Positions 1-64,000 of a stretch of 64,000 nucleotides of DNA are shown here, in pieces; the stretch's first letter is position 1; each line of letters starts with the position of its first letter. The stretch covers positions 1 through 64,000 of the forward strand of contig JACZYG010000011.1 of assembly GCA_022571215.1 (NCBI GenBank), in the 5' to 3' direction. The DNA comes from Fidelibacterota bacterium. GTDB taxonomy: Bacteria > Fidelibacterota > SORT01. The position numbers and the translations under genes are program-made. The notes under the pieces were generated by a model, which worked only from the letters and a program-made list of their open reading frames with translations, was not told where the DNA came from and did not search any database.

Positions 1-276
1 GGGACTTTGATTTTGGGACGTTTATGGGAATGTCCCGAAAACGGCCGTTTATGAGACAAATATTTAGTGTTCCGAAACCAATACGTTTTTAAAATTTAAG
101 TAAAATATTTAGGGCTCTATAAACATAAATTGTGAAATATAATTAGTGGACCGATAAAAGGGACTGGTCAATATAGTTCACACTTTTTAAAATATTTATA
201 TTATTCGATTAAATTTACTACATTGTCGGTAATACTAATTTAGTATTTTATAAAGTAGAGAAAAGATGAAGGTAAT

Positions 277-660
277 TTGACAAGACGGTTCATAACAATC
301 TTGACTTCGGCAGCATTGCTAAACTTTATGTCCGGTTGCTATTCTACCAGGGAGATTCCGGTTCATGAATTCTGGGAACATAGGTCAGATAATATTGTTT
401 CTGTTGTTACAAAGTCGGGAGATGTGATTGAATTTCCTGAGAATTATCCTGCCAATTATGATCACTCTGAGCACTCGATAACCGGAATATCAATTTCGGG
501 AATGGTAATTAATCTTCCGGCGGATGACATTATTTGGGTGAAAGTGCGGCAGGTTGACAGCGGAAAGACAATATCAATTATAGTTATGGGAGTAGGAATC
601 ATCGTCGGAATAATTTTTGGTAGCTTATTCATAATATTTTTTACCACAATAGAGAATTAA
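277..660 (+). CDS. Putative lipoprotein with C-terminal TM segment, hypothetical
   Basis: ORF track; TTG start with GAAGG upstream; signal peptide and lipobox-like FMSGC; hydrophobic C-terminus. Confidence 0.6.
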   Translation: MTRRFITILTSAALLNFMSGCYSTREIPVHEFWEHRSDNIVSVVTKSGDVIEFPENYPANYDHSEHSITGISISGMVINLPADDIIWVKVRQVDSGKTISIIVMGVGIIVGIIFGSLFIIFFTTIEN

Positions 661-680
661 TCAATTGTGAATAAATTATC

Positions 681-1535
681 TTGATCAACTGTCAATTCAT
701 ATTTATCGAAAAGAAAGCTACCCTGTGCATTCTTATGTTTGCGATAGTTCTGCTCTTTCCTTACGATGTTGAAGCACAATCGGCAGAGCCGGATTCCATA
801 TTCCTGGTAGCTGGCGGAGGTCTTGTAGTTCGAATAATCGGCATTAAGGATGGAAATGTGAAAATAATCTCTCCTGAAGGAGAAACTCAAAATTTGGCTT
901 TAGATGGGATAGAGAAGATCGTAGATTCTCGTGGTAGAGTAATTTACTGGCGAAACAGAGTTTCGTCTAAGGGGTTCAGTGAATATCTTGCACGATCCAA
1001 GGTAAAGCGTCAGAAGATTCTGAATGTGGGAATTTCACGTGATCGCCGTGGAGGTAGTGGAGAAGGCTGGACTCAGTTCACTCCCCGTATTGGCTGGCTG
1101 TTCTCGCCCGGCTTTACGATAGAACTCAGCGGGGGCAGGAAGAAATTTGTTGAAGATGGGCTTCAACACTGCTTTTGTGACGGCGTAACAATACTTGTTG
1201 GTTCTTGGCATGACGAACGAACGAGAAATATTTTTCAAGTTCATATTACTAAGAAGTTTTCAGCCCTAACTGACCACCTGTCCTCTTACTCAGTCATTGG
1301 ATTCGGACTACTATGGGACAGATGGCAGAGAACAGAAACTTTCTTTGAAGAAATAGAATACACCGAGACCCGCTCGGATGTATGGAAATATAACATAGTT
1401 GACGGCGGTTTGGGACTACTATTCTTAGTCGCAGAGCAGTTTTATGTCAGGGCTGAGACACGGGCAGAACTTTGGTTAGGTACATTAACTTTAGGGATTG
1501 TTTCTATTGGGATTTCGTGGCGAATTCCGCTCTAA
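681..1535 (+). CDS. Hypothetical outer-membrane / beta-barrel-like protein
   Basis: ORF track; N-terminal hydrophobic signal then AQS; C-terminal half with alternating aromatic/hydrophobic strands. Confidence 0.55.
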   Translation: MINCQFIFIEKKATLCILMFAIVLLFPYDVEAQSAEPDSIFLVAGGGLVVRIIGIKDGNVKIISPEGETQNLALDGIEKIVDSRGRVIYWRNRVSSKGFSEYLARSKVKRQKILNVGISRDRRGGSGEGWTQFTPRIGWLFSPGFTIELSGGRKKFVEDGLQHCFCDGVTILVGSWHDERTRNIFQVHITKKFSALTDHLSSYSVIGFGLLWDRWQRTETFFEEIEYTETRSDVWKYNIVDGGLGLLFLVAEQFYVRAETRAELWLGTLTLGIVSIGISWRIPL

Positions 1536-1630
1536 TTGAGGAGAGACAAACCCATGTCATCGACGTTGCATGTCAGCTTCCGAGCACAGTTGTTTTCTGG
1601 TCAATATTTAACCTCTTTATGCATTCATGA

Positions 1631-1708
1631 GTTTCGCCGAGCGTCTACTTCTACCGCCTCCAAGCAGGCGAATTCGTCCTTACGAGGAAGATGGTGTTGT
1701 TGAAGTAG
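1631..1708 (+). pseudogene. Remnant of a T9SS (Por secretion) C-terminal sorting domain: VSPSVYFYRLQAGEFVLTRKMVLLK*
   Basis: Translated by eye in the frame starting at 1631, TGA just upstream at 1628-1630, TAG at 1706-1708; matches the typical terminal motif GVYFYRLQAG-F--TRKMVLLK of type A CTDs. Confidence 0.65.
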
Positions 1709-1762
1709 CTGAATCGGCATTACGGGACAAACTGGAGTGCACCCCTTGCGTGAGACACTTTC

Positions 1763-2137
1763 TTGGTTATTTTAGACACACCAAAACCGGGAGGGTATCA
1801 CACGATGACAGGAAGTCGACGTAGGTATGGGAGTTCTTTTAAGATTGACGTAGTTCGTAAAGTCGAGAGTGGGCTATCTGCAGCCCAAGTTGCTCGCAGA
1901 TATCAACTTAGTCCTCATTTGGTATATAAATGGCTTCGTCTGTACAGAGAGAACCCGGAAAAAGCTTTTAAGAGGGGTGGATCCAGGGAGTTTGAGAATT
2001 TGGATACAGAAGCCCGGGTTGCCGAGTTGGAGCGAAAGGTCGGAAGCCTGACCATGGAGAATGAGTTCCTAAAAAAAGTCTTGGAACGGTTAGAGAGCAA
2101 TGGGGGAGCAAAGATCCCAATGGATGGAGAGAGATGA
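1763..2137 (+). CDS. IS3-family transposase OrfA (HTH + coiled coil)
   Basis: RRRYGSSFKIDVVRKVESGLSAAQVARRYQLSPHLVYKW helix-turn-helix; leucine-rich C-terminus. Annotated start 1763; ATG 1805 (MTGSRRRYG) is more likely. Confidence 0.85.
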   Translation: MVILDTPKPGGYHTMTGSRRRYGSSFKIDVVRKVESGLSAAQVARRYQLSPHLVYKWLRLYRENPEKAFKRGGSREFENLDTEARVAELERKVGSLTMENEFLKKVLERLESNGGAKIPMDGER

Positions 2138-3033
2138 TCTATACATTGATCACACAGCATTCTGTAGGACTCCCCAAAAGGATTTTGTGTGAAATCACAG
2201 AAGTCAGCCGTAGCGGTTTTTACCGGTTTCTATCAAGCGTTAAGGAAAAGGCCGATTCAATTGAAGCGAAACTAATTGAGCATATTGAACATATCTGTGT
2301 AGATATGCCGGGATACGGGTATCGCAGGGTGACAAAGGCATTACAGCGAATGGGATACCGAATAAATCACAAGCGTGTACTCAGACTTATGCGCAGTAAC
2401 GACCTGTTATGTAAGCGTAAAAGGGGTTCTGTACGAACGACTGATTCCAGGCACCATCTTGGTATCTATCCCAACTTGGCTAAAGATGTACAGCCCACCG
2501 CTCCGGATCAGTTGTGGGTTTCGGATATAACGTATATCAGACTTCCCAAAGCATTCGTATATCTGGCTGTGATAATGGATCTGTTCACTCGCCGTATAGT
2601 GGGATGGTCGCTTGGAAGGGATATTGACACAAGGTTAAGCATTAGCGCGCTTAGGATGGCATTGAGAAACCGTTCTATCAAACCGGGTTTGATCCATCAC
2701 TCCGACAGAGGAGTGCAATATGCTTCAGGTAAATATATAGAGATGTTGAAACAGGATGGAATAATTGTCAGTATGTCGCGAAAGGGTAATCCCTATGATA
2801 ATGCCACTATCGAGTCATTTATCAAGACACTGAAATACGAGGAGGTCCTGTTGAATGAATATGAATCCTTTGAGGAGGCGTACGATTATATTGCTTACTA
2901 CATCAATGAGGTTTACAATAAGAGGCGGTTACACTCAGCATTGGGATATAACTCGCCTGTTGAATTTGAAAATGCATTCAAGGAAAGAAGATTAGAAATG
3001 GTCTTAAAACAGGAAGAAAGTGTCTCAGTTTAG
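2134..3033 (+). CDS. IS3-family transposase OrfB (DDE integrase)
   Basis: DDE motifs WVSDITYI, HSDRGVQY, NATIESF; YNKRRLHSALGYNSPVEFE tail; ATGA overlap with OrfA. Confidence 0.95.
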   Translation: MIYTLITQHSVGLPKRILCEITEVSRSGFYRFLSSVKEKADSIEAKLIEHIEHICVDMPGYGYRRVTKALQRMGYRINHKRVLRLMRSNDLLCKRKRGSVRTTDSRHHLGIYPNLAKDVQPTAPDQLWVSDITYIRLPKAFVYLAVIMDLFTRRIVGWSLGRDIDTRLSISALRMALRNRSIKPGLIHHSDRGVQYASGKYIEMLKQDGIIVSMSRKGNPYDNATIESFIKTLKYEEVLLNEYESFEEAYDYIAYYINEVYNKRRLHSALGYNSPVEFENAFKERRLEMVLKQEESVSV

Positions 3034-3215
3034 GGGTTCACTCCAGATTTCTCTTATCGGAATTAGTATATACGCCATCCTGCTCAGTTAGCTCCTCCTC
3101 AAGAAAACCATCACTCTTGACGATAAATATTATATATGACGGAACAATTTATTAATAAAGGCGTGTATAAGGTGAACAAAGCCGAAGATACCATACTTGA
3201 CATCTAAAAAAACAC

Positions 3216-3258
3216 TTGACAAATGTATACTTATGTAATACTATGTATAGTAAAGTAT
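3216..3258 (+). promoter_or_regulatory. TA operon promoter with nested operator palindromes
   Basis: TTGACA (3216-3221), 17 nt, TACTAT (3239-3244); inverted repeats TACTA-TGTA-TAGTA (3239-3252) and ATACTT...AAGTAT (3227-3232 / 3253-3258). Confidence 0.6.
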
Positions 3259-3631
3259 GGATAAAAGAGATATAAAAAAGATAAAAAAGAGGAAAGAAAA
3301 GAAGGAAGAAAAACCAAAGCCCAGGCCAAAACCCATAAAGCCCTTATTTACTGGTCGATTTAATCGTGCTGCGAAAAATAATTGCGGTAAAGATAGGATA
3401 GCGTTGGCGGAACTCGATGCAGACATTGCTATAATAATATCCAACCCGAAAATTGGGATACCAAAAACAGGCGATCTCAGGGGTGTTAGGGTGCATAAGG
3501 TTAAACGAGGAACGGATGAATTGCTAATTGCTTATAAATTTGATAAAAAGAAAAGAGAAATTGAGTTTTATGATTTCGACGTTCACGAAAATTATTACGA
3601 AGATCTCAAAAATTATTTAAGGAGGAAATAA
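3257..3631 (+). CDS. RelE/ParE-superfamily toxin-like protein with Lys/Arg/Pro-rich N-terminal extension
   Basis: GDLRGVRVHKVKRGTDELLIAYKFD...VHENYYEDLKNYL resembles RelE/ParE toxins; adjacent HTH gene. Confidence 0.7.
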   Translation: MDKRDIKKIKKRKEKKEEKPKPRPKPIKPLFTGRFNRAAKNNCGKDRIALAELDADIAIIISNPKIGIPKTGDLRGVRVHKVKRGTDELLIAYKFDKKKREIEFYDFDVHENYYEDLKNYLRRK

Positions 3632-4041
3632 TGAGCATAACAGATAGATATAGAGATAAAGAAAGAAATATTGTTGCGAGCTTTATGACAATACCTATTG
3701 AAAAACGTAAATCGATGGTCGGGTTATTAGTGGAGTTGGTTGAGAGGACAGTTCAGTCTGAAACCGAAGATTATATTTCTGGTGTACCTACGGTAGTTAT
3801 TGACAATATTTTAACTAAATATGAAGATGATGAAAAATTGAATTATATGAATGTATTTGGAGGTCTATATGATGAACCGTGGGTAATTAAGGATGCAGCC
3901 CGATTTCTTGGTGTAACGGAAACAACTATTCGTAGGTATATCAGCGCAGGAAAACTGAAAGCTTCACAGCCAGGTAGAAAATATCTTATTGACTATAAAG
4001 ACCTAAAAATATTTAGGGAACAATCCCAAACAGTATCTTGA
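3631..4041 (+). CDS. HTH (excisionase/MerR-like, HTH_17) protein, probable antitoxin
   Basis: WVIKDAARFLGVTETTIRRYISAGKLKASQPGRKYLIDYKDLKIF; start overlaps toxin stop (TAATG), SD supplied by toxin's last codons AGGAGG. Confidence 0.7.
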   Translation: MSITDRYRDKERNIVASFMTIPIEKRKSMVGLLVELVERTVQSETEDYISGVPTVVIDNILTKYEDDEKLNYMNVFGGLYDEPWVIKDAARFLGVTETTIRRYISAGKLKASQPGRKYLIDYKDLKIFREQSQTVS

Positions 4042-4045
4042 ATTG

Positions 4046-4077
4046 ACGCTTACTTAAATAATTTAAGTAAGCGTTTT
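4046..4077 (+). terminator. Rho-independent-like terminator of the TA operon
   Basis: ACGCTTACTTAAA-TAA-TTTAAGTAAGCGT perfect 13-bp stem followed by a short T run, 5 nt after the antitoxin stop. Confidence 0.7.
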
Positions 4078-4259
4078 AATAAGCCAACTCACGTTCAAGT
4101 AAATCCTCCATATTCCACAGTTTATTAGTAATACCCGCTTCTATTGCCGGAGTGCATTTTAGCGTCTGATGTATTCGGTAGAAATTGTAATTGGCAAAAT
4201 GCAACGCACACTCAGCTTTCAGATTGATTAACGTTTTACTAAAACGATGGTAGTATCTG
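4076..4259 (-). pseudogene. C-terminal fragment of an IS transposase (IS1-type DDE-like)
   Basis: Minus-strand translation RYYHRFSKTLINLKAECALHFANYNFYRIHQTLKCTPAIEAGITNKLWNMEDLLERELAY*; YNF-RIH-TL--TPA-EAG motif; no N-terminal part found. Confidence 0.65.
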
Positions 4260-4380
4260 AATTTGAGTTGTGATTATTCGTTAGATATGCAGGGCGGAGA
4301 ACGGAGATTGTTTTACATGCACCCGGTAGACTGATGCCTGACCAAAGTCCACAACCTGCCCTCTGATTTTAAATTTTTTA

Positions 4381-4569
4381 CTAATTACCTGGAGGTCTAA
4401 TCAACTCATTCGAATTAGGAAACCAGGCATTGCCGGTGCGTGTATCAATTAAGGGAGGAGCAGACGTCCCATCATTAACCTGATAGTGTCCGTTCTCCGA
4501 CCAGCGGAATAGAATCAGTAACAAACCTGCCATGAATATCATAATTGCGTATTAGAGAATCTTGCTCAT
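4381..4569 (-). pseudogene. Small single-TM protein with in-frame TAA at codon 6
   Basis: Minus-strand ATG preceded by GGAGGTAAGCAGT; MSKIL*YAIMIFMAGLLLILFRWSENGHYQVNDGTSAPPLIDTRTGNAWFPNSNELIRPPGN*; missed by the track because of length. Confidence 0.5.
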
Positions 4570-4864
4570 ACTGCTTACCTCCGTTTGTTAGTTAATAAAA
4601 TAAAACTTATTTTAATTTAGAAGGACAATTTTAGTAAACCAGCTCTCTTTAAAGCAGGTCTGAAACATATTTAATAATATTTTCTATGCAAAATACCAAA
4701 CTCTAAGATACTCTCAAGCAGCGGAAGATGGAATAACTCGTAGATTTTGGATTATAGAGGAATCACTTGAGCCGGAAATAGCTTAATTCAAATTAAGATT
4801 CTACCTTATTATTGAGCTTCTTGACTTTACGACCGTTATTTAGAATATTACGCTCCTGTCTATT

Positions 4865-5590
4865 ATGGAAAAGCAACCGGACCACAGAAAAGGACACAGA
4901 CAACGCCTCAGGGAGCGGTATCTAAAATCGGGTGTCAAGGCGCTGAACGAATACGAAGTCATCGAGCTTTTGCTTTCTCTCGGCACACCGCGGAAAGACG
5001 TAAAAATCCCCGCCAAAGAACTTCTTAAAAAATTCAAGTCACTAAGAGGCGTTCTTGACGCTGACGACACCGACCTCAAAACCATAAAAGGCGTGGGACC
5101 AAATAATATCTTCGGTTTGAAATTCATTCATGACGTGGCTTCCGAATACTTAAAACAGAAAACGACCGAGCTGCCCGTAACAAGCTCTCCTGAAGCGGTT
5201 TACGAATATCTTCTTCACACAATGTCAGGGCTTGATAAAGAAGTTTTCAAGGCGATCTATCTCGATGCGAAAAACAGGATAATTGAGATCGAGGATCTGT
5301 TTGAAGGAACGGTGGACACGAGCGTCGTTTATCTGAGAGAAGCCGTTAAAAGCGCGCTGAAACATAACGCTGTTTCAATAATCTTTGCTCACAACCATCT
5401 TTCAGGAGATACAAGACCAAGCGAAGATGATAAAAATATTACTCAGGAGCTGGTGAACGCCTGCGAACTAATGGAAATTAAGGTACTCGACCACATAATC
5501 ATAAGCGGGAATGATTATTTCTCTTTTGCAAATCAGGGATATATAGAGACATATCGAAACAAATTCGAGAAATTTGTTAAGTCAATTTAA
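4865..5590 (+). CDS. radC: DNA repair protein RadC (JAB/MPN domain)
   Basis: HNHLSGDTRPSEDD JAB motif, N-terminal HhH region. Confidence 0.9.
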   Translation: MEKQPDHRKGHRQRLRERYLKSGVKALNEYEVIELLLSLGTPRKDVKIPAKELLKKFKSLRGVLDADDTDLKTIKGVGPNNIFGLKFIHDVASEYLKQKTTELPVTSSPEAVYEYLLHTMSGLDKEVFKAIYLDAKNRIIEIEDLFEGTVDTSVVYLREAVKSALKHNAVSIIFAHNHLSGDTRPSEDDKNITQELVNACELMEIKVLDHIIISGNDYFSFANQGYIETYRNKFEKFVKSI

Positions 5591-5677
5591 TTTAACATGA
5601 GAAATTAATCCTTTTTAAAAGTTGTTTGACCAAAATTCCTTCTTTACTTTAATTTATAATAAACAATATATTATAGC

Positions 5678-6424
5678 ATGAGAGTCTACGATCTAAAATT
5701 TTGTTCATTGTTATTCTGCTTGAGTTTTCTCTTATTGGCAGCCGGATGCCAGAAAAAACCGGAATCCGATAGTTCATCTCCGTTCCGGATAGAAATAGTG
5801 GAAAGGGTTCCCGATTCTGAATTCCCGGCGATTGAAATTGCTTCCCCCATGAAACACGAGATCGTTTCAAACGACTTTTCGGTTTACTTTGCTTCCGCCG
5901 GAATAGAACTGTCCAACGAGGGTGAGCATCTTCATTTCATGCTTGATGACGGCGATATCATAGAACATTTTGAAGGCAATTCTCCTCTGAATTTTAAGAA
6001 CATCCCGGACGGGCAGCATCTGATTCGAGTTTTCGCCGTGAAGAAAGATCATACAAGTTATAAATCCCTCAAATCTACTGATATGGTAACTTTTTATGTC
6101 AATGAAAAAACCGGAAAGCTGCCGACAGAAAAATCTAAACCGATGCTGTTTCTGAATTTACCCACAGGACGGAGCGAAGGAATCAGCGCCGAGAATGTTC
6201 TGCTCGATTTTTGGGTTTCAAACGCCAAATTGGGAATATATGACTATAAAGTAGGTTATTCACTCGATGGACATGAAGGCACCCTTTCGCTGTGGGAAAC
6301 TTATGTTATCAGCGGCTTATCCGAAGGGAAACATAAATTGATATTCGATCTTATTGATCCTAACGGAAAACCTGTTCTCGGGAATTTCAATCATACCGTC
6401 AGGACATTTATTATTACGAAGTAA
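5678..6424 (+). CDS. Hypothetical lipoprotein
   Basis: Signal peptide and lipobox LLAAGC. Confidence 0.65.
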   Translation: MRVYDLKFCSLLFCLSFLLLAAGCQKKPESDSSSPFRIEIVERVPDSEFPAIEIASPMKHEIVSNDFSVYFASAGIELSNEGEHLHFMLDDGDIIEHFEGNSPLNFKNIPDGQHLIRVFAVKKDHTSYKSLKSTDMVTFYVNEKTGKLPTEKSKPMLFLNLPTGRSEGISAENVLLDFWVSNAKLGIYDYKVGYSLDGHEGTLSLWETYVISGLSEGKHKLIFDLIDPNGKPVLGNFNHTVRTFIITK

Positions 6425-6480
6425 TTATTCCAAACTTCATAATACACACTTTTAATTAACTTGTTAGGAGAATCACTCAA

Positions 6481-7863
6481 ATGAAAAGATTTGGTATAAT
6501 TACCTTCTTAGCGCTATTAGAATTTTCCGCGTTATTCGCTCAATACAATCCATATCCTGATAAATCAATTTTTGCCGAAAAGCGTAAACAGTTTATGGAG
6601 ATAATAGGCGATGATGCGGTTGCTATCATAGTTGCCAATCCTGAATATAAACGAAACAATGATGTAGACCACGATTACCGTCAGGATTCTGATATGTTTT
6701 ATCTTACAGGATTTGAAGAACCAGAATCAATCGCGGTTCTGCGTCCCGGAGCGGAAAAACTCCGGTATACTCTTTTTGTCAGAAAAAGAGATAAACTCAG
6801 AGAAACATGGGACGGTCACCGGTTTGGTGTAAAAGGAGCAATGGAGACGTTCGGAGCTGACAGCGCATACACTATTGATGAATTCGATAAGATGCTCGGA
6901 GGTATATTACGGGGAGCTAAAACCGTTTATCATAATTTCGGCGCGGACGAAGAACTATCCGAATCTATTTTGGAGAGAGTCTCCGTTAATGCCGGTCGTT
7001 CAGACCTATCCATGAAAAACGCCCGCTATGAGCTCGGCGAGATGCGTAAAATAAAATCCGACTGGGAGGTGAAATCGCTCCGAAAGGCGATAGATATTAC
7101 CTCTGAAGCTCACAACGAAGCGATGAAGTCTGCGAGACCCGGAATGGGAGAATACGAGATCGAAGCGGTCATCGAATATATTTACCGGAAGCATGGCGTT
7201 CAGCGGCCGGGATTCCCTTCTATTGTCGCCGCAGGTTCAAATACCACGACTTTGCACTACCAAACCAACGAAATGAAAATGAAAAAGGGCGATCTGCTCT
7301 TGGTTGATATAGGCGCGGAATGGGGATATTATTCGGCTGACGTGTCACGGACATATCCTGTAAACGGAAAGTTCTCAAAAGAACAGGCAGCAATTTATCA
7401 GATAGTTTACGATGCGCAGGAAGCGGCGTTCAAGATCAGTAGACCGGGAACAAGTAGAAAAGAACTGTCTGATATTGTGAGAAATTCAGTTATTGACGGC
7501 TTGATAAAAGTCGGTTTACTATCCGGAACTTTGGAAGAGATAATTAAAGATCGTTCGTACAAAAAATTTTATTTGCATGGATTCGGACACTGGATAGGAC
7601 TCGACGTTCACGATCCCGGATCGTATACAGAGGACGGGGAATCGGTAATTATGAGGCCCGGAATGGTCTACACGGTCGAACCGGGTATCTACATAACTGA
7701 AGATGATTCTGTGGATACTAAGTGGTGGAACATAGGGGTAAGAATTGAGGATTGCGTTCTTATCACGGAAAAAGGATATGAACTTCTTAGCGATAAGTCT
7801 CCCCGCAAGATAAAAAAGATCGAAAAACTTATGAGGAAGAAGGGATTGGCCCAAAAGGATTGA
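6481..7863 (+). CDS. pepP: Secreted Xaa-Pro aminopeptidase (M24B)
   Basis: AMP_N-like N-terminus, DIGAEWGYYSADVSRTYPV, GFGHWIGLDVHD, VEPGIYI, RIEDCVLIT; signal peptide. Confidence 0.9.
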   Translation: MKRFGIITFLALLEFSALFAQYNPYPDKSIFAEKRKQFMEIIGDDAVAIIVANPEYKRNNDVDHDYRQDSDMFYLTGFEEPESIAVLRPGAEKLRYTLFVRKRDKLRETWDGHRFGVKGAMETFGADSAYTIDEFDKMLGGILRGAKTVYHNFGADEELSESILERVSVNAGRSDLSMKNARYELGEMRKIKSDWEVKSLRKAIDITSEAHNEAMKSARPGMGEYEIEAVIEYIYRKHGVQRPGFPSIVAAGSNTTTLHYQTNEMKMKKGDLLLVDIGAEWGYYSADVSRTYPVNGKFSKEQAAIYQIVYDAQEAAFKISRPGTSRKELSDIVRNSVIDGLIKVGLLSGTLEEIIKDRSYKKFYLHGFGHWIGLDVHDPGSYTEDGESVIMRPGMVYTVEPGIYITEDDSVDTKWWNIGVRIEDCVLITEKGYELLSDKSPRKIKKIEKLMRKKGLAQKD

Positions 7864-7870
7864 GCAATAA

Positions 7871-9724
7871 TCACTCTTCCGTTTCATTCCCCCACTCGGT
7901 CATAAAATACGATTCATAAACAGCCTTTTGGAGATCGGAAGGATTATCGGTTTGGAATATATAGAAACTTTTGTCTGTGCTTTCACCTATTACAACATCT
8001 ATTTCACGCAGCCAATCGTCACGAGAAACCGTAATGACGACTCTGTCACCCGGCATCAACGCGCCTATAGCTTTTGTGTATTCGGCTAAATTAACTCGTA
8101 AGCCGTCAACAGCAATAATCTCATCGTTCACATTCAATCCGTAATTCCACGCGGGTGAATCACGCTTCACCCGTGTTATCTTCAGCTTTCCGGAAGATTC
8201 ACTTGTTTTTATTCCGAGATACGCTCCGTGTTCGGAACGCGAAGGAGCTTCAATCGTTTCAATTTCCAGACCGGCGTATGAAAGATATTTCCCGTAATCA
8301 ACATCTTCCGTACCATGCACATACTTGGTAAAGAATTCAGAAAAACCGATTCCCGCCGCTCTTTCGAGCTCTTTTTTGAATTCCGCTTCCGAAAACCCTC
8401 TTTTTTTCTTCTTGTAATATACTGAATAAAGACGCCTCATTACGTCATCGAGAGTTTTTTTATTCTTTGACGAATTCCGGATCTCGAGGTCGAGGAGCAT
8501 TCCGAGCAGATTCCCTTTATCATAATAGCTCATATCTCTATTGGGTGAGTTTTCGTTGCTCCGGTAAAAACGTATCCAGGCGTCAAAGGAAGCATCGGCG
8601 GCTGATTGATACTTGTTACCGATAGTGTTTGAGACACGTTTCATATTATTTACTATAGTGTTTTGATACTGTTTGGTTGATAGAAAACCGGCGCTTAAAA
8701 GTATCCTACCGCTGTAGTAAGAGGTGAACCCCTCCATAACCCAAAGCAAGGAAGTATAATTCTCTCTCGTATAATCGAATGGACCCAACTCCCTCGCTCT
8801 GATCCGCTTCACATTGTACAAATGAAAAACTTCGTGAGCGACAAGCGAACGCCATCTGCCTCTGCGGTCTGCAGATTGAAAATTCCATCTACCGTATCTC
8901 AATACTTGTGAATTCAAATGTTCGAGACCTCCTCCGCTGGATTTCGTAAGATGAACTATAAAGAGATATCGTTTATATGGAATTTCGCCAAATATTTTCA
9001 CCGTCTCTTCGACAATCCGCTTAACATCATCTACGGTAGAGGAATCGTAATTCCCTTTTCCATAAAATACCATTTCATGCGGGACTCCATCTACCCCAAA
9101 CTTAAATACAGTTTGGTTCCCTATCTCTATCGGGGAGTCCACGAGTATGTCGTAATTAGGAACGATAAAACTGTTTCTGCTTCCCGGAATTGATTCTAAA
9201 CCGGTCGATATTGTCGAAAATTCATCATAAGGGTCTATTTCAAGTGTAGCGGGTCTGTTTTTCAGTTTTTCCACATACATAAACAGGTCGGGAGGAGATA
9301 CAAATCCATGAGAATCATCAAGAAATGAGCCTCGCACGCTTTTTACGAACGCATAGACCTTATAGCTGATGGTGACCTCATTCGCCTTATTCGTACGAAC
9401 TCGCCATGTGTTTTTGTCTATCTTTTCCCACTTCAAATTTTCTGATTTTTCACTGTGGGCTTTGAATTCTTCAACGTTCTTAGAGAACTCCCGAATCATA
9501 TACGAACCGGGTATCCAAACCGGCATAACAAAATCTATGGATCTCTTTCGTTCGCCCTTAATGGTTTGTGTAACATGATAGTAATGCGTCCACGGTTCCG
9601 GCATGGAAAGAGTGTAAGTAATAGTTTGAGAAAAAGCGAAAAACGGAAAGAGGAAGAAACAAACTTGCAGCGCAAAAATGTTTCTTGCTATCATTTTCTT
9701 ATTATCAGTGATATTGCGCAGCAA
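7871..9724 (-). CDS. M61 family peptidase with PDZ domain
   Basis: HEVFHLYNVKRIR zinc motif, MEGFTSYY, C-terminal PDZ-like segment. Confidence 0.9.
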   Translation of the reverse strand: MLRNITDNKKMIARNIFALQVCFFLFPFFAFSQTITYTLSMPEPWTHYYHVTQTIKGERKRSIDFVMPVWIPGSYMIREFSKNVEEFKAHSEKSENLKWEKIDKNTWRVRTNKANEVTISYKVYAFVKSVRGSFLDDSHGFVSPPDLFMYVEKLKNRPATLEIDPYDEFSTISTGLESIPGSRNSFIVPNYDILVDSPIEIGNQTVFKFGVDGVPHEMVFYGKGNYDSSTVDDVKRIVEETVKIFGEIPYKRYLFIVHLTKSSGGGLEHLNSQVLRYGRWNFQSADRRGRWRSLVAHEVFHLYNVKRIRARELGPFDYTRENYTSLLWVMEGFTSYYSGRILLSAGFLSTKQYQNTIVNNMKRVSNTIGNKYQSAADASFDAWIRFYRSNENSPNRDMSYYDKGNLLGMLLDLEIRNSSKNKKTLDDVMRRLYSVYYKKKKRGFSEAEFKKELERAAGIGFSEFFTKYVHGTEDVDYGKYLSYAGLEIETIEAPSRSEHGAYLGIKTSESSGKLKITRVKRDSPAWNYGLNVNDEIIAVDGLRVNLAEYTKAIGALMPGDRVVITVSRDDWLREIDVVIGESTDKSFYIFQTDNPSDLQKAVYESYFMTEWGNETEE

Positions 9725-9726
9725 TT

Positions 9727-11574
9727 TCAGTGTGGACTTTGCATTTTAGCGGTTAATTCCAACTCCTCCTCACCTCTCCTGACCGATATAATTACCTCAT
9801 CCCCCGGTTTTAACTCCTGCAGAACCGACATATAATCTTCAATGCTCATAATACCCTTTCCGTCCATCTTGATGATCAGATCGCCGTCTATAATACCTGC
9901 TTTCTCTGCCGTACCACCAGCGCGTACGGTCTCAATCTTCAATCCTTCTCCGGTGTAAGCATAGTCAGGCATAACTCCCAATACTACCCGTAAAGAAATT
10001 CTTCCTGAATTGCCTCCGTGCGCAGACGGTTCCGCTTTGACGTACATCGGTTTTTCATCGATCCCGTCAAGCCCCCATGCAAGATTCCGCGCAAGCGTAA
10101 GGATGCGCAATTCGCCCTCATAGTTCAATTTATCCCAATCATCGGATGGTTTGTGATAATCGTCATGAACACCCGTAAAGAAGAACAGATTCGGAATTCC
10201 TTTTCTGTCAAACGATGCGTGGTCAGAACCTCCTCCACTCGTCTTTTTTTTCACTATCCTCATTCCGACTTCCTCGTTAGCCTCATCAACTAATTCCTCC
10301 CACATCAGAGAGTTAGCAAATCCATTCATAACTACGCTCGTATCAGTATCCCTTCCTATCATATCCAAGTTGAGCATAGCATAAGTCCGTTCAAGAGGGA
10401 TCAATGGATTTTCTACGTAATGTTTCGACCCGAGCAGACCTGATTCTTCCGCTCCATAAGCCTGAAACAGTATCGAATGACGAAGTTTATCCCTATTCGC
10501 AGAAAAATATTCAGCCAATTCCAACATTCCAGCGGTACCCGAAGCGTTGTCGTCCGCTCCATTATGAATTTCGCCGTACTTGTCGGGAGCGCGCGAACCC
10601 CTTCCTCCTATGCCGAGATGGTCGTAGTGCGCTCCAATTACAAAAACCTCATCTTTCAATAATGGATCATTCCCGTAAAGCAGCGCCATCACGTTTGCGC
10701 CCTTAGAAGTGATAGGAATTACATCAGCTTTGACAGTCACCGTCACTCCTTCGACATTCAAAGAGTTTGTCTTACCGGAAGAGTTAATTTCATTCTGAAG
10801 GTCGTCAATGCTCTTTCCGAGTGGAGTTAACAGTTTATTTGCGGCTGTTCTTGTAATGCTCATCGCTACTATCCCTGATTTGCGATACCTCGCATAATTG
10901 AACTTGACTAATTTATCCGTGGAATCGTCAACACTCCCGGTCACGAGAAACATTGCCGCAGCGCCATGATCACGAGCGTTACGGAACTTATAGTTGAGGC
11001 TCTGGTATCTTGCAAATTTCGAATCTTTGGTGTCAGGCTCAGGATGATAACGTAGTATTATTACCACCTTGCCGTCTACGTCCAATCCATCATAATCGTC
11101 ATAGCTTGAATCTTTAAGAGATATTCCGTATCCTGCAAAAGCCAATTCTCCCACCGTTTCGTCAGTCAGTGAAAATTGGAACGGTCTAAACTCAACCTCA
11201 TGTTCAAAACTAACATCCTTACCGTTGATAACGGCGGAAAGAGAGTTACTATCTCCTTGTTCGGCTTTTGAAACAAACTCAAACGGCTGTAAATAATCTC
11301 CGTCTTCGTCTATCGCCGTTAAGCCTAAACGCTTAAATTCTGAAGCGACATATTCCGCTGCTTTATCTCCCCCGGGGGTTCCCGTTCTCCTGCCGGAAAA
11401 CTCCTCCGAAGCTAATTTCTTTACATGACGCAGTAGGTCATTAACGGTTAATTCGGCCGAAGATATTTCAGATTGATTGTATATGCCCGCTTTTTCCGCT
11501 GCACCGCTGCATGAGAGGATAAACAGTAGAAATAGAACAGCAGCGCTTTTTACAAGGGTCAATTTAATCTCCAA
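9727..11574 (-). CDS. M28 family aminopeptidase with PA and PDZ domains, lipoprotein
   Basis: GAHYDHLGIGGRG, NGADDNASGTAGMLELAEYF, AEESGLLGS, GGSDHASF; lipobox LSCSG. Confidence 0.9.
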   Translation of the reverse strand: MEIKLTLVKSAAVLFLLFILSCSGAAEKAGIYNQSEISSAELTVNDLLRHVKKLASEEFSGRRTGTPGGDKAAEYVASEFKRLGLTAIDEDGDYLQPFEFVSKAEQGDSNSLSAVINGKDVSFEHEVEFRPFQFSLTDETVGELAFAGYGISLKDSSYDDYDGLDVDGKVVIILRYHPEPDTKDSKFARYQSLNYKFRNARDHGAAAMFLVTGSVDDSTDKLVKFNYARYRKSGIVAMSITRTAANKLLTPLGKSIDDLQNEINSSGKTNSLNVEGVTVTVKADVIPITSKGANVMALLYGNDPLLKDEVFVIGAHYDHLGIGGRGSRAPDKYGEIHNGADDNASGTAGMLELAEYFSANRDKLRHSILFQAYGAEESGLLGSKHYVENPLIPLERTYAMLNLDMIGRDTDTSVVMNGFANSLMWEELVDEANEEVGMRIVKKKTSGGGSDHASFDRKGIPNLFFFTGVHDDYHKPSDDWDKLNYEGELRILTLARNLAWGLDGIDEKPMYVKAEPSAHGGNSGRISLRVVLGVMPDYAYTGEGLKIETVRAGGTAEKAGIIDGDLIIKMDGKGIMSIEDYMSVLQELKPGDEVIISVRRGEEELELTAKMQSPH

Positions 11575-11721
11575 ATTTAATGCGTAAATTTAAATAATTA
11601 TTGGATAGCGATGATAAAAATATCGTTCGTCTTGTGACTATGCAAGAAAATAATAAAATAACTGACTTTAAGTTGGGAATAATATTACCTAAGGTGACAA
11701 TAAGATTATTGATTGAGTATA

Positions 11722-12141
11722 TTATTCTTCCTTAATGGAAGAATAAGTTCCGTAATTTATCGGTCCGCCAACACCTGAGTAATTCCACTTTCCGGTAAAC
11801 AGTTTATTGACACTGTCGTCTTTGAACTCTCCGGCCAATAAAACATTATTGTCAACCCAACCCGGATTTAGATTTACCCCGACAATGCCATTATCGTTCC
11901 CACCTGCCAATTTTCCGGTACCGACTTGCGGGCCGATGTTAGTGGTAGAACCGATTGCGTCAAGACTCCACTCCCCTGAGAGTCGAGTCGAATCTTCATA
12001 TTCAAATAGTAGCCAGCCGCTGACAATCGCTGTGCCTACTGAGTCAAAGCCGGTGTATTTGTATGCTCCCAAAGGAATATCATCTTCACATGAGAACAGA
12101 AATATGCAGATTATGATGAGGTATATTGCTCTTGAAATCAT
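11722..12141 (-). CDS. Hypothetical lipoprotein
   Basis: Lipobox LFSCEDD; short secreted beta-rich sequence. Confidence 0.55.
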   Translation of the reverse strand: MISRAIYLIIICIFLFSCEDDIPLGAYKYTGFDSVGTAIVSGWLLFEYEDSTRLSGEWSLDAIGSTTNIGPQVGTGKLAGGNDNGIVGVNLNPGWVDNNVLLAGEFKDDSVNKLFTGKWNYSGVGGPINYGTYSSIKEE

Positions 12142-12218
12142 AAGCTTTCTGTTTATGCACTATTCCTAATTAATGATACATCAGAAATCGAACCAAAATT
12201 CTCTGTTGCAAGAAAATA

Positions 12219-12722
12219 TTAAGCTTCGGGAATCATCTCCCGTGAACCGAGTTTACTGTCTAACATCAGCAAAGGTGTAGTTTCATCGCCTATCATCTTC
12301 AATTGCTGAACGATCTCTAACGCTGATTTTTCTTCTTCCACCTGTTCATCAATAAACCATTGCAATGCCGATTGTACAGCATAATTGTTTTCTTCGCGCG
12401 CAAGAGAATAGATATTATTTATCATCCCCGTCACTTTCCGCTCGTGCTCAAGGGTCTTCGTAAATACATCCAATGGTGATTCAAACTTCATCGGAGGTCC
12501 CTCTATCGGCTTCAAATCTACTTTGCCTTCCATATCGACTACCATGTCGAATATCTTCAAAGCGTGCATTATTTCCTCTTCATATTGCGTTCTCATCCAC
12601 GCAGCCATTCCAAGAAGATTTGTTGATTCAAAATATGAAGACATCGACAGATACAGAAACGCAGAGTAATATTCTTTATTTACCTGTTCGTTAAGCGCTT
12701 CTTCAAGTGTTTTACTTAGCAT
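12219..12722 (-). CDS. ftnA: Ferritin
   Basis: NEQVNKEYYSAFLYLSMSSYFES, EEIMHALKIFD, WFIDEQVEEEK. Confidence 0.93.
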   Translation of the reverse strand: MLSKTLEEALNEQVNKEYYSAFLYLSMSSYFESTNLLGMAAWMRTQYEEEIMHALKIFDMVVDMEGKVDLKPIEGPPMKFESPLDVFTKTLEHERKVTGMINNIYSLAREENNYAVQSALQWFIDEQVEEEKSALEIVQQLKMIGDETTPLLMLDSKLGSREMIPEA

Positions 12723-12833
12723 TTTTTAATTTTCCCTAATTTTTTCAATTTCTCGAATATTATTTTTCGTTCTACTAATTTAAGCAACCTTATGTTAAAT
12801 TACCAGCGTGACTTACAACTGTGATTCAATATT

Positions 12834-13031
12834 AGAATTCTCTGATTTAAGCAGAGCTGAGGCAACATGAGAATATGAATATGTCATTGCGAGGAGCAGA
12901 GCGACGAAGCAATCTCATAATTATCAAAAACTTACACAAAATACGAGATTGCCGCGTCCGGCTGAAGCCGGACTCGCAAAGACAGATTGTTTTATTTCAT
13001 GAGCAATAAGATGACTAAATCAGAGAACTCT
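12834..13031. repeat. MITE/REP-like palindromic element with 16-bp flanking inverted repeats
   Basis: Flanks AGAATTCTCTGATTTA (12834-12849) / TAAATCAGAGAACTCT (13016-13031); interior TGTCATTGCGAGGAGC...GCAATCTC / GAGATTGC...CTCGCAAAGACA; GC-rich hairpin GTCCGGC-TGAA-GCCGGAC at 12956-12973. Confidence 0.65.
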
Positions 13032-13062
13032 ATTAATATAAATTTTTTAGTTAAATTGATTT

Positions 13063-14028
13063 ATGACTGAGTGTTCTCTATATAATGAAAAAGAATCAGA
13101 TGTATGGGACAGCTTCGTTGAAAGTTCGAACAACGGGACTCTATACCATCTTCGTCGTTTTCTGAGCTACCATCCTCCCGAAAGATTTGAAGATCATTCA
13201 CTTATGTTTCATAAAAAGGGGAAACTCAGAGCGTTATTCCCCGCTTGTGTTGTAGATACCGGTTCCAAGAGAACCTTATATTCTCATCGCGGCGCCTCTA
13301 TAGGAGGGTTCGTTCTTGAGGAATCTTCGAGTTTCAAAGATGCGTTCGATTTCACCAAATCTCTCATCAGCCACGCTAAAAACAATGGTTTTGACAAAAT
13401 AATCCTTACTCTGCCTCCTCTTATATATTTAACAAGATTGTCCAATAACATAGATTTTGCGTTGTTGCAAAACGGCTTTTCTTATCTCAAAAGAGAAGTA
13501 TCGAGTGTTCTATCTCTTAAGCCCACCTTGGAAGCCAATTTGGAGAATTTCCGGTCTGAAGCAAGAACGGCGTACAGGCGCGCCGTTAAACTCGGAGTCG
13601 ACATCAGGGAATCGGAAGATTTTAAGGGCTTTTATAAGATTCTTGAAGCTAACCTCTGGGCGCGTCACGGCGTAACTCCTACACACACTGTCGCTGAACT
13701 CAAAAAATTGAAGAAACTCTTTCCTGACCGTATAGCGCTGCTCGGCGCATACGCGGAAGGTAAGATGATTGCGGGAGTTGTATTATTTGAAGGTAATCCA
13801 AAAGTCATTATCGCATTTTACATCAGCCATGATGAAAAGTACCAAAAATACAGAGCGGTTAATCTGCTCTTTCACGACATAATCAAACGGGCTATAGAAC
13901 GTAATTTTAAATTCCTTGATTTCGGAATTTTCACCGTTGATATGGAGCCGAATTGGGGACTTGGAAGATTTAAGGAAAGTTTTGGAGCGAGTGGACTATT
14001 TCGTGACGTTATGGAGCTCGACCTTTAG
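13063..14028 (+). CDS. FemAB/GNAT-fold acyltransferase-like protein
   Basis: R-RR-AVKLGV--RES--FKGFYKI...H-EKY-KYRAVNLLFHDIIKRAI pattern. Confidence 0.7.
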   Translation: MTECSLYNEKESDVWDSFVESSNNGTLYHLRRFLSYHPPERFEDHSLMFHKKGKLRALFPACVVDTGSKRTLYSHRGASIGGFVLEESSSFKDAFDFTKSLISHAKNNGFDKIILTLPPLIYLTRLSNNIDFALLQNGFSYLKREVSSVLSLKPTLEANLENFRSEARTAYRRAVKLGVDIRESEDFKGFYKILEANLWARHGVTPTHTVAELKKLKKLFPDRIALLGAYAEGKMIAGVVLFEGNPKVIIAFYISHDEKYQKYRAVNLLFHDIIKRAIERNFKFLDFGIFTVDMEPNWGLGRFKESFGASGLFRDVMELDL

Positions 14029-14048
14029 AGGATTATAACTTCTCCCTT

Positions 14049-15662
14049 ATGATTGACACTAATAAACAAATAATCAAAGCCCATCTTCCATATATCCTCT
14101 CTTTATTGGTTTTATCTTTACTACCACGAATTTATTTTGCCACTCCATATCTTTTCGATGGGGATCCGGTAAATTACTATCTCGGAGCCAAAAATCTGCT
14201 TGAAGGGAATGGGTACGTTGCCATGGGCATTCCGGTTATCTGGCCTGTCGGATATTCTCTGACCATAATTCCTTTTCTATTTATCTTTGACGGAGTCGCC
14301 GCCGCATCCGCTTCGAGCATTATTTTTTCTACGCTCGGTCTGTTGACGCTATATCTGATCGGCGTGGAACTATTTTCCAAAAGGATCGCATTGGTTTCAG
14401 CGTTACTGTTCGGCTTCTCGGAAACTTATTTCTTTAATTCGGTAAACGTTGCTTCCGATACGCACGCGCTCTTTTTTACACTCGCAAGCATATACTTCTT
14501 CATTAAATTTATGGGAGAACGCCATTCCAAATGGGCTGTTCTCTCGGGTCTGTTTATTTCTTATTCGGTCATTACACGATATCAAACTGCCATCTTTATA
14601 TTGCTCCCGTTTATTTACCTGTATTGGGAAAATCGGAATAACCGGCTTCCCGATTCTCTTTATGAAAAACCGATACTGAAAAAAACGCTGCTCCTCTTCT
14701 TTCTTTCATTAATCCCGTTCGCGCTCCTGCAATTTTATTTCAATTATTCAGGGTACGGTTCGATATTGCCTTTTCAATATGCCGCCGCAACCTCTTCGGG
14801 ATGGGAAAATACAATCGGTGTTTATCTGATAAATTTCGTTAGAATATTATATCGAATAGGATTTTCAATTGATTTTTATGCTCCTTTAGGAATTGCTCTC
14901 GCATTAGTAGGGGTTTTTACCATAAAAGATAAACCCGGCACATTGTCTCTATTGATGATCTGGTCGGTGTTAGGTTTACTTCCGATGTCTATCTATTTGG
15001 TAATTCCAAGATACTTCTTCTTAGCGCTAGCTCCGTTCACTCTGCTAATGGCGGCGGGCGCGGAATATTTATTTTTGAAAGCAGGTCAGCTTCCGTTTTT
15101 AGTCAACCGTTCGTTTAATTGGAAAGTGGTTTTAGCCTCGTTACTTATTTTATCATTGTCTACTTCCTATCTCGCAAAGAGCCTCAGAATTGCTTCTTCG
15201 CATAAAAGCGAACTTTCCGCAATGTCGGAAGCGTTTGATTGGATAAAAAAGAACACTCATAAAGATAGCGCAGTTATAACGCAATCACTTTACTACGGTC
15301 ACTTCAGCATTTGGGACGCAATCGGTCAGGATGTTTGGGTTGGAGAGTTTTACAGCGGGAGAGAGGTTTATTCTGTAACGGACGATCTGAAGGAGATCTC
15401 TCGAAATCATCCCGAACTGTTCCTGATTATCAATGACTATTGGCAGAACGAAAAAAATCTTTTGATGATGTATAGCGAGGAAAACAGGGAGGGAACAAAT
15501 AGAATTTTTAAGAGTTATAAGACAGAAATGGTTCAAGAATTCGCGACTCAAAGAGATTTTGTTCTTTGGAAATTATCATCGGGAAGTAATCATCCCGATT
15601 ATTCATTTGTGAACGATCATCTCTTTAAAATTTACAGGGTAACTATTGACAGTCTCAGATAA
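14049..15662 (+). CDS. Membrane glycosyltransferase (GT39/PMT-like)
   Basis: Multi-TM; FDGDPVNYYLGAKNLLEGNGY motif near N-terminus. Confidence 0.75.
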   Translation: MIDTNKQIIKAHLPYILSLLVLSLLPRIYFATPYLFDGDPVNYYLGAKNLLEGNGYVAMGIPVIWPVGYSLTIIPFLFIFDGVAAASASSIIFSTLGLLTLYLIGVELFSKRIALVSALLFGFSETYFFNSVNVASDTHALFFTLASIYFFIKFMGERHSKWAVLSGLFISYSVITRYQTAIFILLPFIYLYWENRNNRLPDSLYEKPILKKTLLLFFLSLIPFALLQFYFNYSGYGSILPFQYAAATSSGWENTIGVYLINFVRILYRIGFSIDFYAPLGIALALVGVFTIKDKPGTLSLLMIWSVLGLLPMSIYLVIPRYFFLALAPFTLLMAAGAEYLFLKAGQLPFLVNRSFNWKVVLASLLILSLSTSYLAKSLRIASSHKSELSAMSEAFDWIKKNTHKDSAVITQSLYYGHFSIWDAIGQDVWVGEFYSGREVYSVTDDLKEISRNHPELFLIINDYWQNEKNLLMMYSEENREGTNRIFKSYKTEMVQEFATQRDFVLWKLSSGSNHPDYSFVNDHLFKIYRVTIDSLR

Positions 15663-17142
15663 CTCATCATCTTCGCTGAAGAATAACGTTTTGGAGCTCT
15701 CCAAGCACTCCATCATTTATGGAGTAGGAGTTCTTAGCAGACTTTCATCATTTATCTTACTCCCGATTCATACCGCATACCTTTCTCAGCACGACTACGG
15801 CATTTTGATATTGATACTCTCATTCATTGGTATCACCACCGTTTTCACTACTTACGGACTCAACGTATCATTCTTGCGATGGTATGTTCCTGAGACTGAT
15901 GCTGAAGAACGAAGGAGAATATTCAGTATCTGCTATTATGGGGTCGCAGGAATGACGCTTTTGCTTGCGGTAACGATAGTGACTACATCGCAGCCATTGG
16001 CAGATTTCCTGCTCCGTGACTCCAGCTACAAGCCGATGTTTATGATAGCCGGTCTGATACTCCTCATGGATTCCTTATTCCATTTTCCTCAAATGCTTCT
16101 TCAGGCGCGGAAAAATTCATTCGGTTATATCGGTGTGGTTTTCCTCAACGTAACCTTGAACCTTGGATTGAGTTATTATTTTATCGTTCAAAAGGGATTA
16201 GGAATACAGGGAGTTTTATACTCCGCATTGATAGCCGGTTTTGCGGCTTTCGTGGTGACCATTCCATTTGTACTAAAGCACCTTACTATTCATTTCTCGT
16301 TTGATAAGTACAAAGAGTTTGTTAAGTACGGCATTCCGTACGTCGCAAACTATCTCTTTGTAGTGCTGATAGACCTTAGTGACAGGTTTCTGCTCGAACG
16401 ATTCATAGATACCGAAAAAGTTGCTTTATACTCAGCCAACTATAAGATAGGGGCTGCGATGGCAATTGTGGTAAATGCCTTCAGGCTCGCATGGCATCCG
16501 TTCTTTTTATCGCTAAGTAATTCTCCCGACGCAAAGCGTACTTTCGGCAGAGTATTCTCATATTTTTTCTTACTCTCCTGCGGACTCTTCCTTTTCATTT
16601 CCATTTTTATAGAAGACATCGTGAGAGTCAACATCGGCGGATTCCATCTGATAGCAGAAAAATATTGGGAAGGAACATTTATAATTCCATGGGTCCTATT
16701 TTCATATGTGATTTCCGGTTCATACGTCATCTTCGCCGCTGGAATACATATTACAAAAAAAACAAAATACACCCCTTTGTTCACAGGCGCGGGGTTGCTG
16801 ACCAATATCGTGGCGAACATTATCCTGATACCGCTCTTAGGTATATACGGAGCCGCTATTTCGACCGCTCTCGGCTATGGCGTGATGACAATTATTCAGT
16901 ATTTCACTGTGCAAAAATTCTATTATGTCAAATATGAATTCGACCGGATTCTAAAAGTACTTGCTTCCACCGCTATTATTTTTGCAACGTACAAAATATT
17001 CTTTTTCGGATCGAATATCGCAGTCAAAGCGGCTCTCTTTATAGCATATCCCGTTGTCCTATATCTATTCCGGTTCTTCCTGAAATCTGAATGGAACGAG
17101 GTAAAAAGTCTAAGCGTGAAACTGCTCGGCAGGGCGAATTAG
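15646..17142 (+). CDS. Polysaccharide biosynthesis protein / flippase (MOP superfamily, Wzx-like)
   Basis: 12-14 TM pattern, LSKHSIIYGVGVLSRLSSFILLPIHTAYLS; overlaps upstream gene. Confidence 0.85.
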   Translation: MTVSDNSSSSLKNNVLELSKHSIIYGVGVLSRLSSFILLPIHTAYLSQHDYGILILILSFIGITTVFTTYGLNVSFLRWYVPETDAEERRRIFSICYYGVAGMTLLLAVTIVTTSQPLADFLLRDSSYKPMFMIAGLILLMDSLFHFPQMLLQARKNSFGYIGVVFLNVTLNLGLSYYFIVQKGLGIQGVLYSALIAGFAAFVVTIPFVLKHLTIHFSFDKYKEFVKYGIPYVANYLFVVLIDLSDRFLLERFIDTEKVALYSANYKIGAAMAIVVNAFRLAWHPFFLSLSNSPDAKRTFGRVFSYFFLLSCGLFLFISIFIEDIVRVNIGGFHLIAEKYWEGTFIIPWVLFSYVISGSYVIFAAGIHITKKTKYTPLFTGAGLLTNIVANIILIPLLGIYGAAISTALGYGVMTIIQYFTVQKFYYVKYEFDRILKVLASTAIIFATYKIFFFGSNIAVKAALFIAYPVVLYLFRFFLKSEWNEVKSLSVKLLGRAN

Positions 17143-17144
17143 AA

Positions 17145-18227
17145 TTGAAAATACTCTACATCTCCCCTGAGCATACGGTCGGCGCTCTTTCTCTCTGGAA
17201 GAGAGAACATGAAAAACGAGGTAACGAATGTAGGTTCGTGACGCTTTACCGTTCAGCGAGCGGTTTTGAGGAAGATATTTGTCTTGATCTGCCGTTAGTT
17301 TCCGCGGGAAAGCTTTACGATAAACTCCGGAATTTCGTGTATCGTAGTCACGGCGAACTTGGCAGCAAAACTGTCAAAGAAGGTTTCCCGCCTGTTTGGA
17401 GTCCCTCGAACAGGGCGGAATCTATCTTTTTTAAAATGAGGGAATCCATTTGGAGCAGGTATGTGGAGAAAGCCATTATCAAATACGGATTGTCCGAATT
17501 CGACATCTATCACCTCGAATGGGGAATGGAATTTTACAGAGACGGCAGATTCATAACTGAAATGAAAAAAGAGGGAAAGCATATTGTCTGCACCTATCAC
17601 GGACAGGATATGCGTAACCGGGGCGTAATTCCCGCCATCGATGCGTTAAGCGATCTAAATCTTACGAGTGAACTCGACCTCATGCAGAAACATCCCGACA
17701 TCAATTATCTATTTCTTCCGTTTGACACGTCTGAATATGAACCGAGAAGAGAACCTAACGATCTGATAACCGTATCTCACGCTACCCGTAACCGCAGGGC
17801 GAAAGGCTCTGATGATATTTTGCGAATTTGTACGGAATTGGAGAGGGAGGGAAAGATAAAATTTTTATTTTTAGAGGATAGACCACATTCAGAGGTATTG
17901 GAAGCTAAAGCCCGGAGCGATATCTATATCGATCAAATCACTGATATAGGTTGGGGTTATGGTATGAACAGTGTTGAAGCCTTATCTATGGGAGCTGTTT
18001 GCTTCACTAAAATGAACGAGCGGTATAATAAGTTCATCCCGGATCATCCCTTCGTAAATGTTTCGGCAGAAAATCTTAAATCTGAATTAGCCGGCATAAT
18101 TGCCGATAGAGACAAATTAAAAGGAAAAATGATAGAAAGCAGAGAATGGGTCGTGAAACAGCATGACATAGTCAGCGTCGTAAACAAGCTTTATGAATAT
18201 TACAGAAAAATCGGGATACAATGGTGA
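17145..18227 (+). CDS. Glycosyltransferase (GT-B-like)
   Basis: KILYISPEHTVGALSLWKRE N-terminus; GYGMNSVEALSMGAVCFT C-terminal motif; TTG 17145 chosen over the track start 17091. Confidence 0.7.
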   Translation: MKILYISPEHTVGALSLWKREHEKRGNECRFVTLYRSASGFEEDICLDLPLVSAGKLYDKLRNFVYRSHGELGSKTVKEGFPPVWSPSNRAESIFFKMRESIWSRYVEKAIIKYGLSEFDIYHLEWGMEFYRDGRFITEMKKEGKHIVCTYHGQDMRNRGVIPAIDALSDLNLTSELDLMQKHPDINYLFLPFDTSEYEPRREPNDLITVSHATRNRRAKGSDDILRICTELEREGKIKFLFLEDRPHSEVLEAKARSDIYIDQITDIGWGYGMNSVEALSMGAVCFTKMNERYNKFIPDHPFVNVSAENLKSELAGIIADRDKLKGKMIESREWVVKQHDIVSVVNKLYEYYRKIGIQW

Positions 18228-18730
18228 CCCGAGAAAAATCAAAAGATACGTCTAAAGTTTCTATTATTACTTTAACAAAAGATATTATGTTAGAAAATTA
18301 CGACCGTATTAAAGAGCTTCTGGATTTGATCCCCGGAAGAAAATGGTCAAGAAAAGAAATAATTGCGGATAGACCGATGAAATGGGATTACAGTCTTCTT
18401 GCGATGGATAAAGATAAAATTATTGGCGTGCGTCTCATTTCAAAAAAAGGAAACACTCGCCACCATCATTTGACTTCGATTGATGAACTATATAGAAGAT
18501 CCGGGGTAGCAGGCAAAATGACTTATAGAAGCGCCGGAATGGCAATGAAATTGGGAGAATCTATTATGACCGTGAAGGTCGAGGAAGGAAATGATATGTC
18601 CCTGAATTTTCATTTAAAGCTCGGATTCACAGTTTACGGCGAAGAGCTCAACGAAGAAGAAGGCGTGAAATACATTCTCCTCCGAGGTAAGCCTGAGAAG
18701 ATTCTTGACAAGTTGAACGAAATTAAATGA
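18221..18730 (+). CDS. GNAT-family N-acetyltransferase
   Basis: ID--YRRSGVAGKM, N-HLKLGFTVYGEE acetyltransferase pattern. Confidence 0.75.
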   Translation: MVTREKSKDTSKVSIITLTKDIMLENYDRIKELLDLIPGRKWSRKEIIADRPMKWDYSLLAMDKDKIIGVRLISKKGNTRHHHLTSIDELYRRSGVAGKMTYRSAGMAMKLGESIMTVKVEEGNDMSLNFHLKLGFTVYGEELNEEEGVKYILLRGKPEKILDKLNEIK

Positions 18731-19422
18731 AGTTAGCCATACACCAGCCCAATTACCTCCCCTGGCCGGGTTATTTCCATAAGATGGAATCCGTTGATCT
18801 GTTTCTCATCCTGGACACCGTCCAGTACATGAAACACGAATACGATAACAGATGCAAAATTAAAACTCCCGAGGGTGAGCAGTGGTTGACTGTTCCTGTC
18901 TCGTCCCCCAACTTAGGTACGCCAATAAACAAAGTGATGTTAGCTATGGACGCTGATATATGGAGATATAATTGGAAACCACTCAAGAATAATTATTCCA
19001 AAAGTCCGTTTTTTGAAGAGTACAAGGATGAACTGCATGAAATCTATGGCAAAAAATGGGACAGACTCATAGACCTAAATCTGAAGCTTATTGAGACGGT
19101 TCAAAATTGGTTAGGAATTAAAACACGGCTGAAATTTGCATCGGAGCTTCCCGAAACCACGTTAAAGGGTACAGAATTAATACTTTCACACTGCCGGGAA
19201 TTGAAAGCGGATGAATATCTTTCAGGAATGGGAGGTAAGAATTATCTTGAACAGGAACAATTTGATAACGATAATATCAGGTTGGAATTTCAAAATTATA
19301 CACCGATAGTTTATCCGCAAAGGTTTGGAGATTTTGTACCCAACCTGAGTGTCATTGATTTATTATTTAACTGCGGCAAGGATAGCTTGTCACGAATTAT
19401 GGGAAATTATAGAAATGAATAA
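18727..19422 (+). CDS. WbqC-like family protein
   Basis: MKLAIHQPNYLPWPGYFHKM is characteristic; TVPV, YLSGMGGKNYL. Confidence 0.93.
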   Translation: MKLAIHQPNYLPWPGYFHKMESVDLFLILDTVQYMKHEYDNRCKIKTPEGEQWLTVPVSSPNLGTPINKVMLAMDADIWRYNWKPLKNNYSKSPFFEEYKDELHEIYGKKWDRLIDLNLKLIETVQNWLGIKTRLKFASELPETTLKGTELILSHCRELKADEYLSGMGGKNYLEQEQFDNDNIRLEFQNYTPIVYPQRFGDFVPNLSVIDLLFNCGKDSLSRIMGNYRNE

Positions 19423-20077
19423 AACAGATTTTGATAATTGCGGCTTTACCCATTCGCATTATAAGGCGTGTATCCAACATGCCCTCGACAGCGGATACCG
19501 GTTTCTTCGCATGAAAGACGCCCTGAACAAGTTGGATGATGATAAGATCATTCTAATGAGACATGATGAGGATTTGTCACTGCCTGCCGCATACAATCTT
19601 GCCAGGATCGAAGGTGACCTTGGAATAAAAGCCACCTATTTTTTAAGGTTACACGCTAAAAATTACAATTTGCTGTCGCACGAGTCATATTCCATAGCGC
19701 ATAAGATCATTGAGATGGGACATGAAATTGGTTTCCATTATGAACTCCACACTCATCCAGCTCTTCTTGAAAAGGAAATGGAACTGTTTGAGCGCTCAAA
19801 GTCTCTAATGGAATCGCTGTTAGGCGCTGAGATAATAGGGATGAGCTATCACGAACCTGCCCGGTTTATGAATGAAAAAGATAAAAGAGAACTGCCTCCG
19901 GGTATCCAATATGAAGCGTACGAAGAGCGGTTCATGGACAATTATAAGTATATCTCCGACAGCTCCGCCCACTGGAGGGAAGGATGCATGTGTCAGCACA
20001 TCGGTAAAGAAGACAGATTGTACATTCTTACGCATGGGTTTTGGTGGTTCGATAAAAGCCCGGTAGAAAATTACTGA
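19415..20077 (+). CDS. Polysaccharide deacetylase-fold protein
   Basis: RHDEDLS...IKATYFLR...HEIGFHYELHTHP; ATG 19415 overlapping the WbqC stop is the likely start. Confidence 0.7.
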   Translation: MNKTDFDNCGFTHSHYKACIQHALDSGYRFLRMKDALNKLDDDKIILMRHDEDLSLPAAYNLARIEGDLGIKATYFLRLHAKNYNLLSHESYSIAHKIIEMGHEIGFHYELHTHPALLEKEMELFERSKSLMESLLGAEIIGMSYHEPARFMNEKDKRELPPGIQYEAYEERFMDNYKYISDSSAHWREGCMCQHIGKEDRLYILTHGFWWFDKSPVENY

Positions 20078-20078
20078 G

Positions 20079-21005
20079 ATGTTGAGAGCTTCCATCATTC
20101 TTCCCGCCTACAACAATATTTCCACGATTGAACGACTATGTGAATCGTTAAGAAAACAATCGATGTCCTCAAGTGAATTTGAAATTATTGCTGTCGATGG
20201 CGGCTCTACCGATGGAACGCTGCAATTCTTGGAATCGCTGAATTTTGAGTCCTCTTTCACACTTATCAAGCAGGAAAAAAATCTTGGGATAGGCTCAGCT
20301 AGAAACTGCGGGATCATTGCCGCCAAAAGTGAGATTCTATTATTTATCGATTGTGACATGGAAGTAGAAGAAGATTGGGTGGAAAATCATACCGTCCCGA
20401 TAGAAGAGGGAAGATGGGATGGGGCTGTCGGGAATGTGCGTCATGAAACTAAGGAAAGAACAAAGTTTGTCCGGTACTTAGACAGGGCGGGGCGGGGCGC
20501 CAAGGGTTACATGAAAGAAAAACAGCTGGGTCACAGTCATTTTCAGTATTGGAACTGTTCCATACGGAAAGAACTCTTGACTCAAGTTGGGGGATTCGAT
20601 GAGAAAATTAACCAGTGGGGAGGAGAAGAACTTGAGCTCATGGTACGGGTAGAGAACCACGGAAAAGTTAATCTACGATATAATCCGGATGCCAAATCAA
20701 TTCATCATCAAGATAGAACACTCGAAAAAACTTGTGATTTACTTGAAAACTTCGGAGCCAAAGTAGTGCCGTATCTTGTTGAAAAGCATCCATTTTTAGA
20801 AAACGAGTTCAAGACTCGCTATTTGGATAATCCCTTAAGCAGAAAAGTATTGATGATTTCCCTTTTAAATCCGATATTTTTCCGAATGGCAAAAACAGTT
20901 TACAAATTTATGCCGGGGGCGCTTGCCTTTCCTGCAATTAAATATATTCTCGGTTATAGCGTTTTTAGAGGTTATATTTCCCACTTAAATTTACGCATGA
21001 AATAA
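20079..21005 (+). CDS. Glycosyltransferase family 2
   Basis: ASIILPAYNNISTIERLCESL, VDGGSTDGTL, GIGSARNCGI, WGGEELELMVR. Confidence 0.93.
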   Translation: MLRASIILPAYNNISTIERLCESLRKQSMSSSEFEIIAVDGGSTDGTLQFLESLNFESSFTLIKQEKNLGIGSARNCGIIAAKSEILLFIDCDMEVEEDWVENHTVPIEEGRWDGAVGNVRHETKERTKFVRYLDRAGRGAKGYMKEKQLGHSHFQYWNCSIRKELLTQVGGFDEKINQWGGEELELMVRVENHGKVNLRYNPDAKSIHHQDRTLEKTCDLLENFGAKVVPYLVEKHPFLENEFKTRYLDNPLSRKVLMISLLNPIFFRMAKTVYKFMPGALAFPAIKYILGYSVFRGYISHLNLRMK

Positions 21006-21019
21006 ATCGAAAGGAATCA

Positions 21020-22603
21020 ATGAACTTAAACTTACCGAAAGAGCTTCAAAGTCAAGTTCTTGAGATAAGCCTATCGAAAAATACTGTTGCGGATTTTCAT
21101 AAATCGGTGTTAGAAGATCTGCCTGCAAACGGAAAAGAGGGTGTTCTATTATATAAAAGTTTTAATTTTGATTTGAGAAATCAAGAAATACTTCACCTTA
21201 TTCAAAGTACTGACTTTAAACATATTACCATCCTGAATGGTAAATCAAAACTAAACGAAATATCAGATTTCAAGAGCATAAATATAACAGAGACTGATAA
21301 GTTTAAAAATTATTCGTTTTTGATCTTATCAAGTCCGAAAATCAGCTATGCCGTAATATCCACAATCACCGAAGAGGATATTCAGATATTCAATCCCTCA
21401 ACGATGACCGTTATTACACAATCTCCGAAAGTCATTGATTTTTACTGGCGTAAAATTTCGGAACAGGTAGGCGTTATAGCTACCGATATTGTCATACACA
21501 GTCCCGAAAACACCGTATTAGCTAACGAAAAAATTGTATTTGATGTCATTTCCAAACTTGACAGCTCCCGTGTGGTTTCCGATAGAAGGGTATTTGAGCT
21601 ATCCTCCCTTTTACGATTTTTGAATAGCATTTCCGGAAGACTAATAGAAGATGAATTTCTTCGGGAAGTCGGTAAAAAACTTATAGAGTTAACGGAAGCG
21701 CCGGTAGGGTTGATTCAGTCACAAGACCTTGAGACGGATGAAATGCAAACCCTCCTTTTTTGGGAGGGATTTGAATTATTTATTGGCAAGGAATTGGCTG
21801 AGTTGGATTTCCCTTGTAAAAACTATATTGATACTCTTCAAGAGGAAAAGTCGATATTATTCAGTCTGAGTGACGATAAATCTCCCTTTCTCGAGCCGGA
21901 AAATTTGACAAGCCTTGATGTTTCAACCGGTATATTATATCCTCTTCACGGTCCGGAAAAAATTAGAGGCTCATTGATCCTGCTTTTTCCAGAAACAAAA
22001 CCAAAAACCAAATTGAACCATCAATTTTTTGATGAAATAGCCGCTGCGGTTTCTATAGGCTTTAAACAACTCATTTCGCATCAAAAAATCCACAAAGAAG
22101 CGATAACTGATGGTCTGACCGGATTATATAACCATCGATTTTTCGTTGAGCAACTCTCGAAAGAGATAGAAAGATCTCAAAGATATCAAAACCCTCTTGG
22201 TCTTCTAATGCTTGATATAGATAATTTCAAAAATTACAATGACACTAACGGTCATCCGGCAGGAGACGAACTGCTGAAAAGCGTAGCTGACATCTTTAAA
22301 CGGTCTGTGCGAAGAACCGATTATGTGACCCGTTATGGAGGAGAAGAGTTCGCAATTATATTACCTGAAACTCCTATGGAGAAAGCTCAACTTGTTGCTG
22401 AAAAGATTCGTAAGGAAATAGAAAAAGAAGTCTTTGATAATCAAGAGACGCAACCCGGCGGTAATTTAACAATCAGCGTTGGTGTTGCCTCGCACAGTAA
22501 AGATTTTAATCAGGTTGACGAGTTTGTTCAAGACGCTGATGTAGCATTATACAATGCTAAAGAATCCGGAAGAAACAAAGTTTGCTTAGCCGGTGAGCAC
22601 TGA
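21020..22603 (+). CDS. GGDEF diguanylate cyclase with GAF-like domain
   Basis: DGLTGLYNHRFF, RRTDYVTRYGGEEF (I-site RxxD 5 residues before GGEEF). Confidence 0.93.
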   Translation: MNLNLPKELQSQVLEISLSKNTVADFHKSVLEDLPANGKEGVLLYKSFNFDLRNQEILHLIQSTDFKHITILNGKSKLNEISDFKSINITETDKFKNYSFLILSSPKISYAVISTITEEDIQIFNPSTMTVITQSPKVIDFYWRKISEQVGVIATDIVIHSPENTVLANEKIVFDVISKLDSSRVVSDRRVFELSSLLRFLNSISGRLIEDEFLREVGKKLIELTEAPVGLIQSQDLETDEMQTLLFWEGFELFIGKELAELDFPCKNYIDTLQEEKSILFSLSDDKSPFLEPENLTSLDVSTGILYPLHGPEKIRGSLILLFPETKPKTKLNHQFFDEIAAAVSIGFKQLISHQKIHKEAITDGLTGLYNHRFFVEQLSKEIERSQRYQNPLGLLMLDIDNFKNYNDTNGHPAGDELLKSVADIFKRSVRRTDYVTRYGGEEFAIILPETPMEKAQLVAEKIRKEIEKEVFDNQETQPGGNLTISVGVASHSKDFNQVDEFVQDADVALYNAKESGRNKVCLAGEH

Positions 22604-23341
22604 TCCCCCGTTCACATTTAGTGAAATTCCCGTAATATAAGAGGCTTCATCGGAGGCAAGAAATACAACTGCTGCCGCGCTGTCTTCAGCTTTTCCTATT
22701 CTCCTGAGAGGTATTGTTTCTGCAATTATGGAATCGTTACCTCCTCGGAAGACTTCGGCAGTCATATCCGAGTATGTCCATCCCGGACAAACGCAATTTA
22801 CTCTTATTCCTTTAGGACCTAATTCCGAAGCAAGCGATTTGGTCAACGATGTGACCGCTCCCTTACTTGCGGCGTAATGAGAATGAAAAGCCTCGCCCCT
22901 TTGAGCTGCCGTTGAAGAGATATTTATTATGGAACCGCTCTGTTGTTTAATCATTGTAGGAATCACCGCTCTGATGCAATTAAGCGTGCCGTTAAAATTT
23001 ATGGACATCGTTTCATCAGCAATCGCATCGGACATCATATCTATATGGGATTCTTTCCAGATGGCGGCATTGTTCACTAATATATCTATCTTACTCCAGC
23101 TTTCCAATGCCTGATTTATCATCTCCTGAACCGAACTCATGTCGGTAACGTCTGCCTGCACCGCAATGGCATCTCCGCCATTTCTTTCTATATTTTTAAC
23201 AACCGATGCCGCTGATTCAGAATTGCTGACATAGTTGACCAGAACCTTTGCGCCCTGTTCGGCGGCGGAACGGCATATTGACGCTCCTATTCCCCTGGAG
23301 CCACCCGTTACTATCATCACTTTATTTTTTAAGTCAAACAA
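22586..23341 (-). CDS. SDR family oxidoreductase (FabG-like)
   Basis: TGGSRGIGASI, NNAA, YAASKGA. Confidence 0.93.
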   Translation of the reverse strand: MFDLKNKVMIVTGGSRGIGASICRSAAEQGAKVLVNYVSNSESAASVVKNIERNGGDAIAVQADVTDMSSVQEMINQALESWSKIDILVNNAAIWKESHIDMMSDAIADETMSINFNGTLNCIRAVIPTMIKQQSGSIINISSTAAQRGEAFHSHYAASKGAVTSLTKSLASELGPKGIRVNCVCPGWTYSDMTAEVFRGGNDSIIAETIPLRRIGKAEDSAAAVVFLASDEASYITGISLNVNGGSVLTG

Positions 23342-23346
23342 GGGAT

Positions 23347-24171
23347 TTAATTTATATTTCTTTTATCTTTTGAAATAACTTTACTCGCTTCTTCAAGTCT
23401 TTGTTTCTCATCTTCAGTAAGATTTTCATATCCAACTTCGTTTATACGGTCTAAAATAATATCTACTTCATGCATGACGTTATCGTAGCTTCTCCGTGAC
23501 CGTTCAGCTCTTTTTACCTGTTGTTTTATCTTAAAATTATTCAGTGAACCGCTTAAATTGGAGATCCTGACGTTCGACTTCATGTATATAAAACCGATAA
23601 CCATCCCCGATAAATGAGTGAGATGACTCACCGTGCTTGCCCCGCCGGTGAGACTGCTGATGAACGCCACGCCGCCTATAAATAGCACAAAATATTTCAC
23701 CTTGACAGGGATCAAGAAATACAGATATATGACCCTGTTAGGAAACATCAATCCATAAGCGAGAAGTACGCCGTAGACTGCACCTGATGCTCCGACTACC
23801 GGGATAGTGCTGTCTAATGAGAATAGAGCCGTGATGATACCCGAGCCTACGCCGGTGATGAAATAATATCCTAAGAATTCTTTCCTGCCCCAGTATCGCT
23901 CTATCTCACTTCCAAACATCCATAATACAAGCATATTAATAAATAGATGCCATATCCCTCCATGAAGGAACAAATACGTGAAGGGCTGCCAGATATATAG
24001 TTTGCTCCATATGTACTTTGGAACAAGCCCGAAGAACATATTGAACAGTGATTCTAATTCTAACAGCGCCTCAAGAAAAAATACTGCGACGTTTGCTACG
24101 ATAAGTATTTTAATTGCGGAAGATATGCCTCCGCCAAAATACAGGATTCTCTCTGAAGAACGAAATTCCAT
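23347..24171 (-). CDS. Rhomboid family intramembrane serine protease
   Basis: HGGIWHLFINMLVLWMFG, GASGAVYG, HLSGMVIGF. Confidence 0.93.
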   Translation of the reverse strand: MEFRSSERILYFGGGISSAIKILIVANVAVFFLEALLELESLFNMFFGLVPKYIWSKLYIWQPFTYLFLHGGIWHLFINMLVLWMFGSEIERYWGRKEFLGYYFITGVGSGIITALFSLDSTIPVVGASGAVYGVLLAYGLMFPNRVIYLYFLIPVKVKYFVLFIGGVAFISSLTGGASTVSHLTHLSGMVIGFIYMKSNVRISNLSGSLNNFKIKQQVKRAERSRRSYDNVMHEVDIILDRINEVGYENLTEDEKQRLEEASKVISKDKRNIN

Positions 24172-24266
24172 TTAATTTGTCAATCCAAACACTTTTATGC
24201 ACCTTACCGAAAGATAGCAATTATCTGATAATCTGCAACAGTAAGAGTGAATTCGTTTTATGATTT

Positions 24267-24950
24267 CTAATTCTTATGAACGAGCTCGTTCACAAAGCTG
24301 AGCGCTTTTGTTTGCTTCATACCCTCGATATGATATTCGAAATATTTTTCAAAGAAACGGTTAATCTTTTTAAACGTGCCTCTTGTAAACTGTTCTACGT
24401 TCAATTCATTTAGATCACTCTCTTCGAGCTGTCTAAAGATTTGCAGAGCTTCGCCTTTTAGTCGCTCCCCCCCTCCCATCCCCTCTGGATTATCGGCATC
24501 TATTTCAAAACCGATCAGACGGAGAAGGTTTATCTCGAAATGCCACAATATAGGAATATCTGTTTCGCTCTCATTGAGAACAAGCAGCGATTCGTTTAGC
24601 AGATCAAACAGATCCTCGTTCGATTCGGATTCCGTCACCACGCTGTCAATGAGGTTTACCATTGCAAAAGCAACCGCGACTTTTCTGAGACTCTTAATAA
24701 TCGAAGAATTAGAGCGCATAGAATCAACTTCTGATAACATTTGGAGATCTCTGCCCTCTTTGTGGTAATAAACTATCGAAACATAAGCCGCCGGCTCAAG
24801 AGACCCCACAAATTTACTTTTGGGATTACGGGCGCCTTTTGCAATAAGAGCAATCTTCCCATATTCTTTCGTGTAAAGAGTAACTATCAGACTGGTTTCA
24901 CTGTACTTGATCCTGCGGAGAATTACGCCTTCAGCCTTTTGAATCGGCAC
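24267..24950 (-). CDS. recO: DNA repair protein RecO
   Basis: AEGVILRRIKYSETSLIVTLYTKEYGKIALIAKGARNPKSKF. Confidence 0.93.
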   Translation of the reverse strand: MPIQKAEGVILRRIKYSETSLIVTLYTKEYGKIALIAKGARNPKSKFVGSLEPAAYVSIVYYHKEGRDLQMLSEVDSMRSNSSIIKSLRKVAVAFAMVNLIDSVVTESESNEDLFDLLNESLLVLNESETDIPILWHFEINLLRLIGFEIDADNPEGMGGGERLKGEALQIFRQLEESDLNELNVEQFTRGTFKKINRFFEKYFEYHIEGMKQTKALSFVNELVHKN

Positions 24951-25966
24951 TACATCTCCCGGTCTACCGGCTCAACACCATATCCTGAGGGATATTTACG
25001 CCAGATTGACGCATTTGCTTCAGATGGTTTTATCCAATCCGCCTTCCAGAGATACCAGCATAACGCCGCAATAGCTACTGCCGAGATTAGGCTGCCTTCA
25101 GCGCCGAATTCTCCACCGCTTAACAGCTCCGGTCCTTGAGGTGACGACACCAAGAAACTGTCTTTAATATCTATTCCACTCACATTCATCCCCCAGAGCG
25201 GACCCTGTGTCCAGTTCCATGCAATGTGAATGCCAATAGGCATCCACAAGGAAAGTGTTTTTAAATATGCGATGCTAAGTAACATCCCTGCTAAGAAGAT
25301 GTTTAACGCGCCAGAGGCAGAAAAATTTGGATTGGCCATGTGAATCAAGGAAAATGCTAAGCTTAAAATTATCGTAGCTATCCATCTGTTTGAGCCTTCA
25401 ATAAACGCTTGAAACAAGTATCCTCGTGTCATGAGTTCTTCAAAAAACCCTACCAAGATGAAAAGAAACAAGAATTTTGACATGGAAATTGCAACGGTAG
25501 AATTCATTGCTCCGGCTGTTACATCTACTAATCCTGTAACCCAAAAGACTAAAAACAACAGTGTCAATAAACCAAAACCGAATCCCATTCCGACAGAAAG
25601 CTCCTTTAGCCAGCCTTCGTATAAATTCATTCCAATTACGCCAAATGGCCGTTTGTCAATCCATTTGAGTACGATATACGCCGTTAAAACAAATGATATA
25701 ATAATAAATACATATTGTATCAACATAGATGGAGTCAGAAATTCCTCGGAATTAGGAAGAAAATCTTTTAAGAATTTATGCAAATATCTAAAGGGAAATG
25801 ATGACAATACACCAACAATTACTAAATAAATCATCATTCGCCATCCCGCCCTGATATGACCGAACCTGTTTATAAAAGTCTGTTTGAACTTGGTTGGTTC
25901 TACGGAATCTTGAGATTTATTCTCGTCTAACGGCTCAGTATCAGCGGTTTCGGTAATATCATTCAT
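24950..25966 (-). CDS. CPBP-family intramembrane metalloprotease
   Basis: EELMTRGYLFQ, SLAFSLIHM, multi-TM; IAWNW. Confidence 0.88.
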   Translation of the reverse strand: MNDITETADTEPLDENKSQDSVEPTKFKQTFINRFGHIRAGWRMMIYLVIVGVLSSFPFRYLHKFLKDFLPNSEEFLTPSMLIQYVFIIISFVLTAYIVLKWIDKRPFGVIGMNLYEGWLKELSVGMGFGFGLLTLLFLVFWVTGLVDVTAGAMNSTVAISMSKFLFLFILVGFFEELMTRGYLFQAFIEGSNRWIATIILSLAFSLIHMANPNFSASGALNIFLAGMLLSIAYLKTLSLWMPIGIHIAWNWTQGPLWGMNVSGIDIKDSFLVSSPQGPELLSGGEFGAEGSLISAVAIAALCWYLWKADWIKPSEANASIWRKYPSGYGVEPVDREM

Positions 25967-26026
25967 CTGTGTCCCCTTTCATTTCATAACTAATGATACG
26001 GTGAGAAAGCTGTCTTGTTGCCATTG

Positions 26027-27463
26027 TTAATAAGACTTTGCGAACACCACAAAAGTTTCGGATTCCTTCCCGCACTTTATACAGCTTCCCCTCTCTTCAG
26101 GCTGCTCGAAAGGAATTACCCTAATCGTGGCTTTTGTTTCATCCTGCACTTCTTGCTCGCAAACTGGAGAACCGCACCAATATGACTCGGCAAAACCTCC
26201 ATCGGATTCATAAAATTCTTTAAAATCATCGTACGAATTGATTTTCTTGGTGTTGTCCTCCCTAAAAGTTTTTGCCTTTTCAAACATATCTTTTTGAATA
26301 GCGTCAAGAACCGTGCGGCTCTCTTTACCGACGCCTTCAAGATGTTTTACCGCTTTTTCGCTTTGGTCTCTCCTTACCATGACGAGTTGGTTTTCCTTTA
26401 CATCTCTTGGACCGACCTCTATCCGGAGAGGAATCCCTTTGAGTTCCCATTCATTGAATTTCCAACCCGGAGTTACGTACGTTCTGTCATCAATTTTAAA
26501 TGTTACGTCCGCAGATTTGAGAGAATTTTCTATCTTCTCTAAGAATGACCTCACCTTTGTCTCTTCTTCATCTGTTTTCCAGATTGGTATGATTATCACT
26601 TCAAACGGCGAAAGTCTTGGAGGCAAGACCAGTCCTTTGTCATCGCCGTGTGTCATCACAAGCGCGCCGATCAGCCGGGTGCTTACTCCCCAACTGGTAG
26701 CGTAAACATACTCTTCCTTGTTTTCTTCGTTTTGGAATTTTACGTCAAACGCCTTTGCGAAATTTTGTCCTAAAAAGTGACTGGTGCCCGACTGCAATGC
26801 TTTCTTATCACCCATCATAGCCTCTATTGCATAGGTTGCGACCGCCCCCGCAAATTTCTGAGCTTCCGTTTTCTTTCCTATGAGGACGGGCATCGCCATC
26901 TGCTCCTCAGCAAAAGTCTTATATACGTTAAGCATCCTCAGAGTTTCTTCTTCTGCCTCTTCCGCAGTCGCATGAGCGGTATGTCCCTCCTGCCAGAGAA
27001 ACTCGGTTGTTCTAAGGAAGAGTCTTGTCCGCATCTCCCATCGTATCACGTTTGCCCACTGATTGATCAAAAGCGGTAAGTCTCTGTGTGAGTGTATCCA
27101 ATTTTTGTACATCGACCATATAATTGTTTCTGAAGTGGGGCGCAGCACCAAAGGCTCCTCCAATTCTTTTCCGCCCGCATGTGTAACGACGGCAAGTTCG
27201 GGTGAAAACCCTTTTACGTGTTCCGCTTCCTTTTTTATGAAACTCTCGGGAATAAGCATGGGGAAATAAGCGTTTTCATGACCCGTGTCTTTGAACATTT
27301 TATCTAATCCGTCACGCATTTTCTCCCATATTGCGTATCCATGCGGTCTGATAACCATACATCCTTTTACCGGCGCATAATCTGCCAATTCTGATTTTAG
27401 TATCAGTTCATTGTACCAGGCAGAATAATCTGTCTCCTTGCCGGTTATCCCTTTTGACATCAT
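26027..27463 (-). CDS. proS: Prolyl-tRNA synthetase (archaeal/eukaryotic-type)
   Basis: [55 protein letters not shown]. Confidence 0.95.
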
Positions 27464-27581
27464 CTCTCCCGAATTTTCCCGTTTAATATAAATACATTAA
27501 TATGAATCAATCCGATAGTTTACTACAGAGGAGCTTTTATTACAATTGAAAGTGGCTTTACGGCTATTCTCGTACTTGCTT

Positions 27582-29036
27582 TTATGTTCCGAAGATGGCT
27601 TTTAAAATATAATAAAATATTATTGCAAAAATTGCCCCCGCGGGAACAGTTACGAACCAGCTCACCACTATATTCCTAACAACGTTAAGATTTATTGAGG
27701 ATATCCCCCTCGCCATACCAACGCCTATTACGGCGCCGACTAAAGTATGCGTGGTGGAAATGGGAATACCCATTTTAGACGCTATAGCGATTACCGTTGC
27801 AGCGCTGAACTCCGCCGCGAATCCTCTCGAAGGCGTAATTTCCGTTATCTTCTTTCCTATGGTTTCCATGACTTTCCATCCGAGAGTGCCTATTCCGATA
27901 GCAATTCCCACTCCGCCCAATAACAATAACCAGAACGGGACGCCGACTTGCATAAGAACTTGCTTTGTCTGGATTATGGAAACGACTGCCGCCAACGGAC
28001 CTATAGCGTTTGCTACATCGTTAGCGCCATGCGCAAAGGCGACAAATACCGCGCTTAAAACCTGTAGATAGCCAAATATTCGTTCTACAAAATGGTAATC
28101 CTCTCTACCCTGATTCTTAGCTTCCGTATATGCATTATCTTCAATGTCATCCGCGATCTGCTCCATTTCCTCATACAGAACGTCTAAACGATTGTGAATG
28201 GATCCTGAAGCGTATCCCAGGTTTTTATCTTTATAAACGAGCGATTTTCTCAGGCTTTGTGATACCATGAGATTATCGTCTACAGCTCTCTGTTGATTAA
28301 GCACGAATTTTCGTTTATACCGATTGAAGTCAACTCCGTGGAGAAACAACCCGCTTACAGCCCATGCGCCAAAACCAAGCAAACCGGATATCAACACCGA
28401 TTCTTCTAATGTCATATCAAGATTCAAATGTTTTAGTCCTTTAAACAGAAGGACGAGAGACATAACAAGAACTACAAGACCAAAAATGATTGGGACGATT
28501 CGCTTGGTAGCCAGCATTATATCTTTTGCGTTCAAGATAAGTTTTCTAATAAGTGAAAAGGCGATAAACGCAACAATTCCGCTTAATAAAGGTGAAATGA
28601 CCCAGGAGGACGCTATACTTGCTACCTTCACCCAATCTATTGAATCTACACCTCCGGCAACTACCCCAAACCCGACGACAGCCCCTATTATTGAATGCGT
28701 GGTACTCACAGGCCAGCCAAACGACGTAGCGATTTGAAGCCAAAATCCCGCGGCTAACAGCGCGGCGAGCATTCCGTAAAGGAGAGTCTCCGGATTATCA
28801 ACGTAGATCATGGGATCGGTAATACCTTTTCTTACCGTATCGGTAACTTTACCTCCCACCAATACAGCGCCCGCAAAGTTTGCTATTGCAGCTAAAACAA
28901 CTGCTTGTCTTAGAGTAAGAGCTCGCGAACCGACTGAAGTGCCCATGGAATTACCGACATCGTTAGCGCCGATATTCCATGCCATATAAAATCCGAAAAC
29001 TAAGGCAACATATAATAAAATTGTGTCAGGATCCAT
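27582..29036 (-). CDS. pit: Inorganic phosphate transporter (Pit family)
   Basis: GANDVGNSMGTSVGSRALT, GWPVSTTHSIIGA, AHGANDVANAIGPLAA. Confidence 0.93.
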   Translation of the reverse strand: MDPDTILLYVALVFGFYMAWNIGANDVGNSMGTSVGSRALTLRQAVVLAAIANFAGAVLVGGKVTDTVRKGITDPMIYVDNPETLLYGMLAALLAAGFWLQIATSFGWPVSTTHSIIGAVVGFGVVAGGVDSIDWVKVASIASSWVISPLLSGIVAFIAFSLIRKLILNAKDIMLATKRIVPIIFGLVVLVMSLVLLFKGLKHLNLDMTLEESVLISGLLGFGAWAVSGLFLHGVDFNRYKRKFVLNQQRAVDDNLMVSQSLRKSLVYKDKNLGYASGSIHNRLDVLYEEMEQIADDIEDNAYTEAKNQGREDYHFVERIFGYLQVLSAVFVAFAHGANDVANAIGPLAAVVSIIQTKQVLMQVGVPFWLLLLGGVGIAIGIGTLGWKVMETIGKKITEITPSRGFAAEFSAATVIAIASKMGIPISTTHTLVGAVIGVGMARGISSINLNVVRNIVVSWFVTVPAGAIFAIIFYYILKAIFGT

Positions 29037-29061
29037 AGCCGTGACTATTTTCCGCTAACCA

Positions 29062-29742
29062 TTAAGTGAAAAGCAATCGTATATGATTACCGATATTTTC
29101 CGCATGATTTGCCACGTCTCCCACTCGGGTGAGTACCCTTGACCACATTATTACGCTGACCGGATCAAGTTTTTCCTCGAGTTCAAAGACTTTTTTAGCG
29201 ACCCTCTTCCCTGCTTCATCGCTCTCATGTTCTAATTCGCCTAATTCGGCAATCATGGCGAGGACGCGCTCAGCTTCCCGGCCGCCAAAAGAAGATTCAA
29301 GGATTTCGTCAAGACGGTTGATTATTTCTGATGATTTGTCACATGTATCCAATACCCTGTCGACAAACTCAAATAGACCTTCTTTCATCTCCTTATGGAT
29401 CTTTAATTCACGGAACCCCAAGAGGACTGCAACATCCTGCACCTTATCCGCTACAGAATCTTGAGTTGAAAGGAGCTCTAAAAGGTCTCTTCTATTTACC
29501 GGCAGAAAGAGCCACTTAGGAGTTTCGCTCCTAAATCTGTTTTTAACGATGTCCGCTTCATGCTCCGCCTGATTTATATTTATACAAAGCTCTTTAAATT
29601 TTTCTTCATCCCCTTCATCTATTGATTCAAATAACGGACGGAGATATTGCACAGTGTCCTTTACCCTTTCGCCATGCTCTTGCAACGGCTCGAATGGAGA
29701 CCTTCCGAACAATTCTGATAAACTTCTTCTCATATCATACAC
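29062..29742 (-). CDS. DUF47 / PhoU-related phosphate transport regulator
   Basis: EHEADIVKNRFRSETPKWLFLPVNRRDLLELLSTQDSVADKVQDVA; next to pit. Confidence 0.88.
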   Translation of the reverse strand: MYDMRRSLSELFGRSPFEPLQEHGERVKDTVQYLRPLFESIDEGDEEKFKELCININQAEHEADIVKNRFRSETPKWLFLPVNRRDLLELLSTQDSVADKVQDVAVLLGFRELKIHKEMKEGLFEFVDRVLDTCDKSSEIINRLDEILESSFGGREAERVLAMIAELGELEHESDEAGKRVAKKVFELEEKLDPVSVIMWSRVLTRVGDVANHAENIGNHIRLLFT

Positions 29743-29814
29743 TCAATCTGTTAAAAAAATAGGTTAAAATCTAAAAATAAAATACTGTTATTGTAAATGA
29801 ATTTCTGCCGGTCG

Positions 29815-30165
29815 CTAAGTTACGTTTCTTCTCATCGGTTTATCTTTGTATACGATTGCTGTCCCGCTCGCGCAAACCATAAGCATGTTTGTTCCACCGG
29901 AACCAATTGTTTCATAATCCAAATCGACGGCGATTACCGCATTCCCTCCAAGATCCTTAGCTTGCTGTTTCATTTCAGCAATGGCTATCTCCTTTGCTTC
30001 CCTTAATTCTCCTTCGTATGCGGCGGAGCGTCCACCGACAATATCACGTATACCCGCAAAAATATCTTTGAATATGTTCGCTCCCATTATTGCCTCTCCG
30101 CTCACCAGCCCGATATACTTAACAATTTTTTTTCCTTCTATTGTAGGCGTAGTTAATACTATCAT
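29815..30165 (-). CDS. YbjQ/UPF0145 family protein
   Basis: [49 protein letters not shown]. Confidence 0.92.
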
Positions 30166-30318
30166 TAAGTTGCTCCTTTGAATAATTGAACCTTTTTGAA
30201 ATATATAAGCTGAAAATTTAAATAATTAAGAGTTTTTATCCTGTTATTGTCAATTCGGTCAGTGTAAACAGCTTGCATTGAAGTAGATGCCTCTATACTT
30301 TCCATTAAATTTTTTATC

Positions 30319-31206
30319 ATGAAAATATCGCAAACCGGCAAAACATATCTGATAATCTCCATTGGTTTAATTTCCATATCTACAGCTTCTCTCTTGATTC
30401 GATGGGCTGAAGAGGTGCCAACCTTAATCATAGCAACATACAGGCTTTCGATCGCCGCGCTGATATTATCGGGGATATCCCTAAAACAAAAATCAAAACT
30501 TTATGATTTGAACAAAAAAAAAGAACTCTTGCTCACTCTTGTTGCAGGGATCGCGCTGGCTTTGCATTTTGTTTTCTGGATCGAATCGCTCCGGTTGACG
30601 AGTGTCGCCAGTTCGGTAGTGCTTGTGCTCACATCACCGATCTGGACAGCTGTTATTTCTCATTTTTTCCTGAAAGAAGAGCTCGGACCGAACCTGTTAT
30701 TTGGCATTCTTATCTCAATCGCCGGCGTATCTCTGATAGCTTACAGCGGAGCCGATGTCGGTATCTCGGCATCAAAAGGAAATCTTTTGGCTCTTTTGGG
30801 TGGAGTAATGGCGGGTATATATTTGTCTTTAGGGAGAGTTCTGAGAAGGAACAAAAGCACTATCGCTTACTCCGGGAGTGTTTATCTCACCGCATCTGTA
30901 GTATTATTTACGATGGCTATTATTTCCGGAAGAGCATTGACCGGATATTCGTTCGATATGTATATTCTGCTCTTGATGATAGGAATTATTCCTCAACTTA
31001 TAGGGCATACATCATTTAATTGGGCTTTAAAACGCAGCTCCGCCGTGAACGTATCGGTACTGATGTTGGGTGAACCTATCGGAGCAACCTTGCTCGCGGT
31101 GATATTTCTTCGGGAAATTCCATCAGGCGGCGAATTGTTCGGAGGAGTAATATTAATGACAGGAATTTATTTGAGTTCAAAACATATTAGAGGTGCAAAT
31201 GTTTAA
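30319..31206 (+). CDS. EamA/DMT-family transporter
   Basis: 10 TM duplicated EamA pattern; GHTSFNWALKRSSA. Confidence 0.88.
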   Translation: MKISQTGKTYLIISIGLISISTASLLIRWAEEVPTLIIATYRLSIAALILSGISLKQKSKLYDLNKKKELLLTLVAGIALALHFVFWIESLRLTSVASSVVLVLTSPIWTAVISHFFLKEELGPNLLFGILISIAGVSLIAYSGADVGISASKGNLLALLGGVMAGIYLSLGRVLRRNKSTIAYSGSVYLTASVVLFTMAIISGRALTGYSFDMYILLLMIGIIPQLIGHTSFNWALKRSSAVNVSVLMLGEPIGATLLAVIFLREIPSGGELFGGVILMTGIYLSSKHIRGANV

Positions 31207-32893
31207 AATGATTAGTTTACTGATATTCGGCGTCGCAGCATCCGGCTGCGCTAAAGAGAATGCCGACCGAATTTTCATCAACACTTCAATTTACACACTG
31301 AACTCCGCCAATGAAACGGCAACCTCGGTAGCCGTTAAAAATGGCAGAATATTGTTTATTGGAGATGAGGAAAAATCTTACGAATATTTAAACGAGAATA
31401 CGGAGATACTTGATCTGAAGGGGAATACTCTTATTCCCGGCTTAACGGATGCTCACGCTCATATAGGCGGAACAGGCAAATTTCTTCAGACACTGAATTT
31501 TCATGGAACCGCGAGCAGTTCTGAAATCACCTCTATGGTACGGACGGCAGCGAATAGAACTCCTCCCGGAGAATGGATAGAAGGTCGAGGTTGGGATCAA
31601 AATGATTGGCAGGTGAAAAAATTTCCGACTTCCGGTCTATTAGACAAGGTCGCTCCCAAAAATCCGGTAGCCTTCAGCCGTGTTGACGGACACGCATATT
31701 GGGTAAATCAGGTGGCTCTTGATTTAGCCGGAATAACTTCAGAGACTCCTGATCCTGACGGCGGTCGTATCGTCCGTCTTCCCGGATCGAATAAGCCGTC
31801 AGGCATTCTTATTGATAATGCAATGCTCCTTATAGATGATATAAAACCTGAACCTTCATACGAGTTAAAAAAACGGCGCATATCGCAAGCGCTATCGTAT
31901 TCGCTAAAACTCGGTCTAACGACCATACATGATGCCGGTTCGGATTCGGATGAAGTTGAGATTTACAAAGAGTTGGCTTCAGAAGGGAAATTGAACCCGA
32001 GAGTATATGTTATGCTTGATGATGATGAGAAATTGAAAGAAAAATATTTCAAGGCAGGCCCTCAAATAGGATTATTTGATAACCATCTTACCATTCGAAC
32101 TATAAAGCTATATGCCGATGGAGCTCTCGGCTCGAGAGGCGCGCTGCTCTTAAAACCGTATTCAGATGACCCTGAAAATTCGGGTTTATCGGTCACCCCT
32201 GTTTCCGAGCTGCGTAAAAGTTTTATCGAGGGAATTAAGCGCGGTTTTCAAGTAGCCACTCATGCCATAGGAGATTCGGGGAATCGGATGATCCTTGACA
32301 TCGTTGAAGAGGTCGTAGGGAGTGATCCACAAAATGATCATCGCTCGAGAATAGAACACGCTCAAATTCTTTCATTATCTGATATTCAACGGTTCAATCG
32401 GCTCGGCGTCATCCCTTCGATGCAGCCGACCCATTGCACGTCTGACATGTACTGGGCAGAGGATCGGATCGGCTCTGAACGGATAAAGGGAGCCTACGCA
32501 TGGAGAAAACTTTTGGATACAGGAGTCGTGATTCCGGGCGGTTCGGATTCTCCCGTGGAGTCAATAAACCCATTATGGGGAATTTATGCCGCCGTCACGC
32601 GGCAGGATCATCAGAGATACCCCGAAGGCGGTTGGCAGCCCGGAGAGCGAATGACAATGGAAGAGGCGGTGAAAATGTTCAGCGCCTGGCCGGCTTACGC
32701 TTCCTTTGATGAAAATATAAAAGGTACTATTGAAGTCGGCAAGCTCGCTGATTTTACGATTTTATCTAATGATATTTTTAAGGAAGATCCCTCCGTTTTG
32801 CTTGAAACAAAAGTGCTTATGACCGTCGTGGGTGGAGAAATCTTGTATGATATTCTTCTAAAACCTGACGATTTATATTTGGCTGCCGAGTGA
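31199..32893 (+). CDS. Amidohydrolase (YtcJ-like), lipoprotein
   Basis: TLIPGLTDAHAHIGGTG, RVDGHAYWVNQVAL, GGSDSPVESINPLWG; lipobox AASGC; ATG 31199 preferred. Confidence 0.9.
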   Translation: MFKMISLLIFGVAASGCAKENADRIFINTSIYTLNSANETATSVAVKNGRILFIGDEEKSYEYLNENTEILDLKGNTLIPGLTDAHAHIGGTGKFLQTLNFHGTASSSEITSMVRTAANRTPPGEWIEGRGWDQNDWQVKKFPTSGLLDKVAPKNPVAFSRVDGHAYWVNQVALDLAGITSETPDPDGGRIVRLPGSNKPSGILIDNAMLLIDDIKPEPSYELKKRRISQALSYSLKLGLTTIHDAGSDSDEVEIYKELASEGKLNPRVYVMLDDDEKLKEKYFKAGPQIGLFDNHLTIRTIKLYADGALGSRGALLLKPYSDDPENSGLSVTPVSELRKSFIEGIKRGFQVATHAIGDSGNRMILDIVEEVVGSDPQNDHRSRIEHAQILSLSDIQRFNRLGVIPSMQPTHCTSDMYWAEDRIGSERIKGAYAWRKLLDTGVVIPGGSDSPVESINPLWGIYAAVTRQDHQRYPEGGWQPGERMTMEEAVKMFSAWPAYASFDENIKGTIEVGKLADFTILSNDIFKEDPSVLLETKVLMTVVGGEILYDILLKPDDLYLAAE

Positions 32894-32946
32894 CATTATA
32901 ATCCTAACAGACATTTTAATTTCATCCGCTTCAGATAACACATTAC

Positions 32947-32974
32947 TTGACAGATGAAAAATTATTGTTATATT
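32947..32974 (+). promoter_or_regulatory. Predicted topA promoter
   Basis: TTGACA (32947-32952), 16 nt, TATATT (32969-32974). Confidence 0.5.
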
Positions 32975-33010
32975 TCTCCCTTCATAAGCTGAAGGAGAAA
33001 TAATATATCA

Positions 33011-35248
33011 ATGTCAAAAAAGTTACTTATAGTAGAGTCACCTTCAAAAGCCAAAACACTTGGAAAATATCTTGGAAAGGATTTCACTGTCCAGGCAACG
33101 GTTGGTCATATCCGTGATCTTCCTAAAAATAAATTGGGCGTTGATTTAGAAAACAACTTTGAACCGATATACATCACAATTCGAGGTAAAGCGGAGGTTA
33201 TAAAAAAACTAAAATCCGCCGCCAATAAAGTGGATGAGATACTCATCGCCACCGATCCTGATAGGGAGGGTGAAGCCATTGCATTCCATATCAGAGAAAT
33301 TCTCGGCGATAAAAAAGTTGTGAAACGGGTACTTTTCAACGAGATAACCAAAACGGGTATTCAAGCCGGCCTTGAATCTCCCTTAGAATTAGATATGAAC
33401 AAAGTGTATTCCCAGCAGGCAAGAAGGATTATGGACAGGCTTGTAGGATATAAAGTAAGTCCTTTTCTTTGGAAATCTCTTACTTACGGGCTTTCTGCGG
33501 GCAGAGTTCAATCGGTAGCGCTCAGGATAATTTGCGAAAGGGAAGCCGAGATCAAAAAATTCGTTCCGGAAGAATACTGGACAATAACCTCTTCTCTCAA
33601 AGACAAAGCGGGTGAAACTTTCGAATCTAACCTTTTCAAAATTGATGGCGATACTCCTGTTATATCCAGCGAACAAGAATCTTCCGATTTGGTGAGCAGG
33701 CTGACTGCTGCGGATTTTCGCGTAAAAGAGATAAAACAGAAAGACGCTAAGAGAAATCCTGCCCCGCCATTCACTACAAGCACTCTTCAACAAGCCGGGG
33801 CAAGAAGGAAAGGACTTTCTCCCCGCAATACGATGAGAATAGCTCAGCAGTTGTATGAAGGAATTCAAATTCATGGCGGCGAATTAGTCGGGCTTATAAC
33901 TTACATGAGAACCGATTCCACACGAATTGCCGACGAAGCTCTAACGGCAGTGCGTGGACTTATCCAATCTACATTAGGCGGTGATTATCTTCCTGAACAG
34001 CCGAGATACTTTAAAAAGAAAAAAGGTTCGCAGGATGCCCATGAAGCCGTTAGACCGACCGACGTCACAATTACTCCTGATTCTATAAAAAACGATCTAT
34101 CCGCTGAACAGTTCAAATTATATGATCTCATCTGGCGTCGTTTTGTCGCTTCTCAGATGTCTGTTGCGCATTTCAAGCAAACGTCAATAGATATAATTGC
34201 AGGTGATGATATCTTGTTCAGGACTTCCGGAAGCATAAGAATTTTTGACGGTTATTTGAACATTTATCCGGATGCAAAGAGTGAGGGAGATACATTCGTT
34301 CCTTCAAAGATAGAAATTGACGAAATTCTTGAACTGATTAAAATAACTCCGGAACAACATTTCACAAAGCCATCCGGTCGATTTTCCGAAAGCGGTCTGA
34401 TCCGCGAACTCGACAATAAGGGGATCGGAAGACCGAGTACTTACTCGCAGATTATAACAACTCTTTATAATCGAGATTATGTTAGGAAGGATGAGGGCAG
34501 AATGATCCCAACCGATTTGGGGGAAACTGTCAGCAGCGTCCTTATAAAGAGCTTCCCGAACATCTTCAATATTGAGTTCACCGCTCGAATGGAAGAAGAG
34601 CTCGATCAAATCGAATCCGGCGATCAAGAGTGGCATGCCGTCTTAAATGATTTTTATACTCCGTTTGAAAAAACTTTGGCGGAAGTTTCAAAATTGTCCG
34701 CTTCCATTAAGGAATCGTTACAGGAAGAATCCGATGAAAAATGTGAGGTATGCGGTAAGCCGATGATAGTCAAATGGGGTAGATTCGGGAAATTCCTCTC
34801 CTGCACCGGATATCCCGAATGTAAATTTTCTAAACCGCTTGAAAGTGCTGAAGAAACGCACAATCACGTAACAGACGAGAAATGCGATAAATGCGGCGGA
34901 GATATGGTGGTAAAGAGAGGTCGAAATGGAGAATTCCTTGCATGCTCGAATTATCCTACCTGTAAAAATACCAAATCGATTCCTTTGGGCATTCAGTGCC
35001 CCAAAGACGGCGGGGATATTGTTGCGCGTAGAACAAAAAAGGGAAGGGCGTTTTTCGGCTGTTCGAACTATCCGGATTGCGATTTTGCGATGTGGCAGAA
35101 GCCGATTGCCGTTACCTGCCCCTCATGTGAACACCCGTTTTTGGTAATGAAAGGTGGAAACAGTGACGATCCCGTATATTTATGCACTAACTGTAAGAGC
35201 GAATATGACAAATCCGATCTAAATATGGATGAAAAAGAAAATGCCTAA
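33011..35248 (+). CDS. topA: DNA topoisomerase I
   Basis: MSKKLLIVESPSKAKTLGKYLG, DPDREGEAIAFH, Zn-ribbon repeats at C-terminus. Confidence 0.97.
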   Translation: MSKKLLIVESPSKAKTLGKYLGKDFTVQATVGHIRDLPKNKLGVDLENNFEPIYITIRGKAEVIKKLKSAANKVDEILIATDPDREGEAIAFHIREILGDKKVVKRVLFNEITKTGIQAGLESPLELDMNKVYSQQARRIMDRLVGYKVSPFLWKSLTYGLSAGRVQSVALRIICEREAEIKKFVPEEYWTITSSLKDKAGETFESNLFKIDGDTPVISSEQESSDLVSRLTAADFRVKEIKQKDAKRNPAPPFTTSTLQQAGARRKGLSPRNTMRIAQQLYEGIQIHGGELVGLITYMRTDSTRIADEALTAVRGLIQSTLGGDYLPEQPRYFKKKKGSQDAHEAVRPTDVTITPDSIKNDLSAEQFKLYDLIWRRFVASQMSVAHFKQTSIDIIAGDDILFRTSGSIRIFDGYLNIYPDAKSEGDTFVPSKIEIDEILELIKITPEQHFTKPSGRFSESGLIRELDNKGIGRPSTYSQIITTLYNRDYVRKDEGRMIPTDLGETVSSVLIKSFPNIFNIEFTARMEEELDQIESGDQEWHAVLNDFYTPFEKTLAEVSKLSASIKESLQEESDEKCEVCGKPMIVKWGRFGKFLSCTGYPECKFSKPLESAEETHNHVTDEKCDKCGGDMVVKRGRNGEFLACSNYPTCKNTKSIPLGIQCPKDGGDIVARRTKKGRAFFGCSNYPDCDFAMWQKPIAVTCPSCEHPFLVMKGGNSDDPVYLCTNCKSEYDKSDLNMDEKENA

Positions 35249-36566
35249 AGAGTCCTCTCTTATGGACAAAATAGTTTCTCTCTGCAAGAGACGTGGCTTC
35301 ATATTCCAGGGTTCCGAGATTTACGGCGGGGTCGGTTCGACTTACGATTACGGTCCTCTTGGTGTGGAACTCAAGATGAATATAAAGAACGCCTGGTGGA
35401 CATCAATGACTCACAGGAGTGACATTGTCGGACTCGACGCTGCGATTTTAATGCACCCGAAAGTCTGGGAGGCTTCCGGGCATGTGGATGGTTTCACCGA
35501 TCCGATGATAGATTGCAAACAGTGTAAATCAAGGTTTCGGGAAGATGATCTGTCACAAAAAAATATAGAATCAGGTCAGTGTCCGAAGTGCGGCACAAAA
35601 GATTCGCTTACCGAGGCGAGACAGTTCAATCTAATGTTTAAAACTCATATCGGTCCTGTCGAGGATAGTTCATCTATAGCTTACCTTCGGCCTGAAACTG
35701 CTCAGGGTATTTACGTGAACTTCAAAAACGTTCTTGATACAAGCCGGCAGAAAGTTCCTTTCGGTATCGCTCAAATCGGGAAAGCGTTCAGAAACGAGAT
35801 CACTCCGGGGAATTTCATTTTTCGCACACGTGAATTCGAACAGATGGAGATGCAGTATTTCGTTCATCCCGAAGATGACGAAAAGTATTTTGAAATCTGG
35901 AAAGAGGAACGGCTTAAATGGTATGACGAATTAGGCATCAACAAAGCAAAGCTCCGGCTGCATGAGCATTCGGAAGATGAACTTGCCCATTATGCCAAAA
36001 AAGCGTTCGATATAGAGTATGAATTTCCTTTCGGCTGGAAGGAGTTGGAAGGCATACACAACAGAACCGATTTTGATCTAAAACGCCATATAAAATTCTC
36101 GGGGAAAAAACTCGATTATTTTGATGAGAAAAACAACGAGCGTTTTGTGCCCTACATTATTGAGACATCAGCGGGCGTGGATAGAACCACCCTGACCTGT
36201 TTGGTGGACGCTTATGAGGAAGAGGAAGTCAAGGGTGAGAAAAGAGTTGTGCTAAAATTCAATTCCAAAATTGCGCCAATCAAAGTCGGAATCTTCCCCT
36301 TGGTAAATAAAGACGGTTTACCTGAGATTGCCGAAAAAATATCTAAAGATATAAGCAAAAATTTTGCGATTTTCTATGACAGCAAAGGGGCAATTGGAAG
36401 ACGTTATAGACGTATGGACGAAGCCGGAACCCCATTTGGAATAACCGTGGACTATCAGACTCTTGAAGATGGCACAGTTACGCTCCGTGATAGAGACACG
36501 ATGGCTCAGGATCGTATTCCCGCAGAACGACTGTCCGGCGAATTGACAAAAAAATTCAGCTCATAG
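35229..36566 (+). CDS. glyS: Glycyl-tRNA synthetase (alpha2 type)
   Basis: CKRRGFIFQGSEIYGGVGSTYDYGPLGVELK, RPETAQGIYVNFKNV, overlaps topA 3' end. Confidence 0.96.
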   Translation: MKKKMPKESSLMDKIVSLCKRRGFIFQGSEIYGGVGSTYDYGPLGVELKMNIKNAWWTSMTHRSDIVGLDAAILMHPKVWEASGHVDGFTDPMIDCKQCKSRFREDDLSQKNIESGQCPKCGTKDSLTEARQFNLMFKTHIGPVEDSSSIAYLRPETAQGIYVNFKNVLDTSRQKVPFGIAQIGKAFRNEITPGNFIFRTREFEQMEMQYFVHPEDDEKYFEIWKEERLKWYDELGINKAKLRLHEHSEDELAHYAKKAFDIEYEFPFGWKELEGIHNRTDFDLKRHIKFSGKKLDYFDEKNNERFVPYIIETSAGVDRTTLTCLVDAYEEEEVKGEKRVVLKFNSKIAPIKVGIFPLVNKDGLPEIAEKISKDISKNFAIFYDSKGAIGRRYRRMDEAGTPFGITVDYQTLEDGTVTLRDRDTMAQDRIPAERLSGELTKKFSS

Positions 36567-36742
36567 CTTTTTTATTTGCTTTATGAATAGAATAAATATA
36601 TTATGTATGGCTACTTGAATTGTAATATTATTGATTTACAATTTTTATGACAAAAATATAAAACAGTATTTCTGTTAGAATGACGGATTAATTCCGTTAT
36701 GATGTCATAAATTAGGCTAAGAAACTCCGAAAGGATTTAGCA

Positions 36743-37282
36743 ATGAGTACCAATGATAAGACGAGCTATCGTCTTATTGCTGCGAGCATATTACTCGGGT
36801 CAGGATTTTTTTATTTTGATTTACAAACCGCTTTGGGAATAGCGGGCGGAATTCCTTATATTGCACTGGTCGCTCTCTCTATTTGGTCACCGGAAAGAAA
36901 GTTCACCAAAATCGTCACTGTTGTCAGTACGATCCTTATCATACTTGGTTTTATTTTATCTCCGGCAGGAAATTTCCAGGTGGCGCTTCTAAACAGATTT
37001 CTTGCAATTTCAGCGCTATGGGTAACAAGTGTTCTATTGCTGATATGGCGGAAAACAGAAGAGGACAGAGCGCAACTAAGTACCGAACTTTCTAATACCA
37101 AAGACGAAATAAATGTTTTAAGCCATTTACTTCCAATTTGCGCCAATTGCAAGAAAATCCGGGACGATGAAGGAAACTGGAATCAGGTCGACGAGTATCT
37201 ACGCGATCACTCGGATTCCCTCATCAGTCATGGCTTATGTCCTGATTGTATTGACGAATTATACCCTGACCTCAATGATTAA
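36743..37282 (+). CDS. TM protein with orphan sensor-tail motif (ICANCKKIRDDEGNWNQVDEYL...GLCPDC)
   Basis: About 3-4 TM segments, coiled coil, then Cys-rich tail typical of PAS/HK/GGDEF protein C-termini; no catalytic domain. Confidence 0.7.
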   Translation: MSTNDKTSYRLIAASILLGSGFFYFDLQTALGIAGGIPYIALVALSIWSPERKFTKIVTVVSTILIILGFILSPAGNFQVALLNRFLAISALWVTSVLLLIWRKTEEDRAQLSTELSNTKDEINVLSHLLPICANCKKIRDDEGNWNQVDEYLRDHSDSLISHGLCPDCIDELYPDLND

Positions 37283-37466
37283 ACTATTATTTCCCCTCTC
37301 CTCATCTGGTATATATCAAGACGGGGTGTGTTGACGCAGTATTGACACGGTCAATGTTCCTAAGGAGTCACTAAAAAAAACGAAGACAGACGGCGCAAAG
37401 CCTTACAAGACTGTGGCGCCCGATCTAATCTGTTCCGTTGATATTATAAAAGCTGAATCTATATGA

Positions 37467-37724
37467 TCATGTCTGATTCTGCCGATTCATAAAAAGACCT
37501 ACGACTTTATACCAGATCAGAATTGGAATAAAAAAGAGCATTATCCAGGAAAACAGTACGGTTAGCGCCGATTGATTAACGAAAACCTGCGATTTTAACC
37601 ATTTCCAAATTGAGATATCATAGCTAAAATTGAATACCCAATCTAAAATATTGTAGGAAACGACTGCTAACGCGAATGAAATTCCGAATCTAAGTTTATC
37701 AAATTTTAATTGCCTGCGGGGCAT
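37467..37724 (-). CDS. Small membrane protein
   Basis: ORF track; 2 TM; start overlaps upstream stop (TAATG). Confidence 0.55.
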   Translation of the reverse strand: MPRRQLKFDKLRFGISFALAVVSYNILDWVFNFSYDISIWKWLKSQVFVNQSALTVLFSWIMLFFIPILIWYKVVGLFMNRQNQT

Positions 37725-39841
37725 TACAGTTCCGTCAAAAGAATTCGAGCATCGAGAGCTAATGAGCTTTTGGGTTTAGGTCGCAGGAGGAACGGATTTA
37801 TGTCCATTTCAGCGATCTCTTCAAAATCGCTGACAAATTTCGATAACCGCTGCAGCGAGTCAACCAAAGCATTTTCGTCTATTGCTTTTTCACCCCTGAC
37901 TCCTTTCAGCATCGGATAGCCTCTAATATATCGCACCATATCTTTAGCGGCGACGTCACTCAGAGGTGTGATACCGAATGAAACATCCTTAAGCACTTCA
38001 ACGTGCACGCCGCCGAGACCGAACATCATCAAAGGTCCGAAGCTCGGATTTTGCTGTACGCCCAAAATTGTCTCTATCCCTTCGCTGATATACTCCTGCA
38101 CTAATATCGTGCAATCAGACCATGCGATCTTGGCTTTTCGAGCTTTCAATTTGATCTTTTTGAAAGCCTCCTTCACCTCTTGGTCAGAACGCAAGTCAAG
38201 CATCACACCCCCAATATCTGATTTATGGCTTGCTTTGATGCTGTCTAATTTCAATACAACAGGATAACCGATCTTCTTTGCATTAGACAGAGCCTCCTCT
38301 ACATCAGTGGCGGAAAGCGGTTTTAGAGACTTTATACCGTAAGATTGAAGCACTTCAAAAGATTCTTGAAGGGTCAGAGCTCTTCGTTTCTCTCTCCTTG
38401 CAGCTTTGATAATCTTTTTCACTCTGTCGATATTCGGGTTGAATCGTTTTATCTTCCCTTCCGGTTTATCGAGCCATAACCGTCTTCTTACCATTGCTGA
38501 AAGAGCTTTTGCCGCTGATTCTGGAAATAGATAGACCGGTACGTTGTTGTTTTTTAAAATTTGTATCCCCTCTTCGGCTTCATCTTTAGCCATAAATACC
38601 GACAGTATGGTTTTCTTTGTTCTTTTATTAGCCTTCGCTATCACTCTGGCAACGGCAGGCGCATCTATTGTAAGGGGTGGTATGAAAACGGTAATTATTG
38701 AGCCTAACTCTTTATCTTTAATAAGTACGTTCAGCGCCGCTTCATATCGTTCGGGACCTCCTGTAGCAATTATATCTACCGGATTTGCAACAGCGGCTTC
38801 TATCGGTAATACTTTTTTAAGCTTGGCCTGGGTTTCCTTTGAAAGTTCCGGGACTTCCAATCCGAGCCGCACGCAAGCATCCGTCGCCATTATTGCCGGA
38901 CCTCCGGCGTTACTCAGTATCGCCACTTTGCCGTTCTTCGGAACAGGTTGATTCAGAAAAGCCTTCGAAACGTCAAACATCTCCTCGATGGATGTCACCC
39001 TTATTACTCCGCATTGAGCGAAGAGCGCTCCGGTTGCAACATCAACTCCCGCCAACGCTCCGGTATGGGATATCGTTGCCCTTGCGCCTGCTACTGTTCT
39101 CCCAGCCTTAACGGCGATGATAGGTTTATACCTGCTTACTTGTTTCGCTATTTTTGTAAACCGTTTCGGATTTCCGAAACTTTCTAAATACATCAATATC
39201 ACTTTCACATTTTCGTCGTGTTCCCACTCTTCAAGGAGATCATTCCCCGATATATCAGGCTTATTTCCCATGCTGACGAATTTTGAGATACCGATACCGA
39301 GATTTTTCGCATGGTTCAATATTGACTCGCCTAATGCGCCTGACTGCGACAGAAAACCTATTTTGCCCGGTTCCGGTCTGACTCCCGCAAAACTGGCATT
39401 GAGTTTTACATTCTCATCCGTATTTATGACTCCCATGCAATTGGGACCGACCATCCGCATATTGTACTTTCGGACAAGTTTCATCAGTTTCTCTTCAAGC
39501 AGGATTCCTGCACCGCCCATCTCTCTGAACCCCGCCGTAATGATTACTAATCCTTTCACTCCCTTCTTGCCGCAATCGTTCACTACCTTCAGGACACCAT
39601 TCGCAGGGATAGCTATGACAGCGAGGTCTACCTTATCCTTCACGTCCAATATTGAGCTATAGGCTTTGATGCTGTGAATATGATCCGCTTTGGGATTTAC
39701 CGGAAACAGTTTTCCATTAAATCCGGATAAAATGAGGTTGTTCAGTATTTCCCAACCGAGCGATTTTTTCCTGCTTGAAGCGCCGATAACGGCTACAGAT
39801 TTGGGTCGAAATATCCCATCAAGTTTCCCCTTTTTACTCAA
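37724..39841 (-). CDS. acd: ADP-forming acyl/acetyl-CoA synthetase (alpha-beta fusion)
   Basis: FRPKSVAVIGASSRKKSLGWEILNNL, GPNCMGVIN, SHTGALAG, ATP-grasp C-terminal half. Confidence 0.93.
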   Translation of the reverse strand: MSKKGKLDGIFRPKSVAVIGASSRKKSLGWEILNNLILSGFNGKLFPVNPKADHIHSIKAYSSILDVKDKVDLAVIAIPANGVLKVVNDCGKKGVKGLVIITAGFREMGGAGILLEEKLMKLVRKYNMRMVGPNCMGVINTDENVKLNASFAGVRPEPGKIGFLSQSGALGESILNHAKNLGIGISKFVSMGNKPDISGNDLLEEWEHDENVKVILMYLESFGNPKRFTKIAKQVSRYKPIIAVKAGRTVAGARATISHTGALAGVDVATGALFAQCGVIRVTSIEEMFDVSKAFLNQPVPKNGKVAILSNAGGPAIMATDACVRLGLEVPELSKETQAKLKKVLPIEAAVANPVDIIATGGPERYEAALNVLIKDKELGSIITVFIPPLTIDAPAVARVIAKANKRTKKTILSVFMAKDEAEEGIQILKNNNVPVYLFPESAAKALSAMVRRRLWLDKPEGKIKRFNPNIDRVKKIIKAARREKRRALTLQESFEVLQSYGIKSLKPLSATDVEEALSNAKKIGYPVVLKLDSIKASHKSDIGGVMLDLRSDQEVKEAFKKIKLKARKAKIAWSDCTILVQEYISEGIETILGVQQNPSFGPLMMFGLGGVHVEVLKDVSFGITPLSDVAAKDMVRYIRGYPMLKGVRGEKAIDENALVDSLQRLSKFVSDFEEIAEMDINPFLLRPKPKSSLALDARILLTEL

Positions 39842-40016
39842 ATCTCCATTCCCCTGGTATTAGTTTATCCGAATTTATCCTTACGACGCTATAACTGCAA
39901 GATATTCGCATTAAATTAAGCTGACAACCCCCTTTAGACTTGATAAGATTATCAATGTTTCATAAGTTACGTTGCTCTTAACAAAGCAATTGAAATACAA
40001 ACACTTTGAGGTTTAA

Positions 40017-40343
40017 ATGAATAAGGATAATAAAGGACGGATCTCGATCGAACTGCCGCAGGAAATCGCTGATGGCGAGTACGCAAATTTAGCATTGATA
40101 ACACATTCACCGGCTGAATTTATCTTTGATTTCTGCAGGGTGGTACCGGGAGCTCCAAAAGCCAAAATCAAGACGAGAGTAATCATAGCTCCGATGCATG
40201 CAAAAGCTTTTCTTGCGGCGCTTCAGGAGAACATCAGACGTTATGAAAAACAATTCGGTGAGATAGTTATGCACAAACCAACAGGCGACGGAGGACCTGA
40301 ATTTCCCCCACCCTCAAGTTCAGAACCTCTCGCTCAGGCTTAA
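40017..40343 (+). CDS. DUF3467 family protein
   Basis: EYANLALITHSPAEFIFDFCRVVPGAPKAKIKTRVIIAPMHAKAFLAALQENIRRYE. Confidence 0.88.
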   Translation: MNKDNKGRISIELPQEIADGEYANLALITHSPAEFIFDFCRVVPGAPKAKIKTRVIIAPMHAKAFLAALQENIRRYEKQFGEIVMHKPTGDGGPEFPPPSSSEPLAQA

Positions 40344-40384
40344 ATCATTTATCATAAAACAATTAACATTTAAAGGAGAAAGGA

Positions 40385-41389
40385 TTGGCAATAAGAGTAG
40401 CAATAAACGGATTTGGAAGGATTGGAAGGACTTTTTTTCGGGCAGCGAAGCTTAGAAAATCTGATATTGAATTTGTAGCAATAAACGATCGCGCCGATGC
40501 ATTCAGCCTTTCGACCGTTCTCAAATATGATTCCATACATGGCATCTATGACGGTGAAATATCCTATGATGAGGAAAACATCATTGTGGATGGAACAAAA
40601 ATTCCTGTTTACTCTCTCAAGGAAGAAGATGGGCACCTTCCTTGGGGCGAACTCGGAGTAGACGTAGTTATAGAATCAACAGGCATAACTCGAAGTAGAG
40701 ATTTTTTGAATATTCATATTGATTCGGGCGCAAACAAAGTTTTATTGACCACCCCATGCGCAGATCCTGTAGATGCCACGGTAGTATATGGCGTTAACCA
40801 TGATATACTCACCGGTGAAGAGAAAATTATTCTTAATGCCTCGGGAACAACAAATTCTGCGGCAGTCCTTCTAAAGGTGATGGAAGACAGTTTTGTTATC
40901 AAGGAAGGATTTATAACTACAGTTCATGCTTACACGCTTGATCAGAGCCTTCTCGACTATCCCCACGAGGATATGAGGAGAGCCAGGTCAGCGGCGCTGT
41001 CAATAATTCCGACTACAACGTGGGCTGTTCAGACAGTAGAACAGATAATCCCCAGACTTCGCGGGAAACTCGATGGGATCGCATACAGGGTTCCCGTACC
41101 CGCAGGCTCCATAGTGGATCTTTCGCTTGATCTGGCTACTGACGTGACTGTTGACGATATACACGATGTTATGAAGAGCGCGGCTACAGGTTACTTGAAG
41201 GACGTATTGAAATACGAAGAATCACCTTTAGTCTCCGCTGATATTGTGGGTGATATATCTTCGGCAATATACGATGCTCCTCTTACGAAAGTCTTAAAAC
41301 CGGATTTTGTTAAGATCATCGGCTGGTTCGATAATGAAGCCGGTTATTGCAACCGGGTGGTGGACCTTATAAACTTGCTCTCTTCTTAA
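40385..41389 (+). CDS. GAPDH family protein lacking the catalytic Cys
   Basis: NGFGRIGRTFFRA, TTVHAYTLDQSLLDYPHEDMRRARSAA, RVPVPAGSIVDL; active site reads NASGTTNS; TTG start with AAAGGAGAAAGG. Confidence 0.9.
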   Translation: MAIRVAINGFGRIGRTFFRAAKLRKSDIEFVAINDRADAFSLSTVLKYDSIHGIYDGEISYDEENIIVDGTKIPVYSLKEEDGHLPWGELGVDVVIESTGITRSRDFLNIHIDSGANKVLLTTPCADPVDATVVYGVNHDILTGEEKIILNASGTTNSAAVLLKVMEDSFVIKEGFITTVHAYTLDQSLLDYPHEDMRRARSAALSIIPTTTWAVQTVEQIIPRLRGKLDGIAYRVPVPAGSIVDLSLDLATDVTVDDIHDVMKSAATGYLKDVLKYEESPLVSADIVGDISSAIYDAPLTKVLKPDFVKIIGWFDNEAGYCNRVVDLINLLSS

Positions 41390-41404
41390 TATGATAAACA
41401 AAAT

Positions 41405-41432
41405 AAACCGCAGCTGCCTTCATCTGCGGTTT
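41405..41432. terminator. Stem-loop terminator
   Basis: AAACCGCAG ... CTGCGGTTT perfect 9-bp arms. Confidence 0.7.
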
Positions 41433-41480
41433 AATATGTTTCAGTATTCTGAATCTTAAAAATTATAAAGAATTATTGGA

Positions 41481-41651
41481 TTAATCTTTCTTGATTGCTA
41501 TTAGATTCCATAATCCGACTCCCAACGCAAAAAGACCGATTACAGTCCCGAATATTCCAAATCCGGTTTTGTCTCCCCACCAGGTATAAAGAACAAACAA
41601 ACCGCCTAATCCCAATATTATTCCAAAAGCCATGGGGTTTTTTTGAATCAT
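41481..41651 (-). CDS. Small two-TM membrane protein, 56 aa, missed by the ORF track
   Basis: MIQKNPMAFGIILGLGGLFVLYTWWGDKTGFGIFGTVIGLFALGVGLWNLIAIKKD*; preceded by GAGGAAGAGGAA. Confidence 0.7.
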   Translation of the reverse strand: MIQKNPMAFGIILGLGGLFVLYTWWGDKTGFGIFGTVIGLFALGVGLWNLIAIKKD

Positions 41652-41761
41652 TTCCTCTTCCTCGTTTTATAGAATTAATCGATATATAACGTTTTTCCGT
41701 GACGAATATAATATCAATCAAACCGATTCACAAGTAAAATATGGTGGTGTTTATAAAGGAA

Positions 41762-42349
41762 TTAACTTACTTTATTCTCATATTTATAGCTGCCTGACGG
41801 GATTGAGTCCAATCTTGGAGTAATATAACTATCCCAGAGAGAGATAAAACTTTTTGCGATAAAAAGCCCGAGTAGCATCCCACCTAACACATCAGAAGTC
41901 CAATGTACGCCCACATATACTCTTGAAAATGAGATTATCAGCGCAAATGTCAGAAAATACGGTAACCATTTTTTATAATGATACCCGAACCACACAGCCA
42001 TTATCATTGTTCCTGTCGCATGTCCGGAGGGAAATGCGAGTTTTCCGCCACAATTTATCCGCAACACAAGGTCGCTTAGTTCCACGCAGGGCCTGTATTG
42101 CCCGAAAAAAGGTTTCATCAGTCCGCTTGAGATGTAATCGCCTAAGCCGACGGCAAGTATACCACCAAGCATTATAAATTTGGTTTTCTTATCTCCAAAG
42201 ATTATCCCTGCCAAAGCTGCCAGAGCAATAGGTATCCCCCACACATTTTGTTCCGTAATAAACGGCATAAAAACATCAAACACCGGATTGGAGAGAGAAT
42301 AGTTTATAAATCTGAATAGAGTCTGGTCTATTGATTCTATGAAGTACAT
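41762..42349 (-). CDS. PAP2-family phosphatase
   Basis: KPFFGQYRPC, FPSGHATGTM, SRVYVGVHWTSDVLGG. Confidence 0.92.
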   Translation of the reverse strand: MYFIESIDQTLFRFINYSLSNPVFDVFMPFITEQNVWGIPIALAALAGIIFGDKKTKFIMLGGILAVGLGDYISSGLMKPFFGQYRPCVELSDLVLRINCGGKLAFPSGHATGTMIMAVWFGYHYKKWLPYFLTFALIISFSRVYVGVHWTSDVLGGMLLGLFIAKSFISLWDSYITPRLDSIPSGSYKYENKVS

Positions 42350-42466
42350 TTATTGAGAATGTCTAATTTATTGCGGATAAGAAGTCTCCGATTGTTGATT
42401 TTTTTATAAAATGTGAGAGTAACCTTTGTTCCCTGAATATATCACGTAGAACAGTTGCTTTTAAGA

Positions 42467-42940
42467 CTATTTATCTGAAACAAAATTCTCCGGATTGATA
42501 AGCCAGTGCAAGTTCCAGCCGAACGGGTTCGTATACTCTAAACAGGCTACCGAAGCCGTGCTGAATGCGATCATCGAATCGCTCTCTGTATCTGCCAACA
42601 GGCATGAGGTCAATTTAGCCATGAACGGCAAGTGTCCTACTATCAAGCTGTTTTCATTATTATCCTTCAATTTACCTGCAAAAATTGAGACCGGATCGTT
42701 CGGCTTCAAACCCTCTTTCCCGCTTATCGGAATACCGACTCCTAATTTGCTTCCGACCATCTCCGCCGTTTGTCGGGCTCTTAGTTTTCCGCTATGATAA
42801 ATATGGTCAAGTCGGATTTCCATTGAAGATAATGCGTTTACAATTCGATTAACCTCAGCTTCCCCTCTCGCATTGAGACGCGGTTCTTCGCCATCATATA
42901 TTCCTTCCGCTTCTCCATGTCTCATCAGATATAGTTTCAT
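42467..42940 (-). CDS. sixA: Phosphohistidine phosphatase SixA-like
   Basis: LYLMRHGEAEG, VGHLPFMAKL. Confidence 0.88.
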   Translation of the reverse strand: MKLYLMRHGEAEGIYDGEEPRLNARGEAEVNRIVNALSSMEIRLDHIYHSGKLRARQTAEMVGSKLGVGIPISGKEGLKPNDPVSIFAGKLKDNNENSLIVGHLPFMAKLTSCLLADTESDSMIAFSTASVACLEYTNPFGWNLHWLINPENFVSDK

Positions 42941-42951
42941 GAACTAATGTC

Positions 42952-43371
42952 TTACTCCCCGATGACTTTGATCAATACTCTCTTCTGCCGCCTTCCATCG
43001 AATTCAGCGTAAAACACCTGTTCCCATGGACCTAAATCCAGCTTGCCGTTTGTTACCGCCACAGTTACCTCTCTTCCCATCAGCTGTCGTTTCAGATGAG
43101 CATCCGCGTTGTCTTCGCCGGTCCTGTTGTGCCTGTACTTACTTACAGGTTCATGAGGCGCGAGCTCCTCAAGCCAGTCGTCGTAATCGTCAAGCAGTCC
43201 TGGCTCATCATCATTTATATATACCGATGCTGTTATATGCATTGCGTTACACAAAACAAGACCTTCCCTGACACCGGATTTGCTCACTATCTCTTCAACC
43301 TGCGGCGTGATATTGATGTATCCTCTTCTTGAGGGGATATTGAAAAGCAGTTTTTCGGTAAGTGATTTCAA
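42952..43371 (-). CDS. yjbQ: YjbQ/UPF0047 family protein
   Basis: [57 protein letters not shown]. Confidence 0.93.
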
Positions 43372-43496
43372 AATCTATCCTTATTAATGAGATATATAGG
43401 ATTAATCTAACATTCCATCCCCTAACTCGCAACAGCGTTGAAAATTCTCATTAAGCTTGACTTAATACGAGAATAGTTTATACTTAAACCACTATT

Positions 43497-43952
43497 ATGA
43501 GATTTTCCAGAGATCAGGTAAACAGAAGCAAAAGTGATTCTTTTCTTGCCTGGACCAATATTTCCCGTATTAACGCTGCAATTCAGATAAAGCTCGCTAA
43601 ATCATATAATAAATTTAATCTTACACAACCTCAATTTGAGGTCATCGCCCTGCTATGGGTAAATCCTGAAGGGCTTTCCCAAAAAGAAATAACCGAACGG
43701 CTTCAATGGACAAAGGGTAACACATCCGGGGTTCTCGTCCGATTGTTGGACAAAGAATTTGTTTCCAGAGAGATCCTGCCGGAGGATAAACGGATCCACC
43801 GGGTCATTCTAACGCATAAAGGCAGAAATCTCGCGGATAAGATTGTTCCCATTATAGAGAAAGAAATTACATACAAGTTCGATTCGATGCTAACAGTGAG
43901 AGAACGCAGAATGCTTAAAGAGATTCTCATTACAACGTTCGAGAATATTTAG
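43497..43952 (+). CDS. MarR-family transcriptional regulator
   Basis: LTQPQFEVIALLWVNPEGLSQKEITERLQWTKGNTSGVLVRLLDKEFVSRE. Confidence 0.9.
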   Translation: MRFSRDQVNRSKSDSFLAWTNISRINAAIQIKLAKSYNKFNLTQPQFEVIALLWVNPEGLSQKEITERLQWTKGNTSGVLVRLLDKEFVSREILPEDKRIHRVILTHKGRNLADKIVPIIEKEITYKFDSMLTVRERRMLKEILITTFENI

Positions 43953-43966
43953 CGGCGTAATATGAG

Positions 43967-43994
43967 AAAGGGACTACGCGGTGATAGTCCCTTT
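43967..43994. terminator. Bidirectional stem-loop terminator between marR-like gene and rseP
   Basis: AAAGGGACTA-CGCGGTGA-TAGTCCCTTT. Confidence 0.8.
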
Positions 43995-44015
43995 AAAAAA
44001 TCGTTCGATTATATT

Positions 44016-45074
44016 TTATCTTGACAGATCGTTGAATATCACGAGCGCTGCTATCACAAGAAAAATAGCAAATCCCACCTGCTGAATCATCATTTTTGTC
44101 TTGACCGCTAATGGACCCTTTTTTATCCACTCTATTATAATAACTATCAAATGACCGCCGTCAAACGCCGGTATCGGCAGTATATTCAGTATTGCAAGAT
44201 TTATGCTCAGAATCGCTATTAGATTGAAAAGACTGTCCATTCCCGATCTCGCGGAATCGCCGGCTAATTGCGCGATAAAGATAGGTCCTCCGACAGATTT
44301 GAACGACTCTTCTCCGGTCACCAACATCTTGAGTGAAGTAAGTGTTAGCCTTATCCAGAAGTAAGTTCTTCCTATCCCGGCTTGGATCGACTCGAAAAAT
44401 CCGGCATCTCTCATGGTGACCTCAGGTCTGATACCTATCATTCCGAGTTCTTCTATCCTGCCGTCTACCGGGACTTTTTCAGCGCGTGTCAGTATCTTTT
44501 CAGAGAAAAATTCACCATCTCTCTCCCAGCTGACCACAAGCTCGGTATTAGGGCGGGAATGAATATATTCGGTCATCTCATTCCAGGTGTTGATCGGATT
44601 TCCGTCTATGGAAACCACCTTATCACCGGCAACCACGCCTGCCTCGGAGGCAGGGAAGTCGGCTACTACTTCATCAACCACCGTAGATTGGCTGACCTCG
44701 CCGATTCCCATACTGAAAGTCAATACCGAAAAGATCAGCGCCGCCAAAATAATATTCATAATTACTCCCGCAGTAATTATAAATATCTTCTGCATGGGAG
44801 TTTTTGACATGAATTCCCATGGTTCTCCCTTTATGGTATCGCCATCCAGGGATTCGTCAATCATGCCCGCTAATTTCACATAACCCCCGAGCGGTATCCA
44901 TGAGATACGGTAGTCCGTATCGCCTATCTTCTTCCCGGCCATTCTTGGCCAAAAACCGAGTGAAAATACCTCCACCCTTACTTTTGAAATTTTTGCGGCA
45001 AAAAAATGTCCTAATTCATGTACTATAATCAGAATTCCTAAAACAGCAGCCGTCGCTAAAATCGTTATCAGCAA
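44016..45074 (-). CDS. rseP: Site-2 protease RseP
   Basis: IIVHELGHFFAAK, PDZ domain, ILPIPAFDGGHL. Confidence 0.95.
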   Translation of the reverse strand: MLITILATAAVLGILIIVHELGHFFAAKISKVRVEVFSLGFWPRMAGKKIGDTDYRISWIPLGGYVKLAGMIDESLDGDTIKGEPWEFMSKTPMQKIFIITAGVIMNIILAALIFSVLTFSMGIGEVSQSTVVDEVVADFPASEAGVVAGDKVVSIDGNPINTWNEMTEYIHSRPNTELVVSWERDGEFFSEKILTRAEKVPVDGRIEELGMIGIRPEVTMRDAGFFESIQAGIGRTYFWIRLTLTSLKMLVTGEESFKSVGGPIFIAQLAGDSARSGMDSLFNLIAILSINLAILNILPIPAFDGGHLIVIIIEWIKKGPLAVKTKMMIQQVGFAIFLVIAALVIFNDLSR

Positions 45075-45093
45075 AATATTCCTTCCATATTAT

Positions 45094-46242
45094 TTATGTC
45101 CATTCATCCCGAACCAGTTCGGTTATGTTCGTTTCAATTTCGAGCAGTTCTTCAAACGACGGTTCGTTTATAATCTCAACCGATTGAAGCACTTTATCAA
45201 TCGCAATCGCGATGTCGGTGAACTTTATCTTCTCTTCAAGAAAGAGGTTCACCGCCGATTCGTTGGCAACATTTAGCACCGCCGGAGCCGACCCTCCCAT
45301 CTCCAATGCCTTAAACGCTAAAGCGGGGCAGGGGAACCTCTTAAAATCAGGCTCTTCAAATGTCAACGTTTTTACTTCTCTCATGTCCGTTTGTTCCCAG
45401 GCTACATCCTCGCGTTCAGGATAAGTCAACGCATATTGTATCGGAAGTTTCATATCCGGCAATCCAAGCTGCGCTTTTATTGAACCATCCTTAAATTCAA
45501 CCATAGAATGTATTATTGACTGAGGATGAATTACAATATCAATCCGCTCATGTGGAATGTTAAAAAGCCAATACGCCTCGATCACTTCAAGACCTTTATT
45601 CATAAGTGTCGCTGAATCAATTGTAACTTTTTTGCCCATTTTCCAATTAGGATGCGCCAATGCTTCCTTGACGGATATATTCTCAAATTCATTGATCGGC
45701 TTTGTTCTGAACGGACCGCCCGAAGCGGTCAAAATAAGCTTTTTCACGCTCTCCATCTTCTCACCGGTGAGACACTGCCATATCGCTGAATGCTCGCTAT
45801 CTACGGGATATAGCTGAGCTCCTGTCCGCTCCATGATCCGGTTTATCAGCAAGCCGCCCATTACCAGACTCTCTTTATTGGATAATGCGATAATTCTTCC
45901 CGCTTCCGCCGCTCTTACCGTTGGTTCAAGACCTGCGCTCCCTACTATTCCGTTTAACAGAATATCCGCGTCATCTCTTCCGGCCAATTCCGCGACACCC
46001 TCGCGTCCTGTCAAGACCTCTATTTCCTTCCCCACTGCGTTTTTAAGCTCTTCTTTCAGATTTTCGTCTACGATAGCGACAGCCTTTACTCTGAATTCCA
46101 ATGCTTGCTGGGCTAACTTTTCCCATTGAGTACCCGCCGCTAAGTATCTCACCTGAAACTTGCTCTCCAACGACCTTACGACGTTCAGGGCATTAACGCC
46201 GATTGAGCCTGTGGAACCGAGTATGGTAAGAATCTTTTTCAT
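45094..46242 (-). CDS. dxr: 1-deoxy-D-xylulose 5-phosphate reductoisomerase
   Basis: ILGSTGSIGVNALNVV, ALSNKESLVMGG, PVDSEHSAIWQC. Confidence 0.96.
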   Translation of the reverse strand: MKKILTILGSTGSIGVNALNVVRSLESKFQVRYLAAGTQWEKLAQQALEFRVKAVAIVDENLKEELKNAVGKEIEVLTGREGVAELAGRDDADILLNGIVGSAGLEPTVRAAEAGRIIALSNKESLVMGGLLINRIMERTGAQLYPVDSEHSAIWQCLTGEKMESVKKLILTASGGPFRTKPINEFENISVKEALAHPNWKMGKKVTIDSATLMNKGLEVIEAYWLFNIPHERIDIVIHPQSIIHSMVEFKDGSIKAQLGLPDMKLPIQYALTYPEREDVAWEQTDMREVKTLTFEEPDFKRFPCPALAFKALEMGGSAPAVLNVANESAVNLFLEEKIKFTDIAIAIDKVLQSVEIINEPSFEELLEIETNITELVRDEWT

Positions 46243-46244
46243 TC

Positions 46245-46985
46245 TTAAAGCCTGACTCCTAATCCAATATTCAATCGCCTGCTCTGTCCCTGTTGAAATT
46301 GCAGAAATGAAAAGAAAACCTTACCAAGATTTTGAGATATTCCCACTGCCACCCAGCTTTGAGTTCGTTCGATATTTTCGTTTTTTTCATTTAGCAGGTT
46401 GCCTTCATCTTTCACCGCTATTCTCATCTCGGAAAAATCAGCCCCTATAGATGCTTTGAAAGATGTTGATTCCCTTATCTTCAGTAAATCCAAATGGAGT
46501 GTCATATCCCATATTCTGAAATCTTCGGGTCCCCTAAGCGCGTTTACCATCACACCAAAAGAAATTCCCTTATCCCCCTTTTCATTTGAATACGTTCTGT
46601 ACCTTAATCCGAATCCGGTTATTACCACTGCCCTGTTTCCGATATTAATGGAACTGAATTTTCCTGAAAGTTCCACTCTCGGGTCTACACTAAGCGCTAT
46701 ATTGAACATAGGAAGTGAAAACCGATCAACGTCGTTCATCGGTCCTACCGATAATTCGCTCGACACAAAATTCGTCCCTTCGTTCACGCTAATCCTGATC
46801 TCACCCGGCTGAAGAAATCCAACATCACCGGTAAAAGATCCACCTATTGCAAATGGAAGCAGTGTCGCCAAAGGATTGACCTTTTCCCTGAAATAAGCAT
46901 CTGTAAGCATATTCAGATCCAGATCTTGTCCATATAGCTGCGGAACGATAACTACAATAATAAGAATACAGACTGTTGATTTCAT
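46245..46985 (-). CDS. Hypothetical outer-membrane beta-barrel protein
   Basis: Signal peptide, repeated beta strands, terminal LNIGLGVRL. Confidence 0.6.
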   Translation of the reverse strand: MKSTVCILIIVVIVPQLYGQDLDLNMLTDAYFREKVNPLATLLPFAIGGSFTGDVGFLQPGEIRISVNEGTNFVSSELSVGPMNDVDRFSLPMFNIALSVDPRVELSGKFSSINIGNRAVVITGFGLRYRTYSNEKGDKGISFGVMVNALRGPEDFRIWDMTLHLDLLKIRESTSFKASIGADFSEMRIAVKDEGNLLNEKNENIERTQSWVAVGISQNLGKVFFSFLQFQQGQSRRLNIGLGVRL

Positions 46986-47803
46986 TAAGCTAATTCTGTT
47001 TCTACAAGCTGCGAAAACTCAAATTTTCGCTCTTGCTCTTTAACCGTTCTTAACATCCGTTCCGATATTTCCTTTTCATCTATAGTTATTTGAAACTCAC
47101 GGGAAAATGAATCACGAAGGGGAATAATCAATTCCATCGGATCGACTGTCCTTCCAAGGATATCAGAGAGATTGTTTGTCTTCAAATCCAATTCATGCTT
47201 CATAGATCGCTTCCGGTCATCACTGATATTTAGATAATCTACTATCTCTTTATGCTTATCCCCGAGTAATATTGATCCATGGATAAGGAGCGAATTTGGA
47301 TATTTTTTACCCGCGCTCCCGACTATTTTTCTTCCATCAGATTCGAGTTCCGTTCGAGCCGAAGCCGTAAAGCATGAAGTTTTATCTGATTTAGGGCTTA
47401 ACTCACTTCGGTTGGGAACCGTGTCCACTAAATCGCTTTGAACGCCTACTGTTGCTAATCCCTCCGCTATTGCGGAGTGCACCTTCATGTATGCCTCTTT
47501 CAATGTTATTTGTTCTTGTCTTAGCACTAAAGAATAGGTGAGCTCTTCGGAATGGAATATTGCCCTTCCACCCGTCGGTCTCCGAACTATATCCACTCCG
47601 TTTTCGAAACAGTAGTCTCTATTTATGATGGTCAGAGATTGGTGATATCCGATTGAAACTGCGTATGGATTCCAGCTGTAGAATCTTAGAAAAGAAGGCG
47701 TATTTTTCTGACGGGCAATCTGATCATCCAATGCCATGTTGAATACCCCTGATGAAGACGCAGTCGTTGAGAATCCCCAATTATTCAGAACCAATGACAC
47801 CAC
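46985..47803 (-). CDS. Lipoate-protein ligase / octanoyltransferase family (BPL_LplA_LipB)
   Basis: VDIVRRPTGGRAIFHSEELTYS, CFTASARTELESDGRKIVGSAGKK, HGSILL. Confidence 0.88.
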   Translation of the reverse strand: MVSLVLNNWGFSTTASSSGVFNMALDDQIARQKNTPSFLRFYSWNPYAVSIGYHQSLTIINRDYCFENGVDIVRRPTGGRAIFHSEELTYSLVLRQEQITLKEAYMKVHSAIAEGLATVGVQSDLVDTVPNRSELSPKSDKTSCFTASARTELESDGRKIVGSAGKKYPNSLLIHGSILLGDKHKEIVDYLNISDDRKRSMKHELDLKTNNLSDILGRTVDPMELIIPLRDSFSREFQITIDEKEISERMLRTVKEQERKFEFSQLVETELA

Positions 47804-48563
47804 GAGTTGAAGCCTCGAAAAATTCTATGATATTTTTTACTTCAGGTATCAAATTATCATTGGATTTAAGAGCAGCCAATCCTTCTTGAAGTTTACTGTT
47901 TTTCCCGTATATCTGTTTGTAGGCGACCGACAGCGCTTTTATGGTCTCCCGTGAAAATCCATTTCGCTTTAAGCCTATCAAATTCAGGGTTCGATATACC
48001 ATAGGTTCACCTGTTGCTATAACATAAGGCGGAATGCTCTTGAGCGCCCTGTAGCCTCCTCCTATGAACGAATATCTCCCGATTCGCACGAATTGATGTA
48101 TCGGGGTCATCCCGCCGACCGTTACATGATCTTCTATGATCACATGCCCGCCCATATTAATCCCATTTGCAAGGATAACTTTATTTCCGATGACACAATC
48201 ATGCGCAACATGAACATAAGCCATAATCAAAGAGTCATTGCCTATCAGAGTAACGCCTGAAGCCTCCGTGCCCCTATTGAGAGTGGCAAATTCCCTTATA
48301 ATAGTGTCATTGCCTATTTCGAGTGTAGTTTTCTCTCCATGAAATTTTAAGTCCTGGGGAATCAGACCGAGTGCGGCTCCTTTAAATATTTGACATTTCC
48401 CGCCTATGCGGGTTCCTTCCGCTATCAAAACATGGGAACCAATATTCGTATTTTCTCCGATCAGGGTATCCGACTCAATAACAGTGTAAGGACCGACCTT
48501 GACACCGTCATTTAAGACGGCATTCTTATCTACAATTGCGGTTGGATGAACATCAATTGACAT
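47781..48563 (-). CDS. lpxA: UDP-GlcNAc acyltransferase LpxA
   Basis: Hexapeptide repeats; HPTAIVDKNAVLNDGVKVGPYTVI, GLKRNGFSRE. Confidence 0.95.
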   Translation of the reverse strand: MSIDVHPTAIVDKNAVLNDGVKVGPYTVIESDTLIGENTNIGSHVLIAEGTRIGGKCQIFKGAALGLIPQDLKFHGEKTTLEIGNDTIIREFATLNRGTEASGVTLIGNDSLIMAYVHVAHDCVIGNKVILANGINMGGHVIIEDHVTVGGMTPIHQFVRIGRYSFIGGGYRALKSIPPYVIATGEPMVYRTLNLIGLKRNGFSRETIKALSVAYKQIYGKNSKLQEGLAALKSNDNLIPEVKNIIEFFEASTRGVIGSE

Positions 48564-48565
48564 AA

Positions 48566-49975
48566 TTAAGCATTTGAGTCCATGATGACCGCGGTCATTT
48601 CCGCGGAGGCTACGACCTTATCATCAACATACGCTTTCCCCTTCATCTTACAGGTAGTTTTAAAAACCTTCGTAAGTTCAATCTCCATTCTGATTTGGTC
48701 GCCGGGCGTAACGACTTTACGGAATTTTACTTTATCTATTCCGGTAAAATAGATCAGCTTGTCAGAAGGATTTTCCATCCCGTGCAACATCAATATTCCG
48801 CCTGCCTGAGCCATTGCTTCAACTATCAATACTCCGGGCATGACCGGCTGGTCCGGGAAATGCCCGTTGAAGAACGGTTCATTCCTGGTAACGTTTTTAA
48901 TCGCTACAATATTTTTACCGGGCGTAATATCTAAGACCCTATCCACGAGAAGTAATGGATATCTGTGAGGTAAGATTTTTTCAATCGCTCGAATATCGAA
49001 GATCTCGCCGGATTTCTTTTTAGATTGGAATTTCTTTGTTATTTCCTTTTTTTCAAGGATCTTTGATAGCCTTTTAACAAGCATCACGTTTGTCAAGTGA
49101 CCGCTGCGAGCAGCGAGAATATGAGCTTTTATTGGCATTCCTAAAAGCGCCAAATCTCCTATCAGATCAAGAGTCTTGTGTCTTACCGGTTCGTTCTCAA
49201 ACCGCAATTTTTTTCCATTCAGGATTCCTGATTCGGGAACCGTAACTTTTCCCTTAATATCTAATAGTTTCTTGAGTTGTTTCATATCTTTGCTTCCGAG
49301 TTTCCTGTCAACCACTACGATAGCGTTATTCAGATTTCCACCCCTGATGAGACCTGCTTTGTGAAGTTCTTCAACCTCGTGCAGAAAGCAAAACGTCCTC
49401 GCGGGAGCGAATTCCTTAACAAACTCTTTTTCTAACGAATACATCGATGTATATTTTTTACCGATGGCGGGATTTTCGTAATCAACAAGGAATGTTATCC
49501 GAAATTCCTCTGAAGGCAAGACCACTATTTCCGCATTCCGATTAGGTTGTGAAACAGTGATCGGTTCGTCAACGCGAAAGTATTTTCTTATCTCCGATTG
49601 TTCTACAAATCCGGCTTTTAGCAAAACATCAACAAACGGTTTTGCGCTTCCATCACCTACCGGTGGTTCCTTATTCGTAAGTTCCACATAGACATTATCT
49701 ATTTGTAAGCCGGAAATGGCGCTCAATACATGCTCAACAGTATGAATCCGGACTCCATTCTGTTCTATGCTTGTCCCCCTGTTTAGATCCACCACATTAC
49801 TGATATGCGGAATAATTTCAGGGCTGTTTTCGAGGTCGGTGCGGACAAATCGAATACCATGGTTAACGGGCGCAGGTCTAAACGTCACTCTGCTTTTCAA
49901 ACCTGTGTGAAGTCCCACCCCTGAAAAATGCACGGGGTTGGCTATCGTTCTTTGATATTCATTCATCCTTAGCAA
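48566..49975 (-). CDS. lpxC/fabZ: Bifunctional LpxC deacetylase / FabZ dehydratase
   Basis: [30 protein letters not shown], then [35 protein letters not shown]. Confidence 0.96.
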
Positions 49976-50996
49976 ACCTCTCTTTGATTTTTAATACTTC
50001 ATTTTCCAATTCTTTTATCCTCTTAACTAATTTGGGGAGCCTGCTTAAATTTGCGTCATTTGCCAATGCTTTAGAATGAATTCGAGCCGGATACCCGGAT
50101 ATTGTAACACCGTCAGGAAAGGATTTTGTCACTCCGGCTCGAGCGCCTATTTTTACGCCATCGCCTATTTTTATATGTCCGACTAAACCTGCTTGTCCAC
50201 CGATCTGGACTCCGCTACCGATCTTTGTGCTGCCGGATATTCCAACCTGACTGATGATTATAGTATATTCGCCAATCTCAACATTATGTGCCACTTGAAT
50301 CTGGTTATCGAGCTTAGCGCCTCTTCTTATCAGTGTGGCTCCCATAGTTCCCCTATCCACACAACAGTTAGCGCCTATGGACACATCGCTTTCGATGATT
50401 ACAGTTCCTACCTGGGGTACTTTAAATATTTTACCGTTTTCCGGCAGATAGCCAAATCCTTCTGACCCTATTACGGTACAGGAACCAATTACTACCCGAT
50501 CACCGATAGTGGTGCCGGATACGATCACAGCTCCGGGATTGACTGTGCACTCTTCGCCGATGCTAACGTCACTGTCTATGAAAACGTTTTCCATAATGCA
50601 ACAATTTTTACCCAGTCGCGCGCCGTTTTTTATTACGCTTCCCGCGCCCACAAAACTACCCTCACCTACTTCCGCGTTCTCCCCGATGATAGCAGTTGAT
50701 TCAATATTTTTCGGATACTCTTTTGGCGGATGAAAATATGCTAATATCTTAGCTTTTGCAATCTGCACATCTGTTACCCTAATTGCGGGGATTGCCGGGG
50801 CTTTCATATCTTCAGAAATTATTACCGCCGTCGCTTCAGAGGATTTCAGGATTTCAGCGTATTTGTTATTTGCCAAGAAAGTTATCTGTCCGGGATAGGA
50901 AGACTCTATCTCGGATATTCCGTCAATTTCAACAGTTCCTTCTCCCACGAGTTCACCGCCGAGAAGCTCACACAGCTCCGATAGGTGAACCGGCAC
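49959..50996 (-). CDS. lpxD: UDP-3-O-acylglucosamine N-acyltransferase LpxD
   Basis: N-terminal LpxD domain, hexapeptide repeats, [14 protein letters not shown]. Confidence 0.95.
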
Positions 50997-50998
50997 TG

Positions 50999-51544
50999 TT
51001 ACTTTTTCCTGGAAGACTTACCAATACCCGTTCTTAGTCTTTCAAGAACTTTATCAGTTAAGTCGTTCTCTATTTTCTTAAATGGAATTGTTCCACGGGC
51101 GGCATCAAATACCATTTCATATCCTTCTTCATCTGCTATCTCGCTTAGAGCGATTATTATATCGTCCATGGATTTTTGAGTGAGCTGCTTTTGAGTCTGA
51201 TATATCGTGCCTCCCGGACCAAATGTCTGTTCCGTGGATTTACGGATTTTTTCCTGCTTCCCGGCTATCTCCTTGTCCTTCTGCGCAAGCCTGGAGCTGC
51301 TCCAGGTAAAACGACCTTTATCTCTTTCGTTTTGAAGGCTATCGAGCTGCGCCCATAGATATTGCAGATCTTTTTCGGCCTTTGCTGCTTCCTTCTCAAA
51401 CTTCTGCTTTGCAAATTTAAACTCTTCAAACTTTTCGAAGATCTGTTCACTATCAATATAACCTATCTTCGTTTGAGCGGTTGCCGCCGCTGAAAATATC
51501 AAAAAAACCGACAGTGTTATGAGGCATAATTTAACTATATTCAT
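50999..51544 (-). CDS. OmpH/Skp-family chaperone
   Basis: KIGYIDSEQIFEKFEEFK, coiled-coil. Confidence 0.88.
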   Translation of the reverse strand: MNIVKLCLITLSVFLIFSAAATAQTKIGYIDSEQIFEKFEEFKFAKQKFEKEAAKAEKDLQYLWAQLDSLQNERDKGRFTWSSSRLAQKDKEIAGKQEKIRKSTEQTFGPGGTIYQTQKQLTQKSMDDIIIALSEIADEEGYEMVFDAARGTIPFKKIENDLTDKVLERLRTGIGKSSRKK

Positions 51545-51551
51545 AAATTTT

Positions 51552-52064
51552 TTACTCGAATTTTTTTCTCATTTCGAACAATATCTGTTCAGTAAGATCT
51601 CTTCCGCCGGAAGCAAAGAGAATACTATTTACTGTGTTGTCATATATTAGCATAAAATTTTCATCGATACCCAACTTCCTTATTGTTTCGTTAAATCCAA
51701 GAAGGATTGGCGCCTTCAGATCATTTTCTTTTTGGAGTATCTCTTGTTGACGCGTGATACCGGTTCTTTGATAGTCACGGGATATCTGTTCGATCTTCTC
51801 TTGTAATTGGGTCCTCATTGTTTCCGTCAGCATCATTTGATTCTGTAATACTCCACTCAAACTATCCGCCTCAGTCAACATACGTTGGAGTTCAAATTCC
51901 GCGTTTTCCTTCATCTGAAGTAGACTCTTATCGGCGTTCTGCCAACTTTTAAGGTCCGTCAACACCTTTACTTTGTCTACATAGCCTATCTTCACTGACT
52001 GACCGAAGACCGCCGATTGCAAAATAATTAATAAAAGCATCGATAACAAAATTATTTTTTTCAA
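51552..52064 (-). CDS. OmpH/Skp-family chaperone (second copy)
   Basis: VKIGYVDKVKVLTDLKSWQNADK, coiled-coil. Confidence 0.85.
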   Translation of the reverse strand: MKKIILLSMLLLIILQSAVFGQSVKIGYVDKVKVLTDLKSWQNADKSLLQMKENAEFELQRMLTEADSLSGVLQNQMMLTETMRTQLQEKIEQISRDYQRTGITRQQEILQKENDLKAPILLGFNETIRKLGIDENFMLIYDNTVNSILFASGGRDLTEQILFEMRKKFE

Positions 52065-52091
52065 TATTTACTCCCTCGGATTATATAATTG

Positions 52092-54458
52092 TTAGAATTG
52101 TTTGCCAAATTGGAAATGAACCTTCCAACCCCCTCTTTTGCTGGAATCGGTAAGATCATCAAATCCATATCCCATATCGAAACCTATAAGGCCTACCAAC
52201 GGCATGAACATCCGTAACCCAAAACCTGCCGATTTATGCAGATCAAATATATCAGTTGAATTAAAATCAAGCCAGGTGTTACCACCTTCGTAAAAGAACA
52301 GCCCGAAGATTGTCGGGTTTGGAGCAATCGGGAACCTTAATTCCATGGAAAACTTCGTCATTACTCTGCCGCCTATTGCGAAATTGCTTGATGTTGGACT
52401 CGGCGGACCTACCGTCCTGTCATCATATCCCCTTAACGGTTCACCAATGGTCAATCCGCTGCCGCCCATAAAGAAGTTTTCGTCCCAGGGAATAAACGCG
52501 TTTTTAGAAAATGTGCCGATAGACCCGAACTTATATTTATTCAACAATACAAAATTCCAGAACAACGGTGTATACCAATCTACGGAGATTACGCTTTTAT
52601 AAAAATCTTCATCGCCGCCGAGAAGACCACCCGAAAGTTGAGAAAGCAGAGAAAAGACCGAGCCTTGAGTCGGAAATTCCGGACGGTCACGGCTGTCTCT
52701 CGTCAGAACTATTGTTAGAGTTCTTTGGTTCGTTTTTATTACTTCTTTATCTATGTCACCTTCGGAGATTTCCGCAAAACGTTCCGGTGAAACCAATCTC
52801 TGAAGGATGCTGGGGTCTTTTATGTTGGAAAATTCCCTGCGCGCTATACGCAACGATGAATTTCCACGAAAGTAATCATCAGGCCAACGGAACCGTCTGC
52901 CCAATGTAACAGTCCCCCCGTATTCCTTCTGATCAAGAGGAATTGTAATTCCCCTTCTTTTAGTGTTAAAGACCCGGAATCCTGCCAATGTAGGCGTACC
53001 AAATAACCATGGTTCCGTAAACCCTATGGAGAATGCCCTGAAAATTCGACCAAATTGCCAGTTGAATGAGAGTATCTGTCCATTACCAATGAAGTTGTTG
53101 AAGTCAACACCGATTGAACCTATAGCGCCGTCCCTTTGCGAAAAACCCGCCGATGCGTTAGCCCTGTCAGTTTGTTTCTCCTCAACCACGATTTCCACAT
53201 CCACTTCATCATCGTCTACCGGACTGATGTTGGGAATTACATTCGCGAAATAATTCAGTATAAATATTTCTCGTTGACTTCGGATAAGTTTAGTCCGATT
53301 GAAAACCTCTCCGGGATATAATTTTAGTTCACGGCGAATTACTTTTTCTTTTGTTTTTGTATTTCCATAAATATTAACATTTCTGACAAATACCTTTTGA
53401 TTTTCCGATATATCGTACTTGATATTCACTACGTCTTCAGAAAATGGCGTTTGCAAGGGTTGAATATTTACATATATATAACCCTTATCCATGTATAAAC
53501 CGGTTAATCGGTCAAAGACCGCGGCTTCGAGGACTTCTTCATTGTAATCATCACCCTCTTTAATTCCCAAGACAAACATAAGTTCTTCTTCGCTGAAGAG
53601 CTCATTTCCTTCAAACGTTATCTCTCCAATTTTGTATCGGTTTCCCTCTCTGATGGTCAAGTTCAGATAAAGCTTCTCCTTTTTATCATCATAAATAAGC
53701 GAATCGGAGAGAATCTCGGCATCCCTGTAGCCGTTATTCTTATAAAACTGAACGATATTTTCTTTATCTTCTTCAAACTCTTCCGCATCAAAACCACCCT
53801 TACGCCAGAAACGCCATTTCCCCTTTGTCTTATTATTTTTCATCTGTTTAATGATCTTACCTTCCGAAAAATTTTCGACGCCCTTTATTACAATTCCTCT
53901 GATACTAACCTTAGATCCTTCATTAATATTGAACCGCAGAATTATGTAATCCTCTTTTTCAGTCGGAATACGTTCGGTGCTGACTTCAACCAACAGATAC
54001 CCTTTATCCTTATAAATCTCTTTTATGGCAATAATGGTTCGCATTTCCATATGAGGAGTAATCCGCTGACCGCGGAAAAAAGTGACTACATCCTTTAACT
54101 TGTCATCCTTTAGGTGTTTATTGCCCTTTAACTCATAACTGTCCATTTTGGGATATTCTTTAACCGTTATCAGGAGATAAAGTCCTTCCTCGACCTGCTT
54201 TTCAGCCGTTATTTGCACATCAGAAAAAACTTTCATAGCCCATAAACGGTTTATCGCATCTTTGATATCATCACCTGATATTACTTTTCCGGCAACTAAT
54301 CCGGAATTTCTTAGGATGACACCCGCGGCTGCAGCCTTGTTCCCGACCACATCCACGCTGAATATTTTCACTTTTTCCTGAGCCTGAAGCGCTGAAGCGA
54401 AAGACATAATCGCTACACTGAATACCATTGCGACTGTTCTGTTAATGTTCATACCCAT
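52092..54458 (-). CDS. bamA: Outer membrane assembly factor BamA
   Basis: POTRA repeats, barrel, C-terminal HFQFGKQF. Confidence 0.95.
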   Translation of the reverse strand: MGMNINRTVAMVFSVAIMSFASALQAQEKVKIFSVDVVGNKAAAAGVILRNSGLVAGKVISGDDIKDAINRLWAMKVFSDVQITAEKQVEEGLYLLITVKEYPKMDSYELKGNKHLKDDKLKDVVTFFRGQRITPHMEMRTIIAIKEIYKDKGYLLVEVSTERIPTEKEDYIILRFNINEGSKVSIRGIVIKGVENFSEGKIIKQMKNNKTKGKWRFWRKGGFDAEEFEEDKENIVQFYKNNGYRDAEILSDSLIYDDKKEKLYLNLTIREGNRYKIGEITFEGNELFSEEELMFVLGIKEGDDYNEEVLEAAVFDRLTGLYMDKGYIYVNIQPLQTPFSEDVVNIKYDISENQKVFVRNVNIYGNTKTKEKVIRRELKLYPGEVFNRTKLIRSQREIFILNYFANVIPNISPVDDDEVDVEIVVEEKQTDRANASAGFSQRDGAIGSIGVDFNNFIGNGQILSFNWQFGRIFRAFSIGFTEPWLFGTPTLAGFRVFNTKRRGITIPLDQKEYGGTVTLGRRFRWPDDYFRGNSSLRIARREFSNIKDPSILQRLVSPERFAEISEGDIDKEVIKTNQRTLTIVLTRDSRDRPEFPTQGSVFSLLSQLSGGLLGGDEDFYKSVISVDWYTPLFWNFVLLNKYKFGSIGTFSKNAFIPWDENFFMGGSGLTIGEPLRGYDDRTVGPPSPTSSNFAIGGRVMTKFSMELRFPIAPNPTIFGLFFYEGGNTWLDFNSTDIFDLHKSAGFGLRMFMPLVGLIGFDMGYGFDDLTDSSKRGGWKVHFQFGKQF

Positions 54459-54485
54459 CTTTAAAAAGAAATTTGCCCTATCGAT

Positions 54486-55253
54486 TCAATTAATCTGCTC
54501 ACTGACCTTTCCATATCTTCTTTCCCTTCTTTGATAATCGCTTAATGCCTCATACAATTGCGCTCTCCGGAATTCAGGCCATAGAGTGTCTGTTATATAT
54601 AACTCCGTATAAGCCAACTGCCATAAAAGGAAATTACTAATTCTTGCCTCCCCGCTCGTTCGAATCAGCAGATCCGGATCCGGCGTGTCATTTGTCAGCA
54701 GAAAATCGGAAAATTTCTTTTCATCTAAATCGGAAATATCCAGTTCATCCGATTCGACCGCTTCAACTATTTTCTTGACCGCGCCTATTATCTCCCTCCT
54801 CGAACCATACGAAAGAGCAAGGTGTAACTTTAAACCCTTGTTAGCGGAAGTATCCTCTATCGCTATCCTCATCTCGTTTGCTGCCGCTGACGGCAGATCG
54901 TCAAGATTTCCAAGTGTCGATATCCTAACTTCGTTATCCATAAGATCTTTAAGTTCACGACGTATTGTTCGGAAGAGAAGTTTCATTAAAGCAGACACTT
55001 CTCTTTTCGGACGTTGCCAATTTTCAAGCGAAAATGTATAAAGAGTTAAATGCCCAATACCTAATTGACCGCACGCCTCTACAATATCCTTAACAGAGTT
55101 TATACCCTCGCTATGACCCGCCACTCTCGGCAACCCGCGACTTTTTGCCCATCTTCCGTTGCCGTCCATAATGACAGCTATGTGTTCGGGCAACGTTCCC
55201 GAAGATTTCAATTCATTTTGAAGTAGTTTGTCGTGCGGTTCCGGTTCTTTCAT
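54486..55253 (-). CDS. uppS: Isoprenyl (undecaprenyl) diphosphate synthase
   Basis: HIAVIMDGNGRWAKSRGLPRVAGH, DLLIRTSGEARISNFLLWQLAYTELY. Confidence 0.96.
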   Translation of the reverse strand: MKEPEPHDKLLQNELKSSGTLPEHIAVIMDGNGRWAKSRGLPRVAGHSEGINSVKDIVEACGQLGIGHLTLYTFSLENWQRPKREVSALMKLLFRTIRRELKDLMDNEVRISTLGNLDDLPSAAANEMRIAIEDTSANKGLKLHLALSYGSRREIIGAVKKIVEAVESDELDISDLDEKKFSDFLLTNDTPDPDLLIRTSGEARISNFLLWQLAYTELYITDTLWPEFRRAQLYEALSDYQRRERRYGKVSEQIN

Positions 55254-55352
55254 TAAATATCAATTATCCAATTTTTATTTAGCCTATAATAGTACTTAGA
55301 ATGATGCCTAATGTCAACATCTGCCTGTGAATTTCCATGCCTGTACATTTCC

Positions 55353-55378
55353 GGCAATTCTTTATTTCGTGAATTGCC
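55353..55378 (-). terminator. Stem-loop downstream of tusA-like gene (weak, no T-run)
   Basis: GGCAATTC-N10-GAATTGCC perfect 8-bp arms. Confidence 0.35.
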
Positions 55379-55381
55379 CGG

Positions 55382-55633
55382 CTAATTTTTTCGGTTCCCT
55401 TTTCTCACGTAAACAATATAACCTTTGGTTTCGATAAGCTTCTCCTCTCCAAGATATTCATGACCGTTACTGTGGCACCAAGCCGGCATATCCAAGATGA
55501 TGGCAAGATCATCGGCTTTGATGGCTATAATCTCCCCTACTTCAATATTCTTAATCATTTTTGAAGTTTCAATAATTGGATATGGGCATATAAACCCGAG
55601 AGCGTTCAACTCTTTATCTGGCGAATATTTCAT
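55382..55633 (-). CDS. TusA/SirA-family sulfurtransferase
   Basis: LNALGFICPYPIIETSKMIKNIEVGEIIAIKADD (CPxP motif). Confidence 0.9.
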   Translation of the reverse strand: MKYSPDKELNALGFICPYPIIETSKMIKNIEVGEIIAIKADDLAIILDMPAWCHSNGHEYLGEEKLIETKGYIVYVRKGNRKN

Positions 55634-55686
55634 TTTTCACAATTTAACGACCGGGATAGAAAACTTCAAAGATTATTAAATTAAAA

Positions 55687-55708
55687 AACCCCGAGATGAA
55701 TCGGGGTT
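55687..55708 (-). terminator. Rho-independent terminator of the rrf2-mrp-DUF59 operon
   Basis: AACCCCGA-N6-TCGGGGTT, followed on minus strand by T run. Confidence 0.8.
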
Positions 55709-55737
55709 AATTAATCCGTATACTCTATTTTTCTGAT

Positions 55738-56070
55738 CTAAAAGCCTAATTTTTCCTTTGCTGCTGCGCTCATCATTGTAGCATTCCATTCAGGCTCCCA
55801 GACTATATCCACATCCGCCTGAGTGATTCCTTCCATCGCTCTCAATCTTCCGGTGACGTCAGAGGAAATTTGAGCGCTCATCGGGCAACCTTTTCCCGTT
55901 AATGTCATAGTTATCTTCACCGCATCATCGATTATGTTTACGTCATATACCAGCCCGAGATCAACAATATTAACAGGGATCTCAGGATCAAAACAATCTT
56001 TTAGCGCTTCAAGTACTTCTTCTTCTTTTACCATTTTATATCTCCGATTCTCAATATTATGCTGTTTCAA
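55738..56070 (-). CDS. DUF59/SufT-like metal-sulfur cluster assembly protein
   Basis: ALKDCFDPEIPVNIVDLGLVYDV, MTLTGKGCPMS. Confidence 0.92.
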   Translation of the reverse strand: MKQHNIENRRYKMVKEEEVLEALKDCFDPEIPVNIVDLGLVYDVNIIDDAVKITMTLTGKGCPMSAQISSDVTGRLRAMEGITQADVDIVWEPEWNATMMSAAAKEKLGF

Positions 56071-57136
56071 GTACAGGCGTTTCTACTTGAACGCCTATGG
56101 AGGCAATAACTCTCTCCGTTATTTCCTTAAACGCTTTTGCCGAAGCAGATTCCGGAGCGTTGATAACAACCGGAATACCGTCATCTCCGCTTTTACGTAC
56201 CACCGCTTCGATAGGCACCTTGCCGAGGAATGGCACTTTAAGCTTGAGCGCTTCCCTTTCTCCGCCCCCGCTGCCGAAAATATCTGTTTCTTCATTGCAG
56301 TGCGGACAGTGGAACATACTCATATTCTCCACGATACCAAGAACGGGAGCATTTACCTGTCTGAACATTGCGGCTCCCTTATCGGCATCGAGAAGAGCAA
56401 GGTCCTGCGGAGTCGTTACGATAACAGCCCCGGTAAGCTTGACCTTCTGAGCCAAGGTGAGCTGCACATCTCCGGTGCCGGGAGGCAGGTCCATCACCAA
56501 ATAATCTATATTACCCCATGTAATATCATCAATGAATTGAGTGATAAGCTTTGCAACTATCGGACCGCGCCATATCACAGGAGCTTCATCATCCAACAGT
56601 AATCCGAGCGACATCAACTTGATCCCGTGCTTTTCAAGAGGTATGATCTTTCTTCCTTCACCGATTCCAGGCTTTTCATTCGTACCCATTATTGTAGGAA
56701 CGCTTGGTCCATATATATCGCAATCAAGCAAGCCCACGCTGTGACCGAGAAGCGATAAGGAGATGGCGAGATTTGACGCAACAGTTGACTTGCCGACCCC
56801 CCCTTTACCGCTTGCTACGGCAATAGTTTGTTTGACCCCCTTTATAAGAGACTGTCCAGCCCATTGATTTTGCGGTTGTGGCGTTGTTTGACGCTTTAAC
56901 TGTTCCGCCTCTTTGATCTCCACCTCATCTACTTCGCCACTCTCTTTCAGTACGGATATTATCGCGTCAACGATCTCTTTCTTCTTCTTTTCATCATTCG
57001 ACGTAATGTTCAGGAAGACTACCGCATTTTTATTATCAATTTCAAAATCCTTTATAATCCCGAATGATACTATATCTCTGCTAAATCCCGGATACTTGAT
57101 AGTCCGGAAGAGTTCTAACGCTTTTTCTTTATTCAT
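56057..57136 (-). CDS. mrp: Mrp/ApbC-type Fe-S carrier P-loop NTPase
   Basis: IAVASGKGGVGKSTVASNLA, GLLDCDIYGPS, ENMSMFHCPHC. Confidence 0.95.
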   Translation of the reverse strand: MNKEKALELFRTIKYPGFSRDIVSFGIIKDFEIDNKNAVVFLNITSNDEKKKKEIVDAIISVLKESGEVDEVEIKEAEQLKRQTTPQPQNQWAGQSLIKGVKQTIAVASGKGGVGKSTVASNLAISLSLLGHSVGLLDCDIYGPSVPTIMGTNEKPGIGEGRKIIPLEKHGIKLMSLGLLLDDEAPVIWRGPIVAKLITQFIDDITWGNIDYLVMDLPPGTGDVQLTLAQKVKLTGAVIVTTPQDLALLDADKGAAMFRQVNAPVLGIVENMSMFHCPHCNEETDIFGSGGGEREALKLKVPFLGKVPIEAVVRKSGDDGIPVVINAPESASAKAFKEITERVIASIGVQVETPVLETA

Positions 57137-57142
57137 ACGTTC

Positions 57143-57601
57143 CTAATCTGCTTCTACTTTAATATTATTTTCATTGTCAATAACGATGGCTTGACCATTC
57201 AGCTGTTCGGATATACCCTTCATTGTAACATTTTCCAGAACCTCAAACATTTTATTTTCGGCTTCGTGAAATGTATCTTGAATCACGCAATGTATATTTA
57301 CCGAACAGTTGGATCTAACTCCACTGCAATTGAAAATCGGATTCAATCCCTCCGCCGCTTCGATTATATGTTTTAAATTAATATCTTCCGGTATTCTTGA
57401 AAGTGTATAACCGCCCTTCGAACCGCGATATGAACTAACAATCCCAGCCTTCGCCAAAGATTGGAATATCTTGGCGAGATAACTCTCCGAAACGTTTTGT
57501 TCCCTCGCTATTTCACTGACATAGGTGACACTGTTTTCCGGTTTATTGGAAAGGTAGTATATTCCGTGTATCGCATGCTCACTTTTTGAAGTAAATTCCA
57601 T
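57143..57601 (-). CDS. Rrf2-family transcriptional regulator with three-Cys Fe-S motif
   Basis: HAIHGIYYLS, ISESYLAKIFQSLAKAGIVSSYRGSKGGY-like HTH, CSGVRSNCSVNIHC. Confidence 0.93.
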   Translation of the reverse strand: MEFTSKSEHAIHGIYYLSNKPENSVTYVSEIAREQNVSESYLAKIFQSLAKAGIVSSYRGSKGGYTLSRIPEDINLKHIIEAAEGLNPIFNCSGVRSNCSVNIHCVIQDTFHEAENKMFEVLENVTMKGISEQLNGQAIVIDNENNIKVEAD

Positions 57602-57625
57602 CTTATTCTTCTGCTCTTTTTAATT

Positions 57626-57642
57626 CGGACAAAATTTGTCCG
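57626..57642. promoter_or_regulatory. Candidate operator for the Rrf2 regulator
   Basis: CGGACAAA-A-TTTGTCCG perfect palindrome just downstream of a minus-strand promoter (TTGCAA 57672-57677, 17 nt, TATATT 57654-57649). Confidence 0.6.
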
Positions 57643-57700
57643 GTTCTCAATATAATTCTGATACTCCGTTATTGCAAGAAATTATTACTAAGATTTACTC

Positions 57701-57729
57701 TTGACTTATAACCTTACTTCAGATATTTT
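57701..57729 (+). promoter_or_regulatory. Predicted promoter of the candidate selenoprotein gene
   Basis: TTGACT (57701-57706), 17 nt, TATTTT (57724-57729). Confidence 0.45.
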
Positions 57730-57775
57730 TATTGGACGTTACTGATAATTTATCTCTAAATAAAAGGATACAACT

Positions 57776-58375
57776 GTGAAACGGATAGTCAAAAATAGAT
57801 TCTGCAAATTTCTTATTCCTCTTTTATTACTGTTTACGACGGAATCAATTGCGTCCCTGCCTGAAGCAATTCAGTATCGAAACGCCCGATTCAAAGATCT
57901 CCAAAGCATAGATGTTCTTAAAAAACTTTTCAATGAGGACGAAGGAAAAGTACGACTTTTTTTATTGATGTCCCCTACTTGAAGCGTTTGTATTCGAGGT
58001 GCCCGGTGGGTACAAAATAATATTCTTGCAAAATATCCTAAAGCTGATTTCAAGATCTACGCCGTTTGGATGCCCGTTATTCGCGGAGATTCAAAACTCG
58101 CCGTTCCGGATGCGGTGGCGCTTCTACCGGACTCAAGGGTAATTCACTATTGGGACCAAACTCGCATTAGCGGTAGTTTCTTTAAAAAGAATATCGCTCC
58201 CGATGTGAGCAGTAGCGTAGCGTGGGATATGTTCTTTCTTTATGGACCGGAAGCTGTTTGGGAAGAAATTCCTGAATCGCTCGTAGACAAGGGAAGAACT
58301 ATTATCGGCTCCTCAGGAGCTCTCGGTTATGAATTCGGCGAACTCATGAAGAGCATGAATAATAAAACAAAATAG
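57776..58375 (+). CDS. Candidate selenoprotein: secreted thioredoxin-like protein with UxxC motif (TGA codon 69 read as Sec)
   Basis: Two track ORFs (57776-57982, 58070-58375) are in the same frame and separated by one TGA at 57980-57982; reads LLMSPT-U-SVCIRGARWVQNNILAKYPKADFKIYAVWMPVIRGD...; GTG start with AAGGA upstream; signal peptide. Confidence 0.7.
57999..58013 (+). promoter_or_regulatory. Bacterial SECIS-like stem-loop
   Basis: GTGCCC-GGT-GGGTAC, 6-bp stem with one G.U, loop begins with G, 22 nt between the TGA and the loop. Confidence 0.5.
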
Positions 58376-58442
58376 AGGACTTCTGCTTTCTGTGAATTAA
58401 AACTTTGAATATTTTAGATTCAGATTAGAATATTTTTATCTG

Positions 58443-58473
58443 AAAAAAGACCGGTCAGATGCCGGTCTTTTTT
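58443..58473. terminator. Bidirectional Rho-independent terminator
   Basis: AAAAAAGACCGG-TCAGATG-CCGGTCTTTTTT. Confidence 0.88.
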
Positions 58474-58490
58474 TTAGAACCCTGGTTCTC

Positions 58491-59039
58491 TTAGTTATTC
58501 ATCTCTGTAGAAACGATGTATACATCCCTCACTCCCCATGCTTTGGCGTCGTTTACCGAATCCATCCAAATATCCGCTCTGTTGGTATATAGTTTATTCA
58601 TCGTGTCGTGAACGACCATCCTTTTCACATAGATAAGATCGACAGTATCGCCGTATGCAATTGTCACGGTAGGATTGTATCCCATCCTCCGCATCATTTC
58701 GTTCTCTGCCCGAATCATATCTCGGCTCAATGCTAACGTGCCGTCTTGTACACGTTCACCACTTGCGTTGATAAAAGGAGTAGAGTCCGTTTGATTTTCC
58801 TTAGAATTATATGCTGTTGATAATATGCGCGAGAGACCCTTATAGGGATTTTTCCGATATTCCTCCTGCAACCATATCAGAGAATTCTCTATATTGCCTA
58901 ACTCTTTAAGCAAAGATATGTTTTCCTTTTCGAGTATTTCTATCCCATCGGCGACATTGTAATCAATCCCGTACATTATCCCCGAGCCTGTTAAAATGAA
59001 AGTCCACAATACCCCGAATAGCAGTGTACTGTTTTTCAT
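58491..59039 (-). CDS. 3D (Asp-Asp-Asp)-domain-like secreted protein
   Basis: KRMVVHDTMNKLYTNRADIWMDSVNDAKAWGVRDVYI; ATG 59039 (MKNSTLLF) with AGAGAGA upstream preferred over the track start. Confidence 0.65.
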   Translation of the reverse strand: MKNSTLLFGVLWTFILTGSGIMYGIDYNVADGIEILEKENISLLKELGNIENSLIWLQEEYRKNPYKGLSRILSTAYNSKENQTDSTPFINASGERVQDGTLALSRDMIRAENEMMRRMGYNPTVTIAYGDTVDLIYVKRMVVHDTMNKLYTNRADIWMDSVNDAKAWGVRDVYIVSTEMNN

Positions 59040-59301
59040 TATCTCTCTCTCCCTATTAATTTCAATAGTTATTTCCGGGCAAACGTAGCTTCTAAGTATA
59101 CTCGCACCAGGTCGTAGATTATTCATAATGTAGTATACTCTCAATTAAAATAACTACATATGGTAGAATATTAGCGATTTTTCTTCAATATCCAACTATT
59201 TTTTTATCCTCACGCTATATGCGGTATTTCCTCTCTGTTTCTTTTATAGTATTTCTTCATCCAACTTGACAATTACAACCATCATCGGTTACCTTTGTTT
59301 G

Positions 59302-60111
59302 ATGAAAAAACCGATACTAATATTATTGTTAAGCTTTCTTTTCACTCTGACCGCAATCACAATTAACGGATGTTCAGTTTCTACTGTTCCTTCTCCCTAT
59401 ATGGATGAAAACAGCTATCTGCCGTCTGTTCTTAAAATTGTGGATGAACAGAGTAATCTTCAATTCAAAGCGGCGAATAATGATAATTACGTTTATCTAT
59501 CGATTATTATAAAAACTGACTCTTTAGAACGAATATATTCAAATTCCATCATAAATTTATGGTTAAACTCCGAAGGGTTACACAGTAAAAATTCCGGATT
59601 CCAATTTCCGCTCAAAAAACAAGCGCATCCTTTCTTGAAAAATCAATTTTCTACTCTAACAAATTGGGGAGGATTTAAAAGTGTCTTAACAACTGCACAG
59701 GAAGTAAGGTTAAAAGAACGAATCAGTGATGCAGAAGGTAAGATACTATATTTTAACAAGAAAAACGCCAGAATTGAGTCGGTCGAAGCGGATGGGAGTA
59801 GAGGATTTCGTTTAGATAAAATTATCTCTAAAGACAATATACAATTGAATTTTGTCATTCCTCTAAATGCAGACTTCGGAGACAGACTTGGTTTCGTCGG
59901 CTCAGTGAAGAGTAATCTTTCGATTGGATTTGAGATTCTGCCGGGGTATAATATATTTCGTTCTAATGTACGCTCGTTGCAACCATTGAACTCTCCCGGT
60001 TTAGGAAGACCCTTGCAGCAGACAAGAAGATCGCCGGGCTTACAACCAAGAACCGGACAGAATTCAGAAATATATTGGCTTGACCTCACGCTTTCGCACG
60101 GAGAGAGTTGA
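59302..60111 (+). CDS. Hypothetical lipoprotein
   Basis: MKKPILILLLSFLFTLTAITINGCS lipobox; ATG 59302 preferred (the track's TTG is the -35 box). Confidence 0.6.
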   Translation: MKKPILILLLSFLFTLTAITINGCSVSTVPSPYMDENSYLPSVLKIVDEQSNLQFKAANNDNYVYLSIIIKTDSLERIYSNSIINLWLNSEGLHSKNSGFQFPLKKQAHPFLKNQFSTLTNWGGFKSVLTTAQEVRLKERISDAEGKILYFNKKNARIESVEADGSRGFRLDKIISKDNIQLNFVIPLNADFGDRLGFVGSVKSNLSIGFEILPGYNIFRSNVRSLQPLNSPGLGRPLQQTRRSPGLQPRTGQNSEIYWLDLTLSHGES

Positions 60112-60845
60112 TATTTATGAAACTTTTTCCTCGATATATGTTAATTCCCGTGTTACTGATAAATTTGTTCTTCGTTGGATGCTACACTACTCCTAAGTCA
60201 TCAATACCGGGTAAATTTGCTTTTAATTCTGATGCATCCGATTTTATTGAATCAATATCGAAAAATACCATTGTATTTGGAACAGGTGTTACGGTGACTG
60301 GGGGTGGAGACAGTTTCTTCACCGGCATCGGCAAATCGGGAATGTCCACCTCCTTATATCCCGGATTTCCCTTAAAGATCAGCGCTACCATAATCACAGA
60401 GGAAATAATCAGAAATGCGGGAGAATACTACACCTTACTTTTGGATATGAGCGATGCAGAAACTGATTCTTTTATGAATGTATACAGAGAGTTATACGAT
60501 TTTGAGAACAATAATCTCATCTGGATCTACATGAAGACGAATTTAGCGGAAAGCTACCTTAATTCGGACCGATGGGTCATTTTCGTGGAAGATGAGGACC
60601 AGAACCAATTTGAACCGCTCAAACTTTCGCAACTTCAACCACTTATACCCGACTTTAATAGTGGGCGAAGAGATAACTGGCGAAGAACACGCGCTAAAGA
60701 AACTCAATTCGCTTTGAAATTTCCAAAGAAAAAATTTGATGACCGTCTTTGGATTCCCGATAAGGGAAAGCTTAAACTCGTCTTTATGAATCCTGACAAG
60801 AACATAGAAAGAGCTGACGGCACCTGGATTTTCGAGAAAGATTAA
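60108..60845 (+). CDS. Hypothetical lipoprotein
   Basis: Lipobox LFFVGC; ATG 60117 possible; coupled to the previous gene. Confidence 0.6.
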   Translation: MIFMKLFPRYMLIPVLLINLFFVGCYTTPKSSIPGKFAFNSDASDFIESISKNTIVFGTGVTVTGGGDSFFTGIGKSGMSTSLYPGFPLKISATIITEEIIRNAGEYYTLLLDMSDAETDSFMNVYRELYDFENNNLIWIYMKTNLAESYLNSDRWVIFVEDEDQNQFEPLKLSQLQPLIPDFNSGRRDNWRRTRAKETQFALKFPKKKFDDRLWIPDKGKLKLVFMNPDKNIERADGTWIFEKD

Positions 60846-60992
60846 CTGGAAATTTAATGATTAAACTCAAATCTATTTTTCGCTAAACATTTAGTCCTTC
60901 ATACATTTATTAATTCCAATGCAAATAACAGGAACAAGAATTGGATTGCATGACTCGCAATTCAGAATTAACTTATCCGAGTTAATGGAGAA

Positions 60993-62618
60993 TTGAGCCA
61001 CATTATGACCGTTATTCAAAATAAGAACACTATACCTAACAAAAACAAGCGATATTCGAGATCTCGAAAACCCCGAAAACCCGTAAAAAAAGAAATCTTC
61101 ATCAATGAATCGCGGAACGAAACGCGGATCGCAATCACGGAAAATGACCAGCTCGCCGAAATTCTTCTCGAAAGGCCGGAAAATACCCGAATGGTAGGGG
61201 ATATTTATAAAGGTACGGTCGCCCGGGTAAATCCCGGAATGCGAGCCGCATTCATAGATATAGGTCTTGATCATGACGGCTTCTTACACTTTTCGGATAT
61301 AAATGAATCTGTTCACGACTTTATGGACCTATTCGAATCCGAATACGACGAAGAAAGTTCTCCCAAAAGTCGTGGTACGACAATTCGCGGTGAATGGATG
61401 CCGAAACCGGGTCAGGAGATAATTGTTCAGATCACTAAAGAGCCGATACACGATAAGGGACCTCGAGTCACTACTCATATTTCTCTCCCGGGAAGATTTA
61501 TAGTATTGGTTCCTAACGATAAGCAAATTGGTATTTCACGTAAGATTAATAGCTTTAAAGAAAAAAGAAGATTGCAGAAAATCGCAAGGAACTTAAAACC
61601 GGACGATTTCGGTCTTATCTTGCGCACAGTGGCGCAAGGAAAGTCGGCTGAATTGATTGAGAATGATTTTAATCTTCTAATGTCAGATTGGAAAATTATC
61701 GAGAAGGAGATAAAAAAGGGCTCCCCCCCGACTCTTGTCTATAAAGATATGGAAATGGCTTTTAGCGTGATAAGGGATTTGCTGACGGAAGATGTAGGAA
61801 AAATTGTAATTGATTCGAAAAAACTTTACCGAAAGTTGGGTTCGTATCTGAAAAATCTCTCTCCGCACTTGCTCGAAAAATTGGAATTTTATAACGAACA
61901 AATTCCCATATTCGATGCGTACAACATTGAGCCTGAAATTGAAAAAACACAACATCGAAAAGTCTGGCTCAAAAGCGGAGGCTATCTCATAATAGATCAC
62001 ACTGAAGCGCTTGTAACAGTGGATATCAACTCCGGAAGATTTCAGGGAAAGAAAGAGCATGAGCTGAATTCTTTAAAAATCAATCTTGAAGCGGTACCTG
62101 AAGTTGCCAGACAACTGCGTCTTCGTGATATCGGTGGTATCATTGTTGTTGATTTTATCGATATGGATAACGAAAAGAATCGTAAATCCGTATATCTTGC
62201 CATGCGTAAGGAGATGGCTGGGGACAGAGCGAGAAGTAAGGTCTTTGAGTTGTCCGAGCTAGGTCTGCTGGAAATGACGAGACAGAGAATCGGTCCGGGA
62301 CTTCTATATAGGGTAAGTGATGTTTGTCCCATTTGCGACGGTCTTGGCAGAGTAATCTCCAAAGACACTCTCATGAACAAGATAGAACGCTGGATAAAGA
62401 GAATGAAAGTCGAAAATACCGAGCGCAGGCTTATTCTCAATTTGCATCCCGATGTAGCTTACCATTTTTTGGAGAACAGCAAAGAGTCTATTCGACGGCT
62501 AATGTGGAAATACTGGGTTAAAATCGATATCAAAAAGGATTCAGAACTCAGTATGAATGATTTCAAAATTATCTCAAAAAAAACCGGCGAAGACATTACT
62601 GACCAATTTATGTCTTGA
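60993..62618 (+). CDS. rng: Ribonuclease G/E family
   Basis: GDIYKGTVARVNPGMRAAFIDIGLDHDGFLH, GGIIVVDFIDM, CPICDGLGRV. Confidence 0.95.
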   Translation: MSHIMTVIQNKNTIPNKNKRYSRSRKPRKPVKKEIFINESRNETRIAITENDQLAEILLERPENTRMVGDIYKGTVARVNPGMRAAFIDIGLDHDGFLHFSDINESVHDFMDLFESEYDEESSPKSRGTTIRGEWMPKPGQEIIVQITKEPIHDKGPRVTTHISLPGRFIVLVPNDKQIGISRKINSFKEKRRLQKIARNLKPDDFGLILRTVAQGKSAELIENDFNLLMSDWKIIEKEIKKGSPPTLVYKDMEMAFSVIRDLLTEDVGKIVIDSKKLYRKLGSYLKNLSPHLLEKLEFYNEQIPIFDAYNIEPEIEKTQHRKVWLKSGGYLIIDHTEALVTVDINSGRFQGKKEHELNSLKINLEAVPEVARQLRLRDIGGIIVVDFIDMDNEKNRKSVYLAMRKEMAGDRARSKVFELSELGLLEMTRQRIGPGLLYRVSDVCPICDGLGRVISKDTLMNKIERWIKRMKVENTERRLILNLHPDVAYHFLENSKESIRRLMWKYWVKIDIKKDSELSMNDFKIISKKTGEDITDQFMS

Positions 62619-62643
62619 CAGTGAATTTGCCTTTAATTAATAT
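62615..62643 (+). promoter_or_regulatory. Predicted rplU promoter
   Basis: TTGACA (62615-62620) overlapping the rng stop, 17 nt, TAATAT (62638-62643). Confidence 0.6.
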
Positions 62644-62691
62644 ATTAAGCTGTTTGAGAACAACGAATAAAAGAAGAGGTTTTTGATAATT

Positions 62692-63063
62692 ATGTATGCA
62701 GTAGTTGTTATTAAAGGTTTTCAACATAAAGTCTCCGTTGGGGACGAGTTGACCGTACAAAAGTTTGAGGGGAATGTAGGTGATAAAGCCTCTTTTGAAG
62801 AAGTTTTGATGCTCGGTGACGGAAAAAAATCTGTCATCGGAACACCCTTCGTGCCGAAGGCTAAAGTTGATGTTACAATTCTGAAGCAGGGTAAGGGAGA
62901 TAAAATCAGAATGCTGAAGAAAAAACGTAGAAAAGGCTACAAGGTGAAAAGAGGACACAGACAGGAACTGACCTGGATTCGAGTGGACGGAATCTCCGGC
63001 GACTCAACTTCTAAACCCAAGCCTAAAAAGGCTGCTGCTGAAGCAACAGCGGAATCGGAGTAG
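62692..63063 (+). CDS. rplU: 50S ribosomal protein L21
   Basis: MYAVVVIKGFQHKVSVGDELTVQK, KRRKGYKVKRGHRQELT; ATG 62692 preferred over TTG 62683. Confidence 0.96.
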   Translation: MYAVVVIKGFQHKVSVGDELTVQKFEGNVGDKASFEEVLMLGDGKKSVIGTPFVPKAKVDVTILKQGKGDKIRMLKKKRRKGYKVKRGHRQELTWIRVDGISGDSTSKPKPKKAAAEATAESE

Positions 63064-63066
63064 ATC

Positions 63067-63321
63067 ATGGCGCATAAAAAAGGTGTAGGCAGTTCCAAAA
63101 ACGGTCGGGACAGCAATCCGAAGATGTTAGGAATTAAGGCTTTCGGGGGACAAAAAGTCTCTGCCGGAAGCATTATTGTAAAGCAACGCGGCACTAAATT
63201 CCATCCGGGCGTAAACGTAAAGAGAGCAAGTGATGACTCTTTATTCGCCCTGAAAGATGGATATGTAAAGTTTGAAACAAAAAAGAATAAACGCAAATTC
63301 GTAAACGTTTACGAATCTTAG
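63067..63321 (+). CDS. rpmA: 50S ribosomal protein L27
   Basis: [48 protein letters not shown]. Confidence 0.97.
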
Positions 63322-63407
63322 TTGGGGAATTTCTGACAGGCTCAGGAATAACTATGAACAAGAATAATTTATACCCCGTCAATATTGGCGGGGATATTTA
63401 TTTGTAG

Positions 63408-64000
<593 letters not shown>

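Follow-up and report, generated by a model that had tools for sequence, protein, structure and literature searches.

An in-frame TGA probably read as selenocysteine in a predicted exported thioredoxin-fold protein of a Fidelibacterota bacterium, and the apparently unrecognised family to which it belongs

Does a single in-frame TGA within a thioredoxin-like gene mark a broken gene, or is it read as selenocysteine (Sec)? This question is raised by a locus in the window, i.e., the whole stretch of 64,000 nucleotides analysed here (Fidelibacterota bacterium, assembly GCA_022571215.1, contig JACZYG010000011.1), where an earlier note had proposed that two same-frame ORFs split by one TGA hide a selenoprotein. 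The ORF list indeed gives exactly two ORFs at the locus (57776-57982 and 58070-58375), no stop codon interrupts the 87 nt that separate the TGA from the second ATG, and translation of the entire region yields a frame of 199 residues that is uninterrupted if TGA is read as U. The features of the locus are collected in Table 1.

Table 1. Features at and around the putative selenoprotein gene (coordinates of the window).
Feature	Coordinates	Strand	Description
Putative selenoprotein gene	57776..58375	+	GTG start at 57776, TAG stop at 58373-58375; 199 aa, predicted Sec = residue 69
TGA, predicted to encode Sec	57980..57982	+	Codon 69; opens the U-S-V-C motif; aligned with the leading Cys of WCGPC in thioredoxin
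Probable signal peptide MKRIVKNRFCKFLIPLLLLFTTESIAS	57776..57856	+	Read from the sequence: basic N-terminus and hydrophobic core
SD-like AAAGGA	57763..57768	+	7 nt upstream of the GTG; read by eye
Weak sigma-70-like promoter, TTGACT-17-TATTTT	57701..57729	+	Consensus scan, near chance level
Terminator-like inverted repeat	58443..58476	+	A-rich/GC stem/T run; read by eye
Candidate bSECIS hairpin	57999..58013	+	Stem GTGCCC/GGGTAC, 6 bp; apical loop GGU, +23 to +25 from the TGA
Rrf2-family regulator, three-Cys (IscR-like) motif	57143..57601	-	Pfam Rrf2, E = 8.5e-35; divergent neighbour; same synteny in L081 and L082
Palindrome CGGACAAAATTTGTCCG, candidate Rrf2 operator	57626..57642	.	Between the divergent genes; CGGACAAnnnTTGTCCG arms conserved

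The expression signals that had been listed for this gene fared unequally. A Shine-Dalgarno-like sequence was read by eye upstream of the GTG. The promoter, previously called plausible, matches nine of the 12 consensus positions in a scan that found five such sites with 2.6 expected by chance, and thus lies at the level of chance hits. The terminator stands as an inverted repeat with a T run visible by eye, but it is absent from the list produced by the terminator scan. The predicted signal peptide suggests that the product is exported. A search of the window against Rfam gave no match.

The codons that follow the TGA evolve as coding sequence. Compared with its two closest relatives, the window copy shows a dN of approximately 0.12-0.18 downstream of the TGA against a saturated dS (≥2.5), which indicates that the 130 downstream codons are maintained as protein; no other lesion was found among them, so the earlier count of about 130 intact codons holds. 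The TGA itself is conserved. In the phylum of this genome, Neomarinimicrobiota, the gene was identified in six of 245 genomes, in all six with the TGA at the same codon, and each of five homologues within the phylum has exactly one in-frame TGA in its matched part, at this same codon, which places the position far beyond chance. A first scan of the genome contigs with the single protein as query returned no match, and six loci were obtained with the alignment as query.

The host genome (2.56 Mb, 96.7% complete) encodes all four genes that had been named as a check on the reading: selA (E 4e-170), the adjoining selB (E 4e-101), selD (L036; E 1e-105) and a tRNA-Sec (selC) that scores above the Rfam cut-off and has the anticodon TCA. 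An in-frame TGA also occurs in selD itself, in the context SSSGGUACK. The Sec machinery of this genome is thus complete, and at least one of its genes encodes a standard selenoprotein. Among genomes carrying the family, selA was over the cut-off in all of the 11 first tested and in 42 of the 46 from Acidobacteriota. One of the four exceptions (G577) has a Cys copy, as expected; no full-length selA was found in a search of the other three (G352, G388 and G514), which have TGA copies, perhaps because their assemblies are incomplete. In Neomarinimicrobiota selA is common (over the cut-off in 175 of 245 genomes), and co-occurrence in this phylum is therefore weak evidence by itself.

Bacterial Sec insertion elements (bSECIS) have been modelled as hairpins with a loop of 3-9 nt, a stem of 4-16 bp, a G among the first two positions of the loop, a distance of 16-37 nt from the UGA and an MFE of at most -7.5 (PMC13188914). 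The hairpin downstream of the TGA in the window agrees with this model in loop, stem, spacing (22 nt) and MFE (-8.3 kcal/mol for the stretch from +10 to +42), which answers the bSECIS search proposed earlier. Within the family the hairpin, which lies 18-25 nt beyond the TGA, takes two registers: class I, to which the window copy belongs, and class II, with its loop at +18 to +20. The class I hairpin is encoded by the codons GGN GCC CGG TGG GTN; its pair 21-33, formed by the third-position (wobble) bases of the codons for Gly and Val, is CG in 12, UA in four and GC in two sequences, with synonymous changes and no mismatch in any of the 18. In class II pairing reaches 100% over 21 sequences, both sides have changed in five pairs, and the covariation score was equalled by none of 500 shuffles. 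Counting hairpins at least as strong as that seen in every TGA copy, one follows 49 of 49 TGA copies and three of eight Cys copies (Fisher p = 1.3e-5, for related sequences and uncorrected for kinship). The MFE of the full stretch gave combined p values of 5e-10 for Sec copies and 0.27 for Cys copies, again among related sequences; for a single sequence this test is weak (p = 0.05 for the window), and the argument from the hairpin hence rests on covariation. Among single lines of evidence, the hairpin data argue most strongly for programmed recoding.

Considering this evidence, it is nearly certain from sequence comparison that the UGA at 57980-57982 is recoded as Sec. A thioredoxin-like pseudogene with a nonsense mutation would also be given as two fragments by a routine gene caller, but it would be hard to reconcile with a TGA shared across four phyla, with purifying selection on 130 otherwise undamaged codons, with a covarying hairpin 3' of the TGA copies and with Sec machinery in the genome, and we regard it as very improbable. 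Less probable still is a change of genetic code or general stop readthrough, by which TGA would mean Trp or some other residue. This would likewise place coding sequence on both sides of an in-frame TGA, but the neighbouring listed ORFs are open under table 11, the gene keeps its own TAG stop, a tRNA-Sec with a TCA anticodon is present, and homologues that lack the TGA have Cys at this position (in one case Ser) and in no case Trp. The selenoprotein reading of the earlier note is thus supported by the sel genes, the conserved TGA and the covarying hairpin, and the best explanation overall, with a probability of roughly 0.93, is one intact gene for an exported thioredoxin-fold selenoprotein, recoded by means of a bSECIS.

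Profile searches identified relatives in Acidobacteriota (47 of 396 genomes), Chloroflexota (nine of 400) and Zixibacteria (11 of 133), and the family appears to span at least four bacterial phyla; no relative was found among the viral contigs and plasmids scanned. Counted by row, and with one 39-residue fragment left out, 40 Acidobacteriota copies contain an in-frame TGA and 11 are free of stops. Copies read over their whole length comprise 49 distinct Sec copies, eight Cys copies and one Ser copy (Zixibacteria, Ser-x-x-Ser). Several copies depart from the common form. In one (L069:1486-2013) the motif is U-P-K-U, with TGA encoding both residues of the redox motif; in a Zixibacteria copy (L121) SPTSASS replaces SPTUxxC, with loss of the redox motif, and Trp-Asn replaces Trp-Asp; Zixibacteria copies (L029:5248-6531) have a long added N-terminal region ahead of the Sec domain; and the frame of one Sec copy (L056) continues into a heavy-metal-binding-like SGMTCGGC motif.

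On the tree, the window copy falls within a clade of 18 copies from Neomarinimicrobiota, Acidobacteriota and Chloroflexota, all with Sec (support 100/100). The Cys copies are scattered, and on the well supported branches no fewer than five state changes are required. Most sampled copies have Sec, which, judging from this unrooted tree, may have been the ancestral residue. As to the comparison of homologues at codon 69, TGA is conserved in relatives, a minority of which have Cys. The notion of a Cys-to-TGA position stands insofar as Cys occurs there in relatives, but the usual residue of the family is Sec, not Cys. Tools of the deep-Sep type filter on Cys homologues (PMC12013277), and the greater frequency of Sec than of Cys may explain why searches starting from Cys homologues missed the family.

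An AlphaFold model based on the 39-member alignment has a thioredoxin fold (pLDDT 94.9, pTM 0.90). Its matches to PDB structures in Foldseek, which include ResA, CcmG, a Bacteroides protein disulfide isomerase and GPx4, were moderate (best E 2.2e-5; TM 0.5-0.6). According to model and alignment, U-x-x-C occupies the place of CxxC at the start of the first core helix, and the Sec is aligned with the first Cys of WCGPC in E. coli thioredoxin, in accordance with the earlier placement of the TGA at the first Cys of a thioredoxin-fold CxxC. Seven residues are invariant in the alignment (numbering of a 171-residue fragment): Arg32, Pro39, Sec/Cys41, Cys44, Trp122, Asp123 and Trp134. The pair Trp122-Asp123, present in 39 of 39 members, lies directly ahead of strand 124-128 of the model. 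At the equivalent site thioredoxins have a cis-Pro and glutathione peroxidases (GPx) a Trp-Asn; strand order suggests that Trp122-Asp123 may take this position.

Scans of 39 members against Pfam and NCBIfam returned no significant match (best match: a PDI domain model, E 0.0049), and with the single protein as query Pfam yielded nothing beyond a chance match. Likewise, the family is not named in Table 1 of a 2026 catalogue and review of 119 prokaryotic selenoprotein families and subfamilies (PMC13188914). This comparison was made at the level of the named entries, which include broad groups such as thiol-disulfide isomerase-like proteins. Bacterial Sec thioredoxins and TlpA/ResA-like selenoproteins (UxxC) share with the family the thioredoxin fold, U-x-x-C at the CxxC site, a downstream bSECIS and probable export; the family differs from them in its lack of a significant Pfam or NCBIfam match and in having Sec as the majority state, and from thioredoxins in its invariant Trp-Asp in the presumed place of the cis-Pro. 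SaoT and the Rcas_1661-type proteins (NF040730 and NF041057, both models listed in PMC13188914, the latter as DsbG-like) are also UxxC thioredoxin-like selenoproteins, but the family matches them only weakly and non-significantly (E 0.14-0.17). Nearest by description is the marine GOS_C (NF045500; PMC2398784), also UxxC with a thioredoxin-like fold. GOS_C is, however, Cys-rich (312 Cys versus 74 Sec), whereas the present family is Sec-rich; our scan of NCBIfam, in a library that may lack NF045500, gave no match to this model. The protein would therefore belong to a whole unrecognised family rather than be the Sec version of a known one, which refines the earlier reading. No previous description was found in the literature covered, which took in few subscription journals and no preprints, and an earlier one may exist.

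In the window, the putative selenoprotein gene diverges from the Rrf2 regulator, and the order Rrf2, Mrp-like, MIP18-like, TusA, UppS and BamA is kept in three genomes. These neighbours include Fe-S assembly proteins (Mrp and MIP18-like), and no mer gene was found among them. The arms of the intergenic palindrome are conserved in three of three family-f1 genomes, and the window contains a single instance of the pattern GGACA-N3-7-TGTCC. A partner gene common to all neighbourhoods was sought and none was found. Several Acidobacteriota and Chloroflexota members are linked to mer genes. In one (L093:5610-6641), a Cys copy carries a fused MerT domain at its N-terminus and lies between MerR and a MerP-like protein, beyond which comes MerA (over the cut-off); in a Chloroflexota locus (L124:8517-10856), MerR, a Sec copy and MerA are co-directional, the latter two overlapping. 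A second Sec copy lies approximately 3 kb away in that genome. Other family genes are found near MerA and MerE (L126), MerC with MerR (L094 and L095), MerC (L096) or MerT (L091). A MerR-family regulator is not by itself evidence of a role in mercury handling.

From its sequence, the protein is probably an exported thiol/selenol oxidoreductase or peroxidase. Two narrower functions were weighed, and each appears unlikely. Handling of mercury or other soft metals, in which the Sec-Cys pair would bind or relay Hg(II) or keep transporter thiols reduced, would agree with the relatives located beside MerR, MerA, MerC, MerE or MerT and with the MerT fusion, but most of the 30 neighbourhoods examined are without mer genes, and the neighbours in the window are of the other kinds listed above. 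Some members may nevertheless have been recruited to soft-metal defence. To a similar degree we doubt a GPx-like selenoperoxidase in which the invariant Trp-Asp would act as the Trp-Asn of GPx. Glutathione peroxidases (GPX4, BtuE) share the thioredoxin-superfamily fold, the Sec/Cys centre and, as strand order suggests, a Trp plus an acid/amide residue before a core strand, and GPX4 and other GPx chains were among the structural matches (TM ~0.5). The family, however, has a resolving Cys at +3 (U-x-x-C versus U-x-x-T in GPx) and no significant sequence similarity: hhalign to E. coli BtuE gave E = 0.22, Pfam gave no GPx match, the GPx motif was not found, the GPx Gln is not apparent, and the equivalence of Trp-Asp and Trp-Asn is deduced from strand order rather than coordinates.

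For the exported oxidoreductase, the following mechanism can be proposed. SelB-GTP-Sec-tRNA would read the UGA as Sec thanks to the hairpin at 57999-58013, and the exported product would adopt a thioredoxin-like fold whose redox centre is U-x-x-C. The Sec selenolate would then most likely attack an oxidised or electrophilic substrate (a disulfide, a peroxide or a soft-metal/thiol adduct), and the Cys at +3 would most likely resolve the intermediate. In the clade of the window copy, the gene is probably co-switched with the divergent three-Cys, IscR-like Rrf2 regulator. More tentatively, the family may be a Sec-first one, in which Sec is ancestral and usual, Cys has arisen by repeated loss, an invariant Trp-Asp in place of the cis-Pro gives a chemistry unlike that of thioredoxins and peroxidases, and some Acidobacteriota and Chloroflexota have recruited the protein into mercury resistance.

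These results add an apparently unrecognised selenoprotein family that would extend over at least four phyla. They also indicate that Sec-dominated families can escape filters based on Cys homologues and that gene callers split them into two fragments. With its conserved Trp-Asp and its mer-operon members, the family offers a chemistry that is open to direct tests.
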